Shown one piece after another: positions 1-33,541 of a stretch of DNA of 33,541 nt. Where the stretch lies: the IMG/VR virus record IMGVR_UViG_3300037493_003110, positions 1 through 33,541 of that record; one strand, 5' to 3'. The position numbers and the translations under genes were made by a program. The notes beneath the pieces are model-generated. The model worked only from the letters and a program-made list of their open reading frames with translations. It was not told where the DNA came from and searched no databases. Position 1 is the stretch's first letter. Every line of letters starts with the position of its first letter. Origin of the DNA: a virus.

Positions 1-369
1 GGTCGGGGCCCGAGGCGGGACATAAGGGGGGTCCCCCCTCGTCAATCCCAACAACCCCGCTAGGACGCGCCATATCGCGCCCCATACGGTCGCTATGCAC
101 ACCCATGCACACCCCATGCACACCTGTTGATCGCGTGATCATTGACGACTTCCCGGCCGTTTCGAGCGATGCACACCTATGCTCACCACCTCGGCTCATG
201 TAGCGCGTGTGTGTGGCTGTGGTGTGTGGCGTGGCGCGCCACAGCATGGTGGTATCTGTGTGTATGTATATATAGGTGTACATAGGTATCCACATGTCCA
301 GAAGGTGAAGCGAACCGTCACTCTGCGATGGCCACCATCGATGGCCACCTCGATCGAGATGTCCACTGA
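1..369. other. Intergenic region, probable replication origin region
   Basis: No convincing gene lies here. The stretch contains iterated short repeats (95-187, separate entry), a GT-rich tract around 206-285, an AT-rich patch near 260-275 and a copy of CGATGGCCACC repeated at 326-336 and 339-349. A G6-T-C6 palindrome sits at 26-38. The region lies just beyond the 3' end of the VirE-type helicase gene, a common place for an origin in phages that encode their own helicase or initiator. The origin role is inferred from repeats and position only. Confidence 0.5.
95..187. repeat. Iteron-like direct repeats, unit ATGCACACC
   Basis: The nine-base unit ATGCACACC occurs at 95-103, 105-113, 116-124 and 169-177, with a one-mismatch copy ATGCTCACC at 179-187. 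The first three are spaced 10-11 bases apart, about one helical turn. An inverted one-mismatch copy, GGTGTACAT, lies at 275-283 beside the AT-rich patch. Spaced identical repeats beside a helicase gene are typical of initiator-binding iterons. The units are far too short for CRISPR. Confidence 0.6.
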
Positions 370-1875
370 TCATCGCCGCTCCGGTGGGTACCATCGGACG
401 TCCCATGTTCTCTTCCGCTTCTTCCACCCGAGCCGCACGAGGATCGCGCCAGCCCTCATCTGTTCGGCCTTCGATGCCATCCCGATCGGAGTGCTCACAG
501 CCTCGGACAGTATCTCCGCCATCGTCACGCCATTCATGCGGGCGCTGGCGGCCTTCTCATGGAGCCACTGACCGAGCGGCTCATCCCACGGATCGCCCAC
601 TCGGAATGCATCGGCAGCCGCCGCGACCTCGGCGGCGACCTCGGAGGCGAGCCACCATGACTCTCCGGCCTTCCATGCCATGACAGCCTCGGCGAAGAGC
701 TGGTCACGGATGCTGATCATCACATCCGGATCGGCCTTCTCGCATGGAATAGGCCAGTATCGCCGGCTCCCGGTCGAATCGACTAGGAACTCGGCGGCAT
801 TCGTCGTGCCGGCGAAGACGACCTGCCGATCAACCGAGGCGACCCGCCGACCGTGAGAGCGGCGGTAGCTGTCGCGCTGCGACGAGACATACGCCTTGAT
901 CTCGGCGGCGTCTGCCTTGCCCGAGAAGCGGTCGAACTCGGCGATCTCATACAGCCAAACACCGTTTATGACTTGGTATTTGTCCTGTGAATGGTGGAGC
1001 GGGATGTCCGAATCCGAGAACCACGCCGCGTCGGCCATCATCGCCCGGAGCGTCGTGCTCTTCCGGAGGCCCTGCTGACCGATCAGGATCGGCATCGTGT
1101 CGACCTTACACCCCGGAACCATGATCCTCGCGACCATGCTGATCAACCAGGCGCGGCCGATCCGATGTGCTCCGACGGATGGCTCAACCCCGAAGACGTC
1201 GCCGAGCCAGCTATCCATCCGACGTTGACCATCCCATCGCAGCCCGTTCAGGTAGTCTCGGATCGGGTGCGCGTGGTTGCTGTGAGCGACGCCGATCAGT
1301 TGCTCATGGATGGTGGTTGTGGCGTAGTCGAGGCGGTATTCAGCGCTCACCCACTGCTGTGCAACAAGTGCATCGATGTCGGTCAAACTCCGCCACTTGC
1401 CTTCGTCAAAGATCTCTTCATCTGCTCGAAACTCGTTGAACCGAAGTCGACCTCTCCATCGCGAATCGCGAGAAAGAATCACACCGAGGTTGTATGGGTT
1501 CCTGAGCAGTGACGCCGAACCATCCTCACGAATGCGGCCTCGGTGCATATGTTCCACCACCCCCGGCTCTCCGATCGGATCGGGTGTGATCGCCCTCTGA
1601 ATCTGCACGTCGATGCGCGCCGCCCGGTCCTGCGGCGGCTTTCGTTGCGGTCGAACCAGCGGACCTAGGGCACGCCACACCACCGGCACCATCTTCAGCT
1701 CGGCGGTGAGCATCTTCCATGCATGTCGCTCATGCAGATATTCGCAGTCGTCCACGACTCCCGGTGTGGCGATGAAGCTTCTACAAGCCTCCGCATAGTC
1801 CGCCCCTGGAACCCGAATCGCCTCGACAAGTTTGCTCGCGGCTGCGAGAGCCACGTCGCCCGGTGCTATGTCCAT
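370..1875 (-). CDS. VirE-type replicative helicase/ATPase
   Basis: A 501-residue protein of the virulence-associated E family, P-loop ATPases that phages and mobile elements use as replication helicases, often paired with a primase. Visible motifs: Walker A GQQGLRKST at residues 266-274, a Walker B-like strand ending in E-F-D near 306-315, sensor-1-like VVFAGTTNAAEFL near 352-364 and the family signature STGSRRYWP near 367-375, which holds a likely arginine finger. The N-terminal third has no recognisable primase motif, so priming may come from the host. The start is ATG at 1875, preceded by GGGAG. It is the last gene of the left operon and sits next to the iterons, consistent with action at that origin. 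Family assignment is firm; the exact biochemical role is inferred. Confidence 0.9.
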   Translation of the reverse strand: MDIAPGDVALAAASKLVEAIRVPGADYAEACRSFIATPGVVDDCEYLHERHAWKMLTAELKMVPVVWRALGPLVRPQRKPPQDRAARIDVQIQRAITPDPIGEPGVVEHMHRGRIREDGSASLLRNPYNLGVILSRDSRWRGRLRFNEFRADEEIFDEGKWRSLTDIDALVAQQWVSAEYRLDYATTTIHEQLIGVAHSNHAHPIRDYLNGLRWDGQRRMDSWLGDVFGVEPSVGAHRIGRAWLISMVARIMVPGCKVDTMPILIGQQGLRKSTTLRAMMADAAWFSDSDIPLHHSQDKYQVINGVWLYEIAEFDRFSGKADAAEIKAYVSSQRDSYRRSHGRRVASVDRQVVFAGTTNAAEFLVDSTGSRRYWPIPCEKADPDVMISIRDQLFAEAVMAWKAGESWWLASEVAAEVAAAADAFRVGDPWDEPLGQWLHEKAASARMNGVTMAEILSEAVSTPIGMASKAEQMRAGAILVRLGWKKRKRTWDVRWYPPERR

Positions 1876-1908
1876 GCTATCTCCCGGTCAAGTTCCACCC
1901 GGAGAGCA

Positions 1909-1927
1909 CCGCCCCGTGATGGGGCGG
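1909..1927. other. GC stem-loop between membrane protein and helicase genes
   Basis: CCGCCCC at 1909-1915 and GGGGCGG at 1921-1927 form a perfect seven-pair stem with a five-base loop. It lies in the 89-base gap between the membrane protein gene and the helicase gene. No T-tract follows on either strand, so it is not a textbook terminator. It could tune transcription or RNA stability ahead of the helicase gene. Confidence 0.45.
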
Positions 1928-1964
1928 CGCGGTCGGATTGCAAGCCCGACGCCGGGAGGCACAC

Positions 1965-2261
1965 CTAGTCTACTACCGGGGTCGGCGCGTGTCCAGTCTG
2001 AGCCTCGATGCCGAGCCCGCTAAACGAGAACGAACGCCCCCAATACAGCGCCGCGCCGATGAGCGTGAGGGCCACGACCATGACGACCGCCGCGATGACC
2101 TGACGCGCCATCGCGCGGCGATCGTCTCGAGCACGATCCTCGGCGGCCAGCTCGATCCGTCGTTGTTCTAGAAGAAGCTTCTGTTTCTCGACCGCCATGG
2201 TATTCTTTCCGGTCGGTCGGTTTCGGTGTCCTGGGTCGGTCTGATCGTGGTCGTAGCTCAT
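1965..2261 (-). CDS. Small single-pass membrane protein
   Basis: A 98-residue protein with a charged N-terminal half rich in Glu, Arg and Gln, predicted helical, then one hydrophobic segment near residues 53-75 (core AAVVMVVALTLIGAALYWG) and a short polar tail. The ATG at 2261 was chosen because AGGAG lies seven bases upstream. The ATG at 2279 has no such site, while an internal ATG at 2198 preceded by GGAAAG is an alternative. The function is not recognised. It lies among early replication genes, so a lysis role is less likely than a membrane-associated early function. Confidence 0.65.
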   Translation of the reverse strand: MSYDHDQTDPGHRNRPTGKNTMAVEKQKLLLEQRRIELAAEDRARDDRRAMARQVIAAVVMVVALTLIGAALYWGRSFSFSGLGIEAQTGHAPTPVVD

Positions 2262-2313
2262 GGTATCTCCTGACACCATGCTACCGCGTCAGGGCCGGAT
2301 GTTCATGGCCAGA

Positions 2314-2709
2314 TCACGGCGCCGCCTCCAGCGCGGCGACGAGGGCGCCTGCTTCGGTGTCGGCGTCTCCGAGTAGGCACGAAAACCACGCCTTCGGGCC
2401 TTCAGCTTGTCGTTTTGCGTCCCATTCGTGGGACACGACGCCCCATTCGACCGAATCGTAGCCCCCATAGTCGCACAGGTACGCACGCGGATCGCCCCAC
2501 GCCTGCCGCACCAACACGAGCAGGCACCCGAGCGTCGCGGGGTCGGTGAGGTCGGGGAGCGCGCCCGACCACTCTCCCGTGAGCGCGGGCGTAGACTCCT
2601 CCGCGCGGAACCATGCCGCAGGCAAGTTGCGCCGCCCCACGGCCCGCATCCCCGAAAGCCAGCGCCACCCCTTGCAGGCGACGGCGCGGCGTGCGAGTTC
2701 CTCACTCAT
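2314..2709 (-). CDS. Hypothetical protein, first tandem paralogue
   Basis: A 131-residue protein. It begins with LARRAVACKGWRWLSGM, contains the motif DLTDPATLGCLLVLVRQAWGDP mid-protein and ends GALVAALEAAP. From memory, this arrangement is common in small phage proteins of unknown function. It is a relative of the gene at 2915-3235, which has the same WRWxSGM, LxDPATxG and ALVAALEAAP blocks. The start overlaps the upstream stop by ATGA. Confidence 0.75.
   Translation of the reverse strand: MSEELARRAVACKGWRWLSGMRAVGRRNLPAAWFRAEESTPALTGEWSGALPDLTDPATLGCLLVLVRQAWGDPRAYLCDYGGYDSVEWGVVSHEWDAKRQAEGPKAWFSCLLGDADTEAGALVAALEAAP
2318..2346. repeat. 29-base direct repeat, copy 1
   Basis: The 29 bases at 2318-2346 are repeated exactly at 2919-2947. 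Both copies encode the C-terminal LVAALEAAP end of the two paralogous proteins. Exact conservation at DNA level while the protein middles have diverged suggests recent duplication or gene conversion at this end. Confidence 0.75.
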
Positions 2710-2918
2710 TCTCCCTCCACTTTCAAGTGATCGCCGGATTCGATGCGGTCGGCCATGAGCAGCAACAGGCCCCGATCGGCTGGCGACAACATGTGCTCAC
2801 CTCGCTCAATAGCGTCTGCTACCGGCCCATATCCGGCCCTCCCGCGAATATACGCCACGATCGCCGCGCGTTCGTTCGCGCGCGCCCGCTCTACCTCAGC
2901 GCGCTGTGCGAGTGTCAT
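2706..2918 (-). CDS. Small hypothetical protein
   Basis: A 70-residue, mostly helical, charged protein lying between the two paralogues. It starts MTLAQRAE, almost the same as the MTLAQRAV start of the upstream gene, and the 15 bases covering the start codon and preceding codons are shared (2904-2918 and 3221-3235). Both ends overlap neighbours by ATGA. No function is recognised. Confidence 0.65.
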   Translation of the reverse strand: MTLAQRAEVERARANERAAIVAYIRGRAGYGPVADAIERGEHMLSPADRGLLLLMADRIESGDHLKVEGE

Positions 2919-3235
2919 GGCGCCGCCTCCAGCGCGGCGACGAGGGCCTCTTCCATGGTCGGCCCCACGAACCGCGCTCCATCATACGGCCCTGACAGCC
3001 AGCACCATCCGACCTCCGGCACCGGCGCCAGGTGGCCGAGCGGCTCACGACGCGCGCCTCGGAGCTGCGCGATCATGCCGCCGATCGTCGCAGGATCTCG
3101 CAGCTCCGGGACCGCTGCCGAGCTAGGCACCTCTCCGACGTGATTGTACCTGTAGGTGCGGTCGCCGTCATGCACGAGCATCCCGCTGACCCAGCGCCAG
3201 GCCGACGCGCGCACCGCTCTCTGTGCGAGTGTCAT
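2915..3235 (-). CDS. Hypothetical protein, second tandem paralogue
   Basis: A 106-residue protein with WRWVSGM near the N-terminus, LRDPATIGGMIAQL in the middle and EALVAALEAAP at the end, matching the 2314-2709 protein block by block. The start was set at the ATG at 3235 (MTLAQRAV) because it overlaps the upstream TGA as ATGA; the longer in-frame extension would run deep into the preceding gene. The function is unknown. Duplication is supported by the shared 29-base segment. Confidence 0.75.
   Translation of the reverse strand: MTLAQRAVRASAWRWVSGMLVHDGDRTYRYNHVGEVPSSAAVPELRDPATIGGMIAQLRGARREPLGHLAPVPEVGWCWLSGPYDGARFVGPTMEEALVAALEAAP
2919..2947. repeat. 29-base direct repeat, copy 2
   Basis: Exact copy of 2318-2346. 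It covers the last codons of the second paralogue, directly before the start of the 70-residue gene. Confidence 0.75.
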
Positions 3236-3480
3236 CGCTCCACCTCGATCGCGAGGTCGACGGCCGCTCGACGAACCACGATCTGCTCCGAGCACGGTCG
3301 GATGTCGTACCGCCTCGCTAGGGTCGTCGCCGACCACCGGGCATCCGACCCGATGGACTGGACCTCGTCGCAGACCAGCTCATCGGAGCCGACCCACACG
3401 ATCCTCGCGGTCACTGACAGCCATTCGCCGATCACCATAAAGTATCGATGCCCCACGATGTAGGGCGTTTCTCCGGTCAT
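3232..3480 (-). CDS. Small hypothetical protein
   Basis: An 82-residue protein, probably beta-rich at its start (YIVGHRYFMVIGEWLSVTAR). The layout of a GxxYF start followed by a GxxxxV.........EL strand recalls small phage proteins of unknown function, a weak resemblance only. GGGAGG precedes the ATG at 3480, which overlaps the resolvase stop as ATGA. Confidence 0.65.
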   Translation of the reverse strand: MTGETPYIVGHRYFMVIGEWLSVTARIVWVGSDELVCDEVQSIGSDARWSATTLARRYDIRPCSEQIVVRRAAVDLAIEVER

Positions 3481-3944
3481 CCTCGCCTCCCGATCTCACG
3501 TGCGGTCGCGACTGCGACCCAGTGTGCATCTGCCTCGTCGTCCGTCTCGCAGCGGTGGCCCCAACGGGACATCACCGCCGCGATCATCTCATCCTTCCCC
3601 GCGTTTCCCTTGCCGGTTGCTATGCGCTTGATCGTCCCGACCGGGATCGACGTGTAGGGCGTGCCGTGTGCCTCAGCGACGTGCTGAATGACGCCCACGA
3701 TCGCGCCATAGACATGTGCCGCGTCGGTGCCGGCATGTCGCCGCACCTCTTCGTACCCGATGGCCTCGATCTGGTGCGCGCCCAGGATGACCTGGAGGCT
3801 GTGCTGGAGTCGGAGCCATCCGACGCCCGCCCCCTCCCACCGAGACCGCACCGAGAGATCCCAAGCGCCCGAGCCGACGCGCCGGTCCCCTTCGCCGATG
3901 ATCGCCCACCCGCACGAAAGGCCGGGATCGATTCCGAGGATCAT
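3477..3944 (-). CDS. RuvC-like Holliday junction resolvase
   Basis: A 155-residue RNase H-fold nuclease of the RuvC type. Visible features: MILGIDPGLSCGWA at the N-terminus with the first catalytic Asp, a Glu in YEEVRRH about a third of the way in, GTIKRIATGKGNAGKDEM, and DDEADAHWVAVA near the C-terminus with the last catalytic acidic residues. Such enzymes cut branched DNA so replicated phage DNA can be packaged. Length fits phage RuvC-like enzymes, slightly shorter than bacterial RuvC. The start at 3944 was chosen because it overlaps the methyltransferase stop as ATGA, rather than the ATG eight codons upstream. Confidence 0.88.
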   Translation of the reverse strand: MILGIDPGLSCGWAIIGEGDRRVGSGAWDLSVRSRWEGAGVGWLRLQHSLQVILGAHQIEAIGYEEVRRHAGTDAAHVYGAIVGVIQHVAEAHGTPYTSIPVGTIKRIATGKGNAGKDEMIAAVMSRWGHRCETDDEADAHWVAVATAREIGRRG

Positions 3945-4813
3945 AGTCCCTCCATCAGAGTTCGCCACGCAAGCGCCGCCACCGCTGGAACTTGTCCGTT
4001 TCCAAGGGCTCTAAGTCGGTCCACCCTAGAGGCCACCCCATGAGCCACTCGACCCACGTTGGGTTCAGCGGCCCACCAACTGCATTCGGCAATTGCTCGC
4101 CTTTCTTGTTCCCTCCTCGGTCGTGGTAGGTTTTTTTGTTTGGGTGCCTGTAATCTCTCGCCGCTGGTGTTGGCCATTTCTTTACAAGCGGAGCTATAGG
4201 GGTCAATGTCCCAATCTTCGACGCTTGGACACTCGCAGTCGTATGCGTGCTGGTCGTGCAGGTTGCACCACCATTCGTCGCAACATAAACATTGCTCCCA
4301 TATGGTGCGATCTCCTGTTTCATCGACGCCGACGATCCAGATCCGCTGTCGATGGTGCGGCGCCCCGACGTCTGCCGCTCCCAGAGTACCCCAAGTCGAA
4401 GCATACCCCAACGAGGCAAGGTCACCGATGACGTCGGTAAGTCCTCGCTGAATAAGCATTGGTGAGTTTTCCACGAACACGTAGCGCGGTCGTACTTCGT
4501 CAATGATTCTCGCCATTTCTCGCCACAGTCCGCTGCGTTCTCCGTCGATGCCGGCGCCCTTTCCGGCGACGGAGATATCCTGGCAAGGGAATCCGCCAGA
4601 AACCACGTCAATACGTCCGCGCCATGCTGTTCCGTCAAAGGTGCATACGTCATCCCAGATCGGGAACGGCGCGAGGCTTCCGTCGTTTTGACGTGCGATG
4701 AGTACCCCGGCGGCGTAGGGGTCACGTTCGACAGCGCAAACGGTTCGCCATCCGAGGAGGTGGCCTCCGAGTATGCCGCCGCCAGCGCCCGCGAATAGAG
4801 CCAGCTCATTCAC
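3941..4813 (-). CDS. DNA (cytosine-5) methyltransferase
   Basis: A 290-residue C5 cytosine methyltransferase with motif order intact: FAGAGGG (residues 7-13, SAM binding), ERDPYA (29-34), GGFPCQDIS (73-81, catalytic Cys77), ENS in place of the usual ENV (115-117), QRIWIVG (156-162) and RVDRLRALGNGQVP (263-276). A cysteine/histidine cluster at 175-195 sits in the expected target-recognition region. The start is GTG at 4813, four bases into the upstream stop (GTGA), with GGGAGGAAAC just ahead. It probably methylates phage DNA to evade restriction. The gene is overlapped for nearly all its length by another open frame (3955-4809). Confidence 0.93.
   Translation of the reverse strand: MNELALFAGAGGGILGGHLLGWRTVCAVERDPYAAGVLIARQNDGSLAPFPIWDDVCTFDGTAWRGRIDVVSGGFPCQDISVAGKGAGIDGERSGLWREMARIIDEVRPRYVFVENSPMLIQRGLTDVIGDLASLGYASTWGTLGAADVGAPHHRQRIWIVGVDETGDRTIWEQCLCCDEWWCNLHDQHAYDCECPSVEDWDIDPYSSACKEMANTSGERLQAPKQKNLPRPRREQERRAIAECSWWAAEPNVGRVAHGVASRVDRLRALGNGQVPAVAALAWRTLMEGL
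3955..4809 (-). CDS. Overlapping reading frame inside the cytosine methyltransferase gene
   Basis: A 284-codon frame, shifted relative to the methyltransferase, runs from ATG 4809, four bases after the methyltransferase GTG, to a stop 14 bases before its stop. Both starts can use the same GGGAGG site. The product does not look like random shadow: it has MSWLYSRALAAAYSE at the start, a Trp/Cys-containing middle (CGEKWRESLTKYDRATCSW), KKWPTPAARDYR near 211-221 and LNPTWVEWLMGWPLGWTDL near 248-266. From memory, proteins with these blocks recur in phage and bacterial genomes as hypothetical proteins, which would mean true dual coding. The function is unknown. Expression cannot be shown here. Confidence 0.6.
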   Translation of the reverse strand: MSWLYSRALAAAYSEATSSDGEPFALSNVTPTPPGYSSHVKTTEASRRSRSGMTYAPLTEQHGADVLTWFLADSLARISPSPERAPASTENAADCGEKWRESLTKYDRATCSWKTHQCLFSEDLPTSSVTLPRWGMLRLGVLWERQTSGRRTIDSGSGSSASMKQEIAPYGSNVYVATNGGATCTTSTHTTASVQASKIGTLTPIAPLVKKWPTPAARDYRHPNKKTYHDRGGNKKGEQLPNAVGGPLNPTWVEWLMGWPLGWTDLEPLETDKFQRWRRLRGEL

Positions 4814-5019
4814 GTTTCCTCCCGTCGCTTGAACGCTTGATACTCGGCCTCGAAACACCCGCATAGGCGCCCGATATGCGCCTCATACGACTCGCCGCAC
4901 GATCGACACCGACGAATCCGAGGCGGCGGTGTGGTGTCGCCGGGGATGTACTTGATCCGAGTTCGGCCCTTGACTATCGCGGTCTCGACCTTCGGTCCCG
5001 AGCTGTACTTCCGGTTCAT
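4810..5019 (-). CDS. Small zinc-ribbon-like protein
   Basis: A 69-residue basic protein with a likely zinc-binding knuckle, CRSCGESYEAHIGRLCGC, at about residues 38-55. Small zinc proteins like this often bind nucleic acid or protein, but the role is not recognised. AGGAGG precedes the ATG at 5019, which overlaps the upstream stop. Its own stop overlaps the methyltransferase GTG, so the two are probably translationally coupled. Confidence 0.72.
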   Translation of the reverse strand: MNRKYSSGPKVETAIVKGRTRIKYIPGDTTPPPRIRRCRSCGESYEAHIGRLCGCFEAEYQAFKRREET

Positions 5020-5285
5020 CGCCGCCTCCTGGCGACGTCGCGATACACTCGCTCGCCGCGCTCGACCCAGGCTTGCGCGTCCTCGGCGGCCTCCTCCTGC
5101 CAGCCTAGCCGGCCCCAGATCTCGATCCTCTCATCGCCGGCGTACCAGTGACGCTCGGGACCGAGGGGCCGGATGACCGCCCCACGCTCATCGCCATCGA
5201 TGACGATGGAGTCGCCTCGGATGACGCCCCTCACCCCGAGCTCGACGAGCCGGCGCACGATCTGGCTGATATCAGGATGAAACAC
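5016..5285 (-). CDS. Small hypothetical protein
   Basis: About 89 residues from a GTG at 5285, preceded by GGAGGG, overlapping the end of the upstream gene by 14 bases. An ATG at 5324 would give 102 residues but has a poor ribosome site and a larger overlap. The sequence has an N-terminal helix (ISQIVRRLVELGV), a beta-like segment (GVIRGDSIVIDG) and a charged helical C-terminus. No family is recognised. Confidence 0.65.
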   Translation of the reverse strand: MFHPDISQIVRRLVELGVRGVIRGDSIVIDGDERGAVIRPLGPERHWYAGDERIEIWGRLGWQEEAAEDAQAWVERGERVYRDVARRRR

Positions 5286-5532
5286 GCGCCCTCCATGCGG
5301 TGAACCAGCGTTTATACTGCTCATTCGAGCGACTCAGGCTGATGAACCTCGCCGCGAACACGAGGTCGACCGGCCGGTGACTCTCGCGCCGGCCATGCCT
5401 CACGTCGGCGAGCTCGCGCACGAGGGAATCAAACGCCGCGCGGTCTCCATCCCCGAGGGCGAGCCATGCGTCGGCGAGCTCGCGATAGTCGCGCCGGAGC
5501 ACCTCGACAGGGACTGACTTGTCGACTCTCAT
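5272..5532 (-). CDS. Small hypothetical helical protein
   Basis: An 86-residue protein, mostly alpha-helical by eye and rich in Arg, Asp and Ala, with no motif recognised. The start ATG 5532 overlaps the upstream stop as ATGA. It is part of the continuous early leftward operon. Confidence 0.65.
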   Translation of the reverse strand: MRVDKSVPVEVLRRDYRELADAWLALGDGDRAAFDSLVRELADVRHGRRESHRPVDLVFAARFISLSRSNEQYKRWFTAWRARVSS

Positions 5533-5666
5533 GCCTCACCTACCAGAAACCAGCTCGGACCCTGATAGGCCCAGATGATCATGGCCGCGAGCAGCGCGCG
5601 ATCGTCGCCGCCCTGATATCGCTCCACGGCTGCATATGACAGCCGGATCACGTCTCTAAGGGTCAT
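5529..5666 (-). CDS. Very small hypothetical protein
   Basis: A 45-residue frame beginning MTLRDVIRLSYAAVERYQGG. The start at 5666 overlaps the QueC stop as ATGA, and its stop overlaps the next start the same way; that perfect chaining is the main evidence that it is real. The function is unknown. Confidence 0.6.
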   Translation of the reverse strand: MTLRDVIRLSYAAVERYQGGDDRALLAAMIIWAYQGPSWFLVGEA

Positions 5667-6223
5667 CGTGCGCCTCGCGAGACACATGAAGCGCAGGCGC
5701 CACACGGAACACCGCCGCGGGGTTGATAGCAGGACCAACACCCATCCAGTATCTTGAACGCGGCGGCCTCGGCGATGACCTCCGGCTTAGTGGTATCCAG
5801 CAACGGCGCGCGGACGTCGACGCCATAGGCGCGACGACAAAGATCGCCGACGGCGCCGACAAACTCCGGGCGGCAGTCGGTGTAATCCTTCGCGTCGTCG
5901 CCGATCGCGCCAAACTGCACCTCGCGGACCCCGTTCTCGGCGGCGTAGTTGACCGCCCACGCGATCAATGCAAGGTTGCGCCCAGCCATCACCCGTGGGC
6001 CCGCGACACCCACGCCAATCGCCATTGACCCACGCAGCGGGCAACCGAGCTCAACGACCGGCACGCCGAATCGCTCGCCCCAAAGCAGCACCGCGCGGCG
6101 CTCTTCGTCCACAGCCGGCTGGCCAAAGGCAATGAAAACAACGGAGTGCAGTCGTTTCTCACGAAGCGCGCGCATGGCGAGCACCGTGGAATCGACGCCA
6201 CCCGAGCACAGGACGACAATCAT
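5663..6223 (-). CDS. queC: 7-cyano-7-deazaguanine synthase (QueC)
   Basis: A 186-residue ATP-dependent enzyme converting 7-carboxy-7-deazaguanine (CDG) and ammonia to preQ0. It has the PP-loop SGGVDST at residues 7-13, the family segment DYTDCRPEF near 113-121, and zinc ligands Cys165, Cys174, Cys177 and Cys180 in CWSCYQP...PCGACASC. It is shorter than the usual bacterial 220 or so residues. It overlaps the DpdA-like gene by ATGA, so both are probably made together. Phage QueC normally supplies preQ0 for insertion into phage DNA. No FolE, QueD or QueE is seen, so CDG must come from the host. Family assignment is strong; the DNA-modification role follows from the neighbour. Confidence 0.93.
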   Translation of the reverse strand: MIVVLCSGGVDSTVLAMRALREKRLHSVVFIAFGQPAVDEERRAVLLWGERFGVPVVELGCPLRGSMAIGVGVAGPRVMAGRNLALIAWAVNYAAENGVREVQFGAIGDDAKDYTDCRPEFVGAVGDLCRRAYGVDVRAPLLDTTKPEVIAEAAAFKILDGCWSCYQPRGGVPCGACASCVSRGAR

Positions 6224-6828
6224 CGGACCTCCGAGAATAGGTGCAAATGAGTGCGGGCGCGATCGAGCTTCGGCAGGGTGACCGCGAACTTCGAAGCGCT
6301 GGTTCCATCGAAACTATCGACGTCCGCATCGTGGCACAGGCGAATCCGCCGGACGGTGTTCACGCGCCCGACATGACAGATCGCGCCGGCGTCATGGGCG
6401 ATCCGCGACCAGTGGCGCATCGTGGATTCTTTCCAGGCGGTCGAACCACCGACGAACAATCCCATAGCTGGGCCGAGAGCTGGCAGATCGTCGGCGCTCA
6501 TCCCATCCTGGACGGCGAACAGCAGCGGCAGGCCGGCGAGGCGGGGAAGCCACCTGCCGAGCGCCTCCAGTGTGCCCTCCCGATCGCCGACAACATCGGG
6601 GATGACCGTCCAGTCGGCACCGACGCCGAGGAGATCGACCGCCCGTAGGAATGCGTCCGAGTCAAAGGGTAACCCCTCCTGATGTGCCGTCCATGCGCCG
6701 TTATCCAAAGCATAGGCAAACCCCTCCGGCCGAAGCACCCCGCGAGCTGACACCAACAGCCGCCACCCAGCGCCGCGCAGAGCGTCGAGGTTGCGGCGCG
6801 TCCCGGTGCGCGATGCATAGGCGATCAC
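6220..6828 (-). CDS. dpdA: DpdA-like DNA deazaguanine transglycosylase
   Basis: A 202-residue protein resembling the short phage branch of tRNA-guanine-transglycosylase-like DpdA enzymes, which exchange guanine in DNA for a 7-deazaguanine base. Visible landmarks: ALDNGAW (residues 40-46), IPDVVGD (76-82), AVQDG (105-109, the place of the VQGG-type loop), FVGGSTAWK (125-133), HVGRVNTVRRI (152-162) and DSFDGTS (171-177). It is much shorter than TGT and apparently lacks a tRNA-recognition domain. The start is GTG at 6828 with AAGGAG eight bases upstream. Overlap with queC supports a joint role. A generic TIM-barrel enzyme is the main alternative. Confidence 0.8.
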   Translation of the reverse strand: MIAYASRTGTRRNLDALRGAGWRLLVSARGVLRPEGFAYALDNGAWTAHQEGLPFDSDAFLRAVDLLGVGADWTVIPDVVGDREGTLEALGRWLPRLAGLPLLFAVQDGMSADDLPALGPAMGLFVGGSTAWKESTMRHWSRIAHDAGAICHVGRVNTVRRIRLCHDADVDSFDGTSASKFAVTLPKLDRARTHLHLFSEVR

Positions 6829-6856
6829 TGCTCAATCTCCTTGAACGCCTGTACTG

Positions 6857-7099
6857 TCATGGCTGCTCTCCACACTCACGGATGAGATCCTCTGCGGCAT
6901 CCCGGAGCCGCTCGGCATCGCCCCAGCTCTCGGCGGCGTGTAGCTGCTGCACGAGCTGGAGCAGGTCGGGCGCGTGCGCGATGAGCGCCGCATTCCGGCG
7001 GTCGCCACTCAGGATCGCCACCTCTCGACCCGAGGCATCGACGACGATCGGCGAGACTGACCCGGTCACCCGCCATGGCCAGGGGGCATGACGGCTCAT
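6857..7099 (-). CDS. Small hypothetical protein
   Basis: An 80-residue protein starting HAPWPWRV, continuing with DASGREVAIL and then AALIAHAPDLLQLVQQL. From memory, short phage proteins of the pattern PWxV...NAxLIAxAPxLL are common and uncharacterised. The ATG at 7099 overlaps the repressor stop as ATGA. A 28-base gap follows before the DpdA-like gene. Confidence 0.7.
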   Translation of the reverse strand: MSRHAPWPWRVTGSVSPIVVDASGREVAILSGDRRNAALIAHAPDLLQLVQQLHAAESWGDAERLRDAAEDLIRECGEQP

Positions 7100-7344
7100 C
7101 GCTCGCTCACACGGCCAGCACTAGCCCGCGCTGCGTCATCCTGCCACGATACGGCCGCCGCCGATGCGCGCTCGATGCCCAGGACGTCTAGCAGCGCGAT
7201 GAGCGCCACGAGGCCAGGAGCGCGCGCCCCGGCCACCCACTCATAAACTGTGCGCCGACTGGCGACGCCCTCCATCCGGGCCGCGAGGTCCATCGGGCTC
7301 CAGCCCCTCTCTGTCATCGCCGCCCTGAGTCTGTCAGCGAACAT
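7096..7344 (-). CDS. XRE-family transcriptional regulator, probable repressor
   Basis: An 82-residue protein consisting mainly of a Cro/C1-type helix-turn-helix at about residues 3-57 (MFADRLRAAMTERGWSPMDL, then the recognition-helix region RRTVYEWVAGARAP), with a short polar tail. It lacks a self-cleaving C-terminal domain, so it is not a LexA-like repressor. GGAGGAACG precedes the ATG at 7344. It is the first gene of the left operon and faces a divergent promoter region with several matching palindromes, so it most likely binds there and controls itself and the rightward operon. Confidence 0.85.
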   Translation of the reverse strand: MFADRLRAAMTERGWSPMDLAARMEGVASRRTVYEWVAGARAPGLVALIALLDVLGIERASAAAVSWQDDAARASAGRVSER

Positions 7345-7362
7345 CGTTCCTCCGATGACACC

Positions 7363-7391
7363 ACCATACACTCATCGCGCGCCCCGTGCAA
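7363..7391 (-). promoter_or_regulatory. Leftward promoter of the early operon
   Basis: Read on the minus strand: -35 TTGCAC (7391-7386), a 17-base spacer, -10 TATGGT (7368-7363). This is a good sigma70-type match. The -35 hexamer is the half-site of operator 1 nearest the repressor gene, so repressor binding would block polymerase. The predicted transcript starts around 7356, leaving a leader of only about a dozen bases that includes the ribosome site. Confidence 0.75.
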
Positions 7392-7401
7392 GGTATTGCA
7401 C
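7386..7401. promoter_or_regulatory. Operator 1, GTGCAA-N4-TTGCAC
   Basis: Perfect six-base inverted repeat with a four-base centre (GGTA). Its repressor-proximal half is the -35 box of the leftward promoter. The same arms recur at 7461-7476. Confidence 0.75.
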
Positions 7402-7436
7402 GACGATTGACGATTGATCGGCATGCAAGCTGCGTT

Positions 7437-7476
7437 GTGCGACTATTCGCACGAATGTTCGTGCAAACACTTGCAC
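7437..7476. promoter_or_regulatory. Operators 2 and 3, tandem palindromes
   Basis: GTGCGA-N4-TCGCAC at 7437-7452 and GTGCAA-N4-TTGCAC at 7461-7476, centres 24 bases apart. Between and overlapping them is a further palindrome, GCACGAATGTTCGTGC, at 7449-7464 with seven-base arms. The distal half of operator 3 is the -35 box of the rightward promoter. The consensus GTGCRA-N4-TYGCAC is probably the binding site of the XRE regulator at 7096-7344. Confidence 0.75.
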
Positions 7477-7499
7477 GCCGTCCGAGGGGTGGGTATAGT
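7471..7499 (+). promoter_or_regulatory. Rightward promoter
   Basis: TTGCAC (7471-7476), a 17-base spacer and TATAGT (7494-7499) form a near-consensus sigma70 promoter. The -35 box lies inside operator 3. The transcript should start near 7506, about 38 bases before the first rightward gene. Confidence 0.8.
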
Positions 7500-7543
7500 G
7501 TGGTCACCGGGAGCGAGGAACCAGCGCCCCGCCGGAGTGACCC

Positions 7544-7876
7544 ATGACGACCACGACCTCCACGACGACCACGAAGAGCATCATTTGCGTCCGCCAGATC
7601 CCCTGCGGCTCTGGCAAGGGGTCCCCGCTCGCTCCGGCGCTCTACAGCCCGCACCAGACCCGGGCCGGTGTGTGGGTGTGGCGGTTGGCGCGGCGCAACC
7701 TGCTGGGCACCCTGCGCGGCGGCGACGGCTCGACCCGTGAGCGCGGCGTGTACAGCGAGACGAAGGCGTGGCGCCTCGCCGATGACATTGCCGCCTCCCT
7801 CGGTTGTGATGTCGGCTACGTCCGCCACAACAAGCCGATGACCGCCGCCCAGATCGCGGCCTTCGTGGTCGCCTGA
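7544..7876 (+). CDS. Hypothetical protein, first gene of the rightward operon
   Basis: A 110-residue protein with a Thr-rich start (MTTTTSTTTTKSIICVRQIP), a central basic segment and a C-terminal part with ETKAWRLADDIAASLGCDVGYVRHNKPMTAAQIAAFVV that looks helical. No family is recognised. GGAG lies upstream of the ATG at 7544, and it directly follows the repressed rightward promoter, the position of Cro-like or early regulators, though no clear DNA-binding fold is seen. Confidence 0.75.
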   Translation: MTTTTSTTTTKSIICVRQIPCGSGKGSPLAPALYSPHQTRAGVWVWRLARRNLLGTLRGGDGSTRERGVYSETKAWRLADDIAASLGCDVGYVRHNKPMTAAQIAAFVVA

Positions 7877-7905
7877 TTCTCACCTCACGATACCGGAGAG
7901 ACACC

Positions 7906-8082
7906 ATGACTGACGCCACCCCTGAGACCCTCGCCCGCTTCGCCATCGGCGACCGCGTGTATGTGCCGATGTACGATGAGCACGCCACGATCGTCGACAT
8001 CGAGACCGTCTGTCTGTGGCTCCGATTCGACGACCACGACACGGATTCCTGGCCCTTCGACGCCGTCATCCCTGTTCGCTGA
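7906..8082 (+). CDS. Small hypothetical protein, possible SH3-like fold
   Basis: A 58-residue acidic protein. GGAGAG at 7895-7900 precedes the ATG at 7906. The pattern IGDRVYVPMYDEHATIVDIE...LWLRFDD...WPFDAV resembles small beta-barrel (KOW/SH3-like) domains, where GDRVxV opens the first strand. The function is unknown; binding to nucleic acid or to another protein is possible. Confidence 0.65.
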   Translation: MTDATPETLARFAIGDRVYVPMYDEHATIVDIETVCLWLRFDDHDTDSWPFDAVIPVR

Positions 8083-8097
8083 CCCTCACCTTGACCG

Positions 8098-8133
8098 CGC
8101 CGCTCCCTCTCCTGGTATTCCGAGGGGGCGGCG
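8098..8133 (+). other. Long stem-loop between rightward genes
   Basis: Bases 8098-8109 can pair with 8122-8133 over 12 positions (one G-T pair), leaving a 12-base loop. It lies in the 97-base gap between the 58-residue and 211-residue genes. There is no T-tract after it, so it is more likely an attenuator, processing site or stability element than a full intrinsic terminator. Confidence 0.45.
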
Positions 8134-8179
8134 TCTCGGAAACACCCTCACCCCTGACCTCACGACACTGGAGATTGAC

Positions 8180-8815
8180 ATGGCACTTCTTTACACCGCC
8201 ACTACGGGTGGCCTGACGCCGGGACTTGGAATCATTGAAGGGAAACTTACACTTGGCGAGACGGGCCGGCAACGTCGCCGGATCGACATTCCGGCGACTA
8301 TCGATAGGTATGCCGACGTCGGCGCTGTTGTTCAAGCCGGGTTAAACTGGCGGATCGAACCGGGAAGCGCGACAAACAGCGCCGTGGTGCGCGTGCGTAC
8401 CGAGTGCATCTACACGCGGGGGGCGCCCGGCTCGATCGCCTTGGGGGGTCAGTGGGCGGAGCTGGCGCGAGGGGCACATGCCTGGGGAGACGCCGGGAAC
8501 CTTGGTTCCATGCCTGACGTTCTGATCGGAATCCGCGAGAGCGAAACTGGCGTGTGCAAGGTCACCTTCAGCGGTGGGCGATCGAAGGGATGCGGCGTCC
8601 GGTGGCTGTGTGCCACCGATCGCGGTGCCGATTGGCCGACGGTGGGAATGGTCGACTGTCACCCGTCGGCCCACCCCGCACTGCGGCCGGGGGCGGTGTT
8701 GCTCCCGGACGAGATCGACGAGGTTCGCGAGGCCATGCTCGCGCACCAGATGCCCGACGACGCCCGCGAGCACGTGCTTGCTGCGATGACCCCATCCACA
8801 GCACGGAGTTTCTGA
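8180..8815 (+). CDS. Hypothetical protein
   Basis: A 211-residue protein starting MALLYTATTGGLTPG, with GGAG a few bases upstream. The first half is probably beta-rich; a segment near residues 140-165 (VRWLCATDRGADWPTVGMVDC) follows, and the last 40 residues are acidic and helical. It lies upstream of the RecT gene in the same transcript, so a role in early DNA metabolism or host takeover is likely, but no family is recognised. The earlier in-frame ATG at 7961 lies inside the previous gene and was not used. Confidence 0.7.
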   Translation: MALLYTATTGGLTPGLGIIEGKLTLGETGRQRRRIDIPATIDRYADVGAVVQAGLNWRIEPGSATNSAVVRVRTECIYTRGAPGSIALGGQWAELARGAHAWGDAGNLGSMPDVLIGIRESETGVCKVTFSGGRSKGCGVRWLCATDRGADWPTVGMVDCHPSAHPALRPGAVLLPDEIDEVREAMLAHQMPDDAREHVLAAMTPSTARSF

Positions 8816-8907
8816 TGCGCGGCGACATCACCGGATTCATCCTGATCGCGGTCCCCTTCACTTTGTACGTTTGTCACGGATTCATCCTGCTCACTGGAGG
8901 CTACTAG
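8815..8907 (+). CDS. Tiny membrane protein
   Basis: A 30-residue frame, MRGDITGFILIAVPFTLYVC and on to HGFILLTGGY, almost entirely one hydrophobic helix. Its ATG overlaps the upstream TGA (TGATG) and its TAG overlaps the RecT GTG start. Chaining and hydrophobicity are the evidence. The function is unknown. Confidence 0.5.
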   Translation: MRGDITGFILIAVPFTLYVCHGFILLTGGY

Positions 8908-9728
8908 TGTCCGACCTCATCATCCATCCTCGGGATATGACCGAGCTTCGCGCGTTCGCGAAAGATGCCGCCGAGAGCGGTTTTTTCGGCGCGAAGAACC
9001 CGACCCAGGCCCTGATGATCGCGATGTCGGGTCGCGACCTCGGACTCAGCTACACTCAGTCCCTCCGGGCGTTTCACGTGGTGACCGGCCGGCCGACACT
9101 AAGTGCCGATGGGATGGTCGCGATCTGCGTCGGGCGCAAGGATGTCTGTGCTTACTTCACCACGATCGAGTCGACGCCCGCGAGCTGCACAGTCGAGACC
9201 CAGCGCATCGGCGCGCCGAATCCGTCGCGGCTGACCTACACGATTCAGGACGCGAAGAGCGCGAACCTCGTGAACAAAGACACGTGGCGGCAGCACCCGG
9301 CAGCGATGCTCCGGGCGCGGGCGAAGGCGGCCCTGGCTCGGGACGTGTACCCCGATCTCTTGATGGGTCTGTATGACCCTGACGAGATCTCGGAGAGCCC
9401 GGCCCCGAAGTCACGGGCGCGTGAGGCCGTCGAAGCGAAGGTCGCGGCCGTCGTTGCCGAGCCGGTCGTTGCCGAGGTCGTCACCGAGCCGAAGGCGCAT
9501 GATGAGAGCTGGGAGAGCGACCGCCCTGGGTTCTGCGCGCACTTGCGAGATCGCGGCCTCGAATACGAAGAAGTCGCGGCGTATCTCGCCCATCTAGGCA
9601 AGCCCCGCCCGTCGGGCATGAGTCGAGACCAGCGCGGCGCCCTGCTCGGCTGGCTGGCTCGCGGCGCGACACTCGATGCCTACTACGCCTGGCGATCGAC
9701 CCTCGCGGAGCCCGGTGCCAATGGCTGA
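8907..9728 (+). CDS. RecT-family single-strand annealing protein
   Basis: A 273-residue phage recombinase of the RecT type, which anneals complementary single strands during replication and repair. Diagnostic segments: NPTQALMIAMSGRDLGLSYT, SLRAFHVVTGRPTLSADGMV, YTIQDAKSANLV, and HPAAMLRARAKAALARDVYP followed by GLYDPDE. After about residue 170 comes an Ala/Glu/Val-rich linker and a distinct C-terminal helical segment (FCAHLRDRGLEYEEVAAYL and on). The start is GTG at 8907 with GGAGG six bases upstream, overlapping the TAG of the tiny membrane gene. It lies beside a 3'-5' exonuclease gene, a typical recombination pairing. Confidence 0.9.
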   Translation: MSDLIIHPRDMTELRAFAKDAAESGFFGAKNPTQALMIAMSGRDLGLSYTQSLRAFHVVTGRPTLSADGMVAICVGRKDVCAYFTTIESTPASCTVETQRIGAPNPSRLTYTIQDAKSANLVNKDTWRQHPAAMLRARAKAALARDVYPDLLMGLYDPDEISESPAPKSRAREAVEAKVAAVVAEPVVAEVVTEPKAHDESWESDRPGFCAHLRDRGLEYEEVAAYLAHLGKPRPSGMSRDQRGALLGWLARGATLDAYYAWRSTLAEPGANG

Positions 9729-9975
9729 ACACTATGCGCCGAAGTATCGGCGAGCGACCATCTGTCAGCTCTTGATGGAGCGCGGCGCGATGACTTGCGC
9801 CGAGATCGTGCGCGCGACTGGATGGTCGCGTGCGACCCTGGTTCATCACCTCGACATCCTCCAGGAGAGAAAGACGATCTATCGCTATCCGAAGCCCACA
9901 CAGGTCTATTCAATCACGCCGCCGCCGCCGCTGCGGTCCCTCGCCGAGATCTATGACTCCCTTTCGAGCCACTAA
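9721..9975 (+). CDS. Winged-helix DNA-binding protein
   Basis: An 84-residue protein with a clear helix-turn-helix of ArsR/MarR style (ICQLLMERGAMTCAEIVRAT, GWSRATLVHHLDILQERKTI) followed by a wing (YRYPKPTQVYSI). The start at 9721 overlaps the RecT stop by eight bases. It lies between recombination genes, so it may regulate the rightward operon or later expression. Confidence 0.8.
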   Translation: MAEHYAPKYRRATICQLLMERGAMTCAEIVRATGWSRATLVHHLDILQERKTIYRYPKPTQVYSITPPPPLRSLAEIYDSLSSH

Positions 9976-9987
9976 CCGGAGACACCC

Positions 9988-10665
9988 ATGCTTTACCTCG
10001 ACCTTGAAACCATCCCGCCGCCCCGAACCTCGCCCGGCCTTGACGCCGCGCTGACCCATCGCCGCGACAAGCGCCTGACCGACCCGGCGAAGGTGGCCGC
10101 CGACCGGGACGAAACCTACCGATCCCTGTCGCTCGTTCCGATTCATGGCCGGATCTTGTGCGCGGCTTGGTGCGTGGACGACGGCCCTATCATGAGCGAG
10201 GGCTGGACCGATCTCGATCTCGAGATGCGCGAGACCGATCCGACGGTCTATGATCGCGTCGAAAGTCGGATCCTAGAGGCGGTGTTCACGTCAATCCGTG
10301 AGGCTCGCGGCCATCAGTGTGCGAGCTATCGCCTCTTCGATCTACACTTTCTCCGCGCCGCCGCCTTCCGTCAGGGGTTCGCCTCGGAGCTCCGGTGGCG
10401 CCTCCCTGGCGGCCCGCTCGACAGGTATGCGCGTCATTGGCTTGATCTCTCGGTCGGATGGGGCGATAAGGCGCCGCCGCTTGCCGAGCTCGGGGCCTAT
10501 CTTGGCCTGGCGAAAGAAGGCGGTCTCACCGGCGCCGAGGTCTATCCGGCCTTTCTTCGCGGTGAGGTGGAACGCATCCGTGGCTACTGCGAGGGTGATG
10601 TGAGGCTCCTTCGCGAGGTCGGCGCTCGGATGGGGTATGACGCCGAGGTGGGCGATGAAGACTGA
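9988..10665 (+). CDS. DEDDy-type 3'-5' exonuclease
   Basis: A 225-residue protein of the PolB-exonuclease-like group. Motif I is YLDLETIP with Asp5 and Glu7, motif II is in ASYRLFDLHFLRAAAF with Asp118, and motif III is GYCEGDV with Tyr200 and Asp204. These four acidic residues and the Tyr define a DEDDy active site. It probably trims 3' ends in recombination or repair, working with the upstream RecT protein. CCGGAG lies before the ATG at 9988. Confidence 0.85.
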   Translation: MLYLDLETIPPPRTSPGLDAALTHRRDKRLTDPAKVAADRDETYRSLSLVPIHGRILCAAWCVDDGPIMSEGWTDLDLEMRETDPTVYDRVESRILEAVFTSIREARGHQCASYRLFDLHFLRAAAFRQGFASELRWRLPGGPLDRYARHWLDLSVGWGDKAPPLAELGAYLGLAKEGGLTGAEVYPAFLRGEVERIRGYCEGDVRLLREVGARMGYDAEVGDED

Positions 10666-10852
10666 CATCGGGTTCGAGATGGAGCTCGATCGCGTGCGCG
10701 ACGTGCTCCGTCATATGGACGGTGTGACGCCAGGAGTCATCGCAATGATCGCGCGCATGGGCCTCGTTCGGGTCTATGCCTGTCTCTCGGAGCTCGATCG
10801 GCGACAGTTGGCGTTTAGAGAACTGAATGTCGACAAATGGTGGACCACGTGA
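10655..10852 (+). CDS. Small hypothetical protein
   Basis: A 65-residue helical protein from MKTDIGFEMELDRVRDVLRH, rich in Arg, Leu and Met. The start overlaps the exonuclease stop by 11 bases with GAGGTGGGCG upstream. No family is recognised. Confidence 0.65.
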   Translation: MKTDIGFEMELDRVRDVLRHMDGVTPGVIAMIARMGLVRVYACLSELDRRQLAFRELNVDKWWTT

Positions 10853-11259
10853 AGTACGCCCTCTCCTGTGTCCGCCGCGTCGGGCTATCCCTGTGCGGCG
10901 CGTCCCCGGCGATGCCGACCCACGTGGAGGGCGTCGGTCGCCTCGATCTGTGCGCGCGGCATGCAGTCGAAGCGATGGGGATAACCTCGCCTCCACCGAA
11001 GGCACGACCGCCACAGGCCGCGCCGACGCCGCCTGGCGGCCCGACGCTCTCTCCGCTCGCACGCCAGATCATCGCCTATGTCGTTGCTTATCCGGGGACC
11101 GGTCAGTCTCAGATCACCGACGGCCTCTCGATCAACCGCGCCACCACGTCGGCATGGCTTCAGAAGCTGATCAAAGCCGGATATATCCGGGGCGAAGGGC
11201 GAAAGTCGTCGCCGATACCCTGGCGATACTACGTTATTGCCCGGCCGCCGGAGGACTAG
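10837..11259 (+). CDS. Zinc-knuckle plus winged-helix protein
   Basis: Up to 140 residues. The N-terminus has Cys and His in a spacing that could bind zinc (CVRRVGLSLCG and LDLCARHAV), then a Pro-rich linker (PPPKARPPQAAPTPPGG), then a winged helix (ARQIIAYVVAYPGTGQSQIT, NRATTSAWLQKLIKAGYIRG). A GTG at 10849 that overlaps the upstream stop as GTGA and has GGTGG ahead is an equally good start (136 residues). It is the last rightward gene and its end overlaps the convergent late gene by 26 bases. A transcription factor role, perhaps for late genes, is inferred. Confidence 0.78.
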   Translation: MVDHVKYALSCVRRVGLSLCGASPAMPTHVEGVGRLDLCARHAVEAMGITSPPPKARPPQAAPTPPGGPTLSPLARQIIAYVVAYPGTGQSQITDGLSINRATTSAWLQKLIKAGYIRGEGRKSSPIPWRYYVIARPPED

Positions 11260-11602
11260 CAGACGCGCGCGGCGGGTCGACATCTATCGGCGTCGATGCC
11301 CGGCTCGCTGCGAGCCCGCCCACACCTAGGAGGCTGGCGACGGTTGCGATCACGATCCCGACCCACTTCGCCGACGAGTAGTCGAGGCGGATTGACTCAC
11401 TTCGCATCGCCCGGATCTCGGAGAGCGCGTCAGAGTGTGCCTTGTTGCTCACTTGACGATGCTCATGCAGCTGAACCCGAAGGTCGCCGAGCTGCTGCGA
11501 GATCGCGGCGAGCTCGTGCTCGGCGACGGCGAGCCGGACCTGGATGCCACCCTGGCCGCCGATCGCATCCTGGATAGCCGAGAGCCGGTCGTCTGAGGTC
11601 AT
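11234..11602 (-). CDS. Holin-like membrane protein with coiled coil
   Basis: A 122-residue protein: a soluble helical N-terminus with likely coiled coil (VAEHELAAISQQLGDLRVQL), then a hydrophobic segment near residues 78-98 (WVGIVIATVASLLGVGGLAA) and a short Pro/Ala tail. It directly follows the endolysin gene, overlapping it by ATGA at 11599-11602, which is the place for a holin or spanin-like lysis protein. Only one membrane segment is seen, so holin is likely but not proven. It is the final late gene. Confidence 0.7.
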   Translation of the reverse strand: MTSDDRLSAIQDAIGGQGGIQVRLAVAEHELAAISQQLGDLRVQLHEHRQVSNKAHSDALSEIRAMRSESIRLDYSSAKWVGIVIATVASLLGVGGLAASRASTPIDVDPPRASASPPAAGQ

Positions 11603-12117
11603 CGCACCCTCCGATACCCATCGCCAGGAGTCCATGTCCAGCGTTCGCCGCATCGAGTTGCGGAACGGTATGGGGCGCCGAGGCTCACGTGTATCCATGC
11701 GCCGCCCTCGGATCCCGGCCTGCGATCCTCATAGATGACCTGGCCAAACGGGAACGCGCTCGACGTCCCGATCCAGGTCGCGAGCGCCGATAGCTCGGCA
11801 TCCGAGTAGCCGGGGACCGCGATGTCGGCGGCCTCTCCGTACATGTGCTGGCTGGTCGGTGAGGATCCTGGCGTTGCCGCGTTCTTTTCGCGCGATCGAA
11901 AGCCTGAGTTGATCCGAACCGGCCGCCCGACATGATCGCGGATCGGCTGGAGAATCGTGCGCGCCAGGACCGCCAGTCGATCGACGACGCGGTCTCGGGG
12001 ACCGTGCGACGGCATCTCGAGAAGGCCGGCGAGCTGGGCGTCGCGCCACTGGCCATCGGCGCCGGCGAGCTCGCGAAGGGCAAACGACGGCGAGAGCAGG
12101 CGGTTGAGGTCGACCAT
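11599..12117 (-). CDS. Endolysin, M15-family peptidase
   Basis: A 172-residue cell-wall peptidase. The M15 zinc-site pattern is present: SQHMYGEAAD with His91 and Asp98, plus a third ligand His143 in IHVSLG. RINSGFRSREKN near 68-79 is the usual preceding strand and Arg. Phage M15 enzymes cut peptidoglycan stem peptides to release virions. No signal peptide is seen, so a holin would be needed for access. The start at 12117 (MVDLNRLLSP) touches the upstream TAA by one base. Confidence 0.9.
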   Translation of the reverse strand: MVDLNRLLSPSFALRELAGADGQWRDAQLAGLLEMPSHGPRDRVVDRLAVLARTILQPIRDHVGRPVRINSGFRSREKNAATPGSSPTSQHMYGEAADIAVPGYSDAELSALATWIGTSSAFPFGQVIYEDRRPGSEGGAWIHVSLGAPYRSATRCGERWTWTPGDGYRRVR

Positions 12118-12296
12118 TAGTCGATCGCGTCGCGCACGAGGTGGAGCGCCCACTGTGTGACCTCGCGATAGATCGCCTTTCTCTCGGCCTTTGTGAGCTT
12201 TCCGGCCTTGCCGTCGGTGAATCGCTCGATAAGCATTCCGCCGATCTTGACGGCTTCGACCGAGAGCTCTCGGATCTCATCGGAGGTCAGCGCCAT
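12117..12296 (-). CDS. Small hypothetical protein
   Basis: A 59-residue helical protein, MALTSDEIRELSVEAVKIGG and on, with a Lys-rich middle. It starts at ATG 12296 in a TGATG overlap with the gene upstream. The function is unknown; the place suggests a late, perhaps lysis-module, role. Confidence 0.65.
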   Translation of the reverse strand: MALTSDEIRELSVEAVKIGGMLIERFTDGKAGKLTKAERKAIYREVTQWALHLVRDAID

Positions 12297-12475
12297 CACA
12301 CCACCTCGTCAGGGTCGACATAGGCCGGGGCGTCCAAGTACGCCAGCACGATCGCCGCCGCCTCGGATCGCGCCGGTTCATCCCAGGGCTGTGCCTCGTA
12401 GCCAAGGTCCGCGAGAGCGAGCGAAACCGCGACCGCCCCGAAGCGGTCATACAGCGGCACGAAGGGGTCGTTCAC
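12296..12475 (-). CDS. Small acidic hypothetical protein
   Basis: A 59-residue frame from GTG 12475 (VNDPFVPLYDRFGAVAVSLA, then LADLGYEAQPWDEPARSEAA) ending DPDEVV. The start overlaps the upstream TGA as GTGA and the stop overlaps the next ATG. Without it there would be an unexplained gap in a tightly packed operon. No function is recognised. Confidence 0.65.
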   Translation of the reverse strand: MNDPFVPLYDRFGAVAVSLALADLGYEAQPWDEPARSEAAAIVLAYLDAPAYVDPDEVV

Positions 12476-13230
12476 GCGTCCTCCGTCAAGCGATGCAGGC
12501 GATACCTGACTTTCGCTCCGATCGTGGTGTTCGCGGCGAGCGCGCCACCGAGCGACCCGGCCGCGACGATCAGTTTCAGGTTCGACGCGCTTGCGTCGGT
12601 GTTTCCGAGGTTATTGAACGTCGCGCCAGTGATCAGGGCGTTACTCGCATCCCAAACGACGCTGGGTGTCGCCGAGTTGAACAGACTCGACCGGAGATAT
12701 GGCGAGGTCGCGTGAACCCGCCCGCCGGTGTTGCCGATCGCGATCCCGCCGGCGCCGCCGATCAGCAGCCCGATCAGCGCGCCGCCCGCCACGCGGAAAA
12801 GGTAGTACCCTCGCGGATTAGTCGCGGGCTGGTAGTTTACGCCGGCCGTGTTGTACATGGGGATCGCCGTCATCGCGGCGGTGCTTGCCTTGCTGGTCAC
12901 CCCGGCCACGAAGTACGGGAAAGTGGCGTTCGCTGGCGCGGTAACCGGGATCACTTGCCATTCGACCAGACAGTTTGTGGCCGTCGTCACCGCCCGCCCT
13001 CGCGAGTCCATCAGGTCGAAGAGCATATAGCCGCCCGCCGAGACTTCGCCGGCGTTGTTCGCCCCACTTGCTACGGTGCATCGGATCTCGTTGGCGGCCT
13101 GATCCGAGAACCCGGTCGACAGGAGGGTTGACTGCGTCGCGATTGCCTGCGAGACCGACACGAATCGCCAGCCGACGTCGGGCACGCCGCCGAACATGCC
13201 GCCAGATCCTTCGGTTCCGCCGAATCTCAT
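12472..13230 (-). CDS. Probable virion (tail-associated) protein
   Basis: A 252-residue protein, rich in Thr, Ala, Ser, Gly and beta-prone, with repeated short segments typical of structural proteins. A Gly-rich hydrophobic run, GGALIGLLIGGAGGIAIGNT, lies at about residues 155-175. The start at 13230 (MRFGGTEGSGGMFGG) overlaps the upstream stop as ATGA. Its position after the fibre-like genes suggests a tail-tip or fibre-associated protein. Confidence 0.65.
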   Translation of the reverse strand: MRFGGTEGSGGMFGGVPDVGWRFVSVSQAIATQSTLLSTGFSDQAANEIRCTVASGANNAGEVSAGGYMLFDLMDSRGRAVTTATNCLVEWQVIPVTAPANATFPYFVAGVTSKASTAAMTAIPMYNTAGVNYQPATNPRGYYLFRVAGGALIGLLIGGAGGIAIGNTGGRVHATSPYLRSSLFNSATPSVVWDASNALITGATFNNLGNTDASASNLKLIVAAGSLGGALAANTTIGAKVRYRLHRLTEDA

Positions 13231-13562
13231 AGCGCGGCCCCGGTACACACGAAGTCGATGTTCGTCGAAGTCGTGGCCTGACACCTCACGAATAGCGCGA
13301 TTACGTTTCCTTCGACGTACTTGTGCGGGACTTCGAGATCGTTCAGCGACGACCCTCCGGGGCACAAAATCCACAGGCCGGAGGTCAGACTCGCCGCGCC
13401 GTCCGTGCCGCTCCACGCCACCTCGACTGGAGCGCCGCCGGCTTGGACCGCCACGCTGACCCGCCGGCACCACTTCGGGAGGGTCATCTCCTGCACAGTT
13501 GTCGCGGCCCGAGCGGCGATATTGTGAAGTCCGTCGTTCGCGTCGATGACGATGGCGGCCAT
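13227..13562 (-). CDS. Probable structural protein
   Basis: A 111-residue protein with a beta-rich composition (MTLPKWCRRVSVAVQAGGAP, HKYVEGNVIALFVRC). GAGGTG precedes the ATG at 13562. It looks like a small beta-sandwich accessory virion protein; no specific family is recognised. A 46-base gap lies upstream. Confidence 0.6.
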   Translation of the reverse strand: MAAIVIDANDGLHNIAARAATTVQEMTLPKWCRRVSVAVQAGGAPVEVAWSGTDGAASLTSGLWILCPGGSSLNDLEVPHKYVEGNVIALFVRCQATTSTNIDFVCTGAAL

Positions 13563-13608
13563 GGATACACCTCACCACCCTCGGCGTAGCATGCCACGGC
13601 CCTTCGCG

Positions 13609-14028
13609 CTAGGTCTTCTGCCGGATGGCCTTGGTGCCCGCGCTGGTGCGGATTCGGATCGGGCTGGCGTTCGAGTCCGAGGTTTCGACCAAGTAAACCG
13701 CATAGTCGGTGCCGCCCTTGCGGATCCTCGGGACCGCCCCCATCCCGGCCGGCGCGTCGGCGAGTGCGACCAGACAGAGATCGCGCACGGCGCCCTGATA
13801 GTACGCCTTCAAACCGAAGAACTGCGCGGGGAAGGTGGGCGCGGCCGCCGACGGAGGGAACGCATCGGGTACCCTCGGTCGGAGCCGCACGTCATACGGC
13901 CCCCACGCCTGGGCCGCCGGATAGAGGCGGACATCCTCAGTCGATCGCGTCGCCGGCGGCGTCGGCGAGCGATGCAGCGCGACATCATAGCCGGTCGCCG
14001 ACCTCGGACGGACGACGACCGAGAGCAC
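13609..14028 (-). CDS. Hypothetical protein of the tail region
   Basis: A 139-residue protein from GTG 14028, one base after the upstream TAG, with GGGG ahead. It contains YPAAQAWGPYDVRLRPRVPD and IRKGGTDYAVYLVETSD. A structural role is inferred from position in the late operon only. Confidence 0.6.
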   Translation of the reverse strand: MLSVVVRPRSATGYDVALHRSPTPPATRSTEDVRLYPAAQAWGPYDVRLRPRVPDAFPPSAAAPTFPAQFFGLKAYYQGAVRDLCLVALADAPAGMGAVPRIRKGGTDYAVYLVETSDSNASPIRIRTSAGTKAIRQKT

Positions 14029-14029
14029 G

Positions 14030-14518
14030 CTACGCCCCGATCAGGGTGTTCGGGGTCACGCCGTCAATGTCGGGCGATCCGGTCTTGTGCGCCACGATGT
14101 AATGGGCATCGGGGTAGTAGGCGGTTGAGAGCAGAAAGTTGCCCGACGGGTCGCTCACCTGCGAGTCGAGGAGCGCGTCGTCGACGGTCCTGTACAGCTT
14201 GACCGCGCACGCCCCGACCGCGCTCCCGTATTGATCGCGAGTGACGCCGGTAAACGCATAGCGCGATGATGCACCTGCGGCCTGATCCCAGAAGCCCCAT
14301 CGCACGCCGCGCTGGACGGTCGCGCCGTCGCCGTTGTCGGCGAGCTGGCTGCGCGGCCAGTAGGGCGAAACGAACGAGCCCGGCGCGACGGCCTCACAGT
14401 CGGCGATGATCTGGCCGATCGCCTGCTCCGGCATGTAGGCGCACTGAATCCGCCGCTCGCGACATGCCTCATACGATTGCCACTGTGACGCGGCCGCGCC
14501 GTTCAGCAGACCGCTCAT
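14030..14518 (-). CDS. Virion protein with a carboxypeptidase-regulatory-like domain
   Basis: A 162-residue protein. The C-terminal half reads FTGVTRDQYGSAVGACAVKL and DSQVSDPSGNFLLSTAYY, the pattern of an Ig-like or carboxypeptidase-regulatory-like beta-sandwich that is common in phage tail appendages and can bind host surface sugars. The N-terminal half is not recognised. ATGA overlaps at 14515-14518 couple it to the next gene. Confidence 0.7.
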   Translation of the reverse strand: MSGLLNGAAASQWQSYEACRERRIQCAYMPEQAIGQIIADCEAVAPGSFVSPYWPRSQLADNGDGATVQRGVRWGFWDQAAGASSRYAFTGVTRDQYGSAVGACAVKLYRTVDDALLDSQVSDPSGNFLLSTAYYPDAHYIVAHKTGSPDIDGVTPNTLIGA

Positions 14519-14775
14519 CGCCGGTCCCCGACCGGCATCACCGGATACGGCGCCGACGGGTGCGCCCGGACCTCGGAGGCCGGGAGGTCGAGGCCGGCAC
14601 CGTGCGGCTCGATCAGCGACGGCCGCCCCATCCGACCCGCGACCGCCTCACGCGCGGCGTCGATCATTGTGATCGCCATCCGGACGTCACCGACGTTGCC
14701 CCCGATGGACATCGCCCCGGAATCGTGGAGGATCAGCGTGATGCGCGCGATCTCACCGGGCGGTGCGATGAGCAT
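14515..14775 (-). CDS. Small hypothetical protein
   Basis: An 86-residue protein (MLIAPPGEIARITLILHDSG, then GNVGDVRMAITMIDAAREAV). The start at 14775 overlaps the TGA of the 44-residue gene as TGATG. The function is unknown. Confidence 0.6.
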   Translation of the reverse strand: MLIAPPGEIARITLILHDSGAMSIGGNVGDVRMAITMIDAAREAVAGRMGRPSLIEPHGAGLDLPASEVRAHPSAPYPVMPVGDRR

Positions 14776-14909
14776 CACGACCACCACAGAAGCGAGTAGA
14801 ACCCCGAGCTATCGCACAGGATCGCCTGGATGGACGCGCGCGGGATGCCCTGCGAGTTGATCCAGCCGGCGATCTCGGCTGCGGATTCGCAAGTGTAGAC
14901 GTTCATCAT
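14775..14909 (-). CDS. Very small hypothetical protein
   Basis: A 44-residue frame (MMNVYTCESAAEIAGWINSQ, ending SSGFYSLLWWS) from ATG 14909 or 14906. It fills the gap between two late genes exactly, with a two-base spacing upstream and TGATG overlap downstream. An ending of small aromatic residues is seen, from memory, in other tiny phage tail-region proteins. Confidence 0.55.
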   Translation of the reverse strand: MMNVYTCESAAEIAGWINSQGIPRASIQAILCDSSGFYSLLWWS

Positions 14910-14911
14910 GG

Positions 14912-15340
14912 CTACTCGTCCAGCGCGACGTTGATATCGGACGCGACGGCGGCGGTGATGTTGAAGACAACAACCGAGGAAGAAACACCGATAATGAGAC
15001 CGCGCGGGAACGTCCAGATGATCCCGACCCCGATCGTGGCCGCGCTATTCCACCTCCTCAAGTACACCGTCGGCGCCGTCGGCGAGGTCGCCCACGTCAG
15101 CGCGGTGGTCGTGACACAGGCCGGAGCGCCCGGTTCGTCGCGCTGAAACGTCGAAGTCGTGCCGGGCGTAACGCCGATCGCGGCCGGTCGACCGAGCCCG
15201 AGACTCTGCGCCGTGCCCGTCGCCTGGATAATCGACACCTCCAGAAGCGTCGCGCGGACGGCGGCCGTCGTCCGCATCTCTAGACTTGCTTGGTTGATCG
15301 TGAGGTTTGAGCTGCGGACGCCGATTGAACCGATGGCCAT
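14912..15340 (-). CDS. Probable structural protein
   Basis: A 142-residue, Thr/Ala/Ser/Val-rich, beta-prone protein (MAIGSIGVRSSNLTINQASL). AGGGAG precedes the ATG. It is probably a small tail or fibre-linked virion protein; no family is recognised. Confidence 0.6.
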   Translation of the reverse strand: MAIGSIGVRSSNLTINQASLEMRTTAAVRATLLEVSIIQATGTAQSLGLGRPAAIGVTPGTTSTFQRDEPGAPACVTTTALTWATSPTAPTVYLRRWNSAATIGVGIIWTFPRGLIIGVSSSVVVFNITAAVASDINVALDE

Positions 15341-15349
15341 GGGTGCTCC

Positions 15350-15853
15350 CTATAGGTCTGTGCGTAACCATATCTGCCCGGCTACCGGAGAGGCAGGGTC
15401 GGACGTGCGATTCTCAATAACAAAGGATGTAGCCTGCTGTTGCGCGAAGTTCACCGCCGCCGTCGGCGCCTCGACATCCGAGAGGATCGGGGCATAGGCG
15501 CCCGCGAGGCGCACCCCTTGCCACGTGCCGCCGGTCATGACTCCGAGGTCGGAGACGATGACAACGGAGTTTTGAATAAGCTTACCGGTCGCGAGGTCGA
15601 ACCGCGCCACCGCGTTGTCGCTCGCCCCGGCCGGCCCCACGACATCGCCCGTACCCGACCCGGTCACCGGCCCAAAGGTCGCGGTCAACGGTGAGATAGA
15701 CGAGATCTGTAGCACGTCCCCGAGGTTCGCCGTTGTCCCGGTGATGACGGCGCCGCCGTGTCCGTGGTCGCCGGCGGCGGCCTGGGTCGACCCGGTGCCG
15801 AGCGTGCGGAGCGAGTGCTGCGTAGCGGTGCCATCGCGGCGATAGTTGATCAT
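15350..15853 (-). CDS. Tail fibre-like protein
   Basis: A 167-residue protein with fibre features: GDHGHGG near the start, repeated Gly/Thr stretches, GPAGASDNAVARFDLATGKL, VMTGGTWQGVRLAGAYAP and a terminal DPASPVAGQIWLRTDL. From memory, these phrases are typical of trimeric phage tail fibres. The start overlaps the hub gene stop as ATGA. Confidence 0.75.
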   Translation of the reverse strand: MINYRRDGTATQHSLRTLGTGSTQAAAGDHGHGGAVITGTTANLGDVLQISSISPLTATFGPVTGSGTGDVVGPAGASDNAVARFDLATGKLIQNSVVIVSDLGVMTGGTWQGVRLAGAYAPILSDVEAPTAAVNFAQQQATSFVIENRTSDPASPVAGQIWLRTDL

Positions 15854-17565
15854 TGCGTTCCGCTCCAGGATGGCGGTGTATCCTGCGAAAGCGACGGATC
15901 AACCGCCGTCGCGGTGGCAAGGTCGTCAAGGATCTGGAGCCGCAATCGCCACAGGCCGGTGTCGGTGATGGTCCGCCCGACGACCAGCGCGACGATCGAC
16001 GAGAGGTACAGCTCCGAGTCGGTGAGCAGCACGACCGCCCCGAGCTCCAGCCAGCCGAGCTCTTGACCGACATCGTATTCGACGAGTCGCGGACTGTAGC
16101 CGACCTGCCTACACTTCCACGCGAGGTATCGCGCGGCGGTGACGTCGCTGCCGATGAGGTCGCTCTGGACGCCGAGGGTCCGATATCGCCGAGGATCGTC
16201 GTCGGAGTACCGGTTCGCCGCCGCCCGAAGAAAGGCGTTGTGGACCTTTCTCGGGTCGGTTGACCCGGCCGGCGTCGGTCCGCTCGGGATCGGCTCCACG
16301 ATGAGCTGGCGTGTGTAGTCGTTGACGCCGGCGTCCCAGCCATAGTCAAGCACGATCCGCTGGATTAGGTCGCTCGGCTTCGCCGTGTAGCTCACCGCGC
16401 CGACCCGAGCCGCGTTGACGTTGTTCACGATCGCCTCGACCGCATCCGTCGCGCGCGCGTCATATCGCCAGAGCACCGGTTGAATGCCGTTCGGGCCGCA
16501 CACCAGCGACACCGGAAGGATCGGCAGAAGGCGATCGATGATGAACTGGAGCGGGCTCGCGTCACCGTCGACATACGCCTCGACCGGCCACGAGAGCGCG
16601 CCGACGATCGAGGCGAACCGAGGCAGGTCGACTCGCACCGATGACCTGGTCGCGAGCCAGTAGAGCATCTCACCGGCGGTCGTGATCGGGCGGCCGGGCT
16701 CCAGATTGCCCAGGATGCCGCCCTCGTTCCAGTCGGTCACGTACCACGCCGAGGCATATCGAATCGTTGCCGAGCTCGCCGACGTGTCGATGTAGTAGAC
16801 CTCGCGACCGAGGGCATCCGTGGTGGAGGCCACCGAAAATGAGGCTGTATCGTAGACATTGTCAATGATCGTGCCGGCCTGGACCGTCGCGGCCGCGACC
16901 GGGTAGGCCGAGATGATGAGCTTATCCACGCCTCCATCGCCGACATTCAGCGCGAGCGGGTAGGCTGGAGACAGACCGACGGCCGCGCCACCTGGACCCC
17001 GACGCGACGAGGCAGCGGCGCCGAACATCGGCACGGGGTATCGCTGGTTCGTCGCCGAGACCGGGCTAGTCGGCCACGTCGTCGCGTCGATCCGATACTC
17101 GGGCGGGATGATCTGCGCGATGTCATCCCATGGCCGCTCTATCAACGTAAAGGAGACAGGCTGGTTATCGGCTTCGTATTCCGGCTGCGACAACATGCCG
17201 TGAATGACGACGACTCGCGATTCCCACGGCTGACCCTCGATCAGATAAGAGAGCTGACCGAGCGCGGCGGCGAGATCGTGCCCTCGCTGGATTAGCAGCG
17301 CGACGCCTGGCGCCGGCCACAGCAGAGAGAGAGAGATCGATCGCTCATCACCGGCCTCGGACACGATCCCGAGGCTATCCTCAACATCCAGCGCGGAGAG
17401 GCCGCCGGGATAGTTCAGCGTCCCGAGGTCGCTGGTGACGTCGACCGGCCGGCTGGACCAGCGCCAGATCGCGCCGGCGTACTCCACCTCGAGTAGCCAC
17501 ACGATCGCGCCGTCGATCAGGACGTCGCGAGAGTAGCCCGGCGATCCGTTGTCAAGGAGGCTCAT
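15850..17565 (-). CDS. Tail tip/hub protein
   Basis: A 571-residue protein placed right after the large tail protein. Mixed beta-rich sequence with segments such as VDVTSDLGTLNYPGGLSALD, a central part with YPVAAATVQAGTIIDNVYDT and a C-terminal part with ARYLAWKCRQVGYSPRLVEY. It resembles siphovirus baseplate or hub proteins in size, position and composition, but no exact family could be named. ATGA overlaps at both ends. Confidence 0.65.
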   Translation of the reverse strand: MSLLDNGSPGYSRDVLIDGAIVWLLEVEYAGAIWRWSSRPVDVTSDLGTLNYPGGLSALDVEDSLGIVSEAGDERSISLSLLWPAPGVALLIQRGHDLAAALGQLSYLIEGQPWESRVVVIHGMLSQPEYEADNQPVSFTLIERPWDDIAQIIPPEYRIDATTWPTSPVSATNQRYPVPMFGAAASSRRGPGGAAVGLSPAYPLALNVGDGGVDKLIISAYPVAAATVQAGTIIDNVYDTASFSVASTTDALGREVYYIDTSASSATIRYASAWYVTDWNEGGILGNLEPGRPITTAGEMLYWLATRSSVRVDLPRFASIVGALSWPVEAYVDGDASPLQFIIDRLLPILPVSLVCGPNGIQPVLWRYDARATDAVEAIVNNVNAARVGAVSYTAKPSDLIQRIVLDYGWDAGVNDYTRQLIVEPIPSGPTPAGSTDPRKVHNAFLRAAANRYSDDDPRRYRTLGVQSDLIGSDVTAARYLAWKCRQVGYSPRLVEYDVGQELGWLELGAVVLLTDSELYLSSIVALVVGRTITDTGLWRLRLQILDDLATATAVDPSLSQDTPPSWSGTQ

Positions 17566-20500
17566 ACCTCCTCCTCAATCGTCATCGTCGCGACCCTGAC
17601 TAACTCGCTATCGTCCTCCTCACCCAGCACGCTCTCGATCGAGATATCCGAGGTCACACGCCCGTATAGGAGCTGGTGACGACGGTTGACGACCTGGAGC
17701 GGGCCGCCCGCTGGGATCGCCGGGAGATAGACGATCGGCGTTGTCGCGCCCTCGATCTCGCGCGCGACGCCTTCGACCGTATACGCGGTGCTTTGAACGC
17801 CGGCGACCGCTTGACCGGCGCCGCCAAGGAGGTAGTCGGGGTCGCCGTCTCGATCGACAGCCGTTTGATCGATCGCCGTCTCAGCCCATGCGATCGAGGC
17901 GGTTCGGCGTGGCGGTGCGGCCGCGAGAGCGCGCCGGGTCCGGTCCCGAGCCTCGGCGATCTCGGCGCCACCGAGGTCGAGATCGATCGTCCGTCCCCAG
18001 TCGTACCGCGTTCCAAGCCCGATGACCTCACCGACCTGGAGAACGCCCACCTGGAGCGCCGCCGTCGTCGATGACTTCGCGAGAACGAGCTTGATCGCCG
18101 GGGTATTGATGCCGGAGAGGTCAACCAGGATCACCGTGTCCTTCGGGACGATCTTGCCGCCGGTGCGGCCGGTCGTCGTGCCGGCGGTCGCCGCGAGGTG
18201 AAGCATCGTGCGAAGCGGTGCGGTGCTTGACCAGCGCCCCTCCGAGTTTCCGGCGATCAACGTCTGCGTCGCGCCGGTGACGTCAACGAACCATGACCCG
18301 GCGAGCTCGTTCGTGCGGAGATAGATTCCGGCGTCGGTCGTTGGTCGAATGCTGGCGTTCATCAGGTCAAATGCGAGCCCGGTGAGACCCACGCATCGGT
18401 CGGCGGTCCCGAGGCTGACCCAGCTCACGCCGGCGACGTCGCGGTAGGAGATCGCAACCGTCTCTGCGTTGCAGTTTCCGAGATAGATCGCAAGCAATCC
18501 ACGGCTGGCGTAGCTGTTCGTCCCGAGCGCGATCCCGTCATCCCAGAGCAGCGAGATCGTTTCGCTGTTCGTCGTTGCGACCCAGGCATGGCGCGGCGAC
18601 GGGAAGGTGAGTGCCCTCTCGACCCCGTAGTCGTATCGGCGGCGGACATGCCAGCTCTCGCCGAGCCACGTCGGGCCACCCTTCGCTTCCAAACTGGCAC
18701 CCGCCGAACAGTACACGCCATCACCGGAACTCGAATAGGGCCGGCCGAAGAGGTCATTCGGCGAGGTCTGACCGTCGGCGAGGTTGCTTTGGATCTCGGT
18801 CGCGTCGGCGTATGCGACCTCGTACCACGTAGATGTGGACACACCGGCCGCTCGGTGACCCCATCCGACCACGTCACCGGCGCCCGTCGCCGCCGTGGTG
18901 AGGGTCGTCGTCGCCGGCCCGGTCGTCCAACTTCGGACCCCTGCCTCGGTCTCGGCGTTCGGCTGACGCCACCACGATCGGCCGTTGCGACCCTTGATCG
19001 CAAGCAATACCTCGATGGTCGCCGATGTCGAGGAATACGGCTGGACTACCCCGATCACTCCGCCCGACACGTTGTCGACCAGCCTCCATTGCGTCGTGTC
19101 GAACTCCGCTCGAATGCCTACAGTCTGCGTGCCGTCGTCAAACCGAAGCACCATCGACACTTCTTGACCGATCGCCGCGCGCGTCTGCACTGAGAGCACG
19201 GCTCGCATCATGAGACCGTCAGACGTCGTGCCGATCGGGATGATCGTATAGATCATCGTGCCGGTCGCGTTCGTGGTGATGACTAGTCGGTTTGATACGG
19301 TGATATCCTGTGTCGCGGTCGCAGCCGTCGTGACCGTCCAGCCGACGGCGCCCGGATACTCGATCGGGGTGTAGTATTTTTTCCAGCCCTGCGTAGCCCC
19401 GAACCCAAACGACCGGGCGAACCTCGGGAGGCATAGCTCGGTATACCCGCCGAGGGTCCAGCAATGGAGCGAGTCGTCTAGCTGTGTCGGGGTCGGGGTC
19501 GCGGGCGCGGTCGCGGGCGGGGCGGTGCCGGTCGCGGTCGCGTTGCCGACCATCACGACCTGGCCGAGACTCGCCGCGACCGTGATCGATCGCGGGAACG
19601 CGGTATCGGCGATGTCAATGGCCGGTAGACCATCGGAGAACGGCGTAAAGGTCAGGCCGCTGTCGAAGCTCATGTAGGCGAAGACCTGGCCAACGAGGCC
19701 GGCATCCGTCGTCGTGCGGACGTAGGCATAGATAACGCCAGTCTCGTCGACAGTGATCGCGCTCTCGCCGCCGCCGATGCCACTGAGGCCCGGCGCGTAG
19801 CTCGGGTCGCTAAGCGCGATCGAGAGGTATGCATCGGGGACGATTCGGACCATGACGGCCGGGTCGGTCGTCGATGCTGTGTTCGCGAGCGACTGAATGA
19901 CCACGAAACCGGCGGACCCAACGGCGATATCAATCGAGTTGACCTGGTCCCAGGTGGATTCGTATAGCACGAAGTCGAAGGTATTTCCCAGGTCGGAGCT
20001 CGCATACTGACCGAGGCGATACACGCCGGCCGCCTCCAGCCGAGCTAGGAGCAGGATCTGACCGTCTTTGTACGCGACCCGGAGCTCATAGGGCACACCC
20101 GAGAACGCGGTATTCGTCAGGCCGTCCCCGATGGTTGACCACGTCGATCCCTCGTCATCGCTGAACCAGCCCTGGAGCCGGTGCGCCATCGTCGCCGAAT
20201 CATAGATCGCAAGGTAGAGCAGCACGCGCCCGCTCGGGAGCTGGCATAGGGTCGGACAAAACTGATACGTCGGCGCCGTCGTGACGCCGTAGGGCGACGT
20301 GCGGCCGGCCCAGGTATCGTTGGTCCCCGACCTGCGATAGATCGCGACCTGATACGGGCTCCCCGCCGCCGGGACGTGAGCCTCACATGCGACCAGGATA
20401 TTTCCGCTCGCGAGCCGGATAGCGTGCGGATCCTTCGTGTACCTCGTTGCCGTCGCGGTGTTGTCGCATGCGACGATCGACTGGTACCTCGTCACCGCCC

Positions 20501-20843
20501 GTGGTGGGTCCCAGCCGCGCCAGTCACCATAGGTGGTAGTCGATCCCGTTGTCGTCGCGGTCCGCCAGATAAACGCGGCGCCGTTGTCAAGTCGGAGAGT
20601 GCCGCCCGAATCCGCCCTCGCCTGACGAGTCGCGAACCCGCCGCGCTGGGTGCGGATCTGGAGGTCGCCAGTCTGCGTACCTCGAGCTGCAAGCGCGAGC
20701 CGAGACGCCCCCTCACCATCGACGGGGACCGGGACACCGGCGCGCGGCCCGGCCTGGGTGTAGGTGCTGTGGTCCGGCCAGATCTCGGTGTCGAACGGGA
20801 CAACAAGCGCCGAGTATCGTGAGGGGGTGACGTCTCGGCTCAT
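17562..20843 (-). CDS. Large tail protein with sialidase-like beta-propeller
   Basis: A 1093-residue virion protein, the longest in the window. Residues about 120-440 carry three Asp-box motifs, SDDEGSTW (228-235), SSDLGNTF (282-289) and SFDSGLTF (392-399), and propeller-like strands such as DPHAIRLASGNILVACEAH and PTLCQLPSGRVLLYL. This matches exo-sialidase/BNR-repeat folds. A Pro/Thr-rich linker follows (about 440-460), then lectin-like beta-rich sequence, and a C-terminal part that may attach to the tail. It could bind or cut host surface glycans. A complete set of sialidase catalytic residues was not established, so binding only is possible. ATGA overlap with the tape measure gene. Confidence 0.75.
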   Translation of the reverse strand: MSRDVTPSRYSALVVPFDTEIWPDHSTYTQAGPRAGVPVPVDGEGASRLALAARGTQTGDLQIRTQRGGFATRQARADSGGTLRLDNGAAFIWRTATTTGSTTTYGDWRGWDPPRAVTRYQSIVACDNTATATRYTKDPHAIRLASGNILVACEAHVPAAGSPYQVAIYRRSGTNDTWAGRTSPYGVTTAPTYQFCPTLCQLPSGRVLLYLAIYDSATMAHRLQGWFSDDEGSTWSTIGDGLTNTAFSGVPYELRVAYKDGQILLLARLEAAGVYRLGQYASSDLGNTFDFVLYESTWDQVNSIDIAVGSAGFVVIQSLANTASTTDPAVMVRIVPDAYLSIALSDPSYAPGLSGIGGGESAITVDETGVIYAYVRTTTDAGLVGQVFAYMSFDSGLTFTPFSDGLPAIDIADTAFPRSITVAASLGQVVMVGNATATGTAPPATAPATPTPTQLDDSLHCWTLGGYTELCLPRFARSFGFGATQGWKKYYTPIEYPGAVGWTVTTAATATQDITVSNRLVITTNATGTMIYTIIPIGTTSDGLMMRAVLSVQTRAAIGQEVSMVLRFDDGTQTVGIRAEFDTTQWRLVDNVSGGVIGVVQPYSSTSATIEVLLAIKGRNGRSWWRQPNAETEAGVRSWTTGPATTTLTTAATGAGDVVGWGHRAAGVSTSTWYEVAYADATEIQSNLADGQTSPNDLFGRPYSSSGDGVYCSAGASLEAKGGPTWLGESWHVRRRYDYGVERALTFPSPRHAWVATTNSETISLLWDDGIALGTNSYASRGLLAIYLGNCNAETVAISYRDVAGVSWVSLGTADRCVGLTGLAFDLMNASIRPTTDAGIYLRTNELAGSWFVDVTGATQTLIAGNSEGRWSSTAPLRTMLHLAATAGTTTGRTGGKIVPKDTVILVDLSGINTPAIKLVLAKSSTTAALQVGVLQVGEVIGLGTRYDWGRTIDLDLGGAEIAEARDRTRRALAAAPPRRTASIAWAETAIDQTAVDRDGDPDYLLGGAGQAVAGVQSTAYTVEGVAREIEGATTPIVYLPAIPAGGPLQVVNRRHQLLYGRVTSDISIESVLGEEDDSELVRVATMTIEEEV

Positions 20844-22489
20844 CGCGCGCGCTCCCTGTGACCGAGCAGCCGGCCCGAGCTAGACCCTATCTCGCGGCGT
20901 AACGGGCTGCCTGTTTGTTTCAGATTGTCCGCGACGAACGTGTCGAACACGCGATGTTGATAGACCATCTGCACGGTCACGCCGGCGCCGCCGCCCTGCT
21001 CCTGACGGGTGCGGATCTCCTCACCCTTGCGCGCGCGGATCATCGTTTCGTCAGGTGCAAGCGGCTGACTCGCGATGACACCACCGGTGTGAAAGCTCGG
21101 GGGCGGCTGTGCTGCGACGGCGGCCGCCTGGGTCAGACCGATCGCGGTCGCGGCCACGATGCCGGCGATGCCGAGCGGGCTCGGAGGCGGCCCGAAGAGC
21201 GCGATCGCCTTCGACGCGGCCTCGGCGGTATTGACGCCGATACTCGCGATTGCGCCAGCTTGGTTGATGCGAAACGCGACCATCGCCGCATCGCGCTGTG
21301 CGGCGCTTCCTTCGGCGGCGCCGTCGGATACCGCCTGTGCGAGGGTCGCGGCCGCCGAGATCCCAGCCGTGGCCGTCGATTGCCAATAGTCGGACTGTGC
21401 CGCTTTCTCGGCCGCAATCTGTTCGAGCCTAGCGGCCGCCCGCTCTTTCTCGGCGGCCGCGCGCTCTCGTTCCTGCGCGAGCGCCGCCTCATAGGCATCG
21501 CGCCCGGCCTGTTCGGACTCCTGGATATTCTTGACGCGCTGTTCTTCCTGGCGATTCAGCGACTCTTGTTGCTTGATCCAGGCGGCGGCGCCGTCGCTCT
21601 CGGCTTTCTCTTGTTCTTTCGCGGCATCGGCGGCCGCCTTATGCGCGCTTGCCTGCTTCTTCGTGGACTTCTCGGCGGTATCGGTTGCGGCCTTCGAGGC
21701 GGCGAGCGTGCCGATCAAGGCGCGCGCCTCGGCGACATATCCGCCGACATCGACAGTCCCGCTACGCAGTCCCTCGGAGAGCTTGGCGATTGCGGCGGCC
21801 TCCTGAAGCGCCGGTACGACGTTTCCGACCATCGCGCGCGCGAACGTTGGGAGCGTCTGATACCACGCGAGCATCGCGGATCCGGCGTCGAGAGCCCGGA
21901 TTGCGAAGTCTCGGATCGCAAGTGTCCCGGCAGTTACGCCGATCAGCATGCCCTCGAACACTGGGACAAACCGATCCCCGATCGCCTTCTTCGTTTCGTC
22001 GATGGCGGCTGATAGCCCGGCTTGCTCATCGCTTAGCTTGCCGGTGGCGTCGGCGAAGTCGTAAAGCATGCCGACGACCTTGTATTCGGCAAATAGCGCC
22101 GCCGCTCCGGCCGCGAGCACGCCGACCGCCGCACCGGCCGCGACCGCTACTGGCCCCATCGCGCCGAGCGCGCCGACGACGTCTTCGATATCCCCGACGA
22201 CGCCGCCAAAGATCACGGTCGCGCCTTTCTTGAGCTCGCCGAGCGCCTTCTCACTCTCGCGACTGGCGCGCTCCATCTCACGGATGACAGCATTCGCGGC
22301 GCGCTTAGCCGATGCCGCGCTGACCCCTTCGATCTCGGCGAATCCCTTAGCGATGGCGCCGCGTCGGGCCTCGCGATCAATGACCGCGCCGACCGCCGCC
22401 ATCTCGGCCTGCGTCCGTCCAGGGAGCTCGCCGAAGGTCTTCAGGATCGGGCTTAGATCGCCGTCAATGGGTACCGTTATGCCGGCCAT
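20840..22489 (-). CDS. Tail tape measure protein
   Basis: A 549-residue protein with the classic make-up: Ala-rich helical N-terminus, a hydrophobic central part near residues 100-140 (MGPVAVAAGAAVGVLAAGAA), a long charged coiled coil around 275-365 and a C-terminal segment SFHTGGVI...PDETMIRARKGEEIRT that is common in tape measures. It sets tail length: at about 1.5 angstrom per residue it predicts a tail of roughly 80 nm. It is shorter than in many siphoviruses. GGAGGG precedes the ATG. Confidence 0.88.
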   Translation of the reverse strand: MAGITVPIDGDLSPILKTFGELPGRTQAEMAAVGAVIDREARRGAIAKGFAEIEGVSAASAKRAANAVIREMERASRESEKALGELKKGATVIFGGVVGDIEDVVGALGAMGPVAVAAGAAVGVLAAGAAALFAEYKVVGMLYDFADATGKLSDEQAGLSAAIDETKKAIGDRFVPVFEGMLIGVTAGTLAIRDFAIRALDAGSAMLAWYQTLPTFARAMVGNVVPALQEAAAIAKLSEGLRSGTVDVGGYVAEARALIGTLAASKAATDTAEKSTKKQASAHKAAADAAKEQEKAESDGAAAWIKQQESLNRQEEQRVKNIQESEQAGRDAYEAALAQERERAAAEKERAAARLEQIAAEKAAQSDYWQSTATAGISAAATLAQAVSDGAAEGSAAQRDAAMVAFRINQAGAIASIGVNTAEAASKAIALFGPPPSPLGIAGIVAATAIGLTQAAAVAAQPPPSFHTGGVIASQPLAPDETMIRARKGEEIRTRQEQGGGAGVTVQMVYQHRVFDTFVADNLKQTGSPLRREIGSSSGRLLGHRERAR

Positions 22490-22491
22490 GA

Positions 22492-22998
22492 CTACCCTCC
22501 CGCCTTCTTGCGCGCGCGATACAACCGCTTGCGTAGCTTAGCCCGTTCCCGGACCTCGGGTATCGACATGCGCTTCCGTCGCATTTCCTTCGCTCGCGCC
22601 TTGCTTTCTGCCTGTTTCTGCGCGACCAACCCGAACGGCACTCGGCGCCCGGCGCGCACAACATCGCCGGCCAGGATCCGCTGCGAGGTCGCCTGCGAGA
22701 TCGCGTCGATGTTGTTGTTGATCGCCGGGAGCAGCCTCGTAAATAGCGCGCTTCCTCGCTCGCCTTTTAGGTGGATGAACGGGGCGTGATCCTCCGGACA
22801 TACGATCGCGACGAGGTTTCCAGCCAGCGAGACGTACAAGTTCTCGATCGACTTGCCTGTCTTCGCTGGCCACAGTTGCCAGATGTAGTCCATGCACTCA
22901 TCGGCGAACATCGTCAGGATCTCGGGCATCTCGGCCTTCGTCTGCCGCATGATCTCGATCTTAGCCTCTTCGATCCCTTTGATCTTTGCGACTTTCAC
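22492..22998 (-). CDS. Tail assembly or minor tail protein
   Basis: A 168-residue protein with an acidic helical start and a strongly basic C-terminus (KQAESKARAKEMRRKRMS). The start is GTG 22998 with GGAGGTGG upstream, overlapping the 3' end of the frameshifted chaperone product by 38 bases. The central AFIHLKGERG-type region recalls phage head-tail or tail completion proteins but is not diagnostic. Its place between chaperone and tape measure supports a tail assembly role. Confidence 0.6.
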   Translation of the reverse strand: MKVAKIKGIEEAKIEIMRQTKAEMPEILTMFADECMDYIWQLWPAKTGKSIENLYVSLAGNLVAIVCPEDHAPFIHLKGERGSALFTRLLPAINNNIDAISQATSQRILAGDVVRAGRRVPFGLVAQKQAESKARAKEMRRKRMSIPEVRERAKLRKRLYRARKKAGG

Positions 22999-23463
22999 CG
23001 GCCACCTCCGCTGCGACGAACCCGATCATCTCGGCCTGGACGTCGACGGGGTAGCCGTCTAGCGCGCCCCACGTCAGGTTGAGGTATCGCTCGACCCGCC
23101 GGCGCTCGCGGTCGAGGGCGCCGCGCCGGCCGGAGTAAAATTGCGCGCCTCGGTCACCGCTTCGGCGCTGGGTGTCGCGCCGATCCAGTGCCGCCACACC
23201 TCGATCCCGGCCATCGTGATCGCCTCGGAGTCGGCGCCAGAACCGGCGAGGATCTCGAAGACCTCCTCGCCGTAAAGCGCGGGCCGCCCGTCATACTTCG
23301 GCTCGGTTCGCGTTGCCCATAGCCCCCGACAGCCGAGACCTAACGCCGCCGCGAACGCCCGCACGGGCCGAGACTGGAGCTCGGCGCTCACCTCGACAAC
23401 GTATATCCGTCGGCGAGGCGGTGTTATTTCTAGACTCTGTCCGAGGAGTTCCACGGTCGGCAT
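22961..23463 (-). CDS. Tail assembly chaperone, -1 frameshift fusion (GT-like)
   Basis: The 129-residue chaperone frame and an open -1 frame overlap here. A -1 slip at TTTT (23140-23137) joins residues 1-109 of the first frame to 58 further residues beginning YSGRRGALDRERRRVERY and containing LDGYPVDVQAEMIGFVAAEV, giving about 167 residues. tRNA-Phe can re-pair perfectly after the slip. No plausible separate start was seen for the downstream frame. This matches the G/GT arrangement of long-tailed phages, in which the rarer fusion recruits the tape measure and tube subunits. The slip site CAATTTT is not a textbook heptamer. Confidence 0.68.
23074..23463 (-). CDS. Tail assembly chaperone (G-like)
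   Basis: A 129-residue protein from ATG 23463, preceded by GGAGACCGAAAC. Notable segments: GLGCRGLWATRTEPKYDGRP, YGEEVFEILAGSGADSEAIT and an Ala/Ser/Thr-rich C-terminus after residue 110. It sits between the tail-tube gene and the tape measure, as chaperones of long-tailed phages do. It is the unshifted product of the frameshift pair described for 22961-23463. Confidence 0.75.
   Translation of the reverse strand: MPTVELLGQSLEITPPRRRIYVVEVSAELQSRPVRAFAAALGLGCRGLWATRTEPKYDGRPALYGEEVFEILAGSGADSEAITMAGIEVWRHWIGATPSAEAVTEARNFTPAGAAPSTASAGGSSDTST
23137..23142 (-). other. Probable -1 frameshift slip site
   Basis: On the minus strand, codons AAT TTT followed by ACT lie near the end of the chaperone frame. 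The T run at 23140-23137 lets a ribosome move back one base and continue in the open -1 frame. GC-rich sequence with pairing potential follows directly and could promote pausing. Confidence 0.55.
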
Positions 23464-23500
23464 GTTTCGGTCTCCGGTTGTCGAGGGTTCAACGGCGCTA

Positions 23501-23995
23501 TCAGGTCGCGCCGGTCATCGTCAGGTCGCTGTTGTAAATGGTTCCCGACAACGAGATCGAGCTCGGGTCACCTTCGGCGAGGTCGAAGCTGAACAGAACA
23601 TCGCGGACGATGATCGTCTCGTCGCCATCCGGCGTCGACACAACCCACTTCGCGTTGATCGTCTTCGCGTCGCCGCAGATGCCGCTGGTCCGCACGTTCG
23701 TCGCATACTTCCCGGTAAACCGGATGAAGTCGGCGATCACGTCCTTCGTCGCGGACGTGAAGCGATTCAGCATCGCCGACGCCGAGATGGTCGGGTTGAT
23801 GTCGTTCGTCTTGCGGACCGTGACCGTGCGGCCTCGGCTGCGATAGACTGACACCTCGGACATATCGCCGTTCAAACCTGCGATATTCACGTCCCCCATC
23901 TCCAGCGGGATCGTAAGGGTCGTGCCGGCGCCGTCGATCAGGTACAGCGTCCCGTCTCGAAAGTTAGTCACGTAGTCATTGGCGTTGCAAGCCAT
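23501..23995 (-). CDS. Major tail tube protein
   Basis: A 164-residue protein from ATG 23995 with a very strong ribosome site, GGAGGTGATTC, fitting an abundant product. Beta-rich sequence (FRDGTLYLIDGAGTTLTIPL, VYRSRGRTVTVRKTNDINPT, VLFSFDLAEGDPSSISLSGT) matches tail-tube proteins in size and location just upstream of the chaperones. Confidence 0.78.
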   Translation of the reverse strand: MACNANDYVTNFRDGTLYLIDGAGTTLTIPLEMGDVNIAGLNGDMSEVSVYRSRGRTVTVRKTNDINPTISASAMLNRFTSATKDVIADFIRFTGKYATNVRTSGICGDAKTINAKWVVSTPDGDETIIVRDVLFSFDLAEGDPSSISLSGTIYNSDLTMTGAT

Positions 23996-24021
23996 GAATC
24001 ACCTCCAGTCGTCAGCGGTGA

Positions 24022-24513
24022 TTAGGAGCGGCCGGCGAGGATCACCGCATGATCCCAGGTGCCGACCTGGTGCATGATCTCGACGATGTCTCCGGTCGCC
24101 CCGGTCACGGTCCAGCCGTCGATCGGGTTGACGATGAGAGCGAAACCCTGCGGGCCAACCTTGACGAAGTCCGCCGCCGCGCCGAACACGGGGACGCTGT
24201 TGGCGTCGCCGCCGACGTACATCAGATCGCCCGAGGTCGTTCCCCGGTTCTCGGCATAGATCATACCGAGTTTCGCCATGGTGATCGCCGCGCCCTGCGC
24301 GTCCGTGACCACGCCGGCAACATCGTACTCAACCGCGTTCGTGGGCGCGGCCGTCGCGATGTCCGAGTGGACCTTGTTGAACTGCCCGGTTCCGGTGCCG
24401 CTGACGAACACCACGTCTTTCGACACGCGGTGAGTCTTGCCGGGGTTGCCGAGGTCCCCCGTATAGGTTTCGGCAACTTCGATCTCGAGCTTGATTCGAA
24501 CGGTGGTAGCCAT
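24022..24513 (-). CDS. Virion protein, tail-associated
   Basis: A 163-residue beta-rich protein (MATTVRIKLEIEVAETYTGD, SGDLMYVGGDANSVPVFGAA, HQVGTWDHAVILAGRS). GGAGTGAGCA precedes the ATG. It lies between the tail completion gene and the tube gene, so a second tail or decoration protein is likely. No exact family. Confidence 0.65.
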   Translation of the reverse strand: MATTVRIKLEIEVAETYTGDLGNPGKTHRVSKDVVFVSGTGTGQFNKVHSDIATAAPTNAVEYDVAGVVTDAQGAAITMAKLGMIYAENRGTTSGDLMYVGGDANSVPVFGAAADFVKVGPQGFALIVNPIDGWTVTGATGDIVEIMHQVGTWDHAVILAGRS

Positions 24514-24516
24514 TGC

Positions 24517-24960
24517 TCACTCCAGACTTTCGAGGTAGGACACATGAAAGCGCAGAACGGTGAGGCGGTATGCGCCACCGTCCAGGTACGCCGGCTCATC
24601 GGAACCGTCCCAAACCAGCGCGTTCTCCACGCAGGCTAGGCCATCGGCGGTATTCGTGAGGAGCGCCCTGCGGATCCGCTGTTCGGCGGTCTCCACGACA
24701 TCCCACTGATCGACCCGCCGCGCCGGGTTGCCGGCCGCTAAGACACGGACGTCGACAGCGCGCCGAACGTAGGTCGCCTGTGGGTCGGACGATCGCTGCC
24801 GCGACGACAGCGGCGAGCTTGCCCCGAGGCGCACTTCGTAGCACAGCGCCCCGATGGTGCGCGGTGAACCCTCGGCGCCGATCAGGTGGTCGGCCTCCGG
24901 GTAGCCCGTCGCGGTTCGGATTCGCGCGGCGATGAGTGACCGGAGCTCGGCGCTGGTCAT
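24517..24960 (-). CDS. Tail terminator/completion protein
   Basis: A 147-residue protein with the layout of phage tail completion proteins: a helical start (SAELRSLIAARIRTATGYPE), beta strands (ALCYEVRLG, AVDVRVLAAG) and a late helix (ETAEQRIRRALLTN). The start at 24960 overlaps the connector-gene stop as ATGA. Assignment rests on position and pattern, not on a decisive motif. Confidence 0.62.
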   Translation of the reverse strand: MTSAELRSLIAARIRTATGYPEADHLIGAEGSPRTIGALCYEVRLGASSPLSSRQRSSDPQATYVRRAVDVRVLAAGNPARRVDQWDVVETAEQRIRRALLTNTADGLACVENALVWDGSDEPAYLDGGAYRLTVLRFHVSYLESLE

Positions 24961-25718
24961 CGCACCCGCCACAGAGACCAGCGCGGACCCGCCGATCCGA
25001 TCACCATCGGTTGCGCTTCTTGCCGATTCCTCGTGCCATTATCGTCGGTGTCGACGTCGAACCGGATGCGCTCCCATTCGCGTTCGTAGGCATCCATGTG
25101 GCGCTGCCGCTCTTCGCCCCATCGCGAGTCACCGAGCCGGGTCGCGACCGTGCCGTATGCCAGCCCGAGAGCGAGGTGCAGCGCGGCCTGGCGCGGTGAC
25201 CCCTGCGACCAGATCAACCAGGGACGACGCCCCATCTCCCAGAGACGTTGGTGAATCATCCGCGCGGCCTCGTCGATCTGGGGGCGCCAGTGCTCGGCGG
25301 CTTGGCGAAGGGGCCACGCGCCATCAAGTGACGGATCGACCGTGTATAAGTCTTCGGCCGTGATGGCGATCGTCGGGATCTGCCGGCAGATCGCGGCGTC
25401 TCGCTCGATCGTGTGAGTCGTGCCGCTGATCACGAACGACCACACTTCGCGCCATCCCTCACCGAGCGGCGTCGCGATCGGCACCGAGGCGGCGGCCAGC
25501 GAGTAGCCGATTCGGCCGGCGCCGAGAACGGACCCCGACCCGGCGGTAACGACCTGGATACCGCTTGCATCGTACAGGTCGAACGTCGGGGTTCCGGTGA
25601 TGCCGGGGCGCTCACCTGTCGTCGGGTCTCCGAGTTCGCAAACAAGCGTCTGCGTCGTGGCTCGCTGAATAAGGTCAGGGCCACCGCGAAGAATCCGCAA
25701 CGACGGGCGACGCTCCAT
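24957..25718 (-). CDS. Head-tail connector or neck protein
   Basis: A 253-residue protein: a beta-rich N-terminal half (TLVCELGDPTTGERPGITGT) and a helical C-terminal half (LRQAAEHWRPQIDEAARMIH, HMDAYEREWERIRFDV). It lies between head and tail genes, the usual place of neck proteins. TGATG overlap with the gene upstream. The specific function is not recognised. Confidence 0.6.
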   Translation of the reverse strand: MERRPSLRILRGGPDLIQRATTQTLVCELGDPTTGERPGITGTPTFDLYDASGIQVVTAGSGSVLGAGRIGYSLAAASVPIATPLGEGWREVWSFVISGTTHTIERDAAICRQIPTIAITAEDLYTVDPSLDGAWPLRQAAEHWRPQIDEAARMIHQRLWEMGRRPWLIWSQGSPRQAALHLALGLAYGTVATRLGDSRWGEERQRHMDAYEREWERIRFDVDTDDNGTRNRQEAQPMVIGSAGPRWSLWRVR

Positions 25719-26053
25719 CAGTGCATCCGAATGTGGAGCGTGCCGTTCGAGACGACCATGCAGCTACCGTTCTGCGCGATCGTCGCGAGGTTGGTGCCGG
25801 CCGAATCCTTGATCACAAGGTTGAAGGCGCCACCGCCCGAGTTGTGGAACGTGTCGACCCGGCCGCGCGACTCGATGCCGGTAGCCCACAAAGTCACGTT
25901 GCGCGCGGCGCCACCGTTGTTGAAAATGTGCATGCGCCCGTCCCTTTCGGAGAGCGTGACGTCACCGGTGAGGGTGCGGACGTCCAGAGCATCCGGCTCG
26001 GCTACCGGATAGTGTTGTTTGGAAGCATTGAACTGATCATATTCGAGAGGCAT
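25718..26053 (-). CDS. Small beta-rich virion protein
   Basis: A 111-residue protein with repeated Gly/Asn turns and beta strands (GDVTLSERDGRMHIFNNGGA, HNSGGGAFNLVIKDSAGTNL). It could be a decoration or head completion protein. The evidence is position and composition only. Confidence 0.6.
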   Translation of the reverse strand: MPLEYDQFNASKQHYPVAEPDALDVRTLTGDVTLSERDGRMHIFNNGGAARNVTLWATGIESRGRVDTFHNSGGGAFNLVIKDSAGTNLATIAQNGSCMVVSNGTLHIRMH

Positions 26054-26054
26054 T

Positions 26055-26294
26055 TTAGCGGCTCCTGCGGTCGTGAGTTCGGGCGGCGCCGTCGGCGTGA
26101 CGCCTGGCGCTCTCGTAGGTCTCGCCGGTCTCTCGAAGGTGCGCGATCATTTTGTCGCGCGTCTCCAGCGAATCCCGGCCTCCGAAGTGCGATTCGTCAG
26201 GCATGACAACGAACGCCGACCGATCGACCGACGGCGCGGCCGAGATCTCGGCGAGCGACACCGCCCGGCCTTTGATCCGCAGATCCGGGATCAC
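26055..26294 (-). CDS. Small hypothetical protein, head region
   Basis: A 79-residue protein from GTG 26294, which overlaps the upstream TGA as GTGA. It has a short start (IPDLRIKGRAVSLAEISAAP) and a charged C-terminal helix rich in Arg, Glu and His. No family is recognised. Confidence 0.6.
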   Translation of the reverse strand: MIPDLRIKGRAVSLAEISAAPSVDRSAFVVMPDESHFGGRDSLETRDKMIAHLRETGETYESARRHADGAARTHDRRSR

Positions 26295-27079
26295 TTCCGC
26301 CCTCGCTTCGCGCGCGCGAGAGCGGCCTCGGCGGCGGTGAGTTCGGCGGCCGGCGCGTCGATGACCTCGACCTCCAGCTCCACGCCGGGCCCCGAGAGAC
26401 CGGCCTGACGCTCCATCTCGGCGGCCCATGCGGCATCCATCGCGGCTAGGATGCGCGACTTGCGTTCGAGCTGTGGCGATGAGCCGGTTCGGGTCGCGGC
26501 CTCGCGAAGGTATTCGAGTTCGGCCTCGGCCTTCGTTCGGATGGCCTCATAGGCGATCGGGCTCATCGGATCGACGACGCCAGCGTCCCGAATGTGGCTC
26601 ACGAATGCGTGATATTTCTGCTCGTTCGGCCGCAATACCGTTTCACCGCTCGGGAGCCGAACGGCCTGCTCGGTCTGCTCGACATAGTGAACAGCGCCGC
26701 TCATGTCGCGATAGATCCGCAGGTAGTCCGCCCACGATCCTAGGCGAGCATCGCCGGGACGGATGACAGTCGCGCCCTTTCTGATCGCGTTCGCGATCGG
26801 CGCTTCGACGTCTTGATCCGTCGATGCGCCGCTTAGTCCCTTGCGAATGTAGATCTTGTGGAGAACCGGAACCCACTCACCGCGCCCGAGACCGCGCCCG
26901 AGATCCTCACCGGCGATCACCTTGCCCGCCTCGGTCAGCTCGGTATAGGCCCACGATTGCCAATGATGCGCGTAGACATACCGAGGATGGGACTGGCGCA
27001 TCTGCGAGAGGCGGTCGCTGTGGTCGACCTCGCTCTGACGGTAGGCCTGTGGTGCGGGTAGCGGCTGTGGTGTGGCCAT
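26291..27079 (-). CDS. Hypothetical head-region protein
   Basis: A 262-residue protein, mostly helical. It has an N-terminal Gln/Pro segment (MATPQPLPAPQAYRQSEVDH), a segment with RYVYAHHWQSWAYTELTEAG, and a charged C-terminal helix ending AAEAALARAKRGRK. The ATG at 27079 has GGAG ten bases upstream. A longer in-frame extension would overlap the capsid gene and was rejected. It directly follows the capsid gene, so it is likely a head-linked protein. Confidence 0.65.
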   Translation of the reverse strand: MATPQPLPAPQAYRQSEVDHSDRLSQMRQSHPRYVYAHHWQSWAYTELTEAGKVIAGEDLGRGLGRGEWVPVLHKIYIRKGLSGASTDQDVEAPIANAIRKGATVIRPGDARLGSWADYLRIYRDMSGAVHYVEQTEQAVRLPSGETVLRPNEQKYHAFVSHIRDAGVVDPMSPIAYEAIRTKAEAELEYLREAATRTGSSPQLERKSRILAAMDAAWAAEMERQAGLSGPGVELEVEVIDAPAAELTAAEAALARAKRGRK

Positions 27080-27125
27080 GGTTTCGGTTCTCCGGTTTGG
27101 TCGGTCAAAGGTGCGGGATCGCGAA

Positions 27126-27160
27126 GGTCGCGGCACCGGAGAGGACCGGCCACCGCGACC
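27126..27160 (-). terminator. Stem-loop downstream of the capsid gene
   Basis: GGTCGCGG (27126-27133) pairs with CCGCGACC (27153-27160), and an inner CCGG/CCGG pair extends the stem. It begins 14 bases after the capsid stop. There is no T-tract beyond it, so complete intrinsic termination is doubtful. Partial termination or protection of capsid mRNA 3' ends are alternatives. Confidence 0.5.
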
Positions 27161-27173
27161 CCGAACCCGAATA

Positions 27174-28118
27174 CTATGCGTCGGTGACGATGCCGACGCC
27201 GCGCAGGTCTTCCAGTTCCACGACGCCAGGGAACATGTGGGCGACCAACGTGGACAACGGATCAGACACGGCCGCGCGGCGGCGCTCAATGATCATCTCG
27301 GGCGTCACCATGAGCGCGTCTTCGGCCGGGATGTGCAAGCCAACAAGCGGGCGAACATCGCCGAGGGTGTAGGCGATCGCTCCGAGGCCGTACATCGCGC
27401 CGGCACGGTCCGCGCCAGCGTTGGCGGTCGCCACCGAGTCAGACGTAAAGATCTGAACGCCCTTCCAAGCGCCTTTATAGCCAGGGCCGGAGAAGCGAAG
27501 CTGCGCGGCGGTGTCGAGCTGGAGCGAGTCCGACCCGGTCTCGCCGCGAAGGCTCGACATGAAGTCCACGAACTGCTGAGGGTGAAGCACGCAGAACACC
27601 GGCGAGGTCGGCCCGAACGGAACATTGCTGTTGATGAGCTGGTACATCGCCGAGTACATGTCGGAGGTCGACAGGTTGACGCCCGAGGTTCCGACCGTGT
27701 TAGCGAAACCGGAATACAACGCCGTGATCAGGTCGGTGAGCGTGAGGGTGAGGCTGCGCTCCAGCTTCATCGCGATGCGCGACGCATCGACCTGGCCGGC
27801 GCCGGCCGTGACCCCGAACAGGTCAGAGATCTGGTACTGACGGGTATATCCCGCGACGGTGATTTGTTTCCCCGAGGTGGTGTAGGCCGAATTGCTCGCG
27901 CCCGACGCGATCTCGCTCGAATCCGCCGCGCCGGGACCGGGCGCCGCATCGACGAGGGCTTCCAGGGTGGCGCTACCGGCGGCGGTCCAAGGGACGAAAA
28001 GCGCGGTCGACCGCACGTCAGTCGGATCGTACAGGGCCTCCTGCACGATTCCGGCCAGGATCTCGGCGGTGCGACCGCCGTTGGTGACAAATGATGCGTT
28101 AGTGACTTCGTTCGCCAT
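27174..28118 (-). CDS. Major capsid protein
   Basis: A 314-residue protein with the features of HK97-fold capsid subunits: N-arm-like start (MANEVTNASFVTNGGRTAEI), a segment ALFVPWTAAGSATLEALVD, a long helical spine-like region (VDASRIAMKLERSLTLTLTD), VFCVLHPQQFVDFMSSL and a C-terminal P/A-like part (MYGLGAIAYTLGDVRPLVGL). It lies after the scaffold-like gene. GAGGG precedes the ATG at 28118 and overlaps a predicted RNA stem (28128-28186). Confidence 0.82.
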   Translation of the reverse strand: MANEVTNASFVTNGGRTAEILAGIVQEALYDPTDVRSTALFVPWTAAGSATLEALVDAAPGPGAADSSEIASGASNSAYTTSGKQITVAGYTRQYQISDLFGVTAGAGQVDASRIAMKLERSLTLTLTDLITALYSGFANTVGTSGVNLSTSDMYSAMYQLINSNVPFGPTSPVFCVLHPQQFVDFMSSLRGETGSDSLQLDTAAQLRFSGPGYKGAWKGVQIFTSDSVATANAGADRAGAMYGLGAIAYTLGDVRPLVGLHIPAEDALMVTPEMIIERRRAAVSDPLSTLVAHMFPGVVELEDLRGVGIVTDA

Positions 28119-28127
28119 GTTACGGCC

Positions 28128-28186
28128 CTCGCGTATCGCACCCCGAAGGGCGCGCGGTTGAACGTGGTTCAGACCTGATACGCGAG
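28128..28186 (-). promoter_or_regulatory. Predicted three-way-junction RNA in the capsid gene leader
   Basis: On the minus strand, three stems are visible. P1 is a perfect ten-pair stem (28177-28186 with 28128-28137). P2 is a five-pair hairpin, TGAAC/GTTCA, with a three-base loop (28159-28171). P3 is GCGCCC/GGGTGC with a TTCG tetraloop (28138-28153), adjoining P1 with no linker. The other two linkers are five bases each. The lower end of P1 includes GAG of the capsid gene's ribosome site, so folding could hide it. No known leader family was recognised. Confidence 0.55.
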
Positions 28187-28233
28187 CGTGACGCGGCTCG
28201 GACGCGGGCGGTCGTGCTTTCGTCTAGGCTACC

Positions 28234-28827
28234 CTAACGACGCCCACCAAGCAAGTCCCCGAGGGCGATTCGGGTGCCAAGCTCTTTCTGGACCTCGCGC
28301 GGGATCCGGCCGTTGTTTGCGGCGCGAATCCTGGCGATCTCATCGGCGGTCGTGCCGCTCGTGCGCTGCGGCGCGGTCGGCTGTGGCACGACCGGGACGG
28401 GCGGCAGGGGCGCGGCCGGCGTGCTCGCGGCGGCGGCCGGCTGGAGCAGCGGCGACAGGATCCGATCGGCGCGTCCCTCGTCGGCGAGCCACGAGTCGAG
28501 ACCCTTCGCGTCCTTGCCGGAGGTGGCCTGATACCGGGCGAATCGCTGCTCGGCGATTTCTGCGACCTCGTCATCAATGATCCCGAGCCGGCTCATCGAC
28601 AGCCGCGACTGGAGACGGGCCGTCGTGGTTTCTAGCTCCTGCACGCGACCGAGCTTCGGCTCGACTTCGGCCAACAACGCCTCTAGTTCGGAGACACGGG
28701 CGGCGGCCTGTTGAGCGGTCGCACGTTCGGCGGCGAGCTTCGCGCGCGCGCCGGAGAGCTCTCGCCATGAGGCCTCGGGGGTGATCGTGCGCCAGTGCTC
28801 GGGCGGCGCGTCGTGTTCGTCAGCCAT
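28234..28827 (-). CDS. Scaffold-like protein
   Basis: A 197-residue protein with a central coiled coil (LAAERATAQQAAARVSELEA and on), a Pro/Ala-rich linker around 130-155 and a basic C-terminus (GRIPREVQKELGTRI, ending GDLLGGRR). This is the typical build of scaffolding proteins, which direct capsid assembly, and it sits just before the capsid gene. No separate protease gene is seen. Confidence 0.78.
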   Translation of the reverse strand: MADEHDAPPEHWRTITPEASWRELSGARAKLAAERATAQQAAARVSELEALLAEVEPKLGRVQELETTTARLQSRLSMSRLGIIDDEVAEIAEQRFARYQATSGKDAKGLDSWLADEGRADRILSPLLQPAAAASTPAAPLPPVPVVPQPTAPQRTSGTTADEIARIRAANNGRIPREVQKELGTRIALGDLLGGRR

Positions 28828-28839
28828 TAGTTCCTCCGG

Positions 28840-29154
28840 TTAATCTGCGTCAATCGCTGAAAGTTCGCGGCGTGCCCACACGCGGCCGGCATCACCGCCC
28901 CAAAGGAGCCACGCGATCTTGCCGGCGCTCGGATAGCCTGGGTTGCCACGACGCGCGGCCGGCGCTTCGAGATCGACCTCGTGCCGATCGAAGTAGGCGA
29001 CCATCCGGCGTAAGGTGTCGACGCTAACATCGCGCCCGTTCGACAGGTCGCGCGCGCGTGCGACCCCGATCTCGGTCCCACCCCGGCCATACTCGGCCCG
29101 GAGTTCGAGCCCATCGGCGGCCGCGCGACGGACGGCGGGAGGCGGGATCGGCAT
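28840..29154 (-). CDS. Conserved small head-region protein
   Basis: A 104-residue protein with the pattern GRDVSVDTLRRMVAYFDRHE, then RRGNPGYPSAGKIAWLLWGG and DAGRVWARREL. From memory, this motif set recurs near portal or capsid genes and in phage proteins of unknown function. A strong AGGAGG lies ahead; ATG 29154 overlaps the portal stop as TGATG, and GTG 29157 is an alternative. Confidence 0.72.
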   Translation of the reverse strand: MPIPPPAVRRAAADGLELRAEYGRGGTEIGVARARDLSNGRDVSVDTLRRMVAYFDRHEVDLEAPAARRGNPGYPSAGKIAWLLWGGDAGRVWARRELSAIDAD

Positions 29155-30641
29155 CACTCCTCCTCGGCGGTAATGTCGTCCATCTCCGGGATCTCGTCTT
29201 CTGCGTCGTCCTCCGGATCTGGTGCCGGCGCGGCCGGAGTCGTACCGCCTGCGATCTCGGCGGCGAGCGCGGCGGCGTCCGCCTCGGATAGGTACGGATG
29301 GACCTCGCGAAGCGCCATCGCGCGGGTCATGAGGCCGGCGTCCAAAAGCTTGGTGACGCGATCAACGGCGACCTGGATCTCGGCGGTCGACAGCGGGATC
29401 CCGTGGTAGGAGATGGCGTAGGCGGCCGGATCCTCGGGAAGCGCCGTCCCGAGGTAGCGGTTCGCGAGCTTGGCGCCGAGTGCGAGCATGACCTGGTCAC
29501 CGAGGCGAGCGGCCGGGATCTGCTGCCGCTGTGAGCGTCGGAGCGCGTCGCGGGAGATCGAGATCGCGTGGCCCGAGACGCCCTTGCTCGGCGCCTCATC
29601 GGGCGGACCGAGGCCGGCATCTTGCAATGCCTGTTCGACATACGACGCAATCACGCCCGACACGGCGGCCGGGTCCATCGTCGCGGCGAGCGTCGTGATG
29701 CTGCCGCCACCTTGCGCCGTGTTTGCCGTTCGCATGCGGAGGATCGTCGAAGGCTCGATCGTGATGTATGCCGACGACCCCTGACCAGCGATCGAGCCCT
29801 CGGGGATGATCGTCCCGGCCGGGACATCGAGATCGATCGCCACGCGGGTCGGATAGGCGTTATCCCGGATCCCGGCCAACAACCACGTCTGAAGACACCC
29901 GGCGTGGAGCTGCGCCGCGACCAACTCGGCCCAGACCCGCCACGCCCAGGTATGCGATCCCATCGCCTGATGGTGCAGGGCATACGGGATGATCTGTGCG
30001 CCGGCCACGTCGCGGTACGGGACGCCACCTTCGAGACCGCGCGTCTGCTCGGCCGTGACGTTCACCCACTGAGCGGCGCCGCCTTCATCCGAGACCCACT
30101 CCTCGACCATGTAGGGCGTCGGCGCCTCCGGCCTGGCGTCGTGCGTCTCGCGATAGAGGCACGTCCGGCCGTCGGGCTGCGGTACCTCCATCATCTCACG
30201 GATGACGAGGATCTTGTACTGATCCCTCGGATCCGTGATGACCTCGCAGCGATGAGGCAGAACGAGCCGATGAGTGAGACGGCGCGTCCCGCCCGACTCG
30301 GACACGTCGTAGCGGATGAGGCACTCACCCAACCCCAGAACGATCCGATGCGCCTGATGCCGGATTGGCCATAGGGTCGCGCCGGAGAGCGGCGCCAGGT
30401 CAGCGTCGCCAGCCGCGACCGTCGGCGGATCGAGGTATAGCAGGTTCAATGCGTCGATCGCGTACTTGTAGGGTGCACGCGACATGTCGACCGCGCTCGC
30501 GATCCGATCTCGAACGGTCTCGGCGAAGAAGCGACCCATGCGTTCGCGCAGAGCGGAATCCCAGCGGCCTTCGAGAAGCGACATCCGAAGCTCACCTTCC
30601 TCGATTCGTGCGCGCTCATGTGACGGGATCGGCAAGTACAT
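29154..30641 (-). CDS. Portal protein
   Basis: A 495-residue protein directly after TerL and before the scaffold-like gene, where the portal is expected. It contains ALNLLYLDPPTV, LPHRCEVITDPRDQYKILVI, HHQAMGSHTWAWRVWAELVA, IEPSTILRMRTANTAQGGGS and a C-terminal acidic tail. Twelve copies form the DNA entry channel. The start is ATG 30641 with GTGGGG ahead; a longer in-frame extension is unlikely because it would run into TerL. Confidence 0.83.
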   Translation of the reverse strand: MYLPIPSHERARIEEGELRMSLLEGRWDSALRERMGRFFAETVRDRIASAVDMSRAPYKYAIDALNLLYLDPPTVAAGDADLAPLSGATLWPIRHQAHRIVLGLGECLIRYDVSESGGTRRLTHRLVLPHRCEVITDPRDQYKILVIREMMEVPQPDGRTCLYRETHDARPEAPTPYMVEEWVSDEGGAAQWVNVTAEQTRGLEGGVPYRDVAGAQIIPYALHHQAMGSHTWAWRVWAELVAAQLHAGCLQTWLLAGIRDNAYPTRVAIDLDVPAGTIIPEGSIAGQGSSAYITIEPSTILRMRTANTAQGGGSITTLAATMDPAAVSGVIASYVEQALQDAGLGPPDEAPSKGVSGHAISISRDALRRSQRQQIPAARLGDQVMLALGAKLANRYLGTALPEDPAAYAISYHGIPLSTAEIQVAVDRVTKLLDAGLMTRAMALREVHPYLSEADAAALAAEIAGGTTPAAPAPDPEDDAEDEIPEMDDITAEEE

Positions 30642-30684
30642 CGGAAACCCCACGGAATCAGGTAGCGCGCCGAACGCCCGCCGG

Positions 30685-32127
30685 CTAGCGGCGCATCTCG
30701 ATGGCCGTCGGCTGCGGTGTCGCGCCCCGAACCCAGGTCTCTGCGACGTAGCCGAGCGCGTCAAGCGGATCCTTCAGAACGAGGCTCGACTTCAGCCCCG
30801 GCTTGTACGTCCGCATCGACGTGATCAGTCGGTTGCATGACTCATGCACCCAAAGACGTTGCGCGGCCAGCGACCCGTTCAGGAGCCGCAAGCGATATCC
30901 AACGCTTCCGCGCCGCTTATTCGCGGGGACGAACGCCCAGTCACCCGGGAGAGCCGGATCGCGTTCGGCCTTGACGACCTGACGCATGGCGTCTGTCAGG
31001 GCCTCGTTCATGCTGCCGATGTATCCGTACATCCCGGCGGAGTTGATGTCGCCGATCCGATGTGCGATGTCCTTCAGGTGAAGGCCCCTTCTTCGCACGA
31101 TCCGCCGGATCGCGGCCGCTTGTTCGAGGATCGGCACCTTGCCATCGCCGACCCACTCCTCCAGAACGTAAACCCCGCGCTCCGGAGAGTAGGCCGCCAG
31201 GATCGCGACCGTCCGATCTGATGCTTGCCCGTAGTCTATTCCGATCCCATACTCCGCGAACCGGGGTAGCCCGTCGTGCTGGCTGAAGATGTAGCGATCG
31301 GACCAGCCGGCGAGCTCGCGGTCACGGTGCTCGACTTGCCATTCGCCATCGATCACAACCGGGCGCTCATCCTCCGGTGATGACGCCCGGAACTCGGCGA
31401 ACCAGTCGGCGTCCATCGGGCGGCCCGACTTCGGGTCTCGGAGCGGCTCATCTTCGCCCTCCGGGATTGCGTACTCGGGACGGCACTTATAGTGCAGGTC
31501 CATCACTTCACCCTGGGCGCACGCCTCTCTGAGCCAGTCCGCTGGCGCGTTGATCGGGGTCAGGGTCAAGCGGATCGAGCCGTTTCGGCGAGCGACGCGC
31601 TTCTTCAGCTCTTGATAGACTCGAGGGCTGCACAGCTCGTCGATCAACACGTGGTCGATCGTCGCGCCGGAGAGCGTGAGGGCGCCTTGCCGATCGGTCC
31701 GAAAGTGAATGATCGAGCCATTCGCGAACCGAAGCGCGGCATATCTCCCGCGCATTCCCTTCACGTCATCGTATTGCTGACCGGGCGAGAGCTCATGACG
31801 AGGCGCCAGAGTCCAGGCTTTACCTTGGATTCCGACGCTGTGGGTGTTCGTCGGCGAGATCACCCAGGCGATGATCGGCGGTCGCTGGCCCCGAGGGTCC
31901 GCCGGGTGACGGCCTAGACAGCGGAGGATGACGTCGGCGATCCCGACGGTGCTCTTGCCGAGCCACTGATTGCCAGTCCGAAGCAGGACGATCGGCTCGG
32001 TCGAACGCAGGAACGCGCCCTGAGGCGGGGTCCATCGCACGTGATAGACATCCCAGGCGGTGTCGCGCGCGGCGAGCTCGGCAGCGAGGGCGGCCGCGCG
32101 ACGGAGAGCACCGAGGCCGGCGGTCAT
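30685..32127 (-). CDS. terL: Terminase large subunit
   Basis: A 480-residue packaging motor. ATPase domain: Walker A GNQWLGKST (residues 52-60), Walker B HVLIDE (159-164) and a coupling TLTP (188-191). Nuclease domain: IGIDYGQASDRTVAIL with Asp298, RIGDINS with Asp360, and KDPLDALGY with late Asp residues (453-456). It cuts concatemers and drives DNA into the head. The ATG at 32127 overlaps the Dam stop as ATGA; the long upstream extension lies inside that gene and was dropped. Confidence 0.92.
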   Translation of the reverse strand: MTAGLGALRRAAALAAELAARDTAWDVYHVRWTPPQGAFLRSTEPIVLLRTGNQWLGKSTVGIADVILRCLGRHPADPRGQRPPIIAWVISPTNTHSVGIQGKAWTLAPRHELSPGQQYDDVKGMRGRYAALRFANGSIIHFRTDRQGALTLSGATIDHVLIDELCSPRVYQELKKRVARRNGSIRLTLTPINAPADWLREACAQGEVMDLHYKCRPEYAIPEGEDEPLRDPKSGRPMDADWFAEFRASSPEDERPVVIDGEWQVEHRDRELAGWSDRYIFSQHDGLPRFAEYGIGIDYGQASDRTVAILAAYSPERGVYVLEEWVGDGKVPILEQAAAIRRIVRRRGLHLKDIAHRIGDINSAGMYGYIGSMNEALTDAMRQVVKAERDPALPGDWAFVPANKRRGSVGYRLRLLNGSLAAQRLWVHESCNRLITSMRTYKPGLKSSLVLKDPLDALGYVAETWVRGATPQPTAIEMRR

Positions 32128-33086
32128 GGCGCCACGATGCAGAACAGACTTGGAGCGGCGACGGGCACACAGCCGGGCGAACACCATAGACGTTCGCGGC
32201 GGTTGTTCGTCGTGTCCTTCGCATACCCGTGTCTCGGATTCCATTGGCGCGCAGTCCATCCGGCCGGCGGATCCCAGGTGCCCTCATAGCCGGCGACCAC
32301 GATCCGGAGCTTGCGATCCTCGCCGGCCATCCTTGCCCAGTCGCATACATCGCGCCATATCTTGTCGGCGTCGCAGCCGGTTCCATAGGTTCCGTCGGGA
32401 TCAAACCCCTCGGGATACGGCGGGTCGAGAAACACGCCGCAAGTGCCGCCGCCCGCCCTGAGCGGCGCGGTCGTGACAACGCGCGACCAGTCCCCGGAGG
32501 TGATCCGACATCTCCGTAAACGAGCGGAGAGAGCGCGTAGTTCGTCAGCCACAGATCCGATTCGATGCACGCCCATTCCGGCACAACTAAGGTACGGTAA
32601 CTGACGATTCACGCCCGTTCCAGCGCCATTTTTCGTGACACCTACCTCGGTGCGGACCCAGGGACCGGACCCGGAACACCATCCCGAGCCTATCCAGGCC
32701 GAGATGCCCCACACCCACCAACCGGCGATCTTCGGGTCGCAGTAGTCCGGGTCTGCCTCGAGGCGGCGCGTCATCGCTTCGCGACGCTCGATCAGCCAGA
32801 GATGACGAGCGGTGAGGTCCAGTTCGGACACCGGCCAGTCACACCATCCAGCGACCGCCTCGGCATCGGCACGAACGGCGCGCCAGAAGTTGACGACGAA
32901 CCCATCGGCATCGTTGATCGTCTCGGTTTGCGGCTCGGTTCGCGGCTCGGACGGGCGACCGAGTAGCACGGCGAGCGAACCGGCGAACGGTTCCACGTAG
33001 TTGTTTACAGGACCAAGCGCAGCCCATACAGTCGAGGCCGCGCGGGACTTTCCCCCAAACCAAGGGAACGGGGCGCGTAGTTTCAC
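32124..33086 (-). CDS. DNA adenine methyltransferase, D12 class (Dam-like)
   Basis: A 320-residue N6-adenine methyltransferase. Motifs: PFPWFGGKSR (residues 6-15), YVEPFAGSLAVLL (30-42, SAM binding), NDADGFVVNFWRAV (58-71) and catalytic DPPYPEG (221-227). The start is GTG 33086 with GGAGGTGGTGA ahead, overlapping the first late gene as GTGA. The gene lies inside the packaging module between a small gene and TerL, an unusual place. It probably methylates the phage genome to evade restriction. The recognition site is not predictable here. Confidence 0.92.
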   Translation of the reverse strand: MKLRAPFPWFGGKSRAASTVWAALGPVNNYVEPFAGSLAVLLGRPSEPRTEPQTETINDADGFVVNFWRAVRADAEAVAGWCDWPVSELDLTARHLWLIERREAMTRRLEADPDYCDPKIAGWWVWGISAWIGSGWCSGSGPWVRTEVGVTKNGAGTGVNRQLPYLSCAGMGVHRIGSVADELRALSARLRRCRITSGDWSRVVTTAPLRAGGGTCGVFLDPPYPEGFDPDGTYGTGCDADKIWRDVCDWARMAGEDRKLRIVVAGYEGTWDPPAGWTARQWNPRHGYAKDTTNNRRERLWCSPGCVPVAAPSLFCIVAP

Positions 33087-33478
33087 TCACCACCTCCGAG
33101 CGACGCCAGGTCACGGCCCCGACGGCGAGCGACCGAGGCAAGCACACGACCGAGGCGATCTTCGTCGACTTCGACCAGCGCCGAGATCAGGGCCTCCTCG
33201 AGCTCGGTCGCCGACCCGGCCACGCTGACCGCCTCACGTCGGGCAAGCTCCTCGGCGAGATCCTGGGTGAGACCTCGCCGGGTCGACATCAGCCGGGCGA
33301 TGCCCTGGAGGTCGCGATCCTCGGCGAGCCTCACGAGATGGTCAATGTGTAGGATCTGGCGCTCGATGTCGATGACGCGGTCGCGCTCCATCGTCGGCGG
33401 CGATGGCATCGGCACGACCTCAGGGTCGGAAGAACTATCGCGCTTGCCCCTCATGCTTCGTCGGTCGATTGTGATCAC
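33083..33478 (-). CDS. First late gene, possible small terminase subunit
   Basis: A 131-residue, highly charged, helical protein (IERQILHIDHLVRLAEDRDL, LEEALISALVEVDEDRLGRV). Being two genes before TerL, small terminase is a reasonable guess, but no helix-turn-helix is certain. GTG 33478 preceded by GAGG at good spacing was chosen; ATG 33454 and ATG 33409 are alternatives. Confidence 0.6.
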   Translation of the reverse strand: MITIDRRSMRGKRDSSSDPEVVPMPSPPTMERDRVIDIERQILHIDHLVRLAEDRDLQGIARLMSTRRGLTQDLAEELARREAVSVAGSATELEEALISALVEVDEDRLGRVLASVARRRGRDLASLGGGE

Positions 33479-33494
33479 GGATGAACCTCACGAT

Positions 33495-33511
33495 TCGCGA
33501 AACCCTCGCGA
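33495..33511 (-). other. Stem-loop before the first late gene
   Basis: TCGCGA (33495-33500) and TCGCGA (33506-33511) form a six-pair stem with a five-base loop, directly ahead of the ribosome site of the first late gene. Its role is unknown. No clear promoter is seen in the last 60 bases. Confidence 0.35.
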
Positions 33512-33541
33512 CCGGTGGGGGTTCTCAGCCTGGGGTCGGGG

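Follow-up and report, generated by a model that had tools for sequence, protein, structure and literature searches.

Organization of the locus

The window, by which we mean the whole stretch of 33,541 nucleotides that was analysed, carries on its minus strand a C5-cytosine DNA methyltransferase frame, here called α, and a second long frame, β, which is nested in it. The features of this locus are the following.

3941..4813, minus strand: α, C5-cytosine DNA methyltransferase frame, GTG start, 290 aa (PF00145, phrog_363)
3955..4809, minus strand: β, second subunit frame (putative), +1 relative to α, ATG start, 284 aa
4818..4823, minus strand: Shine-Dalgarno sequence GGGAGG, common to the α and β starts (from the sequence)
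4807..4813, minus strand: coupled start box GTGAATG, made up of the α GTG, the TGA of the upstream ORF and the β ATG (from the sequence)
4810..5019, minus strand: small ORF upstream (69 aa); its TGA shares bases with the α start codon and directly precedes the β ATG
4580..4588, minus strand: α motif IV, PCQ, with the catalytic cysteine
4147..4176, minus strand: β WPTPAARDYR block, possible TL motif variant
4021..4068, minus strand: β LNPTWVEWLMGWPLGW, motif IX-like block, invariant or nearly so (hhalign)
4016..4066, minus strand: α EPNVGRVAHGVASRVDR, on bases common to the β motif IX-like block
3986..4003, minus strand: α motif X (GNGQVP)

The α frame begins with the GTG at 4813 and its stop codon is at 3943-3941, while β begins with the ATG at 4809, 4 nt past the α GTG, and its stop codon at 3957-3955 lies 14 nt short of the end of the α stop. 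The original prediction of a 284-codon second frame across nearly the whole methyltransferase gene had the coordinates, the sequence blocks and both offsets right, and the single ribosome site that it proposed for the two frames is the GGGAGG at 4823-4818. Both blocks that it singled out, WPTPAARDYR and LNPTWVEWLMGWPLGWTDL, are found in β, and the latter does share its bases with α, where they encode EPNVGRVAHGVASRVDRL. It was also right that comparable blocks turn up in phage proteins annotated as hypothetical. The TGA at 4812-4810, between the two starts, is the stop codon of the upstream ORF, whose 69-aa product (4810-5019, minus strand) is small and Cys-rich (CRSC...CGC). A run of seven A (AAACAAAAAAACC) lies inside the overlap at about 4128-4142 of the window, minus strand, and is a possible slippery site.

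The second frame is open and constrained in homologous genes

Relatives of the locus were taken from IMG/VR by way of β and, independently, by way of α, with some contigs present in both sets. The α-recruited set consists of 80 loci with 48-61% identity to α, and in 79 of these the +1 frame is uninterrupted for 232-349 codons; the exception, L121, keeps 197. When the codons of α in the window were shuffled synonymously 300 times, the +1 frame acquired 7.6 stops on average and none of the 300 shuffles was stop-free. In 100 non-redundant divergent genes, which were picked with long β frames, no β stop was seen against 498 expected from synonymous shuffling within each gene; because of how these genes were chosen, it is the 79 of 80 that gives the unbiased figure for openness. 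The third frame of the same 100 genes has 1653 stops against 1313 expected. The part of α that shows no conservation runs from codon 166 to a point 45 codons short of the end; synonymous shuffling predicts 92 β stops there, and none was seen. In two loci, L121 and L084, the β frame is interrupted and 197 and 157 codons, respectively, are open at the 3' end, which may reflect decay, sequencing error or another architecture.

Synonymous sites were compared in both frames. Fourfold-degenerate sites of α are identical in 58.6% of cases against 30.0% expected from codon usage (in pairs with about 60% α identity), and this rises to 80% in the region of motifs IX and X; fourfold sites of β are identical in 66% against 29% expected. 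Since identity exceeds expectation in α and in β, both frames are constrained. The control was a set of 58 canonical viral C5-methyltransferases with motif IX in frame, found with a query from L245 and compared at matched identity. In these, fourfold identity is 28.2% against 27.3% expected, and the +1 frame has 11.9 stops per gene against 11.4 expected. The helicase gene of the window was also tried as a control and no homologues of it were found. Pairwise β identity against shuffled codons was not decisive by itself, and fourfold sites and the control were adopted because the +2 frame, too, exceeds its null when bases are conserved. Two features of a conserved same-strand overlapping gene pair are seen here, namely, a frame open beyond chance in divergent homologues and synonymous sites constrained relative to a matched control. 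The alignments show that the α and β frames are both under purifying selection, as far as this can be judged from sequence comparison, and on the same grounds β is confirmed as a real gene. Two findings had been named in advance as counting against it, routine stops in the β frame of homologues and lack of constraint on the second frame; neither was made.

A chance open frame arising from codon bias is ruled out by the synonymous shuffling together with the canonical control. A broader form of this argument is that the β frame is a by-product of the constraints on α and of codon bias, or that an RNA or DNA element fixes the bases, and part of the similarity among β sequences does follow from α, which is strongly conserved. 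This explanation is hardly credible: canonical methyltransferases of equal divergence lack both an open +1 frame and constraint on their synonymous sites, stops in the other frame exceed expectation, and β stays open across the unconserved region of α. In addition, the β start codon survives amino acid changes in α: codon 2 of α is AAT, CAT or CGT (Asn, His or Arg) and the ATG or GTG of β is always kept. AAC never occurs at this codon, yet it is the commoner Asn codon elsewhere in α (753 AAC and 457 AAT).

The α frame encodes a catalytic domain without motif IX

The α protein contains motifs I-VIII, with PCQ and ENS, and motif X; motif IX is absent. Pfam PF00145 matches it with an E value of 1.2e-33 over residues 4-166 only, and it also matches phrog_363. 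P76 and C77 are invariant among its relatives and Q78 is conserved in at least 90%. Thus, α has what defines a C5-cytosine DNA methyltransferase in motifs I, IV (PCQ), VI, VIII and X and a Rossmann-like catalytic domain, but a recognition domain and motif IX were not found in the same chain, there being no LTPRExxRLQGFP-like block in residues 166-270. AF2 models the catalytic core of α with confidence and places a motif X helix at the C-terminus, and pLDDT is below 50 at residues 182-190, 192-226 and 249-270. (Three rows from the annotated phage collection were left out of the alignments for structure prediction.) With Foldseek the model aligns to M.HhaI and M.HaeIII over about 173 columns. 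The region of α where the recognition domain would be expected is unconserved and predicted to be disordered, which suggests that the recognition domain lies outside α.

In α of relatives from Clostridia and Paenibacillus a segment such as GLGGMAHGLPERMDG stands opposite the motif IX-like block of β, and it is followed by a separate EPxxIPRxxxxxxxRxxRLKTLGN that leads into motif X. In the family of the window the GLGGMAHGLPERMDG-type and the EPxxIPR-type segments are merged. Because these segments are separate in the one group and merged in the other, we infer that the α signature GRVAHGVxxRVDR may be largely a shadow of β.

The β frame most likely supplies the recognition region and motif IX

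When the C-termini of β were aligned by hhalign to full-length canonical methyltransferases, LNPxWVEWLMGFPxGW fell on LTPRECARLMGFPDTF, that is, motif IX, in register. This is the best local match in the whole protein, yet it is weak (E about 0.002, probability 12-16%), and the conserved Arg and Glu of motif IX are not obvious in β. T214 and P215 in the WPTPAARDYR block are nearly invariant. C5-methyltransferases have a TL motif, with the consensus P[STCA]PT[ILV], 10-50 residues ahead of motif IX (PMC2413257), and the resemblance of the WPTP block to it offers a lead. The profile phrog_1008 matches β with an E value of 1.8e-18 over residues 46-235. Searches of PDB, by sequence and by Foldseek fold, and of Pfam gave no matches for β. 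In ten bacterial genomes, methyltransferases with an in-frame motif IX of the RxLTPRExARLMGFP type have no frame for the C-terminal part of β and those lacking it have one, although 9 of the 11 β-bearing methyltransferase loci were the reason why those genomes were chosen. The most likely explanation of these alignments is that β supplies the target-recognition region and the motif IX that are missing from α.

The strongest evidence for β as the C-terminal recognition half comes from the frames of three rearranged relatives, L168 (Mycobacterium phage Toaka gp83/gp82), L186 (Paraburkholderia adhaesiva) and L216 (a Bacillota MAG). In each of them α terminates once motif VIII has been encoded, and a single ORF in the β frame spans the LNPxWVEWLMGFP region and motif X, so that the β-X chain has the canonical C-terminal order, as in M.AquI. 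These fused proteins had no Pfam hit.

It could be argued that β, although a genuine overlapping protein, serves as a regulator, a chaperone or an anti-restriction factor and not as the recognition subunit. AF2 gives no stable fold for β alone (pLDDT 57, pTM 0.23), and its variable middle, in which WPTP blocks recur, might be that of a binding protein. We consider such a role unlikely because it would leave unexplained why α has no motif IX, why a β block aligns with the canonical one, and why β is joined to motif X in one frame in the three rearranged relatives. Among the functions suggested in the original prediction, that of a methyltransferase partner stands, as the most likely one, and those of a regulator or an anti-restriction factor found no support.

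We propose, with a probability of about 0.8, that a single C5-cytosine DNA methyltransferase is made here in two polypeptides, one from each of the overlapping frames. The α frame would give the large catalytic domain with motifs I-VIII, including PCQ and ENS, plus motif X, and the β frame, initiated 4 nt further on with the help of the shared ribosome-binding site, would give the target-recognition region and motif IX. We infer that these polypeptides would form a cytosine-methylating enzyme that needs both of them, that its target sequence would be chosen mainly by β, and that its purpose is presumably the protection or marking of phage DNA.

Initiation of β

The start box reads TGAATG in 99 of the 107 relatives that have the +4 arrangement, TGCATG in 4 and TGCGTG in 4, and 90 of the 107 have an SD-like motif. 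An upstream ORF of at least 60 codons in the β frame terminates at the same TGA in 49 of 96 relatives, and an upstream ORF ending at the TGA of the start box suggests translational coupling. In more distant relatives there is often an ATG, about 172 or about 337 nt inside the α domain, that has an SD-like sequence. These starts bear on whether the locus makes one longer protein by programmed frameshifting, with α motifs I-VIII joined to the β recognition region. The domain order of such a protein would be nearly canonical, and relatives rearranged by indels do exist; recovery of motif X, however, would need two opposite shifts, and a product of frameshifting accounts neither for the conserved start that β has of its own nor for the internal ATG with SD that recurs in many clostridial-type relatives. 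Frameshifting is thus very improbable. Independent initiation of β appears the better fit, because of the conserved start box of β and the recurring internal starts in distant relatives.

Comparison with known two-polypeptide methyltransferases

The small polypeptide of M.EcoHK31I is encoded in another frame within the gene for the large one. M.EcoHK31I, which recognizes YGGCCR, is a natural two-polypeptide C5-methyltransferase in which motifs I-VIII and X are in the large and motif IX in the smaller polypeptide, and its recognition domain has been placed in the large subunit (PMC3404938). In M.AquI (CYCGRG) the C-terminal polypeptide has the recognition region and motif IX (PMC3404938). Going by these descriptions, α resembles the large subunit of M.EcoHK31I in having motifs I-VIII and X without IX; unlike in that enzyme, the recognition domain here is apparently in β, and β spans nearly the whole α gene, a far larger overlap. 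As in M.AquI, the second polypeptide would be the one that has the recognition region and motif IX, but motif X, which M.AquI has in the small subunit, is in α here; it is L168, L186 and L216 that look AquI-like in this respect. Two-polypeptide C5-methyltransferases, including those with motif IX in the small subunit as in M.EcoHK31I, are already known. The apparently new elements are the near-complete overlap, the recognition region seemingly in β and how widely the family is distributed; the open-access literature yielded no account of such an overlap in phages.

PHROG 1008, a profile of viral proteins annotated 'DNA methyltransferase', matches β and, weakly, motif X of α, and its annotation mentions neither an overlapping frame nor a split enzyme. 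In Paenibacillus phage Bloom, gp56 and gp57 are nested ORFs, both annotated and both deposited as 'DNA cytosine methyltransferase', and the C-terminus of gp57 is LNPDWVECLMGFPIGWTD; unlike in the window, β of Bloom begins about 200 nt inside α and not 4 nt after the α start. Two candidates were rejected. An E. coli plasmid methyltransferase considered as a relative of M.EcoHK31I proved to be canonical and lies beside an NgoMIV-type endonuclease. Relatives of Paracoccus phage Pyei1_p05 have been reported to be active in E. coli (PMC3925955), but the only methyltransferase-like frame found there by profile is a long ORF with in-frame motif IX, and it was not taken as experimental support.

Distribution and annotation

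Loci with overlapping β-like C-termini carry the labels Pseudomonadota, Bacillota, Actinomycetota, Verrucomicrobiota, Spirochaetota, Planctomycetota, Bacteroidales, Nitrospirae and Gemmatimonadetes. Such C-termini occur in phages of Paenibacillus, Mycobacterium, Porphyromonas, Synechococcus, Vibrio, Klebsiella, Salmonella, Microcystis and Lacticaseibacillus and also on Leptospira plasmids, and at nearly every locus the β-like blocks sit inside an α gene. A profile of the β C-terminus matched in 14 of 299 Pseudomonadota and 4 of 299 Bacillota genomes, each count including the centre genome, which was picked because it has β. All 24 loci matched in these two samples are overlapped by an α frame, and a catalytic domain and motif X were detected in 22 of them. 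Annotation is uneven: Pseudomonas phage phPA-G has only β annotated (as 'hypothetical'), Acinetobacter phage ABMM1 has only α, and in general the second protein is most often left without annotation or labelled hypothetical. In Salmonella phage S9-5 (L171, 407-1731) the TGA ahead of the β ATG is at the same time the exact end of an adenine methylase gene, and the adenine and the two-frame cytosine methyltransferase appear to be translationally coupled.

It seems rather probable, with less assurance than for the locus itself, that a large class of phage and prophage C5-methyltransferases in many phyla consists of two subunits, catalytic and recognition, from two frames, that GRVAHGVxxRVDR is partly a shadow of motif IX, and that most entries are half an enzyme. 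To our knowledge, long same-strand overlapping genes selected in both frames have rarely been established in prokaryotes. The α/β overlap is old and widespread and, with both products probably parts of one enzyme, would be a natural case of one sequence serving two proteins. Many annotated phage cytosine methyltransferases would then be half-enzymes, and their target specificity would have to be sought in β. If α were recoded for synthesis or codon optimisation, β would be lost, and α tested by itself in a heterologous host could wrongly be taken for inactive.

Neighbouring genes

Directly downstream of α lies a gene for a RuvC-like Holliday junction resolvase (3477-3944 of the window, minus strand). 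The ATG with which it probably starts (3944-3942) shares bases with the α stop in an ATGA, GGAGGG lies a short way upstream within the end of α, and the longer GTG start at 3968 given by the ORF finder is probably not the one used. A QueC-like protein is encoded at 5663-6223 on the same strand (PF06508, E=3e-26). Going by this match, the modifications made by the phage may include one of the queuosine type (7-deazaguanine) besides cytosine methylation.
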